A DNA stretch of 64,000 nt. Source: Ancylomarina euxina (lineage in GTDB: Bacteria; Bacteroidota; Bacteroidia; Bacteroidales; Marinifilaceae). Numbering within the stretch: the first letter of the stretch is position 1; each line of letters opens with the position of its first letter. Made by a program: the position numbers and the translations under genes. The notes beneath the pieces are model-generated. The model worked only from the letters and a program-made list of their open reading frames with translations. It searched no databases and was not told the origin of the DNA. Shown in pieces: positions 1-64,000 of this stretch. The stretch is taken from contig NZ_QQWG01000007.1 of assembly GCF_003863355.1 (NCBI RefSeq), positions 124,001 through 188,000 on the forward strand, given 5' to 3'.

Positions 1-250
1 ACTTATTGATATAAAAAGTAGCGGTATGACCAATATAAAAAATAAGCGGATGACGCAAGGGATCGGCTCGCATATAAAAAACGGTATTATCCTTCAACGA
101 ATCGTACAAGCGATCGTCCAACTCCCAAGTCGCCAAAAAATATTTAAGAATTTCCTCTCTCTTATCGGCAGGATTTCCTTGATTCAGGATAGGTGTTTTG
201 GTTACAAGTATATTTTGGTAAGACTTTGAGTCGATGGCATCCTTCATCAT
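1..250 (-). CDS. ovoA: 5-histidylcysteine sulfoxide synthase, N-terminal fragment (OvoA-like), cut by window edge
   Basis: The minus strand is open from an ATG at 248-250 to the window edge, giving about 83 codons. The translation contains NPADKREEILKYF and later PLRHPLIFYIGHTATFYINK. This is the signature of the DinB-like N-terminal domain of the ergothioneine/ovothiol synthase family; OvoA joins cysteine to histidine as the first step of ovothiol synthesis. The His residues in RHP and GHT belong to the metal-binding set of this domain. The sulfoxide synthase core and methyltransferase domain would lie outside the window, so OvoA versus another member of the family cannot be settled. The start is an in-frame ATG-ATG pair and no Shine-Dalgarno sequence is visible. 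Confidence 0.72.
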   Translation of the reverse strand, partial: MMKDAIDSKSYQNILVTKTPILNQGNPADKREEILKYFLATWELDDRLYDSLKDNTVFYMRADPLRHPLIFYIGHTATFYINK

Positions 251-620
251 AACGGCTTTAAATTCACTTATTATTCTTAACGTAATGAAGTTAAGAATTT
301 TATTGCAAGCTTACTATCTATAAAACCAATTTCTAAGGTTTATTGTAATCTAAAGTCTAAGATTATCAGAGTAAAAACAGATTCGTTAAATATTTGTTAA
401 AACTTAACAAAAACCACGATAAACCAGTCAAAAACGATTTTATATGATAATTTTGGCTTCGGAAGCAAAAAATAGACTAAACCTTTTGAATAAATTGGTG
501 TCAAAGATTGATATTCGATAAAACTGAAACATTTAGTTTTATTTCAAATACAGATACAACTAACTAAGCACAACAATTGAGCCAGACAAGTGTGCTCAAA
601 CTAACACAAGGACTCAAAAC
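251..620. other. intergenic region between divergent genes
   Basis: This 370-bp AT-rich gap separates the divergent ovoA-like gene and the outer-membrane receptor gene. Promoters for both must lie here. I could not find a convincing TTTG-N19-TAnnTTTG pair and saw no RNA gene or open frame with coding character. Confidence 0.5.
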
Positions 621-3086
621 ATGAAGAGAATATTATTCTTACTGATTTTTGCAATGCTTGCTAATATTTCGCAAGCTGTGATGCCTGTACCAAACACAAC
701 TGGGGCAATGGGTGGTACAATTAAGGGTATTGTAAAAGATAAAGATTTAAAAACGGCTGTTGAATATGCCACTGTTTCGGTTTTCAGAATGGCTGATTCA
801 AGTTTAGTGAATGGTACTATTACCAATGATAAAGGTGAATTCGAATTGAAACAATTAAAACCTGGCAAATACTATGCTGAGATTTCATTTATAGGCTACA
901 ACAAAAAAACTATTCGCAACATTCCAATCAGTAAAGATCAAAAGGTTGCCGACCTAAAAGAGGTTTTATTGTCACAAGCTAGCGAGGCTTTGGGGGAAGT
1001 TACTGTTAGCGCAGAAAGACTACCCATACAATATCAGATTGATAAAAAAGTGATACCTGTTAGCAGACAATTGACAACCGCTAGTGGTAATGCTGTAGAT
1101 GTACTGGAAAGTGTCCCCTCGATCAATGTTGATATCGAAGGTAATGTTAGCTTACGTGGCAGTAGTAGTTTTACAGTTTTGGTCGACGGTCGCCCTTCTA
1201 TTTTGGAAGCTGCCGACATCCTAACTCAAATGCCAGCTAGTGTAATTGAGAATATTGAGATCATCACCAACCCTTCCGCCAAATACGATCCGGAAGGCTC
1301 ATCGGGTATCATAAATATTATCACTAAAAAAGGGAACTTGAAAGGGACTTCAGGTGTTGTTAATCTAAATGTGGGAAACTTTGGTAACTACGGAGCTGAT
1401 TTCTTGGTGAACCTACGTAAAAACAAATTCAATTTCCACTTAGGGATGGATTATAGCAATCGTAATTTTTCAGGAAGTAGTGAAAGCGAGAACAGAACAA
1501 CTACAGATAATAAAACAACTTACGTTTTCTCTGAAGGTGATTCTGATCGAGAGCGTTTGGGTTACGGTCTTCGAACTGGTTTCGATTATGAAATTGACGA
1601 TAAGAATTTAATCACTCTTGGCCTTCGTTATGGTGGTAGAGAAATGGATATGGGCTCAAATCTTGACTATACCGATTACTTTACTTTAGATGGGGGTGCA
1701 CCTAGTCTAAAGAAATATTATAAAAGTACTGACAATTGGAATCGTGAGATGGAATTCTACAATGCCAATTTCAGCTACCAGCGTAATTTCAAAGGCAAAG
1801 GTCATCAGCTATTAACTCAAGTGAACTATTCATACCGTGATGGTGATGAAAAGTCAAAAACGGAACGCAAGCAAGACGAAACAATTGTAGATGGGAAAAA
1901 AGGAACTGAAAAAGGCCCTGGTTCACATCTGGATATTAAAGCCGATTATACATTGCCTTTGAAAGGCAAAAGTAAGTTCGAAGCAGGATATCAGGCCCAA
2001 CTACGACAGAGTGAAGATATTACAACACAATCGGACTATAATATCGATAGTAGTCGCTACGTTTTACAAGCAGAATATGGTCACGAAGTTGATTATAAAA
2101 AAAATGTACACGGGGTTTATGCCCTATATGCTGATCAAGTAGGTAAGTTTGGTTATCAATTAGGATTAAGAAGTGAGTATACAGATAGAGAAATTAAGTT
2201 TAAGGGAGAAACTGAAAGCTTTACAATCAATCGTTGGGATTTCTTTCCTACCATTCACACACAAATTGATTTAAAGGAAGGTAATCAATTAATGGCCAGC
2301 TACACCAGACGAATTCAGCGCCCAAGAGGATGGAACCTTGAACCCTTTATCACCTGGAGTGACGCTTATAACGTTCGAAAAGGAAATCCTAGTTTAAAGC
2401 CTGAGTATATCGATTCATACGAATTGGGATATCAGAAACGTATGGGCGAACAATCTATCTCATTTGAAACTTATTATCGTGTTACTCACAATGTGATGGA
2501 ACGCATCCGATCGGTTTACCAGGATAACGTGATGTTATCAACGACTGAAAATGTTGGAACAGATTACTCTTTAGGTGTTGAGACTATGGTGAATTTAAGC
2601 TTCGCTAAATGGTTTAAAAATGACCTGATTGGTAATATCTTTCACTATAAAGAAAAAGGTGAATACTCAACTTATAATAGTGAAAATGTAGCTACTGTTC
2701 AAGATTTTTCAACAGAAAGTTTAAATTGGAGTCTTAGGAACAATTCAACTTTCATGTTTAATAAAACCACTCGTTTTCAAGTGAATGTGATCTACAATTC
2801 TGCCAGCAAAAAAGCTCAAGGAGAACGTAAAGGCTTTATTACGGCCAACTTGGGCTTGAAAAAAGATTTCATGCAGCGCAAGCTGTCAGCAACATTACAA
2901 TTACGCAATATATTAAATACTGCTAAACACGAAAACATTAGTGAAGGAAATGGCTTTTATAACTATAGCAAGTTCGATATGCAATGGCCAAGTATTAAAC
3001 TAAACCTAAGTTATAAAATCAATAATTACAAAAAGAAACGTGGAGCCAACGGTGAAGGTGGTGATATGGAAGAGTTTGAAATGTAG
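621..3086 (+). CDS. TonB-dependent receptor-like outer-membrane beta-barrel protein
   Basis: This 821-residue protein has a signal peptide (about 1-19) and then a carboxypeptidase-regulatory-like beta-sandwich (about 33-115: GTIKGIVKDKD, NDKGEFELKQLKPGKYY). A plug domain follows (about 135-235; LESVPSINVDIEGNVSLRG, PSAKYDPEGSSGIINI), and then a long C-terminal barrel rich in alternating aromatic strands. This is the architecture of the Bacteroidota outer-membrane beta-barrel family (OMP_b-brl_3), relatives of SusC-type receptors. There is no SusD partner next to it, so a polysaccharide utilisation role is not supported; a siderophore, metal or peptide ligand is possible but unknown. The gene stands alone and is closed by a hairpin terminator about 75 bp downstream. 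Family confidence is high, substrate unknown. Confidence 0.88.
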   Translation: MKRILFLLIFAMLANISQAVMPVPNTTGAMGGTIKGIVKDKDLKTAVEYATVSVFRMADSSLVNGTITNDKGEFELKQLKPGKYYAEISFIGYNKKTIRNIPISKDQKVADLKEVLLSQASEALGEVTVSAERLPIQYQIDKKVIPVSRQLTTASGNAVDVLESVPSINVDIEGNVSLRGSSSFTVLVDGRPSILEAADILTQMPASVIENIEIITNPSAKYDPEGSSGIINIITKKGNLKGTSGVVNLNVGNFGNYGADFLVNLRKNKFNFHLGMDYSNRNFSGSSESENRTTTDNKTTYVFSEGDSDRERLGYGLRTGFDYEIDDKNLITLGLRYGGREMDMGSNLDYTDYFTLDGGAPSLKKYYKSTDNWNREMEFYNANFSYQRNFKGKGHQLLTQVNYSYRDGDEKSKTERKQDETIVDGKKGTEKGPGSHLDIKADYTLPLKGKSKFEAGYQAQLRQSEDITTQSDYNIDSSRYVLQAEYGHEVDYKKNVHGVYALYADQVGKFGYQLGLRSEYTDREIKFKGETESFTINRWDFFPTIHTQIDLKEGNQLMASYTRRIQRPRGWNLEPFITWSDAYNVRKGNPSLKPEYIDSYELGYQKRMGEQSISFETYYRVTHNVMERIRSVYQDNVMLSTTENVGTDYSLGVETMVNLSFAKWFKNDLIGNIFHYKEKGEYSTYNSENVATVQDFSTESLNWSLRNNSTFMFNKTTRFQVNVIYNSASKKAQGERKGFITANLGLKKDFMQRKLSATLQLRNILNTAKHENISEGNGFYNYSKFDMQWPSIKLNLSYKINNYKKKRGANGEGGDMEEFEM

Positions 3087-3157
3087 TTAATGTGGTAATA
3101 AGAGAATCTGATAATATGTTGAAGATGATTTATTTCTAAATTCAACTGCGAGATATT

Positions 3158-3193
3158 GAAAAAGAGGTATTTTTAGGAATGCCTCTTTTCTTT
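3158..3193 (+). terminator. intrinsic terminator, probably bidirectional
   Basis: Arms AAAAGAGGTATT (3160-3171) and AATGCCTCTTTT (3178-3189) pair with a single G-U and a 6-nt loop. T-rich sequence follows on the plus strand and A-rich sequence precedes it. It lies between the convergent receptor and MsrQ-like genes and can serve both. Confidence 0.75.
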
Positions 3194-3202
3194 ACAAGGA
3201 AT

Positions 3203-3844
3203 TTACACCCTCGATTTTATAAAACGTTTCACAGCCTTTATTCTAAAAACAAAGCCCAAACCAAACAGAACTCCATAAGCTATCCACGACTGATCAAGAA
3301 TAATTAGATGAAGCATGACAAAGAAAGTAGCTAAATAAACCCATCGATGTAGACTCTTCCATTTACGCTTCAGCAATTTCATAGCCCACTTACTTGATGT
3401 AATCGTCAAACTTAGAATGATAAGGAAAGCGACAAAACCAAAAATAAGTTCAGCCCTTGTAAAGACTTGCAAAATACCTTCTGAAAAAACAAAAACCAAC
3501 ACATGTAGTGTTGTAAAAAGTCCTGTTGCAATACCAATGGATTGACGAAAATACAATGGAAAATTTCGTCCAATAACAAGACTAATGGGCGTCATTAAAA
3601 ATGCTGCCAGAAAAAATCGAATTGCCCATAAACCCGTCAAACTGGTCACATATTCAATACCTGGAATAAAATCTCGATCGAGTCGATAAGCCTCTTCATC
3701 CGACAACTCCACATCAATAAAATTCAGCATATTATCAGCCTGTTCTGAAAAATCTATTACTATAAACTGAGATAATTTCCATAGGACAAATAGAGCAATA
3801 AGCACGGTAGGGAATATTCCTATATAGTGTTTTTTCGAAGGCAT
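3203..3844 (-). CDS. MsrQ/YedZ-like haem-binding membrane protein
   Basis: This 213-residue polytopic membrane protein belongs to the ferric-reductase-like transmembrane family. Typical marks are TGLWAIRFFLAAFLMTPIS around residue 70, a His in TTLHVLVF, the LHRWVYLATFFVMLH segment and a Lys/Arg-rich loop before it. These His residues are the expected haem ligands. MsrQ passes electrons from the quinone pool to the periplasmic methionine sulfoxide reductase MsrP. No msrP gene is adjacent, so the partner is unknown and the MsrQ name is only a family-level guess. An N-terminal helix (about 9-27) followed by a roughly 45-residue periplasmic loop is longer than in E. coli MsrQ. The gene is monocistronic. 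Confidence 0.72.
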   Translation of the reverse strand: MPSKKHYIGIFPTVLIALFVLWKLSQFIVIDFSEQADNMLNFIDVELSDEEAYRLDRDFIPGIEYVTSLTGLWAIRFFLAAFLMTPISLVIGRNFPLYFRQSIGIATGLFTTLHVLVFVFSEGILQVFTRAELIFGFVAFLIILSLTITSSKWAMKLLKRKWKSLHRWVYLATFFVMLHLIILDQSWIAYGVLFGLGFVFRIKAVKRFIKSRV

Positions 3845-3963
3845 TAAAACTTGATCTATTAAATATGAGGTTCAAGTCTTCATAGAAAATAGACTTGCAT
3901 TACAAAAAAAGACAAAAAAGTCCAATTTATGGCATACACCGATTAAAATACCTAAATGTTGGT

Positions 3964-4000
3964 ATAAAAAAAGAGTCTTAATCTGACGATCAAGACTCTT
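3964..4000 (-). terminator. intrinsic terminator for the minus-strand membrane protein gene
   Basis: AAGAGTCTTAAT (3971-3982) and its partner ATCAAGACTCTT (3989-4000) form a near-perfect 12-bp stem. On the minus strand it is followed by a run of Ts (complement of 3965-3970). Confidence 0.8.
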
Positions 4001-4022
4001 AAATATTTTTGAAGATGAAAAT

Positions 4023-4691
4023 CTACATGCCTAAATTTCGATTCTTGTTTATTTCATCTTGTAATTTTCTAGCTAATTTCTGCTCACGCACTAAAGCATT
4101 TTTTCTATGCGTATCAAACTCTTCTCTAACCTCATCCAATCTAACTTGAGTTTCTTTGGTTACTGAATTACTTCTTTTAAATAATAGAAAGAAAAATCCT
4201 GTTAATACTAATAAGCCCCCAACTAAACTCCAGATAAATAAATTATAGCTTGACTTTGACATTTGAATACCTAATAAAAACATGCTATCTTTTTCACCCT
4301 TAATAGTTGCTAAAGCATCCTTGTTTTCTTTTAGTTCCAACTCCAAAGATTTAATCGTTTTGTCTCTCTCTCCAACTAGCTTCTCAGAAACTAGATAATC
4401 CTGGCGTATAGCATTCAAACTATCCACAAAACCAGACTGAAACTTCTTCATCCAATTAATCTGGATAACCTTATAATTTTTCCAGGTATCCCCTTTTTCC
4501 ATGATATATTCAAATTGCTCTTTGATTGGAGCATCTTGAATATAGGCACGAGGCTTAACGACAGCCTGGTTATTTTGAGTTGTTTCTTCTTGTTTTGTTT
4601 GTGATTGTTCTGTTTCATTTGTTTGAGCAATAAGAGCAAATGAAAAGAATAGAATTAAGGCTAGGGTCGAAAAAAGTTTTGTAGTTTTCAT
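4023..4691 (-). CDS. uncharacterised membrane-anchored coiled-coil protein
   Basis: I do not recognise a functional family. The 222-residue protein has a signal peptide (about 1-22), a Gln/Thr/Glu-rich linker (23-45) and a soluble stretch that may be conserved (IQDAPIKEQFEYIMEK, about 51-66). A heptad-like coiled coil follows (about 100-140), then one transmembrane helix (about 152-172) and a charged, helical tail of about 50 residues. It would sit in the inner membrane with the coiled coil outside and the basic tail inside. It is transcribed alone and has its own terminator. Coding is supported by the signal peptide, the clean domain layout and that terminator. Confidence 0.6.
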   Translation of the reverse strand: MKTTKLFSTLALILFFSFALIAQTNETEQSQTKQEETTQNNQAVVKPRAYIQDAPIKEQFEYIMEKGDTWKNYKVIQINWMKKFQSGFVDSLNAIRQDYLVSEKLVGERDKTIKSLELELKENKDALATIKGEKDSMFLLGIQMSKSSYNLFIWSLVGGLLVLTGFFFLLFKRSNSVTKETQVRLDEVREEFDTHRKNALVREQKLARKLQDEINKNRNLGM

Positions 4692-5247
4692 CAGATGTCG
4701 TTAAAATGGAAAAGTTGTATGCACAAAGAAAATAAAAATATACCGATTCTTTATCCAATCAAAAATCTTTTTTTCATCAAAAACTGAAAATATTCCATAA
4801 GATACAAAATAAAATACGAAACAATAAATAAAATTCCCCTACTCACTTCAATTCCAATTGCCCACAATTCAAATAAAACATATTAACAAGAACTAACTAA
4901 AGCGCCACAAATACCTGAACAACAGAAAATATTAACTCACATCCACGATAGATGAAAACAGAAAACAAAATCTTTAAAACTGAATCAGAATCAAAATTAA
5001 AAAACAGATAATTTAGACTACTAACAAGAAACTGCAAACATTCATACACAACAGAAAAAGCTTCATTCGTCAAAATCAAGGGATTTTTCACAATAATAAA
5101 CTTCAGAAAAATAAGGAAAGCTAAATTTCATAGGGAAGATGATTTTTTTTAAAACTATTCCTAAATAATTTGTTAGAGAATTTAATCAGAACCATCTGAA
5201 TAATTCATGCAAATTGTTAATATCATATAATAAGCTATATTTGAAAT
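4692..5247. other. AT-rich intergenic region with modA promoter at its end
   Basis: This is a 556-bp gap between divergent genes. It is strongly A/T-rich and holds only short hydrophobic frames that I do not accept as genes. The only clear signal is the promoter at 5214-5243. Confidence 0.5.
5214..5243 (+). promoter_or_regulatory. modABC promoter (Bacteroidota -33/-7 type)
   Basis: TTG at 5214-5216, a 19-bp spacer and TATATTTG at 5236-5243 match the Bacteroidota vegetative promoter TTTG-N19-21-TAnnTTTG. The predicted transcription start falls at about 5248-5250, on or beside the modA start codon. Confidence 0.7.
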
Positions 5248-6024
5248 ATGAAGCCTATTCGTATACTGATCATATGCCTTTCCCTAGTTGTTATTCAACT
5301 ATTCCCTTACTGCAAAGCGGAAAAGAAAGTTGAGAAATTAAATATTTTTGCTGCAGCAAGCCTGAAAGATGTTTTAAGCAATACAGCTGAGATTTACAAA
5401 AAGAAAACAGGAATAGAATTAAGCTTAAATTTTGCTTCCTCAGGTATACTTGCTCGACAAATTGAGCAAGGTGCTGATGTTGATTTCTTTTTCTCTGCAA
5501 ATCGTGACTGGATCGATTATATTTCAAAGAAGGAATTACTACTTGCTTCATCAAAACTAGAATTAGCACAAAACAAGATGGCTTTAATTGTTCCTGAAGG
5601 AAGTAAACTAAGAGACTTTGAAAACTTCAGACCTGAGATTATAGCATCTCTTTTCGATGGTCGTATAGCCATTGGTGATCCCAATCATGTCCCAGCAGGT
5701 AAATATGCCCAAGAAATTCTTAAGCACCATAACATATGGCAAATCCTTAAGAATAGAGCGCTACCCTGTAAAAATGCAAGAGAAACACTACTTATGGTTG
5801 AAATGGGTGAAGTTGAACTTGGGATTGTTTATCTTTCCGATGCTAAAAAATCGAAAAAAGTTCGCTGCATATATGAGTTCGAAGAGTCAGACTCTTCCCC
5901 TATCCTCTATTATTCAGCTCATCGTACAAACCCCAATTCTATGGTTCAAGATTTCCAGAACTTTCTGAAACGACCAGAATCTAAAAGAATTTGGAAAGAC
6001 TATGCATTTATTGTCCATGACTAA
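5248..6024 (+). CDS. modA: molybdate ABC transporter substrate-binding protein
   Basis: This 258-residue protein has an N-terminal export signal (about 1-24) followed by LNIFAAASLKDVLSNTAEIY, the classic ModA opening. The Ser and Ala of the AAASL segment contact the oxyanion. Further family marks are FASSGILARQIEQGADVDFFFSAN and the late VELGIVYLSDAKK. It captures molybdate or tungstate in the periplasm for the ModBC importer. It is the first gene of a tightly overlapping modABC operon: modB starts within its last codons. Its promoter is so close that the mRNA should be leaderless or nearly so. Confidence 0.9.
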   Translation: MKPIRILIICLSLVVIQLFPYCKAEKKVEKLNIFAAASLKDVLSNTAEIYKKKTGIELSLNFASSGILARQIEQGADVDFFFSANRDWIDYISKKELLLASSKLELAQNKMALIVPEGSKLRDFENFRPEIIASLFDGRIAIGDPNHVPAGKYAQEILKHHNIWQILKNRALPCKNARETLLMVEMGEVELGIVYLSDAKKSKKVRCIYEFEESDSSPILYYSAHRTNPNSMVQDFQNFLKRPESKRIWKDYAFIVHD

Positions 6025-6721
6025 TTACTTTGAATTAACAAGTACAGAATGGGAAGCCATTTCTCTTTCGCTTCAAGTTGCTTTTTGGAGCGCTTTGCTG
6101 TGCTTACCCTTGGCTATATTCACTGGTTGGTTTTTAGCCAGAAGACAATTCAAAACTAAATTTCTATTTGAAGGCTTCATCAATTTACCTTTGGTGCTTC
6201 CTCCTGTAGCAACCGGTTTCATTTTACTCCTCCTTTTAGGTCGTAATGGACTCATCGGTCAATTCCTTAATGAAATGTTTGGAATTAAAATTGCATTCTC
6301 TTATTATGCTGCTGTTATCGCGTCTATGATTGTTGCTTTTCCATTGAGTGTACGCAGCATGCGTTTATCCATAGAAATGATTGATCCTGCTTACGAAGAG
6401 GCTGCTAGAACCTTAGGGGCAGATCGTTGGCAAAGCTTTTTCCGAATCACTTTACCTTTAGCACTTCCTGGCATTATCTCAGGGTTTATTTTAGCTTTTG
6501 CTCGCTCATTGGGTGAATTTGGAGCAACCATCATCTTTGCAGGTAATATTGCTGGTGAAACTCAAACTTTACCTTTAGCCTTATACTCTGCTATTCAGAT
6601 TCCTGGTCAGGAAACAACTGCCTTTCGTCTTCTGATTATAGCGGTTATTTTCTCATTTATCGCCATGGCGGGATCGGAATTATTAGTTAAAAATCTACAC
6701 CATCGCAAACATAAAGCATGA
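6017..6721 (+). CDS. modB: molybdate ABC transporter permease
   Basis: An inner-membrane permease of about 234 residues with five to six helices and the EAA-type coupling loop EEAARTLGADRWQSFFRITLP, which docks on the ATPase. FARSLGEFGATIIFAGNI is a hallmark of ModB/CysT-type permeases. I chose the ATG at 6017, which overlaps the modA stop by 8 bases. An upstream in-frame ATG at 6002 would add five residues. The stop codon overlaps the modC start (ATGA), so the operon is probably translationally coupled. Confidence 0.9.
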   Translation: MTNYFELTSTEWEAISLSLQVAFWSALLCLPLAIFTGWFLARRQFKTKFLFEGFINLPLVLPPVATGFILLLLLGRNGLIGQFLNEMFGIKIAFSYYAAVIASMIVAFPLSVRSMRLSIEMIDPAYEEAARTLGADRWQSFFRITLPLALPGIISGFILAFARSLGEFGATIIFAGNIAGETQTLPLALYSAIQIPGQETTAFRLLIIAVIFSFIAMAGSELLVKNLHHRKHKA

Positions 6722-7806
6722 CAGCACTTTCTATCGATATAAAATGGTCCAGAGATAATTTCAAACTCGAAATGCAAGCTGATTTCACAGATGGAATCAC
6801 TGGTATTTTTGGTGCTTCAGGAGCTGGAAAGTCAAGCCTTTTACAACTGATAGCTGGCTTAGAAAAGTTGGATGAAGGGCAAATTTCAATTGGTGATGAT
6901 ATTCTTGATAATAGCACAATAAAACAATTCACAGCATCTCACAAAAGACAAATAGGCTATGTTTTTCAGGAAGGTCGCCTTTTCCCTCATATGAATGTAC
7001 GTCAGAACTTACTTTTCGCGACTAAATATATCAAAATCAGTCAGCAACAATTTATGCTCAGTGAGATCGTTGAACTACTTGAAATAGAATCACTCTTAGA
7101 TAAATTACCCAGACAATTGTCTGGTGGTGAAAAACAGCGTATTGCAATCGGACGTAGCCTTCTTTCATCGCCTCGCCTATTGTTAATGGATGAACCTTTC
7201 TCTGCTCTTGACACATCATTACGTCGACAGATCATTCCATTTCTAATCAAAATTAACCAGAAACTAAAGTTGCCTATCTTGGTTGTCAGTCACGATTTAC
7301 CAGATTTATTAAGTTTGAGTCAAAAGCTTTTATTGGTTAAAAATGGACAGATTTTAGCTCAGGGGAATTACTTTGAATTAATCGAAAAAGATTTATTAAT
7401 CGATATCATGAAAGAATCAGGTTTGATCAACATGATTCCATTCAAAATTGAACATATCGATACTGATTATTTTGAGCTGAGTAAAAAAACGAATAAAGGA
7501 ATCATCAGCATTAAAAGAGAAAAGCAATTACAGCACTTCGAATTGAATGATGAGATTCATGTATCGCTTCGACCTGAAGACATTGTAATTGCTTTACATC
7601 AGGTAGAAGATGTCTCTATTCGAAACCAACTGGAAGGAACTATCCTTCAGATTATCAAGCATGGTAACCAAATATACTGTCTTGTTGATGTAGGATTCAA
7701 ACTACTTGTTACAATTACTGAAACTTCTCGCAAAAATCTAAAACTAGCAGAAGGCAAGACAGTATGGTGCCTATTTAAATCGATGGCTCTCAAAGTGAAT
7801 ATTTAA
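6718..7806 (+). CDS. modC: molybdate ABC transporter ATP-binding protein
   Basis: This 362-residue ATPase has Walker A GASGAGKSS (about 35-43), the ABC signature LSGGEKQR, Walker B LLLMDEPFSALD and a switch His in VVSHD. The C-terminal ~110 residues form a MOBE/TOBE-like domain (DEIHVSLRPEDIVIAL and onward), expected for ModC, where it can bind molybdate and regulate transport. It overlaps modB by 4 bp. A molybdate regulator (ModE) is not encoded nearby. No convincing terminator follows before the next transcription unit. Confidence 0.9.
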   Translation: MTALSIDIKWSRDNFKLEMQADFTDGITGIFGASGAGKSSLLQLIAGLEKLDEGQISIGDDILDNSTIKQFTASHKRQIGYVFQEGRLFPHMNVRQNLLFATKYIKISQQQFMLSEIVELLEIESLLDKLPRQLSGGEKQRIAIGRSLLSSPRLLLMDEPFSALDTSLRRQIIPFLIKINQKLKLPILVVSHDLPDLLSLSQKLLLVKNGQILAQGNYFELIEKDLLIDIMKESGLINMIPFKIEHIDTDYFELSKKTNKGIISIKREKQLQHFELNDEIHVSLRPEDIVIALHQVEDVSIRNQLEGTILQIIKHGNQIYCLVDVGFKLLVTITETSRKNLKLAEGKTVWCLFKSMALKVNI

Positions 7807-7892
7807 TCTTAGATTCGCTCCATTTCAACTAAATTTAATGACGGTTTGCAAAACAATTCGGACAAAGAAGTATTTTATATGTAAATATTTCT

Positions 7893-7900
7893 TAGATTTG
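7893..7900 (+). promoter_or_regulatory. candidate -7 element for the cys leader
   Basis: TAGATTTG fits the Bacteroidota -7 consensus TAnnTTTG and would start transcription about 13-15 nt before the leader ATG at 7920. The -33 region at the expected distance is poor. Confidence 0.45.
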
Positions 7901-7919
7901 CATCAGTATTAATTTCCTT

Positions 7920-8102
7920 ATGAGAGAGTATAATAGTCATATCGCATCATTTTCTTCAACTCTAATTTCTTTTGAGTTGAATATGCATGCATCTACATTT
8001 TTGACTTCTTTCAAATCAAACACATCTTTTTCAACCAGTAACACGAATTGTTGTTGTTGTTGTTGTTGTTGTTGCTGCTGTTGTTTTACCTCTTGTTGTT
8101 AG
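7920..8102 (+). CDS. poly-cysteine leader peptide of the cysE-cysK operon
   Basis: This 60-codon ORF starts with ATG and encodes a Ser/Thr-rich segment (11 Ser in the first 43 residues), then twelve consecutive Cys (residues 44-55), Phe-Thr-Ser, two more Cys and a TAG stop. Fourteen of the 60 codons are Cys. It lies about 100 bp upstream of cysE, on the same strand, with a terminator-like hairpin between. A run of codons for the pathway end product, in front of the pathway genes, is the classic form of a ribosome-stalling attenuator. Poly-Cys leaders are known as cysteine-responsive attenuators in mycobacteria; I know of no described Bacteroidota case. An internal ATG (residue 22) could be an alternative start. 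The peptide itself is unlikely to have another function. Confidence 0.75.
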   Translation: MREYNSHIASFSSTLISFELNMHASTFLTSFKSNTSFSTSNTNCCCCCCCCCCCCFTSCC

Positions 8103-8131
8103 TTCTATAGTACTGTATTCTTTCTATAGAC
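8102..8131 (+). promoter_or_regulatory. first leader hairpin, at the leader stop codon
   Basis: CTATAG at 8105-8110 pairs with CTATAG at 8124-8129. GT (8102-8103) and AC (8130-8131) extend the stem around one bulged base. The hairpin begins exactly at the leader stop codon, so a ribosome finishing the leader would melt it. It may act as a pause or competing hairpin. Confidence 0.4.
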
Positions 8132-8135
8132 TCTC

Positions 8136-8177
8136 AATTTAAATGGGCAGGTTTCCTGCACCCCAAATTTTCCTTTT
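8136..8177 (+). terminator. attenuator hairpin between the leader and cysE
   Basis: GGGCAGG (8145-8151) and CCTGCACCC (8155-8163) form a 7-bp GC-rich stem with a TTT loop and one bulged A. AATTT/AAATT can extend it. A T-rich tract (8168-8177, interrupted by CC) follows. In a genome with about 35% GC this stands out. It lies upstream of the gene it would control, as an attenuator should. The imperfect T tract lowers certainty. Confidence 0.6.
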
Positions 8178-8204
8178 CAATTTACATTTTATAATCATCC
8201 AAGA

Positions 8205-9044
8205 ATGAATTATCTAGCAAAAGTTATGGAAGAACTTCAAGCTTCACGCGAGATCAACGAACTAGATCTTCCAAGTAGAGATTTAACTCAAACCTTTGTT
8301 GAAGAAGCGATGAACACCTTATTCCCAATCAGTGCTCGACGTTCAAAAAGTCACTGCGCTCAAGAGGCTCTTTTAATACAATTAGAAACGCATCTAAAAC
8401 TTCTTCTTCTCCCAGTAAAAGAAGAACTTAATAAGCCAATTGATGATTTATCAAAACAGTTTATGCTTAACCTACCCAAAGTATACAAGGCACTTTTATT
8501 AGATGCACAAGCTATTCAAGATTTCGATCCAGCAGCCAGAAATCTCGGAGAGGTCATCGTGTCCTATCCTGGCTTTTTCGCCATTATGGTTTATCGACTT
8601 AGTCATGAACTCTATCTAGCCAATATTCCCATTATTCCTAGACTAATGAGTGAATATGCACATTCTAAAACTGGTATTGACATTCATCCAGGAGCTCGAA
8701 TTGGAGAATCTTTTTTTATTGATCATGGTACAGGTGTCGTTATAGGTGAAACAGCCATTATAAAACATCATGTAAAAATCTATCAAGGTGTAACTCTTGG
8801 AGCATTGCAAGTGAAAAAAAGTTTAGCTAAAAAGAAACGTCACCCAACAGTTGAAGATAACGTCATTATATATTCGAATGCAACAATCCTTGGAGGGGAA
8901 ACCATTATTGGTCGAAATAGTGTAATTGGTGGTAATGTATGGTTAACTTCAAGTGTCGATTCCAATTCATTGGCTTATCACAGTCATAAAATTAAAGTCA
9001 GGTCAAGTATCAACGAGAACAACATCATTGATTTTCAAATATAG
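8205..9044 (+). CDS. cysE: serine O-acetyltransferase
   Basis: This 279-residue enzyme converts serine and acetyl-CoA to O-acetylserine. The N-terminal half is helical. The C-terminal part (about 155-265) is a left-handed beta-helix of hexapeptide repeats (IDIHPGARIGESFFIDHGTG, GVVIGETAIIKHHVKIYQGV). The His in FIDHGTG and the Asp in TGIDIHPGA match the catalytic pair of the family. It belongs to the longer, EpsC-like form. It forms an operon with cysK, 35 bp downstream, and both should be controlled by the poly-Cys leader. Confidence 0.92.
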   Translation: MNYLAKVMEELQASREINELDLPSRDLTQTFVEEAMNTLFPISARRSKSHCAQEALLIQLETHLKLLLLPVKEELNKPIDDLSKQFMLNLPKVYKALLLDAQAIQDFDPAARNLGEVIVSYPGFFAIMVYRLSHELYLANIPIIPRLMSEYAHSKTGIDIHPGARIGESFFIDHGTGVVIGETAIIKHHVKIYQGVTLGALQVKKSLAKKKRHPTVEDNVIIYSNATILGGETIIGRNSVIGGNVWLTSSVDSNSLAYHSHKIKVRSSINENNIIDFQI

Positions 9045-9079
9045 GATTATAAAACACAAACTTATAAATATATAAACAG

Positions 9080-9991
9080 ATGAAATTAAATCATATTTTA
9101 GAAACTATTGGACAAACTCCAGTCGTAAGAATCAACAAAATTCTAGGTCAAAAGACAAAGGTTTGGATTAAATTAGAACGTAATAATCCTGGGGGTAGCA
9201 TTAAAGATAGAATTGCTCTATCGATGATTGAAAAAGCTGAAAAAGATGGCATTATTAAGAAAGGGACTACTATTATTGAACCTACATCTGGAAACACAGG
9301 AGTTGGCTTAGCAATGGTTGCCGCAGTCAAGGGATATAAATTGATTCTTGTCATGCCTGAATCAATGTCACTTGAACGTAGAAAATTAATGTCAGCTTAT
9401 GGAGCAGAGTTTGTATTAACACCACGTGAATTAGGAATGAAAGGTGCCATATCAAAAGCAGAGGAGCTCATAAAAACCGACGCAAACAGCTGGATGCCAT
9501 CTCAATTTGACAATGAGGCCAATGTGGAAATACATAGACAAACAACTGCTCAAGAGATCATTGCTGATTTTCCGGATGGTATTGACTATCTGGTTACTGG
9601 AGTAGGAACAGGCGGACATATCACAGGAGTAGGTGAAATTCTTAAAGCTAAATTCCCAAACTTAAAAGTTTTCGCTGTGGAGCCCGAAGCTTCTCCTGTT
9701 ATTAGTGGTGGAGCACCTGGTCCACATCCTCTTCAAGGAATTGGTGCTGGATTTATACCTGCAAACCTTAATGAATCTGTTCTGGATGGCGTTATAAAAG
9801 TAAGTCAAGAAGAGGCTTTCTCAATGGTTAGATCTTTGGCTAGAGAGGAAGGAATCTTAGCGGGAATATCAACAGGGGCATCTCTTGCTGCCGTTGCTAA
9901 GAAAAAGGATGAATTTGGTCCAAAGGCAATAATTCTAACGTTTAATTACGATACCGGGGAACGTTATCTTTCTACGGAAGGTTTATTCTAA
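9080..9991 (+). CDS. cysK: cysteine synthase A (O-acetylserine sulfhydrylase)
   Basis: This 303-residue PLP enzyme makes cysteine from O-acetylserine and sulfide. The PLP lysine is K42 in GGSIKDR. The substrate loop is TSGNTG (69-74), and the phosphate-binding loop [11 protein letters not shown] occurs near 176. The C-terminal half carries GISTGAS. Length and motifs are normal for CysK. It is the second gene of the cys operon; a strong hairpin terminator follows within 20 bp. Confidence 0.93.
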
Positions 9992-10006
9992 ATTTGATAA
10001 AACACA

Positions 10007-10040
10007 AAAGCTATCGAAGTCATGTTTCTTCGATAGCTTT
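10007..10040 (+). terminator. terminator of the cys operon
   Basis: Perfect 13-bp arms AAAGCTATCGAAG (10007-10019) and CTTCGATAGCTTT (10028-10040) with an 8-nt loop. It sits between convergent genes and could serve both directions. Confidence 0.85.
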
Positions 10041-10072
10041 CACATTGATACAGACCATAGGGGCATGAACCT

Positions 10073-11197
10073 CTAATGAAATATTAAAATTGGCATATGC
10101 GTTTTTACAAACAGCTTACGCGACATTTGTCCAAAAAATAAGCGTTCAAGTAAATTGTGCTTTCTAGCCATAATCGCGATCATTCCAATATTATTATCAT
10201 GAACATAAGATTCAATTCCCTTCATCTTATCTTCAATTTTAAAAATTTGACACTGCACTGAATCATCACCCAATGACCGTTTTAGATACTTACGTAAGAT
10301 GCCCATTCGATGTTCTTCCAAAGGATGTTCATCTTCTTCTTTCTCGAAATGAACACAATGTATATTCATAAAAAATGGTTCAGTAATATATTTGAGAATA
10401 GCAATGGCCTTAAAATCTGCCTTATCAAAATCAGTAGCATACATCACCTCTTTAATCTCATCTAAATCCGGATTCTCACCTCTATCAGATAAGATCAACA
10501 TAGGTACGTCTATATTATCAATCACTGAAGAAACCACTGAACCAAGCAGATTTGAGGTTCCAGCAGTCTCACCTCGAGATCCCATTACCAATAAATCAGG
10601 TTGATATGTTTTTGTCATGCTTATAATTTCCGAACTTGCGATACCTCCTGACAAAGCCACATCAACTTCAACACCTTCTATTTTATCTTTTTTAATTCTA
10701 GCACTTAAATAATCCTTTAATTCATTAATCTTCGATTTGGCATTCTTTTCAACCTCGGCTAGGACTTCAACTACTGTTGCATTATAGGTATAACTATCCG
10801 AGAAAGGAACGGTCTCGATAGCAGAAGCAAAGTAGGTGTGAAATAATAGGATATCAGCGTGAAATTTCACGGCTAAATTATAAGCATAGTCGCAAATACG
10901 GGGGGTAGAATCTGAAAAGTCTACAGGAACCATTATTCGGTTTAATTCCATTACAGAACTGGGAACTAATTTATCCTCATCTTCCTCAACATAGCTCAAC
11001 TTAAAGTCTTCAATTAAGATTAAAGATTTAATTAAATCTTCTTCACGAATTCGAATCTTTACACCGCCACCAATTGCCGACTGCAACAGATTGATATTTT
11101 TCAAGAAGCATTCCACCCCTTCAGATTCTAAAAAAGATTTCAATAATTGAGCCCGAGAATAGCTGTAAGTTGCTAAAGTTATGATCCTGTCTTTCAT
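10073..11197 (-). CDS. tandem universal stress protein with N-terminal DUF2007-like domain
   Basis: This 374-residue cytosolic protein begins with a domain of about 65 residues (ITLATYSYSRAQLLKSFLESEGVECFL, here cited as a DUF2007-like putative signal-transducing fold). Two Usp domains follow (about 88-235 and 245-374). The first has RIMVPVDFSDSTPRICDYA and the nucleotide-binding type GSRGETAGTSNLLGSVVSSV motif. The second starts EVMYATDFDKADFKAI but lacks a clean G-x2-G-x9-G-S/T motif (ARKHNLLERLFFGQMSRKLF), so only the first domain is likely to bind ATP. The role is probably stress or energy sensing. It is transcribed alone, convergent with the cys operon. Confidence 0.82.
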   Translation of the reverse strand: MKDRIITLATYSYSRAQLLKSFLESEGVECFLKNINLLQSAIGGGVKIRIREEDLIKSLILIEDFKLSYVEEDEDKLVPSSVMELNRIMVPVDFSDSTPRICDYAYNLAVKFHADILLFHTYFASAIETVPFSDSYTYNATVVEVLAEVEKNAKSKINELKDYLSARIKKDKIEGVEVDVALSGGIASSEIISMTKTYQPDLLVMGSRGETAGTSNLLGSVVSSVIDNIDVPMLILSDRGENPDLDEIKEVMYATDFDKADFKAIAILKYITEPFFMNIHCVHFEKEEDEHPLEEHRMGILRKYLKRSLGDDSVQCQIFKIEDKMKGIESYVHDNNIGMIAIMARKHNLLERLFFGQMSRKLFVKTHMPILIFH

Positions 11198-11294
11198 ATG
11201 TGCCGATTTTAAAATGATTTAAACTAAAATCATACGACCATTAAGAGTAAGAATAATGGAACTGTTGGCATTTAAACAAACCCCGTGTTAGTTG

Positions 11295-11438
11295 TAAAAC
11301 TTAAGCTTTATTAAAGACCTAACAAATGATTTTCTTATCATTAGGTTCACTATACAATTTAATGAAAATAAGCGAGACTCAAAAAAAATATTAAAACTCA
11401 GAAAAAAATAAAAATGGTGATAAAACTTAAGCCTTATT
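11295..11438 (+). repeat. two direct copies of an 18-bp motif upstream of rpsF
   Basis: TAAAACTTAAGCTTTATT (11295-11312) and TAAAACTTAAGCCTTATT (11421-11438) differ at one base and are 126 bp apart. The second copy ends 6 bp before the rpsF -33 element. They could be protein-binding sites or the trace of a duplicated promoter. Confidence 0.55.
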
Positions 11439-11443
11439 GGGGT

Positions 11444-11474
11444 TTTGAATATTAAAAAAGATTGATTACTTTTG
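11444..11474 (+). promoter_or_regulatory. promoter of rpsF-rpsR-rplI
   Basis: TTTG at 11444-11447, 19-bp spacer, TACTTTTG at 11467-11474: a full match to the Bacteroidota vegetative promoter. It predicts a 5' UTR of about 45-50 nt. Confidence 0.8.
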
Positions 11475-11526
11475 CGGCTTAGTAAAACTATTAATTATTA
11501 GTTTATTAATTAAACATTTTTAAATT

Positions 11527-11877
11527 ATGTTGAATCATTATGAGACCGTTTTCATTGTAACTCCCGTTTTATCTGAAGCTCAGGTAAAGGAAGCGGCGGA
11601 AAAATTCAAAGCTCTTATCATCGAAAATGGTGGTAAGATTACAAATGAGGAGAATTGGGGACTTCGCAAATTAGCCTATCCTATTCAAAAGAAAAGCACT
11701 GGGTTCTACCAATTGCTGCAATTTGAAGCTCCAGGCGAAACTATCGAGAAATTGGAACTTAACTACCGACGTGATGAGAAAGTCATTCGTTTCTTAACTT
11801 TCAGACTTGACAAGCACGCATACGAGTATTCAATTAAACGTAAAGGAAACCTTAAAGCATCTAAAGAGGAGAAATAG
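11527..11877 (+). CDS. rpsF: 30S ribosomal protein bS6
   Basis: This 116-residue protein opens with [17 protein letters not shown] and carries [20 protein letters not shown], both diagnostic for bS6. It binds 16S rRNA together with bS18 in the platform. The last codons (Lys-Glu-Glu-Lys) double as the Shine-Dalgarno sequence of rpsR. The C-terminus therefore ends in Lys, not in the Glu-Glu tail that RimK extends in E. coli. It is the first gene of the rpsF-rpsR-rplI operon, with only 2 bp to rpsR. No Shine-Dalgarno precedes rpsF itself. Confidence 0.95.
11866..11871 (+). promoter_or_regulatory. Shine-Dalgarno site of rpsR
   Basis: GAGGAG lies 8 nt before the rpsR ATG, inside the last codons of rpsF. 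Strong Shine-Dalgarno sites are otherwise not seen in this window except at rplI. Confidence 0.7.
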
Positions 11878-11879
11878 TC

Positions 11880-12149
11880 ATGGCACAAAATCAATCAGAA
11901 ATCAGATATTTGACTCCCCCAACGGTTGAGATCAAAAAGAAAAAGTACTGTCGTTTCAAGAAGAATAAAATTAAATTCATCGATTATAAAGATCCTGAGT
12001 TTTTGAAAAAATTCTTAAACGAACAAGGAAAGATTTTACCACGTCGTATCACTGGTACTTCTTTAAAATATCAAAGAAAGGTAGCAACTGCAGTAAAACG
12101 TGCTCGTCACATTGCTCTTCTACCTTACGTAACTGACATGATGAAATAA
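11880..12149 (+). CDS. rpsR: 30S ribosomal protein bS18
   Basis: An 89-residue basic protein with the bS18 core [39 protein letters not shown] and [11 protein letters not shown]. It pairs with bS6 on the 30S platform near the 3' end of 16S rRNA. In Bacteroidota ribosomes, bS18, bS6 and bS21 form the pocket that hides the anti-Shine-Dalgarno tail (published structural work). A canonical Shine-Dalgarno upstream of this gene is therefore notable. It lies 2 bp after rpsF and 24 bp before rplI. Confidence 0.95.
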
Positions 12150-12160
12150 TCTTTTAAAGA

Positions 12161-12166
12161 AGGAGG
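12161..12166 (+). promoter_or_regulatory. Shine-Dalgarno site of rplI
   Basis: A perfect AGGAGG (within AAGGAGG) lies 7 nt before the rplI ATG at 12174. Confidence 0.75.
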
Positions 12167-12173
12167 AAACGAA

Positions 12174-12617
12174 ATGGAAATCATCTTAAAACAAGATATC
12201 CATACTTTAGGGTATAAAAACGATATCGTAACTGTTAAGAATGGTTACGGAAGAAATTACTTGATTCCTACAGGCATGGCAACTCTAGCGACACCGTCTG
12301 CTAGAAAAATGCACGCTGAAAACATGAGACAAAGTGCTCATAAGCAGGAGAAAATCAAAAATGAAGCTCTTGAGCTTGCGAAAAAACTTGAAGCTGTAAG
12401 CTTATCTATTGGTGCTAAAACTAGTACTACTGGTAAGATTTTCGGTTCTGTTAACAATATTCAGATTTCTGAAGCTCTTGCAGCTCAAGGATTTGAGATT
12501 GACAGAAAAGTAATCGCAATCAAAGATGCTGTTAAAGAAATTGGTAAATACACTGCTTCTGTGAAACTTCACAAAGAAGTGAAAGTAGATATCGCTTTCG
12601 AAGTTGTTTCAGAATAA
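12174..12617 (+). CDS. rplI: 50S ribosomal protein bL9
   Basis: 147 residues. The N-terminal domain has MEIILKQDIHTLGYKNDIVTVKNGYGRNYLIP, here split as the motif LGYKND plus NGYGRNYL, typical of bL9. A long central helix (about 42-75) leads to a C-terminal domain with the SIGAKTSTTGKIFGSV motif. It is the last gene of the operon and has its own strong Shine-Dalgarno. A terminator lies about 65 bp downstream. Confidence 0.95.
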   Translation: MEIILKQDIHTLGYKNDIVTVKNGYGRNYLIPTGMATLATPSARKMHAENMRQSAHKQEKIKNEALELAKKLEAVSLSIGAKTSTTGKIFGSVNNIQISEALAAQGFEIDRKVIAIKDAVKEIGKYTASVKLHKEVKVDIAFEVVSE

Positions 12618-12680
12618 TCTGAATACAGCTCAATTAATTTAAGTTAAGACACAACTTAAATCTTTTCAAACAAACATATA

Positions 12681-12712
12681 AAAACCACTCCTTTTTCCGG
12701 GAGTGGTTTTTT
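12681..12712 (+). terminator. terminator of the rpsF operon
   Basis: Arms AAAACCACTCC (12681-12691) and GGAGTGGTTTT (12700-12710) pair perfectly and are followed by further Ts. Confidence 0.9.
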
Positions 12713-12961
12713 AATTTCCCCCTACACGTCCTTATTTATCCAAGGCTTAAAAAAAAGCATCTCCCATTCTTTACAATTCATGACAGATATTCGACAATTG
12801 AAGTCATTCACTTTTTTATTCTTCTTAGTTTTCCTGAATATTGTACTTAGATCAAGTTAAAGACAAGGAATAAAGATTGTCAAACCAAAACGATCACATC
12901 CTAACGGATATTTTCTAAAGGATCATCAAACTATTATTGGAAATCATAAAATCAAAAGCAT
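12713..12961. other. intergenic region
   Basis: The stretch from the terminator to the next gene holds no recognisable RNA, ORF or clear promoter. Confidence 0.4.
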
Positions 12962-14404
12962 ATGAAAGCTGTATTTAAAATCACAATCGCTCTTGCACTG
13001 ATTCTATCGTCATTGATAAATCCAGCACAAGCAAACCAATTGAGTTTAGATAAGGATATCACCAATCATGAAAGATCAAATTGGAAAGCTGAGAATATTA
13101 AAGTTTCATCTCACGGGGAAATTGAGTTCAATAACAATTATACCGATGTGATAAGTATTAGTAGTGATGGCTACCTAAAAATTAGTATGGTAAGTTTCGG
13201 CATGAAACGTAAGCTTTATTTCCGCTCACAGGAAGGTCAACTGGATAAGCTATATTATGAAGGAAATAAACAGATTGAATTTGAGCCCAAAGGTCGTGAG
13301 TGGATGCAAGAAGTACTACCTGAAGTGGTACGTAACTCTGGTTTAGATTTAGAGAACCGCGTTAATAAGGTATATAAAAAAGGTGGCATAGATGCTTTCC
13401 TTTCTGAATTAAAAGCAACCGACAGTGACTATTTTAAATCACGTATGGTTCATTACCTTCTGGATAATAATGAATTGAAAAAGGAGGAAAAAGAATTGCT
13501 TTTAAAGCAGTTTCCAGCTAATATCGATTCTGATTATGAGCTTTCCCAAATCTTTAAAAAGCACAATTCCGTATTCATTGATGACAGTATTCTTTCAAAG
13601 GAGTTTTTTAACAGCCTCAATCAAGTTTCATCAGACTATGAATTATCTCAAATTTTAAATTCTGTTTTCAAGAATAATGATTTAAACGATGTAAGCTTCC
13701 AACTCTTCATATCGGCAATGAATAAAATTGATTCAGATTTTGAAAAATCTAATTTAATCAAGCTTGCTATATCTGAAGGCAAAAATTCGAGTATAAAACT
13801 GAATCTTATCCTAAACAACTTAAAGGGTATCGATTCCGATTATGAAAAAGGAGTTATCATCAAAACGGTTATCAATGAAGAATTGTTTGATCTTGATAAT
13901 ATCGATAAAATAATCGAATTGAGCCGGGGAATTTCTTCTGATTATGAGCATACTCAAATCATGAAAAATATGATTAAGCATAAGATGATAACACCTCAGA
14001 ACAAGGATAAATTCAAAGAAATGATGAATGATATTTCTTCAGAATATTCATATAAGGAGATATTGCTTGACTTTATGGAGTATGATAAACTGGGTGAAGA
14101 AAACTTTGATTTTTTGATGGAGGCTTCAGACAAAATCTCATCCTCTTACGAATTGAGCCAACTTTATAAAATGATGTTGAATAGAGAAGATCTAAGTACA
14201 AAACAACAACTAAGGCTCATCGAAAAAGCAAGTAATATCAGTTCTGATTATGAATACTCATCCTTTCTGCTTGAAGCGACAAGAAAGCTGGATTTGGATA
14301 ATGAAAAAATTCAAAATGCTTTGATTGATGCAAGTCAAAAAATTGATTCGGAATATGATTATGGGAAAATCATGAAGGCCATATACTCTCATAAAAGAAA
14401 TTAA
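12962..14404 (+). CDS. exported helical-repeat protein with ten SDYE motifs
   Basis: The 480-residue protein has a signal peptide (about 1-24, cleavage near QANQ). A beta-type N-terminal part (about 40-110; SHGEIEFNNNY, ISSDGYLKISM) resembles adhesin-like or DUF4097-like strands. From about residue 150 to the end there are ten repeats of 30-40 residues, each built around (I/V)(S/D)S(D/E)(Y/F)E, for example IDSDYELSQIF, VSSDYELSQIL and ISSDYEYSSFL. The spacing suggests an alpha-helical solenoid of HEAT/TPR type. Similar SDYE repeats occur, to my memory, in extracytoplasmic parts of M56/BlaR-like proteins. The molecular function is unknown. It lies just upstream of a LytS/LytTR signalling cluster and could be its sensor partner (inference). 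Confidence 0.75.
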   Translation: MKAVFKITIALALILSSLINPAQANQLSLDKDITNHERSNWKAENIKVSSHGEIEFNNNYTDVISISSDGYLKISMVSFGMKRKLYFRSQEGQLDKLYYEGNKQIEFEPKGREWMQEVLPEVVRNSGLDLENRVNKVYKKGGIDAFLSELKATDSDYFKSRMVHYLLDNNELKKEEKELLLKQFPANIDSDYELSQIFKKHNSVFIDDSILSKEFFNSLNQVSSDYELSQILNSVFKNNDLNDVSFQLFISAMNKIDSDFEKSNLIKLAISEGKNSSIKLNLILNNLKGIDSDYEKGVIIKTVINEELFDLDNIDKIIELSRGISSDYEHTQIMKNMIKHKMITPQNKDKFKEMMNDISSEYSYKEILLDFMEYDKLGEENFDFLMEASDKISSSYELSQLYKMMLNREDLSTKQQLRLIEKASNISSDYEYSSFLLEATRKLDLDNEKIQNALIDASQKIDSEYDYGKIMKAIYSHKRN

Positions 14405-14547
14405 AGGTTCATAATTACGCTTCTCTAGTTAGTTGAGATTTCATGACTTTACTACCATTTATTGTAAAGTCATGAAGTTTCCTATAGAATTAGCCCTTAA
14501 TTAAATCTCAATTCGTAACTTCAAGTATTCCAAATTCGTTCAATACT

Positions 14548-15597
14548 ATGTCGCAATATTTGCGTTTTATCGTCATAAGCCCAGTTTTCGGAATACTTAG
14601 CTACATGCTAAGTTATTACAGTCAAATTGGAGAACTACCTTCTCTGAAAGAGGAATTTCTTCCCTATTTGACATCTGCGACTTTTGGCCTGCTTGCTGGA
14701 TTTTCAGCAATGGGTATAGGAAAGCTCCTCAATAATGTTGTTAGTTGGAAAAAGAAACATAGCTTTCGATTTCTAGTTCAGTGTTTGGCACTTTTTATGG
14801 TTGGTTGCATTCTTATAGTTTGTTACCTTGAGCTTTTTGATATGATACTGGGGACCAAAATGACCTATGAAAAGTTTTGGTTAGAATATAAAGACGAGTT
14901 CTTAAAAACCTTGCTTATTCTTTTCATTTTCGTCTTTATATACACCATTCTTGATTTTATGATTTACTCTTTCAACTACCTTAAAAAAGAAGAAATTCAA
15001 TCAGTTGAGATGATTAACAATCAGATGAATTTGCAGTTTAAAGCATTGAAATCTCAATTAAATCCACACTTTCTTTTCAACTCACTCAACACCATTTCAT
15101 CTTTACTTTATAAAGATCCTGAGAAGGCTGAAGAGTTTATTCGAAAATTTGCTGAGAGTTATCGTTTTATACTGGATCAGAATGATAAAGCACTTATTCC
15201 ACTAGAACAAGAGCTCGCCTTTGTTGAAGCATACAACTATATCCTTAGAATGCGATTCCAGGATTCTTATAAGCTTCGTATTGATTTGCCTGAGCTTGTA
15301 AGACATAGTTTTGTACCTCCGTTGAGCATTCAAATGTTAGTTGAGAATGCCATTAAACACAACTTAATTTGTAAAAACTCACCCTTAGAAATTAAACTAA
15401 AATGCAAAGACAACTATCTGCATATCAGCAATAATATCAACCCTTTACGCGAACAGGCTGAGTCATTCCACATTGGAATAGAAAATATAAAGAAACGTTA
15501 TGCCTTTTTCACGAATGATAATATTAAACTGGAAAAAACTGATTTTTTCACTGTAAGCTTACCCCTGATTAATGAAAACAATCGGCACTTGAACTAA
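14548..15597 (+). CDS. LytS/YehU-family sensor histidine kinase
   Basis: 349 residues. Four predicted transmembrane helices (within about 1-150) are followed by a cytoplasmic His_kinase domain. The phosphoacceptor is H174 in LKSQLNPHFLFNSLNTI. The N box IQMLVENAIKHN and the downstream GIENIKKRYAFF segment show an intact ATP-binding domain. Such kinases pair with LytTR regulators, and one is encoded two genes downstream. The membrane part has no separate periplasmic domain, so it probably senses something in or at the membrane. The spacing (about 55 bp between genes) suggests an operon with the next two genes. Confidence 0.88.
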   Translation: MSQYLRFIVISPVFGILSYMLSYYSQIGELPSLKEEFLPYLTSATFGLLAGFSAMGIGKLLNNVVSWKKKHSFRFLVQCLALFMVGCILIVCYLELFDMILGTKMTYEKFWLEYKDEFLKTLLILFIFVFIYTILDFMIYSFNYLKKEEIQSVEMINNQMNLQFKALKSQLNPHFLFNSLNTISSLLYKDPEKAEEFIRKFAESYRFILDQNDKALIPLEQELAFVEAYNYILRMRFQDSYKLRIDLPELVRHSFVPPLSIQMLVENAIKHNLICKNSPLEIKLKCKDNYLHISNNINPLREQAESFHIGIENIKKRYAFFTNDNIKLEKTDFFTVSLPLINENNRHLN

Positions 15598-15652
15598 AAA
15601 TACGATTTAGCCCTTAGAACATTACAAATGAACTAGCCACATAAATAAGGTA

Positions 15653-16702
15653 ATGAAAACTAAATATCTCAACCAATCTCTATATCGAATATTTGCCCCT
15701 TTAATCGCGGGGCTTTTTGTCTACATACTTCTTCTTTTGGTATTCGACCGATTATCCGAAATTATCAATAATTTTCAGCCAGATGAGTTGGCTTTTCTTA
15801 TACTAGTCAACTATATTTTATTCGAGACTTATAGGCTTTGGATAAACGCCTTTGAAAAATCTAATCGTTTCATTTCTGCACCCTATATAAAAAAGAGTTT
15901 TCTTTTTTTAGGAAGTTTTATTATTACTATTTCAGTAGTATCACTATGTTTATGGCTGTATTTCAACTATTATATTGAGATGAGTAGTTTTGGATCGCAA
16001 CTCATATCCCTCCTTATTGTTTTTATTCTAGTTGGGATTCTCTTTCACCTTTTTTATATCAGTATTAGCTTTCTCGATAAGCAAAACTCGCTCCTATTAC
16101 AAAAAGAAGAGCTTAATAGAAGAAACATTCAGTATGAACTTGAAGTGTTTCGAAATAAAATCAACCCTGATTTTTTATATAATTCTCTTGAAGGCATTAT
16201 CAGTTTAATCCGTAAGAATAATGTCGATCAGGCTGAGAAACATATCGATTATTTGGCCCTATTCTATCGAAGAATTCTGGGTAATCGCTATTCAGAAATT
16301 ATCAGCCTTGAAGATGAAATTAAAAAAATTGAACACTATATAGAAATTCAAAACTATTTGTATGCAGGTAATCTGGTTTTAGATTGGCAGTTAAAAACAA
16401 GTGCAAAAGAGATTATGATTGTTCCCAACACCGTTCTTCAGACCATAAATCTGATTGAACAAACCCAATTGGTAAATGCAAATACAAAATTGAACATCAA
16501 AATAGAGATCGAAGAAGAATATATTTGCTTTAACTATAAATCATCAGCTCGATTAAAAGGAGATATCAGGCCTAACTCTTTACTAGACAGTATTAATCAT
16601 AGTATTAGTTTTTATAGTAACTTTAAAGCCATCATCATCGAAGATGATAAAATAAATATGATGAAAATTCCCACAGTTAAGTTGGAGAACCACCAAGCAT
16701 AA
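15653..16702 (+). CDS. degenerate LytS-type kinase (pseudokinase) with Asp at the phosphoacceptor site
   Basis: 349 residues, the same length and layout as the preceding kinase: membrane part (about 10-145) and a His_kinase-like domain. The motif corresponding to QLNPHFLFNSL reads KINPDFLYNSL, so the phosphoacceptor His is D173. The region where the N box should be (IVPNTVLQTINLIEQ) lacks the Asn and the ENAIKHN signature, and no G box is seen. It is therefore unlikely to phosphorylate or bind ATP. It has no frameshift and remains well conserved in overall fold, so it is probably a working pseudokinase that dimerises with or regulates its neighbour. Family call is firm, role inferred. Confidence 0.82.
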   Translation: MKTKYLNQSLYRIFAPLIAGLFVYILLLLVFDRLSEIINNFQPDELAFLILVNYILFETYRLWINAFEKSNRFISAPYIKKSFLFLGSFIITISVVSLCLWLYFNYYIEMSSFGSQLISLLIVFILVGILFHLFYISISFLDKQNSLLLQKEELNRRNIQYELEVFRNKINPDFLYNSLEGIISLIRKNNVDQAEKHIDYLALFYRRILGNRYSEIISLEDEIKKIEHYIEIQNYLYAGNLVLDWQLKTSAKEIMIVPNTVLQTINLIEQTQLVNANTKLNIKIEIEEEYICFNYKSSARLKGDIRPNSLLDSINHSISFYSNFKAIIIEDDKINMMKIPTVKLENHQA

Positions 16703-16756
16703 AGAAGCAACAATCGAACTATCTCTTTATAGAAAATATATAAAGTAACACGCAGC

Positions 16757-17539
16757 ATGAAAGTCATAATAATAGAAGACGAAGTTTTAGCCGCAGAAAA
16801 ACTTGAACGCTTAATCAAGAAATACGACTCCAAAATTGAAATTATTGAACGTTTCGATTCTGTAAGTGAGTCGAGTATTTGGTTGGGTGATCCAGAAAAC
16901 AAAATCGACCTTATTTTTCTTGACATTCATTTGGTTGATGGTTTGAGTTTCGAAATTTTCAATAGAGTACAAGTTCATACACCTATCATTTTCACAACGG
17001 CTTATAATGAATATGCTCTAAATGCTTTCAAATTAAACAGCATTGACTACCTACTAAAACCAGTTAGCTTCGACAACTTGTTTACAAGCATGAAGAAGTT
17101 AGAAAATATGCGAGCCTCTCTTTCTTCAGAGCCAAATCTCAGAAGTTTCGAAAATCTAAGTCAGGTATTATCTAAAATTCAGAAAAACTATAAAACACGC
17201 TTCATGATTAAAGTAGGTGAAAAACTACGTTCTTTCACTTGCAACGAAATAGACCTTTTTTTTAGTGAGGGGCGTGATGTCTTTATTCTACTTAAAGAAG
17301 GCAAGCATTATATTGTCGATTACAAAATGGAGGAATTACAGGAACTCTTAAACCCTGATGAATTTTTCCGTATTGGTCGATCATTTATTGTTAATATTAA
17401 TGCTATATCAGGAGTTAATATCCACTCGAACTCACGTCTTAAAGTCAAACTCAATCAGGAAACAGATAAAGAGCTTATTGTTTCGCGTGAAAAAGTGAAT
17501 GACTTTAAAAATTGGTTCAGTGGAAATCAAAGAGATTAA
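16757..17539 (+). CDS. LytTR-family response regulator
   Basis: 260 residues. A receiver domain (about 1-120) has the acidic pair in IIIEDE and the phosphoacceptor Asp in LIFLDIHLVDG; TTAYNEYALNAF and SIDYLLKPV complete the fold. A LytTR DNA-binding domain (about 150-255) has FMIKVGEKLRSF, VDYKMEELQELL and FFRIGRSFIVNI. It is the output of the two upstream kinase-like proteins. The nearest downstream candidate target is the small secreted protein gene at 18010, which has a LytTR-like half-site in its upstream region. Confidence 0.92.
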   Translation: MKVIIIEDEVLAAEKLERLIKKYDSKIEIIERFDSVSESSIWLGDPENKIDLIFLDIHLVDGLSFEIFNRVQVHTPIIFTTAYNEYALNAFKLNSIDYLLKPVSFDNLFTSMKKLENMRASLSSEPNLRSFENLSQVLSKIQKNYKTRFMIKVGEKLRSFTCNEIDLFFSEGRDVFILLKEGKHYIVDYKMEELQELLNPDEFFRIGRSFIVNINAISGVNIHSNSRLKVKLNQETDKELIVSREKVNDFKNWFSGNQRD

Positions 17540-17567
17540 GTTATTCAGAAAGATCTATTTTTTTTAA

Positions 17568-17606
17568 AGCGAGCATTTTTCTATATAAAAGATGCTCGTT
17601 TTTCTT
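17568..17606 (+). terminator. terminator of the LytTR operon
   Basis: CGAGCAT (17570-17576) and ATGCTCG (17592-17598) plus flanking A/T pairs form the stem, followed by a T tract. Confidence 0.8.
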
Positions 17607-18009
17607 TTTAGACAACTACTACCCTTGTAACTGACAAATAAAATCTCAGATTAAACACCTTCTTCAGAATTAAAATCCAGGCTTACTCGATTCAAAAAAG
17701 AAGCCTTTATCGAACAAAATTCTCAAAATTGCCCTTTTACTCACTTTTCTCCCTTTTCCGAAAACGTTATCATAATTAGAGAATTATAGATTCAGCCCTA
17801 TTAATGATAATTTTCTTTAATAAACTTCTCGAACGCAAACATTTTCGGAACTTAACGAAACCGTTTGTAATGAAAATAATTGCAAAATCAACTCTCTCTG
17901 GTCATTTTATCTAGATCTTTTCTAAGAATACTTCATAGATTTACAATGTCAAACAAACCACTTAAAGTGTTTGTCAAAACAATTAATTATTAACCAAAGT
18001 TTTTTAAAG
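17607..18009. other. long upstream region of the small secreted protein gene
   Basis: About 400 bp without a gene. It contains one sequence ACCGTTTGT (17860-17868) matching a LytTR half-site, and a near-perfect palindrome CAAACCACTT-A-AAGTGTTTG at about 17954-17973 just before the gene. No RNA gene recognised. Confidence 0.45.
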
Positions 18010-18417
18010 ATGAAAAATCTAAAATTGAAATTGAGAGGATTGGCACTCGCTGCCGCACTAGTGTTAAGTTTGAGTTCTGCCTTTGCAGGCGGTAATGTTA
18101 AAATCAACCCTTACCTAAACACAGATTACTCTATCGTTTCTGTATTTAACACTAGCAATTCAAACCTTAAACTAAAAGTTTACGACGAGAACGGATATGT
18201 GTTTTATAGTGAAACTGTAGAAGCAGAAAGCAACACACAAAAGCTTTTCGATCTATCTTACTTATCTGATGGAAATTACACTCTAGTTTTAGTTGGTAAA
18301 AACACACGTGTTGAAGAAACCTTTCAGGTAGCAGGTAAAAAACTCCTTGTTACAAATGAATTGATGCAACTAGCAGAGAATAAAAACAAAAGCTCTCAGT
18401 ATGCATTCGAAAAATAA
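18010..18417 (+). CDS. small secreted protein, DUF3244-like beta-sandwich
   Basis: About 135 residues. I chose the ATG at 18010 because it starts a clean signal peptide (MKNLKLKLRG, then a hydrophobic stretch to SSAFAGG). An upstream in-frame ATG at 17971 would put 13 residues before it. The mature part (about 110 residues) looks like one immunoglobulin-like sandwich: LKLKVYDENGYVFYSETVE and SYLSDGNYTLVLVGKNTRVEE resemble DUF3244 or T9SS-tail-like folds. No sorting signal or catalytic motif is visible. It lies downstream of a LytTR regulator and is closed by a strong terminator. Function unknown; likely abundant in the envelope. Confidence 0.72.
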   Translation: MKNLKLKLRGLALAAALVLSLSSAFAGGNVKINPYLNTDYSIVSVFNTSNSNLKLKVYDENGYVFYSETVEAESNTQKLFDLSYLSDGNYTLVLVGKNTRVEETFQVAGKKLLVTNELMQLAENKNKSSQYAFEK

Positions 18418-18461
18418 GTATTCTAGTCAGTACGATGTTTGCATAAAGCATCAACATTTAT

Positions 18462-18504
18462 ATAAGTGTATCCCTCAACAATAAGAGATACACTTATTTT
18501 TTTT
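18462..18504 (+). terminator. intrinsic terminator
   Basis: Perfect 11-bp arms ATAAGTGTATC (18462-18472) and GATACACTTAT (18486-18496) followed by eight Ts. Confidence 0.9.
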
Positions 18505-18583
18505 GTTTACTTATCTCCCCCCTTCCTTTTATATTTTAGTTGAACCCCCTGCAATGGTTGAGTTAAACAACACTTTTCAATAG

Positions 18584-18625
18584 AGCGATTATCGCTTCCT
18601 AATCTCCCATTTTTTGCTATTTTTG
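18584..18625 (+). promoter_or_regulatory. possible promoter and operator of the C69 dipeptidase gene
   Basis: TATTTTTG (18618-18625) fits the -7 consensus. A perfect palindrome AGCGAT-T-ATCGCT (18584-18596) overlaps the place where a -33 element should be, and no TTTG is seen there. This could be an activator site replacing a -33 box. The predicted 5' UTR is about 110 nt. Confidence 0.35.
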
Positions 18626-18740
18626 TACATCTTCGTTCCATTTTTGAAATATATAGATTCTTAAATGGTCGAACACCAACAAACAATTGTAACGCAAAAC
18701 AAATATTAACTGTCTTTAGACCAGTAAAAAAACAATTAAA

Positions 18741-20453
18741 ATGAAAAAGTTATCGATTTTTGCATCACTGTTCATGTTGTTAGCCATTTTCTCAGCTTCA
18801 ACTGCCAGTGCATGTACCAATTACCTAGTAACTCGAGGTGCCAGTGCTGACGGTTCCAACATGCTTACCTATGCTGCCGATTCACACGTTCTTTACGGAG
18901 AATTATATTTCCGCCCAGCTGCAGATTGGGCTGAAGGAACTATGCTAGATGTTTACGAATGGGATACTGGAAAATATTTAGGACAGATTCCTCAAGTACC
19001 TCACACCTATTCTGTAGTGGGAAACATGAATGAATTCCAATTGGCTATCGGCGAATCCACTTGGGGTGGTGTTGACCAGTTAGGTTCACAAGAAGGTGGG
19101 CTGATTGACTATGGTAGTTTGATTTATTTAGCCCTTCAGCGTTCGAAGAATGCACGTGAGGCGATTAAAGTAATGACTGAATTAGTTGAAACTTACGGTT
19201 ATTACAGCTCTGGAGAATCTTTCTCAATCTCTGATAAAGATGAGATTTGGATTCTTGAACTGATTGGAAAAGGAAATGGTGAAAAAGGTGCCGTTTGGGT
19301 AGCGCGCATGATTCCTGACGGTTATGTTAGTGGACACGCGAACCACGCTCGAATCACAACTTTCCCATTGGAAGGTAAAACGTCTATCTCGTCTGATAAA
19401 ATCGACAAAATTTTTGATACTGATGTAACAACTGTATACGCTAAGGATGTTATTTCTTTTGCAAAAGAAAAAGCGCTTTATCCTAAGGATGGTAAAAACA
19501 AAGATTTTAGTTTCTCTGATTCTTATGGTCCTGTAGATTTCGGTGGTGCACGTTACTGCGAAATGCGTGTTTGGACTTTCTTCAACCGTGTAAATAAGGA
19601 TATGGCTAAGCATTTCGATTACGCTAAAGGTAATGTGAAGCTTGATAAAAAAGGATATGCAAGTAACCGTATGCCTCTTTGGATTAAGCCAGACCATAAA
19701 GTTGAACTTTCGGAGCTTAAGGATGCCATGAGAGATCACCTTGAAGGGACTGAACTTGATATGTCGAAAGATATGGGTGCTGGTCCTTTTGGTAATCCTT
19801 ACCGCTGGAGACCTCTTACCTGGAAAGTTGATGGTGTTACTTATTGCAACGAGCGTGCTACTGCCACTCAGCAAACAGGTTTTTCTTTTGTTACTCAGTC
19901 TCGTAACTGGTTACCTGATGCAGTAGGTGGAATCAACTGGTTTGGTGTTGATGATGCTGCTTCTTCTGTTTATTTCCCAATGTATTGCTCAGCAACTCGT
20001 GTTCCTGAAACATTTGCTGTTGGTAATGGCAAAATGATGGATTTCACGAACAAATCTGCATTCTGGGTATTCAACCAGGTAACTAACTTGGCTTATACTC
20101 GTTACAATGCAATTCACCCTGAAATAAGAGACAAGCAAGTTGCTCTTGAAGCTAAATACCAGAAATTCACTCAGATTATCGATATGGCTGCTGAAGGCAT
20201 GATTAAAGCTGACAAGGCTGCTGCAATCGAGTTCTTAACTGACTTCTCTTGTAACCAGGGCGACAACCTTACAAACGAGTGGAGAGACTTCTACGGTTAC
20301 TTATTTGCTAAGTTTATGGATGGTAACATCAAAACGAAGGATGGTAACAAGCAGAACCCAACCATGAAGCAACCTGGCTATAGCGAAAAGTGGAAAAGAG
20401 CTGTAGCAAACGACACTGGTGATCAGCTAAAAGTAAAAGGTTCTTCTCATTAA
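18741..20453 (+). CDS. secreted C69-family dipeptidase (PepD-like)
   Basis: 570 residues. A signal peptide ends at TASA, directly followed by C25 in ACTNYLVTRGASADGS. In C69 peptidases the N-terminal Cys exposed by cleavage is the catalytic nucleophile, so signal cleavage here would give the active enzyme. Further family marks are LAIGESTWGG, YYSSGESFSISDKDEIWILE and GHANHARI. It hydrolyses dipeptides, presumably in the periplasm or outside. It stands alone between two terminators, and its codon use looks more biased than its neighbours, suggesting high expression. Confidence 0.9.
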   Translation: MKKLSIFASLFMLLAIFSASTASACTNYLVTRGASADGSNMLTYAADSHVLYGELYFRPAADWAEGTMLDVYEWDTGKYLGQIPQVPHTYSVVGNMNEFQLAIGESTWGGVDQLGSQEGGLIDYGSLIYLALQRSKNAREAIKVMTELVETYGYYSSGESFSISDKDEIWILELIGKGNGEKGAVWVARMIPDGYVSGHANHARITTFPLEGKTSISSDKIDKIFDTDVTTVYAKDVISFAKEKALYPKDGKNKDFSFSDSYGPVDFGGARYCEMRVWTFFNRVNKDMAKHFDYAKGNVKLDKKGYASNRMPLWIKPDHKVELSELKDAMRDHLEGTELDMSKDMGAGPFGNPYRWRPLTWKVDGVTYCNERATATQQTGFSFVTQSRNWLPDAVGGINWFGVDDAASSVYFPMYCSATRVPETFAVGNGKMMDFTNKSAFWVFNQVTNLAYTRYNAIHPEIRDKQVALEAKYQKFTQIIDMAAEGMIKADKAAAIEFLTDFSCNQGDNLTNEWRDFYGYLFAKFMDGNIKTKDGNKQNPTMKQPGYSEKWKRAVANDTGDQLKVKGSSH

Positions 20454-20480
20454 TCGGGAAATAAACCTATAAATATTATA

Positions 20481-20507
20481 AAAGGAAGCTTCGGCTTCCT
20501 TTTTTAT
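20481..20507 (+). terminator. terminator of the dipeptidase gene
   Basis: AAAGGAAGC and GCTTCCTTT around a TTCG tetraloop, followed by Ts: a textbook terminator. Confidence 0.92.
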
Positions 20508-20609
20508 TACTCTAAACATTCATATTCTGATTATAGGTAAGCTTTAAACTTAAGTTCGTGACTAAAAATCAGAAGAACTTATAAAAGTCGGTAGTAAATA
20601 CTCATATTA

Positions 20610-20906
20610 CTAATAATGAGACCAGGGGGTTTTTACTTGCCTAATATTATCATCCTCATCAAGAATCTGAGGTACAGAACAATGAATATAGCAAGTCAAT
20701 TGAAAAAGGTTTTTGTAACGAAAGCTGCGATCAATAAAATTGCAAATTTCTATTTCAGTTCCATTTTCATTGACAAATTTATCCTTTCTGGTATAGCAAG
20801 TCGTGATGTGGAGTGATTGAGAATCGTCTCCTAAAAATTCAATATCTTTTACTTCCCAATTATTAGGCAAGTCTAATGCTAAGCGAATTAATTCAATGCT
20901 GTTCAT
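20610..20906 (-). pseudogene. truncated ISL3-family transposase, N-terminal fragment
   Basis: A 98-codon minus-strand frame resembles the N-terminus of ISL3 transposases: LDLPNNWEVKDIEF, then a Cys-containing segment, SFRYKNLFQLTCYIHCSVP and VKTPWSHY. The usual continuation after PW (a Gly-rich stretch and then the helix-turn-helix and DDE domains) is missing. The N-terminal zinc-finger cysteines are also degraded. About 300 further codons are absent, and no terminal inverted repeats could be seen. I read it as a relic of an old insertion. An intact small gene derived from the fragment is less likely. Confidence 0.65.
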
Positions 20907-20961
20907 ACTAAATCGAATTTAAGATGAAACGTCTTTGGATAAGTATTAACAAAGATATGAA

Positions 20962-20994
20962 ACAAAACAGACCCGTCAGAACGACGAGCCTGTT
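20962..20994 (-). terminator. terminator of the cstA-porin operon
   Basis: AACAGACCCGTC (20966-20977) and GACGAGCCTGTT (20983-20994) form a 12-bp stem with two G-U pairs in the minus-strand RNA, followed on that strand by TTTTGTTTC. Confidence 0.7.
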
Positions 20995-21078
20995 CTTTCT
21001 ATATACCCTTTAAAAAAAACAAAGCTATACTCATAAATATCGCCTGACAGCTCTGCTTTTCATTTGTGATTCAGATGT

Positions 21079-22323
21079 CTAGAAAGTATATTTTACATGC
21101 AGGAGTACTCGAGTACTGCTTACAAGGTCAGTATTGACAACTGTTCCATCTATTTGAGTCGTACCATAAGCTGCACCAGTATAAATGATTTCACCACCAA
21201 ATTTCATTTTACCAGACAAAAATTCAATACGAGGAGAAATTTGGTACAGATAATCAATATTTGATCCACGACTATACAAACCGATAAACTTATCATTAGA
21301 TCCTTTAGCCAAATCGTCCGCGGCCCCTAAATTCTTGCTATAACCAAGGTTGAAACCATAACGAACATTACCTGTTGTTGTATATAAATCTGAGGTTAAA
21401 CTCATTGTCGAGATATTGGTGTATTCGTAATCGCCGTTGGCTTTCACATTTTTCACACCGTATCCTCCAATCATTACAAAGTTATACATGTTCTGACCAT
21501 AGATTCCCTGCAAATTCCACTTCAGTTTCTTTCCAGTCATTCCCAACCAGGTATTGAAATAGTAACTCCCAAGTTTCTCATCTGTTTTTACACCATTGCT
21601 ATTTACAGTAAGCGGCATAATTGTTTTATAACCTGCAGTAAAGCCAGCTTCTACCCCTTTTGATAAATTCGTCTTTACTTGAGCTGTAAATTCCGGAATA
21701 CTAGATTGCTGAGCGTACTTTTCACTAATGCCATCAGGCCCTGTACTCTTGAAATCCATTTCGGATAAAGCTGCAAAACTCAATGTGGTATTCGTATTTA
21801 GCTTACGGGTGTAACGCAACTGTGGTGCACGATTCAATAATCCAAAAGGAAGACCAGCACCCCAGTGCAAAACATTTGGGTAAGCTGAAGGAACAAACAT
21901 GGGATGCCAGAATTTTCCAGCAATCAGTTGATCTTTCTCCCAATCTAATTTAATGAAAGCATGACGAAGACGGAACAAACCCGTTTTATCGTTTGATGTT
22001 CCTACAAAATCACCTTCAATTACCGCAGATCCCTGTGCACCAAAAGCCTCGAAACCAGAAACTGTTGCTCTCAAACGCGATTGCACTGTTGTCATGAAAA
22101 ACTCAGAGCGATCATTCAAATCATTTCCTTCAGAATCCAACAATTCATTAGCAGGATACAGTAGGATAGCGCCTTCCCGAGAGTTAACTGTTTTACGAGT
22201 ATCGAAATAGCTTTCTGCTGCAACGAATCCACTCAACTTTACACTTACTTTTTTCTCTTCTGCTTTGACTGAAACTCCAGTTAGTATCAGAACCATTAAG
22301 CATATAAAAAATCTATTTTTCAT
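21079..22323 (-). CDS. outer-membrane porin-like beta-barrel protein
   Basis: 414 residues with a signal peptide (about 1-21, ending VKAEE). The N-terminal strand KVSVKLSGFVAAESYFDTRKT and the segments SRLRATVSGFEAFGAQGSAVIEGDF and LRHAFIKLDWEKDQLIAGKFWHP are typical of Bacteroidota porin families related to DcaP/OprP-like barrels. The protein ends in an aromatic strand (VLLHVKYTF), as outer-membrane proteins do. It lies 37 bp downstream of cstA in the same direction, so it may form the outer-membrane route for the same substrate. Substrate unknown. Confidence 0.78.
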   Translation of the reverse strand: MKNRFFICLMVLILTGVSVKAEEKKVSVKLSGFVAAESYFDTRKTVNSREGAILLYPANELLDSEGNDLNDRSEFFMTTVQSRLRATVSGFEAFGAQGSAVIEGDFVGTSNDKTGLFRLRHAFIKLDWEKDQLIAGKFWHPMFVPSAYPNVLHWGAGLPFGLLNRAPQLRYTRKLNTNTTLSFAALSEMDFKSTGPDGISEKYAQQSSIPEFTAQVKTNLSKGVEAGFTAGYKTIMPLTVNSNGVKTDEKLGSYYFNTWLGMTGKKLKWNLQGIYGQNMYNFVMIGGYGVKNVKANGDYEYTNISTMSLTSDLYTTTGNVRYGFNLGYSKNLGAADDLAKGSNDKFIGLYSRGSNIDYLYQISPRIEFLSGKMKFGGEIIYTGAAYGTTQIDGTVVNTDLVSSTRVLLHVKYTF

Positions 22324-22360
22324 TATTCTTCAGTTTTATAGATGTTTAGGTTTGATTATT

Positions 22361-23809
22361 TTACACTCTCACTTTTACTTCTCTCAATTCAGGTTTCATT
22401 TTCGTATTAGCCACGTATAAAAAAACAGATAAGGTTGCAATTGTAGTTAGAATACCCACTGTATAAGCGATAGTTTGTGATACGTGGAAACCTTCAGGCG
22501 CAATAAGAATGTAAGTGGTTACTACAGCTGTCATAAATGTGGCAGGGATTGTTGCGAACCAGTGACTGCGTCCTTTTGTTACCATATACATAGCAGCCGT
22601 CCACAATACAATTGTTGCAAGAGTTTGATTAGCCCATCCAAAATATCTCCAGATAATAGCAAAATTGACTTGAGTCAATAAAAAGCCGATCGCAAATAAA
22701 GGAAGTGTAATCGCTAATCGCTGAATCAATTTCTTTTGAGAATAACCAAAAGAATCGGCAATCGTCAAACGAGCAGAACGGAAAGCAGTATCACCAGATG
22801 TAATTGGAGCAGCAACAACACCGAATATTGCCAACACACCACCAATTTTACCTAATAGACCCCCGCAGATTTCATTCACAACCCATGCAGCATTATGCCC
22901 TGATTGTCCCATAGTTTCACCTAATTCTCGAACACCACCAAAGAAAGTCATAGCAGCTGCTGCCCAAATCATAGCAACAATACCTTCTGAAATCATCGTT
23001 CCATAAAAAATCTTTCTCCCCTGCTTCTCATTGGTCATACAACGAGCCATAAGCGGAGACTGCGTGGCGTGGAAACCAGATATAGCACCACAAGCAATCG
23101 TAATAAATAGCATAGGGAAAACAACAAATTTAGAAGGATTGGCATGCATATTAGCAAAATTGGTTGCTGTTAATTCTGGAATGCTATGATCCCCTAAGAT
23201 TAAAGCACCAGCAATACCAAAAGCCATAACCAAAAGAGAAATACCAAAAATTGGGTATATTTTACCAATCAATTTATCAATTGGAATCATGGTCGCTAAT
23301 AAATAGTATAAGAAAATACCACCAATCAATATAGAAACATTAACACCTGTTAATCCGGTAAGAATGGCAGCAGGGCCTTTTATAAAAACAACGCCCACAA
23401 GCACTAATAGAATAACAGAAAAAACACGCATGAATTTTTTGAAGCCTGACCCCAAATATTTCCCTACAACCTCAGGAATACTGGCTCCACCATGGCGTAC
23501 AGAAAGCATTCCTGAAAAGTAATCGTGAACGCCACCGGCAAAAATACAACCAACAACAATCCATATAAAAGCAACTGGCCCCCAGAGAGCTCCCGCGATA
23601 GCACCAAAGATTGGTCCTAAACCGGCAATATTCAGGAATTGAATCAAAAAGATCTTCTTCCAGTTCATAGGAACAAAATCGACACCATCTTTTTTTGCGA
23701 TCGCTGGGGTAACCAGATCAGGATCAACTCCAAATTTTTTCTCAACAAATTTTCCGTAAATCAGATACCCTAGGATAAGGGCAACGATACTTAAAATAAA
23801 AGTTATCAT
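22361..23809 (-). CDS. cstA: carbon starvation protein CstA-family transporter
   Basis: A transporter of about 482 residues with roughly 13 helices. Family marks are LNIAGLGPIFGAIAGALWGP, GGVHDYFSGMLSVRHGGASIPEV and GDTAFRSARLTIADSF. CstA/BtsT proteins import peptides or pyruvate under carbon limitation. I chose the ATG at 23807-23809 (MITFILSIVALILGYLIYGK), which starts the first helix; an upstream in-frame ATG would add a non-homologous 50-residue stretch. It is followed by a porin gene and preceded, on the same strand, by a two-component system that probably controls it. Confidence 0.88.
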   Translation of the reverse strand: MITFILSIVALILGYLIYGKFVEKKFGVDPDLVTPAIAKKDGVDFVPMNWKKIFLIQFLNIAGLGPIFGAIAGALWGPVAFIWIVVGCIFAGGVHDYFSGMLSVRHGGASIPEVVGKYLGSGFKKFMRVFSVILLVLVGVVFIKGPAAILTGLTGVNVSILIGGIFLYYLLATMIPIDKLIGKIYPIFGISLLVMAFGIAGALILGDHSIPELTATNFANMHANPSKFVVFPMLFITIACGAISGFHATQSPLMARCMTNEKQGRKIFYGTMISEGIVAMIWAAAAMTFFGGVRELGETMGQSGHNAAWVVNEICGGLLGKIGGVLAIFGVVAAPITSGDTAFRSARLTIADSFGYSQKKLIQRLAITLPLFAIGFLLTQVNFAIIWRYFGWANQTLATIVLWTAAMYMVTKGRSHWFATIPATFMTAVVTTYILIAPEGFHVSQTIAYTVGILTTIATLSVFLYVANTKMKPELREVKVRV

Positions 23810-23938
23810 ACTCGTGTTGTTTAGTTTGTAAATAGCTCTTAGTAAAGTGAATCGAATCACTACAAACAAAACAAGCGGATTTGGCAAGAGCAAAAAAGGT
23901 AGAAAAGACCTATTTATAAGACAGACAACACCCATTTC

Positions 23939-23962
23939 AATATGGGTATTTTCACCCATATT
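23939..23962 (-). promoter_or_regulatory. perfect inverted repeat upstream of cstA
   Basis: AATATGGGT (23939-23947) and ACCCATATT (23954-23962) are perfect complements around ATTTTC. A further CCCAT copy lies at 23931. It is about 130 bp before the cstA start and not followed by a T run in the cstA direction, so a protein-binding site or leader hairpin is more likely than a terminator. Confidence 0.45.
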
Positions 23963-24144
23963 TTACGGAACAAAACACATAAGAGATTTAATGCAAGGCA
24001 ATTACATTCCTTATTTTGAATACATCTGCACAACAGGAAACGTTTGCGGAGATTAAAAAACCTTAAATTTTGCAAAAAAAAACCTTTTTTCAGAGGAACA
24101 AATTTAGGCCCTAGAAAAGCAGATATAATTTATCAATTGAGGGT

Positions 24145-24786
24145 TTACACTTCAATAATTTTATTTTTCACAGCATACATCACCAATGATGTCGAATTGG
24201 GACAGCCAGTTTTACTCAAAAGATTGGAACGATGACGATCAACCGTACGATGACTAATAAAGAGTTTCTCGGCAATATCTGTATTACAAAAGCCTTCGCA
24301 AATCAACTTCAATACTTCCAGCTCACGCTGGGTTAGTTTAACTACTTCGTTCTGAAATTGCTTTTGTTTCTTTTTGTCGAGAATACCAACCAATAGTTCT
24401 TGAGAAAAATAAGTACCGCCATTAATAACAGCCTGCAAAGCCGCATTCAATTCTTCAACACCCGAGTTCTTCAAAAGAAAACCCTGAACACCAGCATCCA
24501 ACATCTGATCGTAATACTCCTCTTCACCATGCATAGAGAGGACAATAATTTTAAGTTTAGGGTAAAGTTTTAGCGCTTCACAGGTAGCCTCCAATCCATT
24601 CATCTTGGGCATATTAATATCCATCAAGGCAATATCGATAATCTCATTGGCTGCCAAGTCAAGAAATTCCAAGCCATTGGAAGCCTCACCCACAACTTTC
24701 ATTTCGGGAATATCGTTTAGTAAAAAACGTAATCCACTACGAAACATTTTATGATCGTCAACTATGGCTAGCCTGTACTCTTTCAT
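24145..24786 (-). CDS. NarL/FixJ-family response regulator
   Basis: 213 residues. The receiver (about 1-120) has AIVDDHKMFRSG and the phosphoacceptor in IALMDINMPKMNG. The LuxR-type helix-turn-helix (about 148-210) has LTQRELEVLKLICEGFCNTDIAEKLFISHRTVDRH, here the segment LTQREL through TVDRH. It lies 34 bp downstream of the kinase gene in the same operon. The next transcription unit on this strand is cstA-porin, the most likely target. Confidence 0.93.
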   Translation of the reverse strand: MKEYRLAIVDDHKMFRSGLRFLLNDIPEMKVVGEASNGLEFLDLAANEIIDIALMDINMPKMNGLEATCEALKLYPKLKIIVLSMHGEEEYYDQMLDAGVQGFLLKNSGVEELNAALQAVINGGTYFSQELLVGILDKKKQKQFQNEVVKLTQRELEVLKLICEGFCNTDIAEKLFISHRTVDRHRSNLLSKTGCPNSTSLVMYAVKNKIIEV

Positions 24787-24820
24787 TCTCGTCTATTTTA
24801 GGGTATTTCTATACAGTTTA

Positions 24821-27373
24821 TTATTTCGCTCCAGATTCTAACTTGACTGAAAGTACAGCCATCATTCCGCCATTCACGAGGTTACTCTTAATTTTATGCG
24901 TTCCATTTAAGGAGCGAACACGACTCAAGATATTGTAGAGTCCCATCCCGTTGGTCTTATCAGATTCAAGTTTTCGAGTATCAAAACCAATACCATCATC
25001 AATATAGATCAACTTAAGTTCATCCTTTTCACGTGAAAGATTAATTTCAATATTTTCGGCCTTAGCATGTTTAATCGTATTGTGAATCAGTTCAGTTACC
25101 ACTCGATATATCACAACTTCGACCTGTTCATTAAGGCGCTCATTTAAATTCTCTGCATGAAAACTAATATTAATCCGCTCCGAAACCTGTAATTTTTGAG
25201 TAAAAGAATTAATGGCTTTCTCTAGCCCAAAATCACTCAAAATGTGCGGACTCAGATTGTTCGAAATCTCCTTAATACTCACTAGGGCTTCATTTACCGC
25301 TTCGCGTGAAACTTTAATAATACTTTGCTTTTTCTCCGCTTCATCGGTTTGCTTAAGAGCCGAAAGATAAAGATTTATACTGGAAAGCAAAGGTCCTATA
25401 GAATCGTGTAAGTCCTTAGCAAAGCGTCTTCGTTCATTTTCCTCGGTCTCAATTACCGCATTCAGAACCTTGCGCTCTGTTTCCTGTCTCTTACTAATGT
25501 CTCTCACTACGGCCAGTATTAACTGATCCTCTTCCAGGTCGATAAGACTTAGATTAATTTCCACTGGAAACGTGGATCCATCATGCCGTTTTTGTATAGA
25601 TTCCATATTGATAGAACTTTTATCTGGACTGAGCTTATTCCAATAATCCACCAAGTTTTGAGCTGAATACTTAGAATCCAAGTCTGCATAATTCATCTCT
25701 AACAAATCCTTATGGCTATAACCCAAGCTTTGACAAGCTGAGGAGTTAGCATCAATAATTTTTCCACTAAAGTTGTGAATCAAAATCTCGTCAGCAGCCT
25801 GTTCGATCAGCGATCGCCAACGTTTTTCAGAAGCCCTAATCTGCTTCTCATCTTCCTGTATTTGCTCTTCGGCCAATTTTCGTTCTGTAATATCAGTTAG
25901 GGTACCTACCATATTTGTGGGCGCATTAGCATCATCCCGATCCAGTATCTTCCCCTTTCCCTTATACCACTTCCACTCCTGATTGGCATTACAAATGCGA
26001 AATACAACTTCAAAAGTCTCAGTTATCTCCTTTAAACAATCTAATCGTTTGCCTTCCACTTTTGCTTGATCATCGGGATGAATATGTGCGTATACAAATT
26101 CCAGTGTATTCTTAACCCGATCGGGATCATAACCCAAATTCAACCAAATTTGTTTACTGAAAGTAAGGCGCTCCGATTTAAAATTGTGTTCCCACACCCC
26201 ATCTGAATTTGAATCCAACATTCTGAGCAAACGTGTTCTATTGACTTTTAAATCCTTATTAATAGCAAGTAATCTATTTTCATTTCGCTTCCGTATGTAT
26301 CTGGAATAAAAAATAATTATACATATCAGTATTAAAAAAACGGATATAAGAAGCAGATAAGTTTTATACTTCTCAAACAAGGTAAGCGGTAAATGAATAA
26401 TTTGACTCCCTTCAGGCAATTGGTCAGGACTAATATCAAATCGCTGCATCTGATTATAATCGAAAATGAGGCTATTGTAGCCAGATGTTACCAAAGGAAT
26501 CTGGTTGATGTCCTCTCCATTTATCACTCTCAATGCAATTTGAGCTGCGAGCTTACCTTGTTCAAAACCACTGGTCAGCATGCCACCCACAATACCCTCA
26601 CCCAAATAAAATACCCAGGAACTATAAATAGGAAGCTGAGTAGCCTCCCGAATAATCTCAATGTTCTCCTGGTAAGAAATATAATTACCCTCTTTGTCTT
26701 TACTAAAATTCAAAAGAAGAATGATATTTGAATCATCCAATTGGTTCACTTTATCAACGAGTTCATCAATTGATAAATTCTCTAAAAAAACCAGATTGAC
26801 ATCTGTTTTAATATCGGGCCAAAATGATTTAATGTGATTACGATTGATGATGGCAGAGGTGGTTTGATTATCGTTAATCACTACCAGATTTTTTGCTTTG
26901 GGATGCAAACGTAAAGCCTCCTGAATTGTTCGCTTAAAATCGATGAATTCGGTTACCCCGGTCACATTTGTCATCCCTTCAATCAGACTCTCATCAAATT
27001 GATCGATAGAAGCAAAAACGACGGGAATATCCTTAAAATAAGTATTCTGATATTTTCTGGCAAACTCAAGTGCATTATTGTCTGAAGCAATAATCACCTC
27101 AAAAGGGATATTATGATGTTTCAGTTCGTAGAGTTTGGCAAATTCAACCAAATAGGCAGGGTCCGAATTTCGCTTTGAATCCATATATTCAAATTGCACT
27201 TCCAAATTGTCGTGCTGCTCAAAAATAGATTGCATCCCCCGTGTAATATTATCCGTCCAGTTCAAACCCTGATGATAGGAATGCAAAACCAGAATCTTTT
27301 TCTTGCGTGCCCAAGTTGGATTCGTTAGAAAAAGTAAGCACAAAAACAAAAAAAGATAATGTTGATATTTCAT
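24821..27373 (-). CDS. sensor histidine kinase with periplasmic ABC-binding-like sensor, two PAS domains
   Basis: About 850 residues from the ATG at 27371-27373, which starts a signal peptide (MKYQHYLFLFLCLLF). An upstream ATG at 27478 gives 35 further residues without signal character. The periplasmic part (about 25-320) is of the ABC substrate-binding type (KKKILVLHSYHQGLNWTDN, FEVIIASDNNALEFARKY). One helix (about 340-362) follows, then PAS/PAC (about 385-510), a second PAS (about 520-630), a HisKA_3 dimerisation domain (RRRFAKDLHDSIGPLLSS, His phosphoacceptor) and an HATPase with TNGMGLYNILSR. It should sense a small molecule, directly or through a binding protein, and phosphorylate the adjacent NarL-type regulator. 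Confidence 0.9.
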   Translation of the reverse strand: MKYQHYLFLFLCLLFLTNPTWARKKKILVLHSYHQGLNWTDNITRGMQSIFEQHDNLEVQFEYMDSKRNSDPAYLVEFAKLYELKHHNIPFEVIIASDNNALEFARKYQNTYFKDIPVVFASIDQFDESLIEGMTNVTGVTEFIDFKRTIQEALRLHPKAKNLVVINDNQTTSAIINRNHIKSFWPDIKTDVNLVFLENLSIDELVDKVNQLDDSNIILLLNFSKDKEGNYISYQENIEIIREATQLPIYSSWVFYLGEGIVGGMLTSGFEQGKLAAQIALRVINGEDINQIPLVTSGYNSLIFDYNQMQRFDISPDQLPEGSQIIHLPLTLFEKYKTYLLLISVFLILICIIIFYSRYIRKRNENRLLAINKDLKVNRTRLLRMLDSNSDGVWEHNFKSERLTFSKQIWLNLGYDPDRVKNTLEFVYAHIHPDDQAKVEGKRLDCLKEITETFEVVFRICNANQEWKWYKGKGKILDRDDANAPTNMVGTLTDITERKLAEEQIQEDEKQIRASEKRWRSLIEQAADEILIHNFSGKIIDANSSACQSLGYSHKDLLEMNYADLDSKYSAQNLVDYWNKLSPDKSSINMESIQKRHDGSTFPVEINLSLIDLEEDQLILAVVRDISKRQETERKVLNAVIETEENERRRFAKDLHDSIGPLLSSINLYLSALKQTDEAEKKQSIIKVSREAVNEALVSIKEISNNLSPHILSDFGLEKAINSFTQKLQVSERINISFHAENLNERLNEQVEVVIYRVVTELIHNTIKHAKAENIEINLSREKDELKLIYIDDGIGFDTRKLESDKTNGMGLYNILSRVRSLNGTHKIKSNLVNGGMMAVLSVKLESGAK

Positions 27374-27971
27374 GGGATAGCTTCCTTTAGTCAGACCTAA
27401 TTGCTGTAAAATCAAAGGACACAACAATCTCGACCTGCGTAATTTACTAAAGCCACTAATTAAAAACAAATTACACATAGAGTAAGCTGTAAATCAATAC
27501 ATGATTCTAAAAATTCAATTAAGTAGAAAATTTTTACTGCACACTCAATTTAGATTATAATAGTGTAATAACTGTCGTAAAAAACCAACTATAGGTTTAA
27601 AATTTATGACCTTAAAAATTTAAAAAAAACAGTAATAGAAAACTAAATTTCATGGGCGGTGGAGTCGCCAGAGAGTTAGTTCAATTAATAAAAACTGACA
27701 AACCATCTAGATTTGATTTTCACAAAACACAAACAAGTTTAATCGACTTACTTATTTAACTATTTAATAGGAGGTGCGTTTGAAATCGTCCACGAAACTT
27801 GGCAATACCTTTACATTTATTGACATAGCCTTGTTGAAAATTATATTAATAAAATTCATTATATTTAAAATTTGATTAAAATCACTAAGTAATAGCTAGT
27901 TGAAGAATTATAAGCTTTATTAGAAATTATTGATCAAACTTAGAAAATTATGGTAGAGAAGAAAAAAACTC
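27374..27971. other. intergenic region between divergent kinase genes
   Basis: About 600 bp, A/T-rich. A 35-codon frame at 27652-27759 begins with ATG but has no recognisable family. No clear promoter, RNA or repeat seen. Confidence 0.4.
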
Positions 27972-30803
27972 ATGACTAATTCCAATATTCAGAACATGAA
28001 AAAAATCCAATTTAACTCATTAAAATCACGAATAACGATTACCATTACAGGAATTCTTGTAGTATCACTATTGTTTACTACATTTTTTTTTGCAAGCAGT
28101 GCAAAGCGAGAGTTATCTAATGCAATTGAAGCAAATGCACTTAATTTATTAGAAGCAACAAAAAACCATGTTGAATCTCAACATAATAGTATTCTTTACC
28201 ATAAAACATTTGTACTGGAACGTAGAAAAAATGAATTAAAAAATAATATAGCAGTGCTGTTAACGATGATTAACAGGGCATACAAGCTTTATGAAACAGG
28301 TCAGCTAAACGAATATGAAGCCAAGCAACGTGCAATCACAGCAATACAACAAGCACGATATGATAATAATGTGGGTTATTTCTGGATTAATAATACAGAA
28401 CAACCTATTCCACGAATAATATTGCATCCTACAATGCCTCACCTCGAAGGTACTATTCAGAATAGTTCTAAGTATGATAGTGCTCTAGGAAAAAATATTA
28501 ATCTGTATAAAGCACAGCTTGATATTTGTTTGGAACATGAAGAAGGATTCCTCGATTATCTTTGGGAAAAACCAACATCAGAAGGGCTCACTGAACAAAA
28601 ACAACTAAAAATTTCGTATGTAAAACTTTTTAAACCTTGGAATTGGATAGTTGGTAATGGTGTTTATTACGATGATATTGAAAAAGATGTACAAAACAGA
28701 ATTAATGCTGTACTTGACGATTTAAATAAAACAATTAACAAACAGCGAATTGGCGAAAGTGGTTATTTCTTCATTTTTAATGAAAAAGGCCTTGTACTTG
28801 TTCACCCAAGTTCTACAAGCGACAGCTCGAGTCATTTAATCAATCCTATAACAGGCGATCTGCTTTATGAAGAATTAAAGGCGGCGGCATTTAGTCAAAG
28901 TCATTTTATGGAATACAATTGGGATAAACCAGGCTTCGAAGGCGAATATAGATTTCCTAAGAAAGCTTTTGTAACTTATTATAAACCTCTTGGATGGTAT
29001 ATTGCGACTTCAGTTTATAAAGAAGACTTTGAGCAAAAAATAACAAATCTAACCAATACAATTCTCTTGTTTTCAATCTTTTTTATCGCAATTGCTTTTG
29101 TTATTTCGCTTCTTATGTCCAGAAGCATTTCCAACCCTTTAAATATGCTTGTTAATACAATAAGCACAGTTGATAAAGATGGTCTGCCAACGAAACCTAT
29201 TTCCCCGGCAAAAATTTCAGAAATAAAAGTACTCAGTGCTACAATTAATACTATGATTGATTCTATACGGAAATCCAGAAAGGAGTTAAAAGTCGAGAGA
29301 GATTATTCTATGGAGCTTATTAATGCTACGCCTGATATTATTTGCGGTTTGAATAATGAGGGTATTACAACATTTATTAATCCTGCGGGAGAAAGAGTAA
29401 CGGGTTACAGTAAAGAAGAAATTATTGGAAAGAATTGGTGGAAACTGTTATATCCAGACAAGGTATACAAGCAGGTTGAAAGAATTTTTAATACTTTTCC
29501 AGAAGGTAAAGTTATTGAAATAAAACTATTCAGAAAAAATGGGGAAAAGAGAGATATTGTCTGGAACTCTTTTACCAGGAGAGATCATAATAACAATATT
29601 TTGGAAATCATCGGGTTTGGTAATGATATCACCAATCGTAAGCAAATTGAGAAAGAACTAATAGAAGCAAAAGAAAAAGCAGAAGAAAGTGACCGATTGA
29701 AATCAGCATTTTTAGCTAATATGAGCCACGAAATACGTACCCCGATGAATGGTATTCTGGGATTTATCAACCTTCTTAACGAACCTAACTTAAACAAATC
29801 TCAAATTGATAAATACTCTACTATCATTAATAAGAGCAGTGACAGGCTACTAAATACAATCGACGACATTATTGATATTTCAAGGATTGAAGCTGGAGAA
29901 GTACTTGTTTTAAATACTAAGATTTCGATACAGGCTGTCATGAATGAACTTTATACTTTCCATTCTCCTGAAGCAAAACTGAAAGGATTATCGTTATCTA
30001 TACAACCTTCACTCTCCCCTGAACAAACAAACATAATCACCGACCGCAATAAGTTCCATAGAATATTAAGTAACCTTATTAAAAATGCAATTAAATACAC
30101 TAAAAGAGGGGCAATCACTTTTGGCTATTCCTGGAAAAATAAATGTATCGAATTTTTTGTAAAAGATACAGGAATAGGTATCCCCAAAGATCGAACGCAA
30201 GCAATTTTTAATCGTTTTGAACAGGCTGATAATGGGAACACAAGGCTCTTTGAAGGTTCTGGCTTGGGACTTGCACTATCAAAGGCTTATACTGAAATGC
30301 TTGGCGGAAAAATTTGGGTCGAGAGTAAAGAAGGGAAAGGCTCAGTATTTTATTTCACAATTCCATACAAGCCTGAATTGAAAGATAAGGACAGTTTAGC
30401 TAAAATTGACAATGATTCTAAGGATGAGAATCTAATTAATAACCTAAAAATTCTTATTGCCGAAGACGACGAAATATCGGGAATGCTAATTGAAATTGAA
30501 CTTGAAAAATACTGCAAGACGATTATAAAAGCTAGAACTGGTGCAGAAGTTGTTGAAATTTGCCGAAATAATCCTGACATTGATTTAATTCTGATGGATA
30601 TAAGAATGCCAATTATGGATGGATATGAAGCCACACGTCAAATTCGACAGTTCAATAAAAATATTATAATTATTGCTCAAACAGCATATAGTTTTGTTGG
30701 AGATAGAGAAAAATCTATAGAGTCAGGATGTAATGATTATATATCGAAACCAATATTAAAAGATAAATTATTTGAGCTAATACGTCTCTATTTCAGAAAA
30801 TAA
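27972..30803 (+). CDS. hybrid sensor histidine kinase (Cache-Cache-HAMP-PAS-HisKA-HATPase-REC)
   Basis: 943 residues; an in-frame ATG at 28008 is an alternative start. First helix at about 20-42. Two sCache-like extracellular sensor segments follow (about 60-235, DNNVGYFWINN; about 255-355, GESGYFFIFNEKGLVLVHPSS). Then come a second helix (about 360-382), HAMP, a PAS domain (about 450-565; NATPDIICGLNNEGITTFIN), HisKA (FLANMSHEIRTPMNG) and HATPase (DTGIGIPKDR, GSGLGLALSKA). The C-terminal receiver (about 825-940) has LILMDIRMPIMDGY. There is no DNA-binding domain, so the signal must leave by another route, such as a phosphotransfer protein or cross-talk. It stands alone; nothing adjacent indicates the target. 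Confidence 0.9.
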   Translation: MTNSNIQNMKKIQFNSLKSRITITITGILVVSLLFTTFFFASSAKRELSNAIEANALNLLEATKNHVESQHNSILYHKTFVLERRKNELKNNIAVLLTMINRAYKLYETGQLNEYEAKQRAITAIQQARYDNNVGYFWINNTEQPIPRIILHPTMPHLEGTIQNSSKYDSALGKNINLYKAQLDICLEHEEGFLDYLWEKPTSEGLTEQKQLKISYVKLFKPWNWIVGNGVYYDDIEKDVQNRINAVLDDLNKTINKQRIGESGYFFIFNEKGLVLVHPSSTSDSSSHLINPITGDLLYEELKAAAFSQSHFMEYNWDKPGFEGEYRFPKKAFVTYYKPLGWYIATSVYKEDFEQKITNLTNTILLFSIFFIAIAFVISLLMSRSISNPLNMLVNTISTVDKDGLPTKPISPAKISEIKVLSATINTMIDSIRKSRKELKVERDYSMELINATPDIICGLNNEGITTFINPAGERVTGYSKEEIIGKNWWKLLYPDKVYKQVERIFNTFPEGKVIEIKLFRKNGEKRDIVWNSFTRRDHNNNILEIIGFGNDITNRKQIEKELIEAKEKAEESDRLKSAFLANMSHEIRTPMNGILGFINLLNEPNLNKSQIDKYSTIINKSSDRLLNTIDDIIDISRIEAGEVLVLNTKISIQAVMNELYTFHSPEAKLKGLSLSIQPSLSPEQTNIITDRNKFHRILSNLIKNAIKYTKRGAITFGYSWKNKCIEFFVKDTGIGIPKDRTQAIFNRFEQADNGNTRLFEGSGLGLALSKAYTEMLGGKIWVESKEGKGSVFYFTIPYKPELKDKDSLAKIDNDSKDENLINNLKILIAEDDEISGMLIEIELEKYCKTIIKARTGAEVVEICRNNPDIDLILMDIRMPIMDGYEATRQIRQFNKNIIIIAQTAYSFVGDREKSIESGCNDYISKPILKDKLFELIRLYFRK

Positions 30804-31165
30804 AGTTAGTATAAACATATCGACTATGGATAATAATGCATATGGCTATAATCGAATAGGTCGCAGCTAGATCATAAGCCTATTGGAAAACCTAAGCCTC
30901 TTTATATTTAAATGATTGAACAAGTTCAGTTCTAACCAATGGCGGATTTAATGACATCGTACTTTTAAGAGATAAGCTTTTTTAAGAGGCAAGTCTTGAG
31001 AGATTCTATTAAATAATTTTAAAGATAAAATTAGATATTATAGAAAAACAATCATAAAAAAGCAGTTCCTTCAACAAATATTCTGAATGGTCTGCATTTT
31101 ACCGATAATAGTCAATTTTATAACAACGGTTGGAGTATTTTCAAGTATTATCTGTTCTCTTTATG
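30804..31165. other. intergenic region
   Basis: 362 bp between the hybrid kinase and the IS1595-like relic. I see no gene, RNA or repeat. Confidence 0.4.
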
Positions 31166-31222
31166 TAGGGTTTACTGAAAAACGGACAAAGTTTGCTTTC
31201 TCCGTTTTTCAGTAAAACCCTA
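31166..31222 (+). repeat. left terminal palindromic inverted repeat of the IS1595-type element
   Basis: A self-complementary sequence with arms ending TACTGAAAAACGGA and TCCGTTTTTCAGTA. It is the inverse of the right end with a few mismatches. Confidence 0.8.
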
Positions 31223-31227
31223 AGTAG

Positions 31228-31743
31228 TACGCAACCATAACTTTATTTGATGAATGACATGATGAAATTGTTTGAAATTCATCCCATTACTACGGCCAGG
31301 TTTCATATTCTCTTTGCCTCCAATTACAAATTCATCAACATGAATTTTCCCGTCTATGGGATGAGTTTCACTACTTTTCATTGCAACTCGTGCTTTATGA
31401 GTGAATAACCATGCGGTTTTTCCGTGTTATACCATACCGTTTTGCTAATTGAGATGCAGATATACTTTTAGTTGTTGCAGTCATCTAAAATGAGAATAAA
31501 GAATGCCTTTCTCAATTCAAATTTAACTTTGTGGAACATTATATTTGCTGTAGGACTTTCGATATGAAAACATTTAGTGCAGACCTTAGACATGTTCGGT
31601 TTGTTTGAATGTTTATCATGTCCACATTTACAGCATTTATACCCATCATTCCACATTATGTCTGACAAATATTGTTTACATAGTTCATCTGTTGGAAATT
31701 TCGCAGTAAATTCAATAAAGTTCTCGCCTTTAAATATATCCAT
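31228..31743 (-). pseudogene. IS1595-family (ISXO2-like) transposase, frameshifted and internally deleted
   Basis: The first 80 or so codons encode an IS1595 zinc-ribbon start: FPTDELCKQYLSDIMWNDGY, CCKCGHDK, CTKCFHIESPTANIMFHKVK, LRKAFFILIL. The frame then breaks after LDD. The next frame gives SISASQLAKRYGITRK. A second shift gives AWLFTHKARVAMKSSE and the first catalytic region IHVDEFVIGGKE, KPGRSNG. The central catalytic domain is then missing and the sequence jumps to FHHVIHQIKLWLRTT. At least two frameshifts and a deletion make it non-functional. Confidence 0.75.
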
Positions 31744-31786
31744 AGCCTTCTTAATTGTTAAGGCACAAATATAGTTGAATTGTACT

Positions 31787-31843
31787 TAGGGTCTACTGAA
31801 AAACGGAGAAAGCAAACTTTGTCCGTTTTTCAGTAGACCCTAA
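31787..31843 (-). repeat. right terminal palindromic inverted repeat of the IS1595-type element
   Basis: A near-perfect palindrome: arms TTAGGGTCTACTGAAAAACG and its complement around a 14-nt centre. It is the inverse of the left end. Confidence 0.8.
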
Positions 31844-31953
31844 ATACAGTGAAACTAAAATGACCAATGGTCTATTCGAAAAGATGTTCAATTGCAAAGC
31901 AACAACACGAAATTGGAAAACAGTACTGAAACTTTCAGACTTAGCTCAATAAA

Positions 31954-32847
31954 TTAAACCGTAGTTTTACAAGCAATATTTTCACCCATAAACACAGCCG
32001 TTTCAAAGCCTTTACGCGTATTTTCAAGAAGGTCATCAGCTAATTTCACTTTCCCTTTTTCGAAGAATAGCACTAGAGTAGAACCTCCGAAAGCGAAATA
32101 ACCTTTCTCATCTCCTTTCTCAACCTGAGAATTATCCTGATAAGTTTGGATGATACTACCAACCATGGTAGCCCCTACTTCAGAGATAATGATATTACCA
32201 AAATCTTCAGTTTTAAGCGTACTATAGGTTCTGTAATTCTGACAGAAAATTTCCAAACTCTTTTTCAAAGCCATTGGAGAAACCGAAAAATACCTTCCTT
32301 TAATTGATTTAGATTCGGATATAAAACCACTTGCGGGGAAATGAAATCGATGGTAATCCGTAGGTGCCAAACGAACTATGACCATGGAACCATCGACATA
32401 CTTTTTAGTCAGTTCTTTATTCTTAAGAAAAGTTTGAATCGTAAACTCTGACCCCTTCACAAAAAACGAAGAAATATCTTTTATGGACTGAAAAGCAAGA
32501 ATCTTACCATCAGCAGGTGAAACAACCCCATTACTTATAGGTCGCTTTCCAGCTTGTATTTTTCTAAAGAAAAAATCGTTAAAGTTGAGATAAGCTTTAC
32601 TATCGGTTATCTTATAATTGGATAGATCAATTTGATATTGAGCAATAAATTTATCAATCTTCTTTTTCGAAAAACGACTACTCATATACCAGCCACCAAG
32701 CATGGTTAACATCTTTCGTTTAACAAGAGTATGAAGTGTTACTTTTCCCAAAGAAGAATTATAAAGCCATCTTAACATGCCTTCGCTTGGAACGAATTCC
32801 TTAACTAAACTTCCACTCTTTCTGTCTATGTATCGTATCGTTCCCAT
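31954..32847 (-). CDS. psd: phosphatidylserine decarboxylase
   Basis: 297 residues. This pyruvoyl enzyme converts phosphatidylserine to phosphatidylethanolamine at the inner membrane. The self-cleavage motif is GGST, with S256 becoming the pyruvoyl group. The DYHRFHFPASG motif carries the catalytic His residues, and SPADGKILAFQ is conserved. The N-terminal basic and hydrophobic segment should attach it to the membrane. It belongs to the larger (about 300-residue) class. It stands alone next to the IS relic. Confidence 0.9.
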   Translation of the reverse strand: MGTIRYIDRKSGSLVKEFVPSEGMLRWLYNSSLGKVTLHTLVKRKMLTMLGGWYMSSRFSKKKIDKFIAQYQIDLSNYKITDSKAYLNFNDFFFRKIQAGKRPISNGVVSPADGKILAFQSIKDISSFFVKGSEFTIQTFLKNKELTKKYVDGSMVIVRLAPTDYHRFHFPASGFISESKSIKGRYFSVSPMALKKSLEIFCQNYRTYSTLKTEDFGNIIISEVGATMVGSIIQTYQDNSQVEKGDEKGYFAFGGSTLVLFFEKGKVKLADDLLENTRKGFETAVFMGENIACKTTV

Positions 32848-33092
32848 AAATCTGATTTGAATGCAAATTTAATCGATTTCGAAAAACATCAGGTATTCTT
32901 TTCCATTTTCTCGTAATTTTATCCAATCTTATATGCGTCTCACCTCTTTTTAGGACTTACTTATCTCTTAAACACCATCATTTCATGTGAAAACTCCTTA
33001 AAGCTAAAAATAGGTTTGAAGAGATCATCAGAAGCTCTATCTTGTCGAAGCAAATAGAAATAGCCTTTGATCTAAAAATTAGCAGATAAAAT

Positions 33093-33314
33093 ATGATGGA
33101 AAATGGTCAGCCAGATGGCAGAAAAAGAAAAGATATTAAAGTTGGACTAGAAGTTGAAATTGTGCAAAAGCAAGATCAACGAAGTGGCAATTTAACCGAA
33201 GGTATTGTGAAGCGCATTCTAACCAAATCGCCGAATCACCCTCATGGTATCAAAGTGCAACTAGAAACAGGTGAAGTAGGCCGTGTAAAAAACATCCTCG
33301 ATAATGAAGATTAA
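33093..33314 (+). CDS. YwbE family protein
   Basis: A 73-residue protein with the YwbE (DUF2196) signature: RKDIKVGLEVEIVQKQDQRSG, LTEGIVKRILTKS, HPHGIKVQLETGEVGRVK. It is a small beta-barrel of unknown function, reported by its fold as KOW/SH3-like. The ATG at 33096 is an equally good start. A strong hairpin terminator follows directly, so it is monocistronic. Confidence 0.85.
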   Translation: MMENGQPDGRKRKDIKVGLEVEIVQKQDQRSGNLTEGIVKRILTKSPNHPHGIKVQLETGEVGRVKNILDNED

Positions 33315-33331
33315 ATAAAAAATATAAACAG

Positions 33332-33364
33332 AAACGTTTTGACTATACGAAACGTTTTTTTTTT
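33332..33364 (+). terminator. terminator of ywbE
   Basis: AAACGTTTTG and CGAAACGTTT form a 10-bp stem with a 6-nt loop, followed by a long T run. Confidence 0.85.
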
Positions 33365-33556
33365 ATGCCCCACATCCCTTATTCAAAAGCATAAAACAGA
33401 CATTCTCCTCTTTTTATCGCATCGATTCAGCTTATAAAAAAAAGAACTTTACTATATTTAGTCTCACAAGAGTGAAAACCACACACACATTTCCATCACA
33501 CAGTTGCTGGAAGCAAATATCAGACACTCTAAATTATATAACCAAAATAGACCATA

Positions 33557-34186
33557 GTGGACATCGAATACATTTTTAACAACAATCGGCAATGGATTTC
33601 TGATAAACTCAAACAAGATTCCGACTATTTCAAAAAACTTTCAGGAGAACAAAGCCCCGAGATTCTATACATAGGTTGTTCCGACAGTCGCGTGACTACA
33701 GGCGATTTAATGGGCATAGAACCTGGTGATATGTTTGTACACCGAAATATTGCTAACATGGTATCTAATACCGATTTGAGTGCCATGTCAGTCATCAACT
33801 ACGCCGTTAGCTACCTTAAGGTGAAACATGTCGTTATCTGTGGGCATTACAATTGCGGTGGTGTAAAAGCCGCAATGCAGTCTAAGGATATGGGCATTTT
33901 AAACCCGTGGTTAAGAAACATTCGTGACGTTTATCGTTTGCACAAAGATGAACTGAATGCCATTGAGGATGAAGAACAAAAGTACAACCGACTGGTTGAA
34001 CTGAATGTGCAGGAACAATGTGTGAATTTGATTAAGACTGCCGAAGTGCAAAAAGCCCTTCTACACGATCATATCACTGTTCATGGTTGGGTTTTCGATA
34101 TCCACACAGGGCATATTATCGATATGAAAATTGATTTCAATAAAATATTAAAGGACATCATGGAGATTTATCGACTGGAGTCGTGA
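33557..34186 (+). CDS. beta-class carbonic anhydrase
   Basis: 209 residues from a GTG start. Zinc ligands are C41, H97 and C100; the Asp-Arg pair of CSDSR (D43, R45) is intact. FVHRNIANMV and VVICGHYNCGGV are characteristic. It interconverts CO2 and bicarbonate in the cytoplasm, for example for carboxylases and pH control. The spacing and its own terminator show that it is monocistronic. No ATG within reach would keep the N-terminal helix, so the GTG start is preferred. Confidence 0.92.
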   Translation: MDIEYIFNNNRQWISDKLKQDSDYFKKLSGEQSPEILYIGCSDSRVTTGDLMGIEPGDMFVHRNIANMVSNTDLSAMSVINYAVSYLKVKHVVICGHYNCGGVKAAMQSKDMGILNPWLRNIRDVYRLHKDELNAIEDEEQKYNRLVELNVQEQCVNLIKTAEVQKALLHDHITVHGWVFDIHTGHIIDMKIDFNKILKDIMEIYRLES

Positions 34187-34261
34187 GTTCACTTTATCAC
34201 ACCACATAAGTTTAACTTTATCCACATTCATAAATAAGATTATTCCGATAGAAAATAGGAG

Positions 34262-34292
34262 AAACTCACCCAAATCTGGTGAGTTTTTTTTT
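34262..34292 (+). terminator. terminator of the carbonic anhydrase gene
   Basis: AACTCACC (34263-34270) and GGTGAGTT (34278-34285) followed by a run of Ts. Confidence 0.88.
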
Positions 34293-34500
34293 ATGAATAT
34301 ACCGAAGTGAATTTTTGCACCAAAAGTCAGGCTACACCTCATAGACAAAAGAAGCATATTTTACAAACATCAGTTGAATGCATTCATTCCCACTTATAAG
34401 CGCCTATTTTTCTACACAAACCCCAAATAGATGATAATTGTTAGTTTTATTTCATCAATCAATTAATACATTCGCGCTCTATTAAAAAAAATAAGATCTA

Positions 34501-35784
34501 ATGAAGAAGTTTAAGGATATTGTGGTGATTGGCGTAGCACTGTTTGCGATGTTTTTTGGAGCAGGAAATTTGATATTTCCACCTCAATTGGGAGTTTTGA
34601 GTGGTGATTCGTGGCTACAAGCCATCATGGGTTTCTTCACGACCGATGTGAGCTTGTCAATACTGGCTATTATTGCTATTGCAAAATCGGGAGGCACATT
34701 CAATTCTTTTGCTTCTAAAGTCGGACCTAAGTTTAGTATCGTCATGGGTATCATCATCATGTTGATTATTGGTCCACTCTTGGCTCTACCCAGAACGGGA
34801 GCGGTCAGTTACGAGATGGGTATACTGCCCATATTCCCTGGTATTCCTCAATATATCTTTACTTTGGTTTATTTTGGCATATCCCTTCTCTTTGTCATCA
34901 ACCCCAAGGGCATTATAGATAAAATAGCCGTCTATCTGACACCGATCTTGCTTATTGCACTGGTATCAATAATCGTAAAGAATATATTGATGCCCGATAA
35001 CATTATGCCTGCGGCGAAATTAACAAACGTCTATACCTATGCATTTCTGGAGGGCTATCAGACTTTGGATGGCTTGGCAGCAGTGATCTTTGCTGGCATT
35101 ATTCTTATGGGCTTAAAAGAAAAAGGCTATACCGATACCTCATCGCAAATAAAAATGACCATCAAATCGGGCTTAGTCGCTTTTAGTATTATTGGTTTTG
35201 TATATGGCGGTTTAATCTATTTAGGAGCTAATGGAGCCAGCAGTATTCCCGAAGGCATGAGCAGAACAGAAACATTTATGGCTCTTGTTGATCGAATGTT
35301 CGGACAATATGGCCTTTGGATGGTCGCCGTTACTGTTATATTTGCCTGTTTTACTACGACAGTCGGATTAACAACTACCGTTGCTGAATATTTTAGTGAA
35401 TTATCAAACAACAAACTTAGTTATCGATTCAATGTCGTTACAATAACTTTAGTCAGCTTCGTCCTTGCGAATCTGGGTGTTGAACAGATCGTATATTTCT
35501 CAGGTCCTATTTTGGGTATCATCTATCCTGCCATACTAGTTTTAATCGTCCTCAATCTCTTCGATAAATACATCACTTATAAAGGAATTTATTCAGGAGT
35601 TGTCGGCGGAACACTAGGCTTTAGCACCCTGATGTTTATCTGTAAGTCATTCGATTCCTTATCGGCTGCGAAAGATTGGTTATCATCCTTCCCTATGAGC
35701 ACTTACGAAATGGGATGGTTGATACCTGCCATTTTTGGAGGGTTGATTGCTACAGCCTTTTATAAGATTAAGACTGTACGATAA
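34501..35784 (+). CDS. brnQ: branched-chain amino acid Na+ symporter (LIVCS family)
   Basis: 427 residues with about 12 helices. The start FAMFFGAGNLIFPPQLG is the signature of the LIVCS family. Further marks are GPLLALPRTGAVSYE and the late CFTTTVGLTTTVAEYF. It imports leucine, isoleucine and valine with Na+ or H+. The gene stands alone, convergent with the flavin oxidoreductase gene. Confidence 0.92.
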   Translation: MKKFKDIVVIGVALFAMFFGAGNLIFPPQLGVLSGDSWLQAIMGFFTTDVSLSILAIIAIAKSGGTFNSFASKVGPKFSIVMGIIIMLIIGPLLALPRTGAVSYEMGILPIFPGIPQYIFTLVYFGISLLFVINPKGIIDKIAVYLTPILLIALVSIIVKNILMPDNIMPAAKLTNVYTYAFLEGYQTLDGLAAVIFAGIILMGLKEKGYTDTSSQIKMTIKSGLVAFSIIGFVYGGLIYLGANGASSIPEGMSRTETFMALVDRMFGQYGLWMVAVTVIFACFTTTVGLTTTVAEYFSELSNNKLSYRFNVVTITLVSFVLANLGVEQIVYFSGPILGIIYPAILVLIVLNLFDKYITYKGIYSGVVGGTLGFSTLMFICKSFDSLSAAKDWLSSFPMSTYEMGWLIPAIFGGLIATAFYKIKTVR

Positions 35785-35838
35785 ACTCAAGCTAAAATGA
35801 GCTTTAAGTGTGCAATACTATTAAATCTGCTGATTAAA

Positions 35839-36957
35839 TTATTTCTTATTGGAAATCTTATTCTTGCGATCAAGAATGCAAACATTCCCTCCCGGAGACC
35901 AGCATTTAGCACAGGAAACACATCTGGGTTCATGGGAAGGATTTTGTTTCCATTTATTCGGAAGGTCTGGCTCAGAAAATAGAGTGCGTGACAAAGAAAC
36001 ATAAGAGATATTACTATCATTCAGGATGTGTTCCATCAATTCCACATGTCGATGACCACCTACGGATATCACGGGAATACTGAGTTCTGCAGCAATTTGT
36101 TTTGTTGCTTCATAGAAATAGGCTTGTTTTTCCCTTTTCACAATCTTGGTTCTTATGGGTCTTTTAAGAGGGTATCCAGGATCAGGATTGCCACCACTAA
36201 ACTCTATAGCTGTGATGCCACGTTTTTCCAGTTCTTTTGCCACCCAAAGACTCTCATCTGGAGTCAAACCGTTTTCATCCCAATCGTCGGTGCAATGCAT
36301 CTTTATTAAAACAGGATAGTCAAGCCCCACCTCTTTGCGAACCGCTTCGAGTGTTTCGAACAGTATCCGGGCACGGTTTTCTATTGAGCCCCCATAGGCA
36401 TCCTCCCTACGATTGAAATAAGGCGAAAGAAACTGGCTATACAAATAGGAATGAGCGGCATGTAATTGTACCCCGTCAAAACCGGCTTCTTTTACCCTTC
36501 TGGCACTTTGCGCATAAGCTTCTATCACAGTTCGAATATCCTCGGATGTCATCTTTTTGGGAGTTACTCCAGAGGACGGATTCTTAACAGCAGATGGTCC
36601 CCATATCAGCCTACCTTCAGTTTGATATTTAGTTGAGGAGCCTCCGTAGCAAACCTGCATGATGAGCTTAGAACCCAATTCATGAATTCGCTTAACGAAA
36701 AATTGGTATTCCTCAATAAAATTATCTGAGTAGATGCCCAACATCCCTGCATTGGGTTGTTCATTTTCCAGAATATGAGCATAACCCGTAATAACAGTGC
36801 CCACGCCACCTTTAGCCAGTTCTTCATAACGCCAAATCAGTTCCGGAGTTAGGTGCCCCTTTTCATCAGCCAGGTTCAACCAGGTAGCCGAACGCCACAA
36901 GCGATTCTTTAGTTCTAAATGACCAATACGAGTCGCTTCGAAGATCTTCTTTTGCAT
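35839..36957 (-). CDS. Old Yellow Enzyme-type NADH:flavin oxidoreductase
   Basis: 372 residues forming an FMN-binding TIM barrel. Visible marks are LKNRLWRSATW, the active site segment GVQLHAAHSYLYSQFLSPYFN with its His pair, and REDAYGGSIENRAR. The C-terminus has a Cys cluster (CVSCAKCWSPGGNVC) as in the 2,4-dienoyl-CoA reductase/2-enoate reductase subgroup, which can bind an Fe-S cluster there. The NAD-binding second half of those enzymes is absent. It probably reduces activated C=C bonds of electrophiles. It follows the ABM-domain gene by 66 bp in the same direction and is divergent from the TetR operon. Confidence 0.86.
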   Translation of the reverse strand: MQKKIFEATRIGHLELKNRLWRSATWLNLADEKGHLTPELIWRYEELAKGGVGTVITGYAHILENEQPNAGMLGIYSDNFIEEYQFFVKRIHELGSKLIMQVCYGGSSTKYQTEGRLIWGPSAVKNPSSGVTPKKMTSEDIRTVIEAYAQSARRVKEAGFDGVQLHAAHSYLYSQFLSPYFNRREDAYGGSIENRARILFETLEAVRKEVGLDYPVLIKMHCTDDWDENGLTPDESLWVAKELEKRGITAIEFSGGNPDPGYPLKRPIRTKIVKREKQAYFYEATKQIAAELSIPVISVGGHRHVELMEHILNDSNISYVSLSRTLFSEPDLPNKWKQNPSHEPRCVSCAKCWSPGGNVCILDRKNKISNKK

Positions 36958-37023
36958 ATTTTTATATTGAATATCTAAGGTCTAAAACTAAACAGACCAT
37001 TTAAAACAAACGTTCTTTCTAAT

Positions 37024-37689
37024 TTATTCTTTCGCCCAATTCCCACGGGGTTGAAGGATACGAAAATTTCGCAAAGTTTGAACTGCATCGGGTAAAATAC
37101 TCTCGTATAGCTTTTGATGTTTCTCTGGAAAATCAACCTGACAGGTTTTGTTCCAGCGCTCATAAATAGTAAATCGAGTTGGATCTTCAGCATCCTGATG
37201 TAGAAAAGCACAAATAAAACTGTCTTCTTTCACCATCCTATCAAATACCTTCATGGCTGCTTCTTTCCAATCTGTTTGCCTGTCAGTCTTAATCTGAAAG
37301 TTCGAATAAATAGTCAAATCATTGGCTACCGTTTCGAACTGCGTACTTGCCCAAAAAGCCATTGGGCGCAGGATGTGTATTTTTCTCGGACTAGCACTCA
37401 TTTCTGGCAGTCGCTGCTCATAAGTCTTACGATAATCTTTGGCAGCCATCTGATAGGTCATAAAATCCTCTTTCGAAGCCTCGGTCCAACGTTCATACAT
37501 GCTAAATCGGTTAGGGGCTTCAGTATCCTCGTGTATAAAAGCACTTACAAAAGCTGCCTCTTGAGTCATATTATCCACAAGCTCAAACAAGCGTTCCTGG
37601 AACTCTTCAATATATTCGGGCTTAATATGGTATTTAACGTAGAAAACCAGATCATCCGGATTGGCTATTCTTGCTGGATTGGTAGTCAT
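37024..37689 (-). CDS. protein with two antibiotic-biosynthesis-monooxygenase (ABM) domains
   Basis: 221 residues made of two similar ferredoxin-like ABM domains (about 12-90 and 125-205). Each has the pattern of a first strand, a helix with a conserved acidic/Phe stretch and a late SMYERWTEASKEDF or TIYERWNKTCQVDF segment, which are clearly duplicates. The family contains quinone monooxygenases and many proteins without cofactor. It shares a probable operon with an Old Yellow Enzyme and faces a TetR-controlled efflux operon, which suggests a role in handling reactive or quinone-like compounds (inference). A poly-C stretch precedes the gene and no clear -7 box was found. Confidence 0.8.
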   Translation of the reverse strand: MTTNPARIANPDDLVFYVKYHIKPEYIEEFQERLFELVDNMTQEAAFVSAFIHEDTEAPNRFSMYERWTEASKEDFMTYQMAAKDYRKTYEQRLPEMSASPRKIHILRPMAFWASTQFETVANDLTIYSNFQIKTDRQTDWKEAAMKVFDRMVKEDSFICAFLHQDAEDPTRFTIYERWNKTCQVDFPEKHQKLYESILPDAVQTLRNFRILQPRGNWAKE

Positions 37690-37855
37690 GATTTAATCCC
37701 CCCTTTTATCTATTCGTAATAATTTTACAATTCTTCATTAGGTTTATACAAGTTATCACTTTTGAAAGCATAAAGCAATAAAGAAATCTTCACATATCGC
37801 AAGAACCTAAAAATCAAAGCTTATATCTATATCTTCAGGATTTCAACCATCTAAT

Positions 37856-37871
37856 TTAACCAAGTGGTTAA
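37856..37871. promoter_or_regulatory. TetR operator 1
   Basis: TTAACCAAGTGGTTAA: 7-bp inverted repeat TTAACCA/TGGTTAA with a 2-bp centre... one of three copies. It lies upstream of the -33 box, also between the divergent units. Confidence 0.75.
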
Positions 37872-37886
37872 AAAAACCACTTTTAA

Positions 37887-37917
37887 TTTGCAGATAAAAA
37901 ACAATCCATTACATTTG
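37887..37917 (+). promoter_or_regulatory. promoter of the TetR-efflux operon
   Basis: TTTG (37887-37890), 19-bp spacer, TACATTTG (37910-37917): a full match to the Bacteroidota promoter. Operator 2 begins two bases after the -7 box. Confidence 0.82.
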
Positions 37918-37919
37918 CA

Positions 37920-37935
37920 TTAACCAAATGGTTAA
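37920..37935. promoter_or_regulatory. TetR operator 2
   Basis: TTAACCAAATGGTTAA at the predicted transcription start. Binding here would block RNA polymerase. A degenerate half-site CTGGTTAA follows at 37941-37948. Confidence 0.8.
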
Positions 37936-37963
37936 AACGTCTGGTTAATTTTTTACAAACAAT

Positions 37964-37979
37964 TTAACCAAATGGTTAA
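37964..37979. promoter_or_regulatory. TetR operator 3
   Basis: TTAACCAAATGGTTAA, identical to operator 2, ending 4 bp before the chosen tetR start codon. Confidence 0.8.
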
Positions 37980-37983
37980 ACAT

Positions 37984-38598
37984 ATGAAGATGGAAAAGAA
38001 ATCAATTGAAACCCAAGAGAATATTCTAAACGCCGCAAGAATAATATTTGCAAAAAAAGGATTAAGCGGAGCCCGTATGCAAGAAATAGCTGATCATGCC
38101 GGTATTAATAAAGCACTCTTGCATTACTACTACCGAAATAAAGAAAAACTGTTTGAGCAGGTTTTTGAGGAAGCCTTTAAAAAGTTGATTCGCCCACTTG
38201 GGGCATTCCTAACAGATGATTCAGAATTGTTTCAGAAGATCAGGAACATTTGTAAACTCTACAACGAAGTGTTGACCAAATACCCCTTTATCCCCAACTT
38301 TGTAATAAATGAAATGAATATCGATCCTTCCAGAATACTCAACCTACTGGATATTGGAGGAGTTAAAGAGGGGAAAATCAAAACTGCCATACAAATTAAC
38401 GAAGCCATTAAAACAGGCATGATCAGACCCATCGACCCTAGAGAACTAATCCTAAACATTATTAGTCTCTCTGTATTTCCTTTTGCAAGCCGTCCCATAT
38501 CAGAACAATTTTTATATAAGGATGAAGACATGGATGAGGTTCTTAAATCAAGAGCCGATGGTGTAGCAGAATTTATTATTCAATCGATAAAAATTTAA
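37984..38598 (+). CDS. TetR/AcrR-family transcriptional regulator
   Basis: 204 residues from the ATG at 37984. The in-frame ATG at 37972 lies inside the operator palindrome and is less likely. The N-terminal helix-turn-helix (about 10-55) reads TQENILNAARIIFAKKGLSGARMQEIADHAGINKALLHYYYRNKEKLFEQV, cited here as AARIIFAKKG and LLHYYYRNKEKLF. The C-terminal domain binds an unknown ligand. It is the first gene of the export operon (11 bp to the TolC gene), so it should repress itself and the pump, as E. coli CecR does for ybhG-ybhFSR. Confidence 0.9.
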   Translation: MKMEKKSIETQENILNAARIIFAKKGLSGARMQEIADHAGINKALLHYYYRNKEKLFEQVFEEAFKKLIRPLGAFLTDDSELFQKIRNICKLYNEVLTKYPFIPNFVINEMNIDPSRILNLLDIGGVKEGKIKTAIQINEAIKTGMIRPIDPRELILNIISLSVFPFASRPISEQFLYKDEDMDEVLKSRADGVAEFIIQSIKI

Positions 38599-38608
38599 AT
38601 AAATTAAA

Positions 38609-39898
38609 ATGGACTCACTTTTGAAAAATAACAAATACCTCCTTCTCTTGGTGTTCCTTATTCAAATTCAGGTTGGATGGACTCAAGAAGTAACACTAAG
38701 TTTGGAGCAATGCCAGAAAGAAGTGCAGGAAAACTTTCCTTTGGTTAAAGGGAAAGAACTTTTAAGTCAATCTTCAAAACTGAATATTGAGAACATCAAA
38801 ACATCATATTTACCCAGGCTTTATGCAAATGGGAAACTCTCCTACCAATCGGATGTAACCGGCATTACCTTTCCAGGCATGGCAACGCCCCAAGCACCAA
38901 AAGACCAATATGCCCTCAATCTGGATGTGGAGCAGTTGATATATGATGGCGGAAAAACAAAAAATAGAATTAAGATCGAAAAAGAAGCTTCGGAGGTAGA
39001 AATTCGAAACCTTGAGATTCAGATCTATCAGTTGCGCGAAAGGGTGAATTCCGCATTCTTTGGTATTCAACTTGTTCGTAAAAATAAATTGATACTTATC
39101 GACAAGCAAAAAACCATTTCGAATCGATTAAAACAAATAAGATCAGCGGTAGAAAATGGTGTTATTTTACCCGCCAACCTAAAAGTTATGGAGTCGGAAT
39201 TGTTGCTAATCGATCAACAGGTTCAGGAACTGAATGCGCATGAAGCCTCTTCATTTCATATCCTGTCGGAATTAATGGGACGACGAATCGATGCAAAAGC
39301 CAAATTGAAAGCAAGCAGCTTTGATATGGAATCAGCCAATGATTTAAAGACAGATAGTAAAGAGAGACCGGAATACCACATGTATTCGAGTCAGAAGTCA
39401 TTGCTTGAAGCGCAAAAAGAACTGCTAAAGAAAGACCGTTACCCCGTGATCTCAGGATTTGGTCAGTTGGGATACGGAAATCCCGGCTACAATCAATTGA
39501 CGGATGAGTTCGATACGTATTACATGCTGGGTGCGAAAATATCCTGGAATATTTTCGATTGGAAATCAAATCGCCGAAAGCTAAAAGAGATTACCATCCG
39601 TAAGGATATTGTAACAACTCAAGAACTAAGCTTTTCTCAAAACCAACTGATTGAATTGGGAAATGAATCCATCAAGCTGAGGAAATTTAAAATCTTGCTC
39701 GAAAAAGATGAAGCCATTATCGACCTGCAAGAAGCCATCAGTGCAAGCTCAGCCTCCCAGTTGGACAACGGCATCATTACTTCAAGTGATTACCTGGAAG
39801 ATTTAAACAAGGAAATTCAAGCAAAATTGAATAAGGAATATCATTTAATTCAGTTACAGCAATCTTTGGCTGAATACGAAAGAATCAAGGGAATTTAA
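38609..39898 (+). CDS. TolC-family outer-membrane efflux protein
   Basis: 429 residues with a signal peptide (about 1-25). Two OEP repeats of long amphipathic helices and short strands are visible, for example TLSLEQCQKEVQENFPLVKG and DNGIITSSDYLEDLNKE. It forms a trimeric channel through the outer membrane and periplasm. It is followed after 20 bp by the HlyD-type adaptor and belongs to one operon with two ATPase and two permease genes. Confidence 0.88.
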   Translation: MDSLLKNNKYLLLLVFLIQIQVGWTQEVTLSLEQCQKEVQENFPLVKGKELLSQSSKLNIENIKTSYLPRLYANGKLSYQSDVTGITFPGMATPQAPKDQYALNLDVEQLIYDGGKTKNRIKIEKEASEVEIRNLEIQIYQLRERVNSAFFGIQLVRKNKLILIDKQKTISNRLKQIRSAVENGVILPANLKVMESELLLIDQQVQELNAHEASSFHILSELMGRRIDAKAKLKASSFDMESANDLKTDSKERPEYHMYSSQKSLLEAQKELLKKDRYPVISGFGQLGYGNPGYNQLTDEFDTYYMLGAKISWNIFDWKSNRRKLKEITIRKDIVTTQELSFSQNQLIELGNESIKLRKFKILLEKDEAIIDLQEAISASSASQLDNGIITSSDYLEDLNKEIQAKLNKEYHLIQLQQSLAEYERIKGI

Positions 39899-39918
39899 AA
39901 GTACTTAAAAATATAAAC

Positions 39919-40809
39919 ATGAAACTACAGACAATAATCGGACTAAGTCTGGCATTGGCATTTCTGACTTCTGCCTGCAATCAAAATGGAGAAGAATCGG
40001 ATGCCTACGGAAATTTTGAAGCGACGGAATACCTGATATCAGCAGAAAACAGTGGGAAGATACTCGCTCTTAATCTTGATGAAGGAGATGTGTTCGATCA
40101 GGCGAAACAGGTGGGGCTTATCGACACAACGCAGCTGTTCTTACAGAAAGAACAACTGAAAGCACAAAAGCAAGCCATTGCCTCGGGTGTTAAGAATATA
40201 CTCTCGCGAATTGCAGTTTATCAGGAGCAGATAGCCATACTCAAAAAGGATAAGTTGAGAATCGACAAGATGTTTGCAGATGGTGCAGCAACCAGCAAAG
40301 AGGTTGACGATATCAATGGAAAGATTCAGCTTGCCCAAAAACAAATACAGGCAGTTAGAACTGAAAATGCCAAGGTACTTGGTGAACTTGAAAATGTTGA
40401 TCGCAAGATAGAGGCTTTGAGCGATTTGATTGGGAAAAGCGTAATCTATATTCCAAAGTCGGCAACTGTTTTGGAGAAATATCACGAAGAATACGAAATG
40501 GTGAATGTGGGCACTCCCCTATTCAAATTAGCCGATTTGAACACACTTGACTTAAGGGTTTACATCAGCGGCGATCAGCTCTCTGAGGTTAAAATTGGTC
40601 AGGAAGTTAAAGTATTGATTGATAAAAACAAAGAGGAAAACCAGACGCTCACAGGAAAAGTGATTTGGATTTCTTCACAATCGGAATTTACACCCAAAAT
40701 TATCCAAACCAAGAAAGAACGTGTAAAATTGGTTTATGCACTTAAAGTGAAGGTGAAAAATGACGGGCGCTTAAAAATTGGCATGCCAGGTGAAATCAGA
40801 TTCAAGTAG
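39919..40809 (+). CDS. HlyD-family periplasmic adaptor lipoprotein
   Basis: 296 residues. The signal peptide ends in a lipobox LTSAC, so C20 should be lipidated. A barrel-sandwich half (about 35-60: ISAENSGKILALNLDEGDVF) is interrupted by a coiled-coil hairpin (about 75-170) and completed by VIYIPKSATVLEKYHEEYEMV. A beta-barrel follows. It resembles YbhG, the adaptor of the YbhFSR exporter. It should link the inner-membrane permeases with the TolC protein. It ends 3 bp before the first ATPase gene. Confidence 0.88.
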   Translation: MKLQTIIGLSLALAFLTSACNQNGEESDAYGNFEATEYLISAENSGKILALNLDEGDVFDQAKQVGLIDTTQLFLQKEQLKAQKQAIASGVKNILSRIAVYQEQIAILKKDKLRIDKMFADGAATSKEVDDINGKIQLAQKQIQAVRTENAKVLGELENVDRKIEALSDLIGKSVIYIPKSATVLEKYHEEYEMVNVGTPLFKLADLNTLDLRVYISGDQLSEVKIGQEVKVLIDKNKEENQTLTGKVIWISSQSEFTPKIIQTKKERVKLVYALKVKVKNDGRLKIGMPGEIRFK

Positions 40810-40812
40810 CTT

Positions 40813-41739
40813 ATGGACTCCAAAATCAGCATAAAAGATCTATCGAAATCCTATGGGGATGTTCAGGCTCTTAAAGGGATTAATCTCGACATAGAGTCAG
40901 GAGAGCTGTTTGGCTTGATAGGACCGGATGGCGCGGGAAAAACAAGTCTTTTTCGCCTGCTGGCAACCTTACTGCTTCCCGATTCGGGCTCTGCCACACT
41001 CTGTGGCTTCGATATGGTAAAGGAATACAAGCCCATCCGAAACATTTTAGGTTACATGCCTGGTCGATTTTCCTTGTATCAAGATTTAAGTGTTCTGGAG
41101 AATCTCAATTTCTTTGCTACTGTCTTCGATACGCGAATCGAGGACAATATGGAAATGATTCGGGATATATGGCTTCAAATTGAACCCTTCAAACACCGAT
41201 TGGCAGGAAAATTATCCGGTGGTATGAAACAGAAACTAGCCCTTTGTTGTGCACTCATTCATCAACCCAAAATATTGTTGTTGGATGAGCCGACTACAGG
41301 CGTTGATGTGGTTTCGAGAAGTGAATTCTGGCAAATGCTAAAGAGCCTGAAAGCAAAGGGTGTCACCATTATTGTGGCAACGCCCTATATGGATGAAGCC
41401 AATTTATGTGAGAGGGTTGCACTGATGCAGGATGGAGAGATATTAAGTCTGAACACGCCTGCCGGTATCATTTCAGATTTTGGCAGGGATTTGTATGCGA
41501 TACAAGGCAAAGATATCTACCAACTGCTTTTGGACTTGCGCACCTATCCTCATGCAAATTCTGTTTTCCCTTTTGGTCAGAGCATACACTATACCGATAA
41601 ACGGGATGCTATTTCTCCTTCGGAGCTTAAAGATTATTTGATATCTAAAGGACAATATGATATCGAGATTAGCAAAATTACCGCTGGCATTGAAGACTGC
41701 TTTATGGCCTTGAGTCAGCAAAATAAGGTTCAGGCATGA
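40813..41739 (+). CDS. ABC exporter ATP-binding protein 1
   Basis: 308 residues. Walker A GPDGAGKTS (about 36-44), signature LSGGMKQK, Walker B ILLLDEPTTGVD and the switch region IVATPYMDEANLC, where the usual His is Pro-Tyr-Met. It corresponds to the N-terminal half of YbhF, which in E. coli is fused to a second ATPase. It overlaps the next ATPase gene by 4 bp. Confidence 0.9.
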   Translation: MDSKISIKDLSKSYGDVQALKGINLDIESGELFGLIGPDGAGKTSLFRLLATLLLPDSGSATLCGFDMVKEYKPIRNILGYMPGRFSLYQDLSVLENLNFFATVFDTRIEDNMEMIRDIWLQIEPFKHRLAGKLSGGMKQKLALCCALIHQPKILLLDEPTTGVDVVSRSEFWQMLKSLKAKGVTIIVATPYMDEANLCERVALMQDGEILSLNTPAGIISDFGRDLYAIQGKDIYQLLLDLRTYPHANSVFPFGQSIHYTDKRDAISPSELKDYLISKGQYDIEISKITAGIEDCFMALSQQNKVQA

Positions 41740-42482
41740 ATACAGATCAAAAAGTAATATCGGTACGAAACTTGACCAAGAAGTTTGGCGCTTTTACGGC
41801 TAATGACAGTTTATCCTTTGATGTATACAAGGGTGAGATTTTTGGCTTTCTTGGCGCAAATGGTGCAGGTAAAACCACCGCCATGAAAATCCTTTGCGGT
41901 CTTTCGTATCCAACATCCGGTGAAATCATGGTGGCAGGCTTAGATGTATACAAGCAGCGGGAAGAGCTAAAAAAGAATATCGGTTACATGAGTCAGAAGT
42001 TTTCCTTATACGAGGATCTAACGGTATTTGAGAATATCCGATTTTATGCGGGTATTTATGGCATGTCGTCCAAGGAAATCAAGGCTAAATCGGATGACTT
42101 GCTGCAAAAGCTGGGTTTGGTTCATGCCAGAAACAAGCGTATTGGTGAACTGCCACTGGGATGGAAACAAAAGCTGGCCTTTTCGGTAGCCATTTTCCAC
42201 AATCCTGAAATTGTATTTTTGGATGAACCAACAGGAGGTGTCGACCCCGTTACCAGGAGGCAGTTCTGGGATTTGATTTATGAGGCTTCACGAAACGGGA
42301 TTACCATTTTTGTAACGACACACTATATGGATGAAGCTGAATATTGCAATAGAATTTCCATTATGGTCGACGGACGAATAGATGCATTGGATACACCGGA
42401 AAGATTAAAGAAACAGTTTGAAGCCAAGGACATGGATGAAGTATTCCTTAAGCTGGCTAGAAAAAGCAACTATCAGGAGTAA
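41736..42482 (+). CDS. ABC exporter ATP-binding protein 2
   Basis: 248 residues. Walker A GANGAGKTT and Walker B IVFLDEPTGGVDP are intact, with switch His in TTHYMDEAEYC. The signature is LPLGWKQK instead of LSGGxxQ, as in the C-terminal half of YbhF. The two subunits together would form an asymmetric ATPase heterodimer. It overlaps the first ATPase gene. A 323-bp gap with a palindromic repeat separates it from the first permease gene. Confidence 0.9.
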   Translation: MNTDQKVISVRNLTKKFGAFTANDSLSFDVYKGEIFGFLGANGAGKTTAMKILCGLSYPTSGEIMVAGLDVYKQREELKKNIGYMSQKFSLYEDLTVFENIRFYAGIYGMSSKEIKAKSDDLLQKLGLVHARNKRIGELPLGWKQKLAFSVAIFHNPEIVFLDEPTGGVDPVTRRQFWDLIYEASRNGITIFVTTHYMDEAEYCNRISIMVDGRIDALDTPERLKKQFEAKDMDEVFLKLARKSNYQE

Positions 42483-42556
42483 TACCAATTTTTCTTCAGG
42501 AAGTCATGAATCATTCTTACGATCGTTTATGTCTTTCTATTAAAAAACAAAAATAG

Positions 42557-42743
42557 ATTAAACCACTAAGCGCACTAAGAACGCAATGAAAAAAAATGAT
42601 AAAATTAAACTTTGTGCCATTTTACTCATTTACTAACAAGAATGTATCGGTCTGACTAAAGTGAATTTGACAAAACAAGCCCTTATGTACGCAAAGGAAT
42701 AATATAAATCAACTTTGTGTTCGTTGTGATCTTTGCGGTTAAT
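42557..42743. repeat. 187-bp imperfect palindromic repeat inside the ABC operon
   Basis: The left end (ATTAAACCACTAAGCGCACT and onward) is complementary to the right end (CTTTGCGGTTAAT preceded by TTTGTGTTCGTTGTGAT). Similar CACAAAG/CTTTGTG words recur in the middle. This is the form of a dispersed, non-coding hairpin element known from many bacterial genomes (rows of AACCACAAAG-like words). It encodes no protein. It could be an mRNA-processing or folding element, or a mobile repeat that landed within the operon. Confidence 0.6.
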
Positions 42744-42805
42744 AAAAACGCTTATCGCACATGCTAAAAGGACATTATTCTTTTACTATTATTTTAAAAA
42801 TTACT

Positions 42806-43912
42806 ATGAAGCGATTTATCGGTTTTATAAAAAAAGAGTTTTATCACATTTTCCGCGACAAAAGGTCAATGCTGATTTTATTTGGAATGCCCATTGTGCA
42901 GCTATTGCTTTTTGGCTTTGTGATTACCAACGACCTTAAGGATGTGAAAATGGCAGTGGTAGACCATTCCAAGGATGAATACACATTAGAGATTATAAAT
43001 AAAATTACATCCTCTGGCTATTTCAAGCTGGTTGAAAATCTTGATGGCATTGCACAAGTGGATGAAATATTCCGAAAAGGCGAAACAAAGGTGGTATTGG
43101 TTTTTGAACCCGATTTCGGTAAAAATCTTGTTAAAGGATCCCATGCCTCAGTGCAACTATTAACGGATGCCTCAGAGCCCAATATGGCGAATATGGAGGT
43201 AAACTACCTTCAGGGAATCCTGCAGAATTACAATGTAGAAATAAACAGGGGAAAGAGGGTACCGAATCAGATTGTCCCACAAACAAGAATGTATTTTAAT
43301 GCCGAACTGGAGAGTGTTTATATGTTTATCCCAGGTATTATGGCAACTATTCTGATGTTGGTTTCCGCCATGATGACCTCCATTTCAATTGCACGGGAAA
43401 AAGAGTTGGGAACCATGGAGATCCTTCTGGTTTCGCCCCTTCAACCCTGGCAAATTATTCTGGGAAAGGTAACCCCCTACTTGGTCTTGTCTTTTATAAA
43501 TGCTCTGGTTATTGTTGGCATGGGGTACTTTGTATTTGGGGTTCCAGTGTTGGGCAGTTTTGTGCTGCTTATGGCTGAAAGTGTTTTATTTATCTTATTG
43601 GCACTCTCACTGGGGATTTTCATTTCTACAGTGTCAGACAGCCAGCAGGTAGCCATGATGCTTTCCATGTTTGCCTTAATGCTGCCAACAATTCTGTTGT
43701 CAGGCTTTATTTTCCCCTTACGGAATATGCCTCTGCCCTTACAAATACTAAGCAATATTATTCCGCCCAGATGGTTTATTGTGATCATCAAGAATATCAT
43801 GCTTAAGGGAACCGGCTTTGAGTTTGTTTGGAAAGAAACACTGATTCTTATTGGAATGACAGCAGGTTTAATAGCCTTAAGTGTCAAGAAATTTAAAATA
43901 AGATTGGAGTAA
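42806..43912 (+). CDS. ABC-2 type permease (YbhS/YbhR-like) 1
   Basis: About 368 residues. The ATG at 42806 starts the typical MKRFIGFIKKEFYHIFRDKR; the in-frame ATG at 42761 adds 15 non-typical residues. The layout is one N-terminal helix (MLILFGMPIVQLLLFGFV), a long periplasmic loop (about 40-170) and five further helices, including ISIAREKELGTMEILLVSPL, which is the family's coupling motif. It exports an unknown compound with the neighbouring permease. Confidence 0.9.
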   Translation: MKRFIGFIKKEFYHIFRDKRSMLILFGMPIVQLLLFGFVITNDLKDVKMAVVDHSKDEYTLEIINKITSSGYFKLVENLDGIAQVDEIFRKGETKVVLVFEPDFGKNLVKGSHASVQLLTDASEPNMANMEVNYLQGILQNYNVEINRGKRVPNQIVPQTRMYFNAELESVYMFIPGIMATILMLVSAMMTSISIAREKELGTMEILLVSPLQPWQIILGKVTPYLVLSFINALVIVGMGYFVFGVPVLGSFVLLMAESVLFILLALSLGIFISTVSDSQQVAMMLSMFALMLPTILLSGFIFPLRNMPLPLQILSNIIPPRWFIVIIKNIMLKGTGFEFVWKETLILIGMTAGLIALSVKKFKIRLE

Positions 43913-44019
43913 TATCGGCAAATCTAAATTTGGGATGAAACGATCTCAATACCGTCTTGAAAGGGTTCAGATTGAGACTCTGCCAGAGGCTATTTTTTAA
44001 AACTTTACAGAACGAATAC

Positions 44020-45138
44020 ATGCGAACAATTAAATACATATTGCAAAAAGAGTTTCTTCAGATTTTTAGAAACAAAAGTATGTTGCCCATCATTTTTGCA
44101 ATGCCAATCATTCAACTTTGTGTTTTGGTTTTTGCAGCAACCTTCGAGATGAAAAACACGAATGTGTATGTCGTGGACAGGGACCTTTCCAGTCATTCCA
44201 GACAAATTATATCCAAATTTTATGGCTCGCCTTTTTTTACCGTTAAGGATGTTGATTTCTCAATTAAAAATGCAGAGGATGAGCTTTCAAAAGACAATGT
44301 GGATGCTATTCTGTATTTTGAAAATGGCTTTGGCAAGGCTGTGGATAAAAAAGAACACGCATCGGTTCAGGTTTTGGTGAATGCCATAGATGCCAGTGCT
44401 GCCGGATTGTACAATGCCTATATTCTTTCTGTGATACAGGATTATAACCTGCAGGTGAATTCCAAAATTCAGTCAGTTGACAAAAACAATACTGTTCTGC
44501 AAGTTAAAAACACCTACTCATACCTGTTCAATGCTGAGATGAAATACATTCCCTATATGTTACCTGGGATATTGGTCTTGTTAATCACGGTCATTGGTCT
44601 GTTTTTATCTGCCATGAATGTGGTGCGTGAAAAAGAAATCGGGACCATTGAACAGATCAATGTAACGCCTATCAAAAGGTATCAATTCCTTATCGGGAAA
44701 CTAATTCCCTTTTTATTGATCGGCTTTTTCGAATTGGGCGTCGGTCTTATAATTGCCGCATTCGTGTTTAAAATCCCAATTTTGGGATCGGTTTGGTTGA
44801 TTTATCTGGTTGCTTTTATTTACCTGCTTACCATATTGGGAATTGGCTTGTTTATTTCAACACAAACAGATACACAGCAACAAGCCATGTTTATTGCCTG
44901 GTTTTTTATGATTATTTTTGTCCTAATGGGTGGATTGTTTACACCAACTGAAAGCATGCCGGAATGGGGACAAAAAATGAATCTATTAAATCCAGTCGCC
45001 TATTTTATCAAAATCATTAGAATGATCATGCTAAAGGGATCAGGATTTATGGATATATTAAAGGACTTAAGCATATTGGCTCTATACTCACTTGTCATGT
45101 TAAGCTTTGCAGTAAACAGGTACAGAAAGGTAGCCTAA
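44020..45138 (+). CDS. ABC-2 type permease (YbhR/YbhS-like) 2
   Basis: About 372 residues from the ATG at 44020 (MRTIKYILQKEFLQIFRNKS); an upstream ATG at 43957 is less likely. It is a clear paralogue of the preceding permease, with NVVREKEIGTIEQINVTPI as coupling motif and six helices. The two should form the membrane heterodimer of the exporter. It is the last evident gene of the TetR operon. Confidence 0.9.
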   Translation: MRTIKYILQKEFLQIFRNKSMLPIIFAMPIIQLCVLVFAATFEMKNTNVYVVDRDLSSHSRQIISKFYGSPFFTVKDVDFSIKNAEDELSKDNVDAILYFENGFGKAVDKKEHASVQVLVNAIDASAAGLYNAYILSVIQDYNLQVNSKIQSVDKNNTVLQVKNTYSYLFNAEMKYIPYMLPGILVLLITVIGLFLSAMNVVREKEIGTIEQINVTPIKRYQFLIGKLIPFLLIGFFELGVGLIIAAFVFKIPILGSVWLIYLVAFIYLLTILGIGLFISTQTDTQQQAMFIAWFFMIIFVLMGGLFTPTESMPEWGQKMNLLNPVAYFIKIIRMIMLKGSGFMDILKDLSILALYSLVMLSFAVNRYRKVA

Positions 45139-45291
45139 ACCAAAAGAAATCCATTATAATATGGGTATACTTGTTCAGCAAGAATTTTAATTTCTTGATT
45201 TTCTCTTTTAACCGATATAAAGGCTGCATTTATCCGTTATGGATATTTAATAAGGCTTAGTTGATTACATTTTGAATTATAAGCAAAACCA

Positions 45292-46569
45292 ATGATAATT
45301 AAACCCCGATATTCCAAATTCGATACTGCCTGGAGAATCCTTGTTATCCTGACCGTATTGGTTCAGGCGACCTTGTTGCCTTTGGATTTTCTCTTTGAAC
45401 TCAGGTTTCAGAGATGGTATGATATGTTGGATCTTGTGATAACGGTTATTTACTTGCTTGATTTTGGGGAGAACATGCACCGATACAAACGCATTCAGAA
45501 GCACGCGGTTTATAAGGATATTTATTGGGATACATATTCATCGGGAAAGTTTTTTATTTCTGATGTATTGGCGATTCTACCATATGCCTTTTTGTTTTCC
45601 CATCCAGCCTTTCAATTCCTTAGAATGTTTAAATGGGTAAAGGTATTGCGAACCATGCACTTCTTCCAGATTCGGAACATCAGGAACACCACACGCAGTT
45701 CCCTTTGGTTTCTTTTAATTGGTACATTTTTGGTTGCCCATTGGTTTTCTTGCATTTGGCTCAGGATTCATGGCTTCGAAGCTGACATAAGCCATTTGGA
45801 CAATTACATCAAGGCACTCTACTATATTGTCACAACCTTAACTTCGGTTGGCTATGGCGATATTGTTCCAAATGGAAATGCTGAAATGCTGTTCAATATT
45901 CTTTTGCAGTTGACAGGCGTTGGTTTAATTGCCTTTCTTGTTGGTAGCGTGGTGGGGCTCTTCACAAAAAGAAATCCTGCAGAACAACGCTTTACCGAAA
46001 ATATGGAAAAGTTGAGAGCTCTGATTCATTATCATGATATTCCTTCGGAATTGGAAAAACGAATAAGTGACTATTTCACCTATGAATGGAAACAAAAACT
46101 GGGTTACGATGAATCGGAATTAATGGAATCCCTACCATTTGGCTTAAAAAACGATTTGCAGCTGGAGTTTAAAAACAGAACCATTAAGCACATCTCAATC
46201 TTTGAAGGTGTCGATGAAAAGTTTGTTCGTGAAATCGCACTCTATTTAACGCCAATCGTGCTGACACCAGGTGATTATTTGTTTCGTACGGGCGATGTTG
46301 CCAATTCCATGTTCTTTGTAAAAAAAGGCAAAATCAGTGTGTTAACAGAAGATGAAAAGCAAGAATTAACCATCCTGAAAAGTGGCGACTTCATGGGTGA
46401 AATAGCCTTGTTTAAAAAATCAAACAGAACGGCAACCGTTAAATCCATAGGCTATTCCGATATTTACGAATTGCACAAAAAGGAATTCGAGAAAGTCATA
46501 AAAAAGTATCCTGATATTGCCTTACGGATTAAGGAAAAATCAATATCACGAGAGCAACGTTACATCTAA
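45292..46569 (+). CDS. cyclic-nucleotide-gated potassium channel
   Basis: 425 residues. Six transmembrane helices (S1 about 11-31, S4 near 105-122 with RMFKWVKVLR) and a pore loop with the K+ filter in TLTSVGYGDIVP (about 178-189). A C-linker (about 215-300) leads to a cyclic nucleotide-binding domain (about 300-410). The phosphate-binding cassette GDFMGEIALFKKSNRTATV has the Glu and Arg that hold the cyclic phosphate. The family is bacterial CNG/HCN-like channels such as SthK. The next gene, 30 bp downstream, encodes a nucleotidyl cyclase that could produce its ligand. Confidence 0.9.
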   Translation: MIIKPRYSKFDTAWRILVILTVLVQATLLPLDFLFELRFQRWYDMLDLVITVIYLLDFGENMHRYKRIQKHAVYKDIYWDTYSSGKFFISDVLAILPYAFLFSHPAFQFLRMFKWVKVLRTMHFFQIRNIRNTTRSSLWFLLIGTFLVAHWFSCIWLRIHGFEADISHLDNYIKALYYIVTTLTSVGYGDIVPNGNAEMLFNILLQLTGVGLIAFLVGSVVGLFTKRNPAEQRFTENMEKLRALIHYHDIPSELEKRISDYFTYEWKQKLGYDESELMESLPFGLKNDLQLEFKNRTIKHISIFEGVDEKFVREIALYLTPIVLTPGDYLFRTGDVANSMFFVKKGKISVLTEDEKQELTILKSGDFMGEIALFKKSNRTATVKSIGYSDIYELHKKEFEKVIKKYPDIALRIKEKSISREQRYI

Positions 46570-46599
46570 CATTTAGAGATCACTGTTAAATTAAAGCTC

Positions 46600-47880
46600 A
46601 TGTTTAAAGATCATCATATCACAAATGCATTACATCCTGAATTTTTGAAAATAGAAAGAAAAAGAGTTGGCATTATTTTAATTCTATTTTTACTAATCTC
46701 GCTAAGCATTCCTGTGATACATCATTTAATTCCTGAGCTTTTGCGAGACTCTTTAAACAATAAAGAATTCGTTAGAGTGATGTCCGTGTGGTGGATGGTT
46801 TTTTTCTTGTTTGAAATTTTTGTTTTCATTAGGATGAATTGGCTTATTAGAAATAAGCGTTCAATTTCCAAAAAAATATTAATTATCAATTTATTAATGG
46901 AATTTGGACTACCTGCCGTTATTCTATATAATGCAGTCAAATACGACAACTCCCTATTGGTGTTGGAGTATGATGGACTTACATTTTATTTTTTGCTGTT
47001 AATGTTATCGGCAATGCACCTTGATTTTAAGATTTCACTGAGTGCTGGAATATTGGCATGCCTGGGCTATATGGGGGTTTCCTATTGGGGAATGCAGTTT
47101 TTAAAACCTACCGGTGATATCGATCAGCTGATTGAAATCTACACCATGAGAAGTCTGGGTTTATTGGCTGCGGGAATAATCGCTGGAATCGTTGCTGCGG
47201 AAATCAGAAAAAGAGTTAATAATTTCCTGAAAACCAAAAACGAACAAAACGAAATAGAAACTCTATTAGGACAACAAGTTTCGCTGGATGTGGCAAAAGA
47301 ATTAATTTCACATCGAAATGATACGATTGGGCAAAAAGTAACGGGTTCCATCATGTTTTTGGATATCCGTAATTTTACACCAATGGCAGACCAGCAGAGC
47401 CCTGAGGAAACCATGGCATACCAAAATGCCATATTCGATCCACTGATTCGCATCATCGAGAAACACAATGGCATTATACACCAAATCCTGGGTGATGGTT
47501 TCATGGCATCATTTGGAATTGCAGTTAAAAACACGAATCACGCTCAGGATTCATTCAATTCAGGAATAGAAATTATCGAGACCATAAATCACCTAAAAAC
47601 AGGAGACAATGGCTCTAAAACCCTTGTTGGTATCGGTCTACACTGTGGTGAGGTAATCACCGGCAATATTGGGAACGAAATTCGAAAGCAGTTTTCATTG
47701 GCCGGAAAAAATGTCATAATAGCCTCCCGGATTGAGCAGCTAAACAAACAATTCAACTCTCAGTTCCTTATAAGTAAACCCATTGCTAATTCTATAGATG
47801 ATAAAAAGATGTTAACCGATTTAGGTCAGGTTAAATTAAAAGGGATTGATGATAAAGTTGAGATCTTGCAAGTGGTGTAA
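46600..47880 (+). CDS. membrane class III nucleotidyl cyclase
   Basis: 426 residues. About six helices (within 20-205) and a coiled linker (205-245) lead to a class III cyclase domain (about 248-420). The metal Asps D255 (FLDIRNFT) and D299 (LGDGFMASFG) and the catalytic Arg R377 are present. In my alignment the Lys that selects adenine is Q295, the second specificity residue is S366, and the transition-state Asn is I373 (KNVIIASR). It may therefore be a divergent but active cyclase, or have another product. Its position behind the channel gene suggests a local messenger circuit. Confidence 0.85.
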   Translation: MFKDHHITNALHPEFLKIERKRVGIILILFLLISLSIPVIHHLIPELLRDSLNNKEFVRVMSVWWMVFFLFEIFVFIRMNWLIRNKRSISKKILIINLLMEFGLPAVILYNAVKYDNSLLVLEYDGLTFYFLLLMLSAMHLDFKISLSAGILACLGYMGVSYWGMQFLKPTGDIDQLIEIYTMRSLGLLAAGIIAGIVAAEIRKRVNNFLKTKNEQNEIETLLGQQVSLDVAKELISHRNDTIGQKVTGSIMFLDIRNFTPMADQQSPEETMAYQNAIFDPLIRIIEKHNGIIHQILGDGFMASFGIAVKNTNHAQDSFNSGIEIIETINHLKTGDNGSKTLVGIGLHCGEVITGNIGNEIRKQFSLAGKNVIIASRIEQLNKQFNSQFLISKPIANSIDDKKMLTDLGQVKLKGIDDKVEILQVV

Positions 47881-48082
47881 TACAATTTAGTCCTCTTCCG
47901 TATTCCAGTTGTGTGTAATGATGATGAGTAAAAATGACCTCCAGAAAAGCTTGGTGATACAGGTATCATGATATAAATAGATAATATAATCAGCTCATAT
48001 AAGCTTATTGGATGAAAAGTTTATTTTTGTTCGAAAACATCAAACACTCGAGTCTCACCCGATATAAAAGAAAGCAGATAAC

Positions 48083-48571
48083 TTGATAAGAAAAATACTA
48101 AGCCTCACTATTATAGCATTTACGATTGCCTCCTGTTCCACAAGCGAACGTGTAATCAAACAAGATACAAGCATAGATGGGCTTAAACGTTCGAAAAAGA
48201 GAATCAGTTTAAAAGACAAGCTTGAGAAAGAATACCAAAACTATAAAGGCGTTCCTTATAAATATGGAGGCACCACCTATAAAGGTTTCGATTGTTCCGG
48301 TTTTGTTCAGAGTACGTACAAAAAGGCTTTAAACATCAACCTGCCACGATCAACAAGAGAGATGCAAAAAAAGGGCATTGTAGTACCCAAGAGCAAACTT
48401 AGAATTGGCGACCTAGTATTTTTTAAACCAAGAAACACCTATCGCCATGTAGGCATATTTATGGGAAACAATATGTTTATACATGTATCATCGTCAAGGG
48501 GCGTTATCAAGTCGAGCTTAAAAGAAGATTATTGGATGAAATATTATTTCCAGTCTCGAAGAGTTTTCTAG
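48083..48571 (+). CDS. NlpC/P60 (C40) peptidase lipoprotein
   Basis: 162 residues from a TTG start. The lipobox TIASC (C18) marks a lipoprotein. The catalytic Cys is C71 in GFDCSGFVQ and the catalytic His is H122 in YRHVGIFMG; VPYKYGGTTYKG precedes the Cys as usual. The enzyme cleaves peptide stems of peptidoglycan (gamma-D-Glu-diaminopimelate bond in this family) in the periplasm. It resembles Spr/MepS. No ATG gives a complete signal peptide, so the TTG start is likely. Confidence 0.87.
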   Translation: MIRKILSLTIIAFTIASCSTSERVIKQDTSIDGLKRSKKRISLKDKLEKEYQNYKGVPYKYGGTTYKGFDCSGFVQSTYKKALNINLPRSTREMQKKGIVVPKSKLRIGDLVFFKPRNTYRHVGIFMGNNMFIHVSSSRGVIKSSLKEDYWMKYYFQSRRVF

Positions 48572-48697
48572 AAAGGAAAGATTAGCTTTATTTTAAAGAC
48601 TATATAAAAAAAACTACAGATCGCTCACGACTTTTGTTGCAAGTCCAGCCTTTTAGATCTCTGAATTGAAAAAGCAAAAAAACTCATCAGTTTTCTT

Positions 48698-48760
48698 TGA
48701 ACACGGAGGGATTACCCCCTCGTTCCTCGCTCATTAATTTATTGCGAACCCCAAAAGACG
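48698..48760. repeat. relic sharing the 3' end of tRNA-Arg (P1)
   Basis: Starts with TGAACACGGAGGGATT, identical to the 3' end of the adjacent tRNA-Arg (on the minus strand), and then diverges. The following stretch (CTCATTAATTTATTGCGAAC) is shared with a second relic at 48920. Confidence 0.5.
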
Positions 48761-48827
48761 TTCCAATTCAAAAATCTAGTACAACAAAAAAGAGATCAAT
48801 CAATTTAATGAAAGATCTCTTCTTCTG

Positions 48828-48901
48828 TGAACACGGAGGGATTCGAACCCCCAACCTCCTCGGCCGTAACGAGGTGCACTATCCAGTTATGCTACGCGTC
48901 C
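48828..48901 (-). tRNA. tRNA-Arg(ACG), copy 1
   Basis: Minus-strand cloverleaf: acceptor GGACGCG with CGTGTTC, anticodon stem CCTCG/CGAGG around TTACGGC (anticodon ACG), T arm with GGTTCGAATCC. Discriminator A; CCA is not encoded. The acceptor differs slightly from copies 2 and 3. Confidence 0.93.
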
Positions 48902-48919
48902 AGTATGTTTTTCTAATGG

Positions 48920-49000
48920 TGAACATGGAAGGATGATTCCTCGCAAGCTCGTCATGAATATATTGCGAACCCCTTTGGGTTCTCATCCCTCCTACTTGGT
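48920..49000. repeat. relic sharing the 3' end of tRNA-Arg (P2)
   Basis: Begins TGAACATGGAAGGAT, a one-base variant of the tRNA-Arg 3' end, followed by non-tRNA sequence that resembles relic P1 (TATTGCGAACCCC). Confidence 0.5.
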
Positions 49001-49019
49001 GGGAAATTCAATCTTTATG

Positions 49020-49093
49020 TGAACATGGAGGGATTCGAACCCCCAACCTCCTCGGCCGTAACGAGGTGCACTATCCAGTTATGCTACACGTCC
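49020..49093 (-). tRNA. tRNA-Arg(ACG), copy 2
   Basis: Same structure as copy 1 with acceptor GGACGTG pairing with CATGTTC (G-U included). Anticodon loop TTACGGC. CCA not encoded. Confidence 0.93.
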
Positions 49094-49173
49094 AGTATGT
49101 TTTTCATGATCAGAATTACGGATTATCTTCTGATTCATTTTATACAAATCGTTATCTGTATAAGCCCTTATTG

Positions 49174-49247
49174 TGAACATGGAGGGATTCGAACCCCCAA
49201 CCTCCTCGGCCGTAACGAGGTGCACTATCCAGTTATGCTACACGTCC
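49174..49247 (-). tRNA. tRNA-Arg(ACG), copy 3
   Basis: Identical in the mature part to copy 2. It is the first gene of the minus-strand tRNA operon; the promoter lies just behind it. Confidence 0.93.
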
Positions 49248-49264
49248 TTTTCTTAATTGCGATG

Positions 49265-49296
49265 CAAATATAAGGCTTTTTTTTCTAATGCTGCAA
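49265..49296 (-). promoter_or_regulatory. promoter of the tRNA-Arg array
   Basis: On the minus strand TATATTTG (49265-49272) fits the -7 box, and TTG (49294-49296) lies 21 bp upstream. The predicted start is about 18 nt before tRNA copy 3. Confidence 0.65.
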
Positions 49297-49530
49297 GCAT
49301 TTTCTTTCCAAAAAAACACAGAAAGCCCTTTATTCATTATACGAAGCTGAATCTAAACTGTATACAAAACGAAAAAAAAATAAAGTCTTTTAATTTGGGG
49401 GCTTTTATGCTTAAATTTCATTAAAACATGAGCAGGTAATATGTTCTGAAGCTAAAAAAGGCTAATTTTAATATTTGAAACAATTTTTCCCTTTTTGTTA
49501 AATCAACTTTGTAAATATAAAATTACTGAA

Positions 49531-52011
49531 ATGAAGAAATTCTTAAAAATCTTTGGTGGAATAATTCTGGTTCTGATCCTACTATTGGCTCTACTCCCCT
49601 ACCTTTTCAAAGATCAGATTATGGATCGTGTAAAAGTAGAAATGGATAAGGCTGTAGATGCAAAAATTGAGATTGCAGATGTCAGCTTATCTATGTTTAA
49701 AAGTTTCCCAAAATTATTCGTTGAAATACAAGGCATTTCTATCGTGGGTAAGGGGGAATTTACAAATGACACCTTGGCCTATGTGGGCAGTTTATATACG
49801 GCTGTTGATTTAGGTTCTGCTATTTCAGGCAAACAGCTCAATGTTGGGGCTATCGTATTAGCCAAAACAAAGGTCAATGCTTTAGTTCTTGAATCAGGAA
49901 AAGCCAACTGGGATATCTCTAAGGCTGAAACCGAGGAAGTCGTTGTAGAGGAAGAAAGCACTGAAGCTTCTGACTTCAAAATAATATTCGAAGAAGTACG
50001 CGTAGAAGATTTCGCTTTGGAGTATCACGATGCAACACTGAAAGCAAATCTAGTTCTTACCGATTTGGATTTAAGCCTTAACGGTGATTTTTCTGCTAAA
50101 GAAACCAATCTAAATATTAACTCCACGGCTACAGGAATCACTTTCGATTTCGAAGGCATCAAATACCTCAAAAATGCCAATTTAGGTTTAGAAGCAGCTA
50201 TAGGTGCCGACTTAGAGAATATGGTTTTCAACTTTAAGGAAAACAAACTAACTCTAAACGATCTGGAATTTGGTATGATGGGAAGTTTCGCCATTTTAGA
50301 AGACGCCTATAATGTGGATCTAAAACTGGATGCTAAAAAGACAGAATTCAAATCACTATTATCAATGGTTCCTGAAGAATTCCTGAAAGATGTCAAGGGA
50401 TTGGAAACAAAGGGAAACTTGGTTTTAAATGCTTTTGTTAAGGGTGAATACAGAGAAGGTCACATGCCTGCCTTTGGTGCAAAGCTAAAAGTAGTTGATG
50501 GCCATATCAAATACCCAGAGCTACCCGAAACCATCAATAATATCAAAATTGATGCTGAAGTAAATCACCCAGGTGGTGATTTGGATGCTTTGGTAACCGA
50601 CGTGAACGCCTTCCATTTTGAGGTTGCCAATAACCCTATTGATACAGAGATTCATATTAAGACACCAATGAGTGATCCTGAAATTACAGGTCTTTGTAAA
50701 GGTGTTATCGACTTCGCCAAGATTCGCCACGCCATTCCTATGGATAGCATTAAGATTGCAGGTATGGTAACTTCTGATATTAGTTTCAATGGTCGTTTAT
50801 CAGCAATTGAAAAGGAAGAGTATGAAAAGTTCATGGCAAAGGGTGATCTTAAGCTTAAGGATTTTGAATTCACAACTCCTGATTTCCCACAAGGCATTAA
50901 GATTGTCAGGTCTGTTTTAAGCTTTACACCACGATTCATTAGTCTGAACTCATTCAACTCTCTTATTGGAAAATCGGATGTACAATTGAATGGGAAGATT
51001 GAAAATTACATCCCTTATGCCTTAAAAGGAAAAACTCTTAAGGGGAATTTCAAAATGAGCTCGAACACCTTCGACTTAAACGAATTCATGACTGAAAGCC
51101 AACCTGAAACGGCTAAAAGTACAGATACGATTCCAATGTCAGTTATTACTGTCCCAGCTAATTTAGATATCAGGTTTGTTGCTTCTATGCAGAAAATCAA
51201 ATATGATAAGATGCTGATTGAAGATGTAAAAGGTCTTATCGTCGTTAAAAACTCAGTTGCAAAGCTAACCAACCTTTCGATGAATATGCTAAAAGGTCAA
51301 ATGACCACGAACGGTTCATACAGCACCAAGGATGTTAAAAAGCCTAACTTTGATTTTGGTTTAGATGTCAAAGATTTCGATATCAAATCAACTTATGAAT
51401 CGTTAAGTATGGTTAAGAAGATGATTCCAATGGCATTAAACTGCGATGGGAAAGTATCTTCTGATTTAAAGATTAAATCTCAATTGAACGAAGAGATGTC
51501 TCCTGTCATGAATACCTTGAATGGTCAGGGTTCATTCCACTCTAGAGGTATTATCATTAAAGACAGTAAGGCTTTTGTTGCATTAGCTAAGGCTTTAAAA
51601 AATGATAGCTACAAGCGTATTTCCGTTGCAAAATTCGATATGGATTTTGTTATCACTAACGGAAATTTAATCGTAAAACCTTTTAATACTAAAATTGCTG
51701 GACATGAAGCAACAATCTTTGGGACACAATCAGTTGATGGGAAACTGGATTTCACCATGAATATGAAATTGCCAAAAGAAGAATTAGGAAGCGATGTTAC
51801 CAAATTTCTGGATAAAATCCCTGGTAATAAAAGCATTGATAAACTAGATATTTCCGTTAAAATTACCGGAACAACAGAGGACCCTAAAGTAAACTTAGAC
51901 CTTAGCAAAGCGATTCAGCAAGCAAAGGATGCGGCACTGAAAGAATTGAAGAAGAAAGGTAAAAAAGATCTGGAAAAGAAAGCCAAAGACTTATTTAAGA
52001 AGTTATTCTAA
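49531..52011 (+). CDS. AsmA-family membrane-anchored protein
   Basis: About 826 residues from the ATG at 49531 (MKKFLKIFGGIILVLILLLA); an upstream in-frame ATG at 49495 adds 12 residues. The N-terminal helix anchors it in the inner membrane. The next segment (RVKVEMDKAVDAKIEIADVSLSMFKSFPKL, quoted in part as VDAKIEIADVSL) is the AsmA start. A long beta-rich periplasmic body and a C-terminal AsmA_2-like part (GQGSFHSRGIIIKDSKAF, FGTQSVDGKLDFTMNMKL) follow, ending in a Lys-rich tail. AsmA/TamB-like proteins are thought to carry phospholipids between membranes. It is monocistronic. Confidence 0.87.
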   Translation: MKKFLKIFGGIILVLILLLALLPYLFKDQIMDRVKVEMDKAVDAKIEIADVSLSMFKSFPKLFVEIQGISIVGKGEFTNDTLAYVGSLYTAVDLGSAISGKQLNVGAIVLAKTKVNALVLESGKANWDISKAETEEVVVEEESTEASDFKIIFEEVRVEDFALEYHDATLKANLVLTDLDLSLNGDFSAKETNLNINSTATGITFDFEGIKYLKNANLGLEAAIGADLENMVFNFKENKLTLNDLEFGMMGSFAILEDAYNVDLKLDAKKTEFKSLLSMVPEEFLKDVKGLETKGNLVLNAFVKGEYREGHMPAFGAKLKVVDGHIKYPELPETINNIKIDAEVNHPGGDLDALVTDVNAFHFEVANNPIDTEIHIKTPMSDPEITGLCKGVIDFAKIRHAIPMDSIKIAGMVTSDISFNGRLSAIEKEEYEKFMAKGDLKLKDFEFTTPDFPQGIKIVRSVLSFTPRFISLNSFNSLIGKSDVQLNGKIENYIPYALKGKTLKGNFKMSSNTFDLNEFMTESQPETAKSTDTIPMSVITVPANLDIRFVASMQKIKYDKMLIEDVKGLIVVKNSVAKLTNLSMNMLKGQMTTNGSYSTKDVKKPNFDFGLDVKDFDIKSTYESLSMVKKMIPMALNCDGKVSSDLKIKSQLNEEMSPVMNTLNGQGSFHSRGIIIKDSKAFVALAKALKNDSYKRISVAKFDMDFVITNGNLIVKPFNTKIAGHEATIFGTQSVDGKLDFTMNMKLPKEELGSDVTKFLDKIPGNKSIDKLDISVKITGTTEDPKVNLDLSKAIQQAKDAALKELKKKGKKDLEKKAKDLFKKLF

Positions 52012-52113
52012 TATTTAATAAACTAAATATTTTTATCAGCATTTTCTATTATAAAAAGGTCTGGTTCTATTGACTGAGCTTTTTGTATAATAAGAAATAG
52101 ATTATCAGAATTT

Positions 52114-52157
52114 CGAGAAGCTTTTTTCAACAAAAAAAAGGCTTCTCGTTTTTTTTA
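52114..52157 (+). terminator. terminator downstream of the AsmA gene
   Basis: CGAGAAGC (52114-52121) and GCTTCTCG (52141-52148) with T/A-rich inner arms, followed by eight or more Ts. Confidence 0.82.
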
Positions 52158-52457
52158 TGCTCATTTTCTAGGCTCTAATCGCTCTCACAAAATTGTGGCA
52201 GACTCAACAATCACCTATCAAACCATTGAGCGTATGCTTACACCGAAGCTTTGGCTTTATTCCTCAAAATATTTTCACAAAAAGACATTCATGACTTCGT
52301 TTCTCATTTCGGGAATAAGACCATGGATTACCCTAACTAAACAGCCAAACAGATTAGAATTTACACCCCTTAAACTTTCTTTTCGTAAATAGTTAATACG
52401 ATATAAGAACTTTTACTAATTTTACCGGTCAAAACACACAAAATAGCTGATAAAGCA
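52158..52457. other. intergenic region
   Basis: About 300 bp; contains short plus-strand frames without family resemblance. No RNA or repeat seen. Confidence 0.4.
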
Positions 52458-52488
52458 TTGCGAGTGAGATGCAAGATATATATTTTTG
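52458..52488 (+). promoter_or_regulatory. promoter of the protease-rimK-deacylase operon
   Basis: TTG (52458-52460), 20-bp spacer, TATTTTTG (52481-52488). The predicted 5' UTR is about 95 nt. Confidence 0.65.
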
Positions 52489-52586
52489 CACCTCTCTTTA
52501 TTTTTTGTTATAATGAACTCAAAGCTCGCACCTTACAACGCCTCATAACCATGCCTTTGTGTCTTATATCATTAATAAATTAGTGT

Positions 52587-53030
52587 ATGAAAATAATTGG
52601 AAGAATTGATATCGCAGATTTTCCTAAATTAGATTTACAAAATATCAATATCAAAGTAGATACAGGTGCCTATACTTCATCAATTCATTGCCATGATGTT
52701 CAAGAAATTGAATTAGACGGAAAAAAACACATTGAATTTAAACTCTTAGATCCTTCTCATCCCCAATACAATCATAAAGTCTTTAAAGTAACGAATTATG
52801 AAGTAAAATCAGTGAAAAGTTCATTTGGAGACGTTGAAAAACGCTTTGTTATCCACACTAAAATTGTGGTTTTTGGAAAAGAATATTCAATCAAACTATC
52901 TCTAAGTGAGAGAAGTGACATGAGAATCCCTATATTGATTGGGCGAAGATTTTTAAATAAAAAATTTATAGTAGATACATCTCTCAACAACCTCTCTTTC
53001 AAACTAAAATCAAAAAAGAAAAACGCTTAG
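52587..53030 (+). CDS. RimK-associated retropepsin-like protease (ATP-dependent zinc protease family)
   Basis: 147 residues. The motif VDTGAYTSSIHC has the DTGA of aspartic-protease-like folds. LLDPSHPQY, KRFVIHTKIVVFG and RIPILIGRRFLN are typical of the family often annotated as ATP-dependent zinc protease. Members are almost always next to rimK, as here (26 bp apart). It is thought to act on or together with peptides or proteins that RimK modifies. Biochemical activity is unproven. Confidence 0.82.
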   Translation: MKIIGRIDIADFPKLDLQNINIKVDTGAYTSSIHCHDVQEIELDGKKHIEFKLLDPSHPQYNHKVFKVTNYEVKSVKSSFGDVEKRFVIHTKIVVFGKEYSIKLSLSERSDMRIPILIGRRFLNKKFIVDTSLNNLSFKLKSKKKNA

Positions 53031-53055
53031 CATCTACTTAATTATATATTGAATT

Positions 53056-53928
53056 ATGAAAATTGTAATTTTATCAAGAAACCCTAAACTATATTCTACC
53101 AGAAGACTAGTAGAGGCCGCAGAAGAAAAAGGACATGAAGTCTTAGTTGTTGATCATCTAAAATGCGTCATCGAACTTGAGAAAAAATCCCCTAGATTAT
53201 ACTACAACGGTATTTATTTAGACGATATTGATGCTATAATTCCAAGAATTGGAGCCTCGGTTACTTTCTATGGGACTGCTGTTGTTCGTCAATTCGAAAT
53301 GATGAATGTATTCTCGGCAGTTAAATCGCAAGCCTTGGTCAATTCAAGAGATAAATTAAGGAGTTTACAAATATTGGCCAGATCTGGCGTTGGTTTACCA
53401 AAAACAATATTTACAAATTATGCCAAAGATGTAGATCATGTAATTGACTCTGTAGGAGGAGCGCCCTTAGTTTTGAAATTACTAGAAGGCACACAAGGTT
53501 TAGGTGTTGTCTTAGCTGAAACTCAAAACGCAGCAAGTTCTGTTATTGAAGCTTTTAATGGATTAAAAGCCAGAGTTATTGCTCAGCAATATATCAAGGA
53601 AGCTGGAGGAGCTGACATCCGAGCATTTGTTGTAGATGGAGTCATCGTAGGCGCAATGAAAAGACAAGGTAAAGAGGGAGAATTCCGTTCTAATTTGCAC
53701 AGAGGTGGTAGTGCTAATATTATTGAATTAACTGATCAGGAAGAATTAACAGCAATTAAAGCAGCAAAAGCCATGGGGCTTGGTGTCGCTGGAGTTGACA
53801 TGTTACAATCAGCAAATGGACCTTTAGTTTTAGAAGTTAATTCATCTCCAGGTTTAGAAGGTATTGAAGCAGCAACAAAAAAAGATATAGCCAAAGAAAT
53901 TATAAAATATATCGAAAGAAATGTCTGA
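53056..53928 (+). CDS. rimK: RimK-family ATP-grasp amino acid ligase
   Basis: 290 residues. The N-terminal domain (about 1-95) and the ATP-grasp core are complete: [66 protein letters not shown] with the metal ligands E and N. E. coli RimK adds glutamates to the C-terminus of ribosomal protein bS6. The bS6 of this window ends in Lys rather than Glu, so the substrate may differ. It overlaps the deacylase gene by 8 bp. Confidence 0.9.
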
Positions 53929-54874
53929 CAGTAAATTCATTATATTAGGCAGAGAAATTAAAAAAGGGGAAAGTGCTATTCTCGAAATGGATGTTGCAAA
54001 ACTCCATACGAGAAACAACTTAAGTATTCCTGTAATCATAGAGCGAGCTCCAATTGATGGGCCTGTTCTCCTGCTAATAGGTGGTGTACATGGTGATGAA
54101 ATAAATGGGGTTGCTATTGTAAGGGATATTATACGACGAAAATATAATAAACCTAAAATGGGCACTGTAATATGCATCCCTGTATTTAATGTATTTGGCT
54201 ATTTGAATCAACAGCGAGAATTCCCGGACGGTAGAGATTTAAACCGAGTTTTTCCAGGAACTGCAACGGGTTCATTAGCCAGTCAGTTTGCATATAAGTT
54301 CACTCAAGAAATAGCTCCTTTGGTTGACTATGTTTTGGACTTTCATACAGGCGGAGCAGGTCGTGAAAACTATCCCAATGTGAGATGTGATTTTAATAAC
54401 GAAACAACATTGAATCTTGCAAAATTATTTGGAGCAAAATTCATAATCGATTCCAATCATATTGCCAAATCCATAAGGGATTTAATTAATCGAATGGGTA
54501 AGACCATTTTATTGTTTGAAGGAGGAAAATCGCTTCAACTTGACAGAGAGGTGATTAACTGTGGTGTCAATGGAGCCCTAAACATCATGAAGCATTTAAA
54601 CATGCAGGAAGGTGAACTTAAGATTGATACAGATTATTTCTTATTGAAAAAGACCAAATGGTTACGCGCTCCTTACTCTGGAATGTTTGAATCTCTAGTA
54701 ACAAATGGAAGCAATATTAAACAAAAAACAGTTATTGGTAGAATTTACGATCCTTATGGTGAATTTGATAAAAATATAATTGCTCCTTTTGATTGTTGTA
54801 TCTATGGATTAAACACGGCTCCCATTGTTTATAAAGGTGATGCTATTTTTCACGTAAACGTTGAAACAAAATAA
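53921..54874 (+). CDS. succinylglutamate desuccinylase/aspartoacylase-family zinc hydrolase
   Basis: 317 residues. Zinc-binding motif HGDE in [18 protein letters not shown], later [13 protein letters not shown] and the third ligand His in [12 protein letters not shown]. The C-terminal part (about 230-317) is the biotinyl-like domain that often follows ([12 protein letters not shown]). It removes acyl groups from amino acids or peptides. In this trio it probably acts on the RimK product or on its substrate amino acid (inference). Last gene of the operon. Confidence 0.87.
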
Positions 54875-55373
54875 ATTGAATTTCAAGCTAAATTTGAGAT
54901 AGCAAACAGCCAGATCATTAGCCCGATTTTATGATCAAACATTATTGTTTGTGAACTGCACTGGTTCTCGATTAGTTTCGCTTGTATTAAGTTCCTTTAG
55001 TCTAAAAATAAAGACACTCTAAAATCGTGCGTTAGCAAAAAGTAAGTATTATTAATCCAACACTGCCAGGATAAAAGAGACTTTACAAGAACGGATAACA
55101 CTGATGAACAAAAAAGTAAAATCAATCAAGAAATAGCTGATGCAATTCAGCAAAGTAATAATCCTCGTGAGTTCATTCTTAGGAGGATTTTTTTAGGAAT
55201 ACTGCAAACTAACTGTAAAAAATACTAGACTCGTTTTCTTAGGTTTGTTTCATATCATAATAAGATACTACTCCCTCCTCTAATATAGTAGTGTAACAAA
55301 ACCTTTTATAAAGATATTGGAGAAATAATATTGATATGATATTTACGTTAGTCAGAATTTAATAATGATAGAT
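54875..55373. other. intergenic region with a terminator-like hairpin
   Basis: About 490 bp. An open plus-strand stretch (about 55060-55227) without start codon ends near the hairpin at 55160; it may be the tail of a lost gene. No family recognised. Confidence 0.4.
55160..55194 (+). terminator. terminator-like hairpin
   Basis: AATCCTC (55160-55166) and GAGGATT (55183-55189) with a 16-nt loop, followed by Ts. Confidence 0.55.
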
Positions 55374-56021
55374 ATGAAACAAATAAAAACAACCTTGCTT
55401 ACCCTATTAGTAGCATTATTTATAATCGCATGTAAGAACGAACAAGGAAAATCTAACACAGAAAAAAGAGGAATTGAGGAAACTTCAAGTGTAAAGAATT
55501 CTATTCAGGAAGGACAAAAGACTATTTTTCAAAAAACATTGACATTACAAAACATATCTTTTGACATAAAAACTTATAGAGAAGGATCTATTAGTCAGCT
55601 TTCAATTCAACCCAAAGGCTTGGAAATAGATAATCGGAAAAATGTACATGAAATAGATGGAAAAGTTGTTAATGCCGAAATTGAAGATTTAAATTCAGAT
55701 GGATTTCCTGAAATCTTGATTTATACAGTGTCTGCAGGTAGCGGTAGTTATGGAAATGTGATTGGATATTCTGTAAATAGTGGAAAGTCCATAAATCAAA
55801 TTTACTTCCCCGAACTATCCGAAACTAAAGAAGCCAGTATTGGCTATATGGGGCACGATGAATTTGCTATTGTAGAGACTAGTTTAGTACGAAGATTTCC
55901 AATTTACAAGGATGAAAACACAAATAACAATCCAACAGGAGGTACTCGCCAAATACAATACAAACTAAAAGATGGTGAAGCATCGAGATTATTTGTAATA
56001 GATAAAATCAGTGAGTATTAA
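55374..56021 (+). CDS. PliI-family I-type lysozyme inhibitor, lipoprotein
   Basis: 215 residues from the ATG at 55374, with lipobox IIAC giving lipid-modified C20; an upstream ATG at 55365 adds three residues. The core has DLNSDGFPEILIYTVSAGSGSYG, the PliI hallmark with the inhibitory loop SGSYGNV, and LVRRFPIYK, NPTGGTRQIQYKL at the end. PliI proteins block invertebrate (I-type) lysozymes at the cell surface, so the cell may meet animal hosts or grazers. It stands alone. Confidence 0.78.
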   Translation: MKQIKTTLLTLLVALFIIACKNEQGKSNTEKRGIEETSSVKNSIQEGQKTIFQKTLTLQNISFDIKTYREGSISQLSIQPKGLEIDNRKNVHEIDGKVVNAEIEDLNSDGFPEILIYTVSAGSGSYGNVIGYSVNSGKSINQIYFPELSETKEASIGYMGHDEFAIVETSLVRRFPIYKDENTNNNPTGGTRQIQYKLKDGEASRLFVIDKISEY

Positions 56022-56262
56022 TAAAAACTATGGCCAAAATGGGCTTATTTAACATAAGTGTATAGTGGGTTGTCGAAGGTTTTGTACTTATAGTAAGCAA
56101 GGGCAAGTCAAGTTTCTGATAATCATAATCTTTAAATATCTAGCTTGTCTTTTTATAATATTTGTAACAGAAATCAACTAATGCGCTTCCAGACCATAGC
56201 GCCATCCCTTAGGCTAGGTAACCGAACAGAATTACAATAACAAAAGAGAAAAAAAAGATTCA

Positions 56263-56850
56263 ATGACAATTGAAATAAAAACACACGAAAGAAAGTTGTT
56301 CACAAATATTGACTACTCAGAAAAGACCTTAAGAGATAGAGAATTTTATAAATGTAAATTTGTGGCCTGTATTTTCGTAAGAAGTGATCTTATTGGTAAC
56401 AGTTTTGAAGATTGTACTTTTGAAAATTGCGACTTTTCGATGACGAAAGTTCAAGGAGCCGGTTTTAGGAATGCGACCTTTAAAGAATGTAAGATTTTAG
56501 GTGTTGATTTTTCGGAGTGTAACAAATTCATGTTCTCCTTCTCATTTTATAATTGTCATTTGGATTATTCTACCGTTTATGGCACAAGGTTGATGAAAAC
56601 AAAATTTGATAAATGCTCTTTGAAGGAGACTGATTTTACTGAAGTCAATTTATCTGCTTCCATATTTTCGGACTGTGACTTAAGCAATGCCGTATTTTTA
56701 AATACCATACTGGAAAAGGTGGATTTTAGAACTGCAAAAAACTATTCGATAGATGCTGAATCTAATAAATTAAAGAAAGCCAAATTCTCAGCATTCAATA
56801 TTGAAGGTTTACTACATAAATACCAATTAGATATCGATTATAGCTCTTAA
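56263..56850 (+). CDS. pentapeptide-repeat protein
   Basis: 195 residues. From about residue 25 to 165 there are tandem pentapeptides with central Phe/Leu (FEDCTFENCDFSMTKVQGAG, then FRNATFKECKILGVDFSEC), predicting a four-sided right-handed beta helix. The size and layout resemble Qnr/McbG proteins that protect DNA gyrase. Without the diagnostic loops, the function cannot be decided. It is monocistronic. Confidence 0.82.
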   Translation: MTIEIKTHERKLFTNIDYSEKTLRDREFYKCKFVACIFVRSDLIGNSFEDCTFENCDFSMTKVQGAGFRNATFKECKILGVDFSECNKFMFSFSFYNCHLDYSTVYGTRLMKTKFDKCSLKETDFTEVNLSASIFSDCDLSNAVFLNTILEKVDFRTAKNYSIDAESNKLKKAKFSAFNIEGLLHKYQLDIDYSS

Positions 56851-56923
56851 ACTTTATTTCATCTAAAACTTAAATCACCCACGCTGGTGCGCGATTGTAT
56901 TGCGTTCCTTTATTTATCATACA

Positions 56924-56944
56924 CCACACGATATAATCGTGTGG
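56924..56944. repeat. perfect 9-bp inverted repeat, possible mobile-repeat fragment
   Basis: CCACACGAT-ATA-ATCGTGTGG. No T run follows. It lies in a 250-bp segment (56880-56950) that is richer in GC than its surroundings (GCTGGTGCGCGATTG), suggesting a foreign piece such as a REP- or IS200-like end. Confidence 0.45.
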
Positions 56945-57107
56945 CAGCAAAGAGTCGTGATTTCAAGCCAAAAGTTAAATCAATTAAGAAGAATCTAATT
57001 CAAATCTGCTTACCAAAAAAACTCGTAAATTCACACTTATATGCTTTTTTGTTATTAAATTGGTTAGATGGAAAGTATCTCTATAAAAATCACAAACCTA
57101 AAGTCGT

Positions 57108-58145
57108 ATGGCCAAGAAAAAAATAAAACGAATTCTCAGAATAGTATTTATTATGGCAAGTATATCCTCCCTGTTCTTTGTACCATGGCTTTTGGTAAAG
57201 GCGTGGATGCTTCCACTACCAAATACGGTTCAAGAACAGCTAGATGAGGCCATTGGTCATGGATTTGACGGAATGATTGTTTATGTAGACCAAGCAGGTA
57301 AACCACCTCAGTATTTTGCTTCCGGCTGGCACGATCGAGAATCAAAGATACCTGCCAAACCTCAAGCCCTATTTAAGATTGCCAGCATCAGCAAGCTATA
57401 TGATGCTGTGGCTGTCACCAAATTAGTAAGTGATGAACGTCTTTCTTTGGATAAAACAATCGCCGATTATTTACCGGAGCTTCAAGGAAGAATTGAAAAC
57501 GCTGATAAAATTACCCTGAGATTGATGATACAGCATAGAAGTGGCATTCCCAATTTTACGGACGCTCCGAATTTTTGGGCAGCTCCAACAGAGACCTATA
57601 AAGAAAGTCTTGCATTGATTCTGGATAAGCCAGCCAACTTTGATCCTGGTAAAGATTATGAATACTGTAATACGAATTACCTCTTGATCAACAGGATAAT
57701 GGATAATGAACTAGCTTATGGGAACTTTAAATTCATTCGGGAAGAAATTCTAATGCCGCTAAATCTTAACAACACCTTCGGTTCGCTAAGTGAAGTGAAT
57801 ATAGACGATGTGATGAGTGGCTATCATGTAGGACATCCCTTTGATTTAAAGACTGACGAACATGGTATGTTGGCTACAGCAGAAGACGTGGGGACTTTCC
57901 TAAGGGCATTGAACGATGGCTCATTGTTTGAACCAAGAGAACAGGAAATTTATGCTTCCATATATAAGTATGAACATGCAGGTTGGGTTCCGGGATACCA
58001 AAGTTTTGCAAAATATCACAAAGACCTTGATGCTGTTATTATTGAGTTCTACAGTACAACTGATCCTAAACTGTACAATTGGAACTTATCAGAAATCATC
58101 AATAATAGAATTGTTAAAATACTGAAAAGGCAAAAAAGCTCATAA
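57108..58145 (+). CDS. membrane-anchored serine hydrolase (class C beta-lactamase/DD-peptidase family)
   Basis: 345 residues. An N-terminal helix (about 10-32) anchors it. The SxxK nucleophile motif is in FKIASISKLYDA, the YxN motif in YEYCNTNYLL, and the third motif is probably HAG in YEHAGWVPGYQS. MIQHRSGIPNFTDAP is typical of the family. It could be a peptidase or esterase acting outside the membrane; resistance to beta-lactams cannot be deduced. Two terminators follow. Confidence 0.85.
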   Translation: MAKKKIKRILRIVFIMASISSLFFVPWLLVKAWMLPLPNTVQEQLDEAIGHGFDGMIVYVDQAGKPPQYFASGWHDRESKIPAKPQALFKIASISKLYDAVAVTKLVSDERLSLDKTIADYLPELQGRIENADKITLRLMIQHRSGIPNFTDAPNFWAAPTETYKESLALILDKPANFDPGKDYEYCNTNYLLINRIMDNELAYGNFKFIREEILMPLNLNNTFGSLSEVNIDDVMSGYHVGHPFDLKTDEHGMLATAEDVGTFLRALNDGSLFEPREQEIYASIYKYEHAGWVPGYQSFAKYHKDLDAVIIEFYSTTDPKLYNWNLSEIINNRIVKILKRQKSS

Positions 58146-58199
58146 CAATGAATAAAAGGCATTAAAACGTCCTCTATACTAACTCTTAAAACTCAAAAT

Positions 58200-58235
58200 A
58201 AAAGGGCTGACTCCTCTGTTGAATTAGCCTTTTTC
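58200..58235 (+). terminator. terminator of the serine hydrolase gene
   Basis: AAAAGGGCT and TAGCCTTTTT pair around a roughly 15-nt loop; T-rich sequence follows. Confidence 0.65.
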
Positions 58236-58265
58236 TTTATAGATGTAGCCAAAGCTGGTGAAACA

Positions 58266-58298
58266 AAAAAGGTGGAATCAATTAAGAATCCACCTTTT
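58266..58298. terminator. bidirectional terminator between convergent genes
   Basis: AAAAGGTGGA and TCCACCTTTT (58289-58298) around a 12-nt loop. T tracts exist in both directions. Confidence 0.8.
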
Positions 58299-58397
58299 CC
58301 TATATCTAAATTGAATAAGCTCAAATGTAATAAGCACTCAAAACCAGCCAAACCATTTAATCCTCTTTACACTGAATACTTATCCAATTCTAAATTT

Positions 58398-60059
58398 CTA
58401 CCAGAACAAAGTATATAGAGCAACCAAAACGATGATAATCGCATAGGATACAATATTAAATGTTTTACCTGTTCTGAATGTCTCTCTGCTTATTTCAATT
58501 CCTTTAGAATCATCAGCACCTTTACTCTGCATGTAACTCACAAGCGCTATTATTGCCATTGAAATAAGACAGGTTATTCCCATTTGATCAAGAAAAGGAA
58601 ATGATGGAAACAGACCTTCTAAAGCCGAACCTTCAACCCAACCTTTAGGTCCAATCTTTAAAAACATAGCGATTGGAATAGAAGACAGAATACCGACAAT
58701 AGCCGCTCTATTAGTCGCTTTTTTCCAGAATAGACCTAACAAGAAAACGGCAAGTATTCCTGGACTCACAACACCTGAATACTCCTGAATAAACTGAAAA
58801 GCCTGATCTAAGCCTGCAAGTTGTGGTGCTATACAACAAGCAATAACCAAAGCTCCTGCTGCTGACAAACGCCCCACATTCACGGTTCTTTTATCAGAAG
58901 CTTTAGGATTGAAATAAGGCTTGTAAATATCCATTGTGAAAATAGTTGAGGTTGAATTCAACATAGATGCCAGAGAAGAAACAATAGCCGCTGCTAAGGC
59001 TGCAAAAGCCACACCTTTTAAACCACTAGGTAAGAACTGTAACAACCAGGGATAAGCTTTATCAGCAGCTTCCAATGTTGGCATATTATTTTGAGCGGCA
59101 TCACCCAGGCGAGCCATAATCGTTGGATCATTCACCATCACATAAGCTGCTATACCAGGAATAACCACAATAAGTGGAATAATCAACTTTAAAATACCCG
59201 CAAACACGATTCCTCTTTGAGATTCCTTCAATGATTTTGCAGCAAGCGTTCTTTGAATGATATACTGGTTGAATCCCCAATAATAAAGATTTGCAACCCA
59301 CATACCACCAATCAATACACCGATACCCGGAAGATTCACATATTGGGTATGCGCCTCATCCAAAATCATATGAAAACTATCGGGTGCAGCTTCGTATATA
59401 TGTTGAAAACCAGCCCAAACACCTTCGCCTCCTGAAACGTGATTCAATGCCAAATAAGTGGTTACCAATCCCCCTAAAGTTAGGAAGACAACCTGAACAA
59501 CATCGGTCCAGGCCACCGCAGATAAGCCCCCATAAAGAGAATAAGATGCTGCAAAAAGGGCTAAGCCAAAGATTCCATATATCATAGGAATCCCCATGAT
59601 GGTTTCCATAGCCAAGGCGCCCAAATAAAGTACCGATGTTAGATTTACAAACACATAGAGTGCAATCCAGAAAACAGCTAAAATGGTTTTCAGATTGGTT
59701 GAGTAACGCTGCTCAACAAATTGAGGAATGGTATACAAGCCTTTTTCAATGAAAATGGGAAGGAAAAATTTACCCACAATGATCAGAGTAATCGCAGCCA
59801 TCCACTCATAGGAGGCAATGGCTAAACCAATAGCAAAACCAGATCCTGACATGCCAATAAATTGTTCTGCCGAAATATTAGCCGCAATTAAAGAGGCACC
59901 AATGGCCCACCAGGGTAATGATTTACTGGCTAAAAAATAATCATCAGCATTTTTCTGATGCCCTTCTTTATCGCGGGATACCCACAGACCTACGCCAATA
60001 ATAACAATTCCATAAATAATGAAAATCGCGTAATCCAGAAATGAAAATGTATTCTCCAT
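58398..60059 (-). CDS. sodium/sugar symporter (SGLT-type)
   Basis: 553 residues with about 14 helices. WWAIGASLIAANISAEQFIGMSGSGFA is the SGLT Na+/sugar core (quoted in part as AANISAEQFIGMSGSGFA). Further marks are LYGGLSAVAWTDVVQ and LASMLNSTSTIFTMDIY. It is encoded with galT and galK, so galactose or a galactoside is the probable substrate. It is the last gene of the minus-strand gal cluster; galT lies 96 bp upstream. Confidence 0.9.
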   Translation of the reverse strand: MENTFSFLDYAIFIIYGIVIIGVGLWVSRDKEGHQKNADDYFLASKSLPWWAIGASLIAANISAEQFIGMSGSGFAIGLAIASYEWMAAITLIIVGKFFLPIFIEKGLYTIPQFVEQRYSTNLKTILAVFWIALYVFVNLTSVLYLGALAMETIMGIPMIYGIFGLALFAASYSLYGGLSAVAWTDVVQVVFLTLGGLVTTYLALNHVSGGEGVWAGFQHIYEAAPDSFHMILDEAHTQYVNLPGIGVLIGGMWVANLYYWGFNQYIIQRTLAAKSLKESQRGIVFAGILKLIIPLIVVIPGIAAYVMVNDPTIMARLGDAAQNNMPTLEAADKAYPWLLQFLPSGLKGVAFAALAAAIVSSLASMLNSTSTIFTMDIYKPYFNPKASDKRTVNVGRLSAAGALVIACCIAPQLAGLDQAFQFIQEYSGVVSPGILAVFLLGLFWKKATNRAAIVGILSSIPIAMFLKIGPKGWVEGSALEGLFPSFPFLDQMGITCLISMAIIALVSYMQSKGADDSKGIEISRETFRTGKTFNIVSYAIIIVLVALYTLFW

Positions 60060-60155
60060 ACTCTTATATTTTGAACTTTAATTTAAATATCAATTCAATA
60101 CTTGATTTAAACTCAGCCATAAATTTAACATTTACGACAAATATTAAATAGTTTA

Positions 60156-61199
60156 TTAGCCTTTATAATGTTCCTTAGGCAACATTCTTAATCGTTCCGC
60201 ACTGGTTTCAGGTGTGATATCTCGTTGAGGGTTGCCTAACATTTCATAACCTACCATAAACTTCTTAACCGTTGCTGATCTCAACAATGGTGGATAAAAA
60301 TGCATATGCAAGTGCCATTCCGGGTGCTCTTCGCCATCGGTAGGTGCTTGGTGAATACCTGCAGAATAAGGGAAAGACACTTCAAATAGATTGTCGTATC
60401 GAATGGTCAAATCGCGATAAATGGCAGCCAGAGCTGTTTTTTCATCTTCACTCATTTGACCCAAATGCTGAATGGCTCTTTGGGAAATAATCATGCATTC
60501 AAAAGGCCAAGTTGCCCAATAGGGAACCAAAGCAACAAAATGATCATTCTCTATCAATATTCGATCTTCCTTATCCAATTCTTTCACCAGATAATCTGCG
60601 AGCAATGTTTTTCCATGCTTGTCGAAATAAGCTTTAAACCTAAGCGATTCTTTTGCTGGCTCGTCAGGTACTGAAGATTGCGCCCAAATTTGACCGTGAG
60701 GATGTGGATTACTACAACCCATCACTGAGCCTTTATTCTCAAATATCTGAACGTAATTGATTTCTGATCGACTTCCCAAATCAAGGTATTGTTCCTGCCA
60801 CAAGTCCACGACTTTTTTTACTGCAACAACGTCCATTTGTGGGATGGTTAAATCGTGACGTGGCGAAAAACAAATCACACGGCAAATACCTTGTTCACTT
60901 TCTGCACGAAACAAATCGTCTTCATTCACACCTCCTTTGAGTGCATCTAAGTTTAAGGCAGCAAAATCGTTGGTAAACACATAGGTTCCATCATAAGAGG
61001 GATTCTTCTCGCCTCCTATTCGATCGTTGCCCGGACACAGGTAACATTCAGGATCGTGCTCAGGACGTTTTTCTTCCGCAACTTTCTCAAGCTGTCCTTG
61101 CCAGGGTCTCTTGGCACGATGAGGTGACACTAAAACCCACTCCCCTGTTAAAGGATTATATCTTCGGTGAGGATGATCCTCCATATTAAATTCTGACAT
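60156..61199 (-). CDS. galT: UDP-glucose--hexose-1-phosphate uridylyltransferase
   Basis: 347 residues. The nucleophile His lies in [20 protein letters not shown] (about 52-58) supplies zinc ligands; [21 protein letters not shown] and [12 protein letters not shown] are conserved. The enzyme exchanges UDP-glucose and galactose-1-phosphate in the Leloir pathway. The ATG at 61184 is an alternative start five codons inside. It lies between galK and the symporter. Confidence 0.93.
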
Positions 61200-61227
61200 A
61201 TTATTGCTTCTCTTTTTTCGCTTATAG

Positions 61228-61253
61228 GTAATCGGTTGTTGGTTGTCGATTAC
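61228..61253. repeat. short inverted repeat with GGTTGT words in the galK-galT gap
   Basis: GTAATCG and CGATTAC (61228-61234, 61247-61253) frame repeated GGTTGT words. It may be a processing hairpin or a low-complexity repeat common in this phylum. Confidence 0.35.
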
Positions 61254-61328
61254 GGTTGTGGTTTTCGATAACTAATAACTGATATTTTCTTCATCACATC
61301 ATCGCATCAACATATTACCTTAACAACT

Positions 61329-62483
61329 TTATTCAAGCCTTCTTGCACCATCTCCAATTTCAGCCACATAGAAATCGGGCTCCAGGCCTACTCTTTTCTT
61401 ATAATTTTCACCAACCGTTTTAATAAAGGTTTCAACTGCCTCATCTTTAACAAGACTTACGGTGCAACCTCCAAATCCAGCTCCGGTCATTCTTGATCCC
61501 AAAACACCATCAATCTTTCGAGCTTCTTCAACCATGGTATCCAATTCGAGGCCTGTCACTTCATAATCGTCACGAAGTGAATCATGAGAAGCATTCATCA
61601 AAAGACCAAAGGTTTCAAGTTGCCCCTGTTTTAATGCATCAATCGCCTTAAATACACGTTGATTTTCTGTAACAACATGCTTTGCTCTGCGTCTTACGAC
61701 CTCATTGCTTAATAAAGATTCGAGATTCCTGAACGCCTTGTTATTGAGTTCACACAAGAAATCAATTTTCTGTTTTCTACTAATTAATTCAACAGCAAGC
61801 TCACATTCAGCTCGCCTTTCATTATACTTTGAGTCGGCCAGTCCCCTTTGCTTATTAGTATTTCCAATCACAAGCTTATAACCATCCATTTTAAGCGGTA
61901 CAACATCAAACTCCAGCGTATCACAATTCAGGGCTAGAACATGATTTTTAACGCCCATACCAATGGCAAACTGATCCATGATACCACAATTGACACCCAC
62001 AAAATCATTTTCAGCTTTTTGTGACATCTTCACGAGTTCAATTTGTTCTAAAGCCGCTGCTGCCAATTCATTAAAGGCAACCGACATCACCAACTCAACT
62101 GAGGCAGATGATGACAAGCCCGCACCATTGGGAATATTACCAGAAAACAAGAGTTCCATACCTTTGGACTTAAAGCCTCTCTTCTGAAACTGATCCAAAA
62201 CACCCATCGGGTACTTCACCCATTCCTTATTTCCTCTTTTAATCTGATCAGTGGTAATTCTAGTCTTATATTCGAAATTCTCGCTGGCAAAGAAAATGGA
62301 ATCATCTTCCCTTTCCCTTAAAATCAGATAAGTGCCATGAGTCAATGCGCAAGGAAAAACCCATCCCCCATTATAATCGACATGCTCACCGATTAGATTC
62401 ACCCGCCCTGGGGCGAAATATATTTTACAATCTCCTTCTCCGTAGAGATCAAAGAACTGTTCTTTCAACTTTTGCATATTCAT
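61329..62483 (-). CDS. galK: galactokinase
   Basis: 384 residues of the GHMP kinase family. GRVNLIGEHVDYNGG is the galactokinase signature, GAGLSSSASVEL the ATP loop and SRMTGAGFGGCTVSL the third motif; the catalytic Asp is expected in CGIMDQFAI. It phosphorylates galactose at C1. First gene of the galK-galT-symporter unit. Its upstream region has a candidate promoter and a repeated operator-like motif. Confidence 0.94.
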   Translation of the reverse strand: MNMQKLKEQFFDLYGEGDCKIYFAPGRVNLIGEHVDYNGGWVFPCALTHGTYLILREREDDSIFFASENFEYKTRITTDQIKRGNKEWVKYPMGVLDQFQKRGFKSKGMELLFSGNIPNGAGLSSSASVELVMSVAFNELAAAALEQIELVKMSQKAENDFVGVNCGIMDQFAIGMGVKNHVLALNCDTLEFDVVPLKMDGYKLVIGNTNKQRGLADSKYNERRAECELAVELISRKQKIDFLCELNNKAFRNLESLLSNEVVRRRAKHVVTENQRVFKAIDALKQGQLETFGLLMNASHDSLRDDYEVTGLELDTMVEEARKIDGVLGSRMTGAGFGGCTVSLVKDEAVETFIKTVGENYKKRVGLEPDFYVAEIGDGARRLE

Positions 62484-62494
62484 AATTAATCAAA

Positions 62495-62514
62495 CTGGTT
62501 GGTACTGGTCGGTA
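62495..62514. promoter_or_regulatory. candidate gal operator upstream of galK
   Basis: Two direct copies, CTGGTTGGTA and CTGGTCGGTA, just before the galK start. TACTGGT also occurs in the palindrome at 63703, so both may bind the GntR-type regulator. Confidence 0.5.
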
Positions 62515-62539
62515 AATATACAGATACTTTTCACCTTTC

Positions 62540-62547
62540 CAAAACTA
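62540..62547 (-). promoter_or_regulatory. candidate galK -7 element
   Basis: Minus-strand TAGTTTTG fits TAnnTTTG. The -33 region overlaps the terminator of the regulator gene. It predicts a start just upstream of the operator-like repeats. Confidence 0.45.
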
Positions 62548-62563
62548 TTACTTTAAGCTCTAA

Positions 62564-62597
62564 CAAAAAAAGGCGAATCAAATGATTCGCCTTTTCA
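62564..62597 (-). terminator. terminator of the gntR gene
   Basis: AAAAGGCGAATC and GATTCGCCTTTT pair perfectly around AAAT; on the minus strand Ts follow. Confidence 0.88.
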
Positions 62598-62611
62598 AAA
62601 CTTTAAGAAAA

Positions 62612-63625
62612 TTATAATGATTTTCTCCTTATCAAATGAGATTTGTTTTCTATCTGATTATCTTCTTTGTTCAGTACCATACTTGCCAAAAGCTCCCCCA
62701 TCAATTCAAAGTCTGTTGATATGGTTGAAATACCATCAGCCACAACTTCCTTTAAGGGGGTATCATTGTAAGAAATGATTCCTAAATCTACTCCCAGCTC
62801 AAGATTTTCAGACTTCGCCGTTTTCACCAGAGAAACCAGATCCTTATCGGATGGCACAATATACACCTCACCCTTTTGAATTTGATGATGCTTAAGACTC
62901 GAAATCACTTCAGACTCCCATTGATCCTTGTGATTATCGCAGAATTTATTAAAACCTTTCATCTGCCCTAATGGCTCTTTCCCTCCTGGGAAAACCAAAA
63001 ATAGCTTATGATATTTCTTTAGATTATCAATTCCTGAATTTAAAGCAGAAATCATATCCTTTTCAAAATTCTGATAAACCGAGGGGTAATGCTTCACAAG
63101 AGTAACATTGGTTTGGTCTAAAATATAAACCTTATCCTGTGGCAATTGCTTTAGAACAGAATACGCATCGTTAAACTTTGCAGGCATAATTACATAAGAA
63201 GTATAAGCCCCATTACTCGCTTCTATTAAATCTTTAAAGACCTGTCGATTAAAGTGATGAAAATAGATATCAACAACAGCCTGTCCTCTCAAACTCTCAA
63301 GGAATGAATTATAAAGCACTTCCTTAAAAGCATTTAATTCATCAAAAAGTAAGAATATTTTATGCTTAAACTGGGTAACCGTACTCTCTACATAATACCC
63401 CTTACCAGGAACAGATGAGATGACACCACGAGCTTTTAATTCATTAAAAGCAACCAAAACAGTATCTCTCGATAGAGAAAATTCCCTACAAATGGCATTG
63501 ATTGAAGGTAAACGATCTCCTTTATGAATCAAATCAGCTTCAATAGCTTCCAGTAAGGAATTAATCAATTGTTTATATTTGGGAATTCCGGAATCGGTAG
63601 ATATCTTAAAGATTTGATTCAACAT
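62612..63625 (-). CDS. GntR-family regulator with sugar-binding domain
   Basis: 337 residues. Winged helix (about 1-75): KYKQLINSLLEAIEADLIHKGDRLPSINAICREFSLSRDTVLVAFNELKARGVI, quoted as GDRLPSINAICREFSLSRDT. The rest (about 90-335) resembles the periplasmic-binding/LacI type domain, as in AraR. Such regulators release DNA when a sugar binds. Between galK and galM, it most likely senses galactose. It ends with its own terminator. Confidence 0.9.
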   Translation of the reverse strand: MLNQIFKISTDSGIPKYKQLINSLLEAIEADLIHKGDRLPSINAICREFSLSRDTVLVAFNELKARGVISSVPGKGYYVESTVTQFKHKIFLLFDELNAFKEVLYNSFLESLRGQAVVDIYFHHFNRQVFKDLIEASNGAYTSYVIMPAKFNDAYSVLKQLPQDKVYILDQTNVTLVKHYPSVYQNFEKDMISALNSGIDNLKKYHKLFLVFPGGKEPLGQMKGFNKFCDNHKDQWESEVISSLKHHQIQKGEVYIVPSDKDLVSLVKTAKSENLELGVDLGIISYNDTPLKEVVADGISTISTDFELMGELLASMVLNKEDNQIENKSHLIRRKSL

Positions 63626-63702
63626 ATTGACAGTTTAAATTCTCAGGGGTGAGATTGTATTCTTAGAGTAATTATTTGATAATACAAAGATACATTTTTA
63701 AC

Positions 63703-63720
63703 TACAGGTAGCTACCAGTA
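63703..63720. promoter_or_regulatory. candidate gal operator between gntR and galM
   Basis: TACAGGTAGCTACCAGTA: perfect except for one mismatch in each arm, with the 10-bp core GGTAGCTACC fully palindromic. It lies between the divergent gntR and galM genes. Confidence 0.7.
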
Positions 63721-63741
63721 TGATGCAATTAATTTGTATAA

Positions 63742-63749
63742 TATGTTTG
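63742..63749 (+). promoter_or_regulatory. candidate galM -7 element
   Basis: TATGTTTG fits TAnnTTTG. The -33 position (about 63720) abuts the operator, which would allow repression. No clear TTTG there. Confidence 0.4.
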
Positions 63750-63854
63750 ATTACGAAGTTTTTCTTCTAATTTCGGCCTTTAAAAAGATGGAGAATAATT
63801 TTAAAACCATCTCAAAGTTAACATTCTATATATTAAAAACAATACTCTTAACTG

Positions 63855-64000
63855 ATGATTCAAATTCAAGCATTTGCCCATAAAGACAACCATATCAAGC
63901 ATTTTGTTCTTACAAATAATAATGGTATTTGCGCAAAAATCACGAATTACGGAGCCATCCTTACCTCCCTAACACTACCTTTAGAATCAGGAGAGAGAGA
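63855..64000 (+). CDS. galM: aldose 1-epimerase, N-terminal fragment (window edge)
   Basis: The ATG at 63855 opens a frame that runs to the window end (48 codons). FVLTNNNGICAKITNYGAIL is the family's first strand pattern (L-x-N-x-x-G-x2-x-x-x-x-NYGA). The enzyme interconverts alpha- and beta-galactose to feed galactokinase. It is divergent from the gal regulator and separated by a palindromic operator candidate. Confidence 0.8.
   Translation, partial: MIQIQAFAHKDNHIKHFVLTNNNGICAKITNYGAILTSLTLPLESGER

Follow-up and report, generated by a model that had tools for sequence, protein, structure and literature searches.

On the forward strand of the 64,000-nucleotide stretch of Ancylomarina euxina DNA analyzed here (the window), a leader ORF at 7920..8102 precedes the gene for a cysE/epsC-type serine O-acetyltransferase (8205..9044) and cysK, encoding cysteine synthase A (9080..9991). 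Translation bears out the first-pass annotation, which described a 60-codon ORF with 12 Cys codons in a row and two more before the stop. The 60-residue peptide ends NTN-C12-FTSCC, its N-terminal part drifts, the 12 consecutive Cys codons occupy 8049..8084, and the additional pair at 8094..8099 adjoins the TAG stop. Its further claim that the next genes make cysteine agrees with the NCBIfam assignments: CysK scores above cut-off, and CysE scores above the EpsC cut-off and below the TIGR01172 cysE cut-off. NCBIfam names also place modA and modC, of a molybdate transporter, 5′ of the leader with one ORF in between. In Rfam, the window yields only three tRNAs at gathering score and no riboswitch or T-box match, and both matches within the leader fall far below gathering score, so no known riboswitch or RNA family was found there.

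A promoter-like box of the TAnnTTTG type, TAGATTTG, lies at 7893..7900 on the forward strand, 19 nt 5′ of the leader ATG, and it has the form of the −7 promoter element of Bacteroidota, whose consensus is TAnnTTTG. Its position places the mRNA 5′ end about a dozen nt 5′ of the ATG and suggests a short 5′ UTR, predicted from that spacing. Farther 5′ of the −7 box, at about 7855-7880, a GAC..GTC half-palindrome (e.g. TTCGGACTTAAGAGTCTTG) can be seen by eye. It occupies the same place in L009-L014, with several genera represented, and may be a putative operator for some regulator.

The ORF and its Cys run, on whose presence in relatives the first-pass annotation had staked its reading, are kept in the host family. 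This cysE was detected in 23 of 56 genomes searched (E 1e-60 or better), and an equivalent leader is present in 21 of the 23. The upstream regions of 22 were read, leaving out G073 (a partial CysE match containing a stop); G015 is without such a leader, and its CysE is just 61% identical. All 21 leaders, two of which (L006 and L007) are identical, are ATG-initiated ORFs of 50-60 codons with Cys codons at the end and a stop 92-104 nt 5′ of cysE. The TAnnTTTG box is found 17-19 nt 5′ of the ATG in 20 of the 21 (L317 has TAAGTTTA), and a CysK match follows cysE in all 14 host-family loci tested. Runs of at least three Cys codons occur in 13 of 13 distinct host-family upstream regions, versus 0.02 in shuffles. 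Asn runs are likewise in excess (7 of 13, versus 0.22), owing to an NNNQ stretch that is the partner of the Cys codons in the pairing described below. Alignment of 13 leaders leaves only M1 and three Cys columns invariant, with H7, N41, and four further Cys at 90%. The leader ORF is thus real and beyond chance. The run counts 6 or 7 Cys in the four sister species and 4-7, sometimes interrupted, in other host-family genera; the 12-Cys run of the window is an expansion.

Part of that length is a (TTG)n tandem repeat, and a (TGT)18 tract in a 145-codon frame elsewhere in the genome (L100, G000:C18:8695-8748) indicates that such repeats expand in the host organism. Two patterns returned 11 further Cys-run places in the own genome, all of which were read, and none is a plausible leader. 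Nine of these are frames of just 4-22 codons, including L096, which has an ATG and no long same-strand ORF within the following 2 kb. The cysH and cysD regions of the own genome were scanned as well, without yielding a Cys leader.

Outside the host family, 80 named and 69 unnamed cysE loci were scanned, 148 of the 149 being long enough for a 350-nt test. The unnamed set came from a search of 247 genomes, 124 of them matching; 69 of its 126 places outside the own genome were read, the other 57 being mainly of family f42. A short ATG ORF with at least three Cys in a row was found 5′ of 13 of the 148 cysE genes, versus 0.33 expected from 60 dinucleotide shuffles (maximum 2) and none of 148 on the reverse strand. 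Runs of at least four Cys occur in 7 of 148 upstream regions versus 0.00 in shuffles. Leu, the next commonest residue run, appears 11 times versus 7.5 in shuffles, and no residue other than Cys shows a comparable run excess 5′ of these 148 genes. The leaders thus far exceed chance expectation, a chance origin being ruled out by shuffles and reverse-strand controls, and their excess is Cys-specific. They are also a minority feature, no Cys-run ORF being present 5′ of 135 of the 148. Looser rules had noisier controls: at 500 nt, runs of at least three Cys numbered 6 of 80 forward versus 2 of 80 reverse, and a Cys-density rule at 450 nt gave 11 of 69 versus 4 of 69. Candidates dropped as weak were L141, L146, L156, L159, L163, L165, L171, L176, L177, L178, L180, L186, L248, L261, and the second ORFs of L137 and L203. 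Separately, cysE upstream frames in L194, L195, and L196 (L122 is the L195 frame) end in TCIC or STCIC. These frames, kept outside the Cys-run counts, may represent another Cys leader, one in which Cys codons alternate with others.

The first-pass annotation had proposed looking for such ORFs before cysE and sulfate-assimilation genes alike, and they were found at both. For the PAPS-reductase family, 118 genomes were searched, 59 matched, and 50 loci were fetched, giving 127 upstream regions. Five of these hold an ORF with at least three Cys in a row, versus 0.10 in shuffles and one on the reverse strand, and sulfur genes lie behind four of the five: cysH in G170 and G112, a sulfate-binding protein gene behind a seven-codon MYCCCCC ORF in G098, and a nitrite/sulfite-reductase-like gene in G178. 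The fifth gene (L312) is without an NCBIfam match and porin-like by eye; its ORF stays in the count of five and was, together with L263, dropped as a weak leader. Beyond 350 nt or under a looser rule, an ORF ending CMCCC lies 334 nt 5′ of cysH in G153, and a Cys leader precedes a 3-mercaptopyruvate-sulfurtransferase-like gene in G187. The sister species G002 and G003 have three serial ORFs, with ends CCCCCCC, CCCSC, and CCG, 5′ of a CBS/CysK-like gene detected in just 2 of 56 host-family genomes (E 1e-80). In G002 they occupy 529-600, 621-752, and 797-910 of locus L102; in G003 (L110) they lie on the reverse strand. By eye, the third serial ORF of both loci has a common end, KPYHLRISTTVCCG, over a short inverted repeat. 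In four genomes (G002, G003, G098, and G153), two sulfur loci each have a Cys leader of their own.

These leaders come in two builds. Among 22 further, self-selected leaders scanned for terminators (21 from other families plus L102, the first CBS-like one, with L295 and L296 left out), ten have a strong intrinsic terminator 22-41 nt 3′ of the stop and 12 do not. In the terminator leaders, the stretch of RNA that separates the Cys codons from the terminator is able to base-pair with the 5′ arm of the latter (z −3.65 to +0.20 in the ten, mean about −2, against mononucleotide shuffles), although L161 has no antiterminator pairing. The predicted anatomy of these ten is that of a classical attenuator. 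Terminator leaders average 21.5 codons versus 30 for the terminator-less ones (10 vs 11, p 0.03), and they often run on past the Cys codons, whereas the terminator-less leaders mostly end in Cys. The window belongs to the second build, in which the Cys run abuts the stop and no terminator follows: no intrinsic terminator lies between its leader and cysE, and the scan was negative in 20 of 21 host-family leaders, the window included, with a weak pass for L003. The suggestion that the ORF has the form of a Cys-responsive attenuator is partly supported: the Cys leader is conserved in 21 of 23 genomes and recurs before other sulfur genes, but no intrinsic terminator is present in the window. In a different family of the same order (G055), the cysE 5′ region of L021 combines MLKRIVKHMFCCCMASQTGLCFDLYD with a strong terminator, which shows the terminator build inside the host order. 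Flavobacterium suaedae (L162) has a compact Cys leader (MFLDQIYMACCKCC..) and an intrinsic terminator before cysE, with antiterminator pairing at z −2.48; as a named and cultured species, it offers a good experimental model.

Folding of the window leader predicts a hairpin, termed 1:2, between the pre-run region and the Cys codons (8032..8068, forward strand). When the 51-nt segment is folded in isolation, all 21 host-family leaders give a hairpin of this type as their minimum-energy structure. CAGCAA stands opposite UUGCUG in four of five species of the genus of the window, the window's own arm being CAGUAA, and AACAA-type arms stand opposite UUGUU in most other host-family leaders, suggesting that the choice between TGC and TGT tracks the pairing partner. 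Over 12 leaders compared with shuffles, pairing between the Cys codons and the preceding RNA has a mean z of −1.53 and the spacer also folds better (mean z −1.14), values whose combination overstates independence because the sequences are related. A consensus fold over the 12 contains just one pair with two-sided change, and the whole window leader folds slightly better than shuffles (z −1.35). Two more hairpins are predicted on the forward strand. Hairpin A (8095..8138, five genus members) covers the last Cys codon, the stop, and part of the spacer, and would be melted by a ribosome at the stop. Hairpin B, GGGCAG..CUGCACC (8145..8162), is predicted in the genus, with no U-tract after it.

A cysteine-sensing role of the leader is strongly indicated by its conservation. 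Because the leader is kept in relatives, and kept before cysteine genes, the ribosome very probably senses cysteine shortage through it. Were the ORF instead the gene of a functional Cys-rich small protein, its constant length of 50-60 codons in 21 host-family leaders would make sense; yet nonsynonymous codon changes exceed synonymous ones in all six informative leader pairs, so that the peptide itself is weakly constrained at most. The peptide has no NCBIfam match either, and Cys-richness is the sole feature that the leaders of other lineages have in common, which makes a small protein highly improbable. Still less credence can be given to the idea that the run is a functionless slippage tract of (TTG)n. 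The tandem repeat within the run and the other (TGT)n tracts of the genome are what such a tract would produce, but the comparison of relatives already contradicts it, since in 21 genomes the Cys codons ahead of cysE stay in frame despite TGT/TGC switches. Between L009 and L012, four of the seven codons of the Cys run differ, and every change is TGT/TGC. As an explanation of the whole, a cysteine-responsive leader ORF of the cysE-cysK operon is the likely one.

Under this cysteine-responsive reading, transcription would begin just 5′ of the leader ORF, as the logic of such leaders implies, and ribosomes translating it would stall on the terminal Cys run when Cys-tRNA(Cys) is scarce. By the same logic, stalling would raise cysE-cysK expression. 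Stalled ribosomes are described as working via terminators, start-site access, or Rho loading (PMC12121999), and for the window our best guess, a tentative one, is Rho-dependent termination. In the presence of cysteine, the ribosome would depart at the stop, leaving the C-rich, G-poor leader free for Rho, which would load and halt transcription before cysE. With cysteine short, ribosomes would queue on the 50-60 codon ORF behind the stalled one and together with it shield the RNA, and transcription would continue. A ribosome-shielded Rho gate would account both for the long ORF and for the run at its end. A rho gene is present in the genome, and C-over-G skew is positive in the pre-run region of all 21 host-family leaders and, in 20 of them, also 3′ of the stop. 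The terminator-less leaders are more C-rich than the terminator leaders in an exploratory, self-chosen comparison of related sequences (11 vs 10, p 0.005; L295, L296, and L300 left out). The window leader has a skew of 0.16 over its whole length, 0.28 pre-run, and 0.375 after the stop. Since 32 upstream regions of the window average 0.04 (sd 0.19), this leader is unexceptional among them, and Rho termination shielded by stalled ribosomes stays a proposal.

Two other read-outs were weighed against this Rho-type gate. The leader RNA might hide the cysE start until ribosome stalling on the Cys run exposes it, a translational mechanism that would suit an anatomy shared with the Actinobacterial leaders (PMC1262725), the mycobacterial ones being cited as translational. 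In L004 and L013 the post-stop RNA can indeed pair with early cysE codons, and spacer:start pairing reaches z −3.59 in L013 and z −1.58 in L008. Over 12 leaders, however, the mean z is −0.14 for run:start and −0.29 for spacer:start, and across 14 leaders accessibility of the cysE start shifts by at most 0.09 between stalled and at-stop folds. Sequestration of the start by run or spacer thus gives no overall folding signal, and the translational read-out appears unlikely. A classical attenuator with hairpin B as a non-canonical intrinsic terminator and hairpin A as its antiterminator is more doubtful still. In its favor, folding predicts both hairpins in the genus, the spacer of the 12 leaders noted above is more stably folded than shuffled sequence, and leaders with terminator and antiterminator occur in other Bacteroidota. 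Against this stand the scan, negative in all host-family leaders except for the weak L003, and the lack of overlap between A and B, which need not exclude each other.

Beyond the single operon, it is possible, if short of probable, that the leaders form a cysteine network without a transcription factor in several Bacteroidota lineages, in which a fixed Cys-codon sensor would be joined to an output swapped between a terminator and a Rho-type, queue-protected gate. Its independent leaders would, with the same reservation, include those of cysE-cysK, cysH, sulfate uptake, the CBS-like gene (three in series), and others. A recurring ribosome-based cysteine sensor, present in several lineages, serving two loci of some genomes, and joined to two outputs, is a directly testable system, and its two builds allow a natural comparison of attenuation with and without an intrinsic terminator.

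To our knowledge, how Bacteroidota regulate sulfur assimilation is poorly understood. Transcription attenuators of the trp/his type have a leader peptide with a run of end-product codons. The Cys leaders share such a run, and ten from other families or loci add a terminator, mostly with antiterminator pairing, in contrast to the window leader, which has no terminator. The polycysteine short ORFs of mycobacteria are reportedly leaderless and are said to act through RBS sequestration. They resemble the present leaders in using a Cys stretch as a ribosome-based cysteine sensor at several loci per genome, but a short 5′ UTR is predicted here, and the RBS sequestration reported for mycobacteria finds no folding support.

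Within the phylum, leader-peptide attenuation has been proposed for amino acid operons of Flavobacterium psychrophilum, a case that differs in that cysteine goes unmentioned in the accessible text (PMC9723704). Short ORFs in long 5′ UTRs are reported for B. thetaiotaomicron, again with cysteine unmentioned in the text available (PMC7366714). Bacteroidota are described as naturally without Shine-Dalgarno sequences (PMC6847099). According to the authors of a survey from 2010, leader peptides had to their knowledge been demonstrated in Proteobacteria and Actinobacteria only; the survey extended the list to Firmicutes (PMC2965389). A literature search covering few subscription papers found no report of a cysteine leader in Bacteroidota.

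The mycobacterial precedent named by the first-pass annotation is correct: mycobacterial polycysteine short ORFs are cited as cysteine-responsive (Canestrari 2020, via citing work, which calls the mycobacterial counterpart translational), and Cys-run leader ORFs were described in 2005 for cys operons of Mycobacterium and P. acnes and for cbs of B. longum (PMC1262725). The Actinobacterial leaders are presented there as lacking a conserved terminator, and Rho was proposed by the authors (PMC1262725). The suggestion of the first-pass annotation that this is a new sensing device for the phylum holds insofar as no Bacteroidota report was found; the kind of device is known from Actinobacteria, and the window leader is one of a wider set. 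The likeness extends to a short ORF, Cys codons near the stop, a position before cysteine genes, and the absence of a conserved terminator. The leaders described here differ in phylum, in promoter type, in the 50-60 codon length of the ORF, in the hairpin that recurs at the Cys codons, and in having a terminator-bearing sister build. Taken with the literature search, the Actinobacterial precedents point to a principle that is already known, here extended to a new phylum and realized in two builds.
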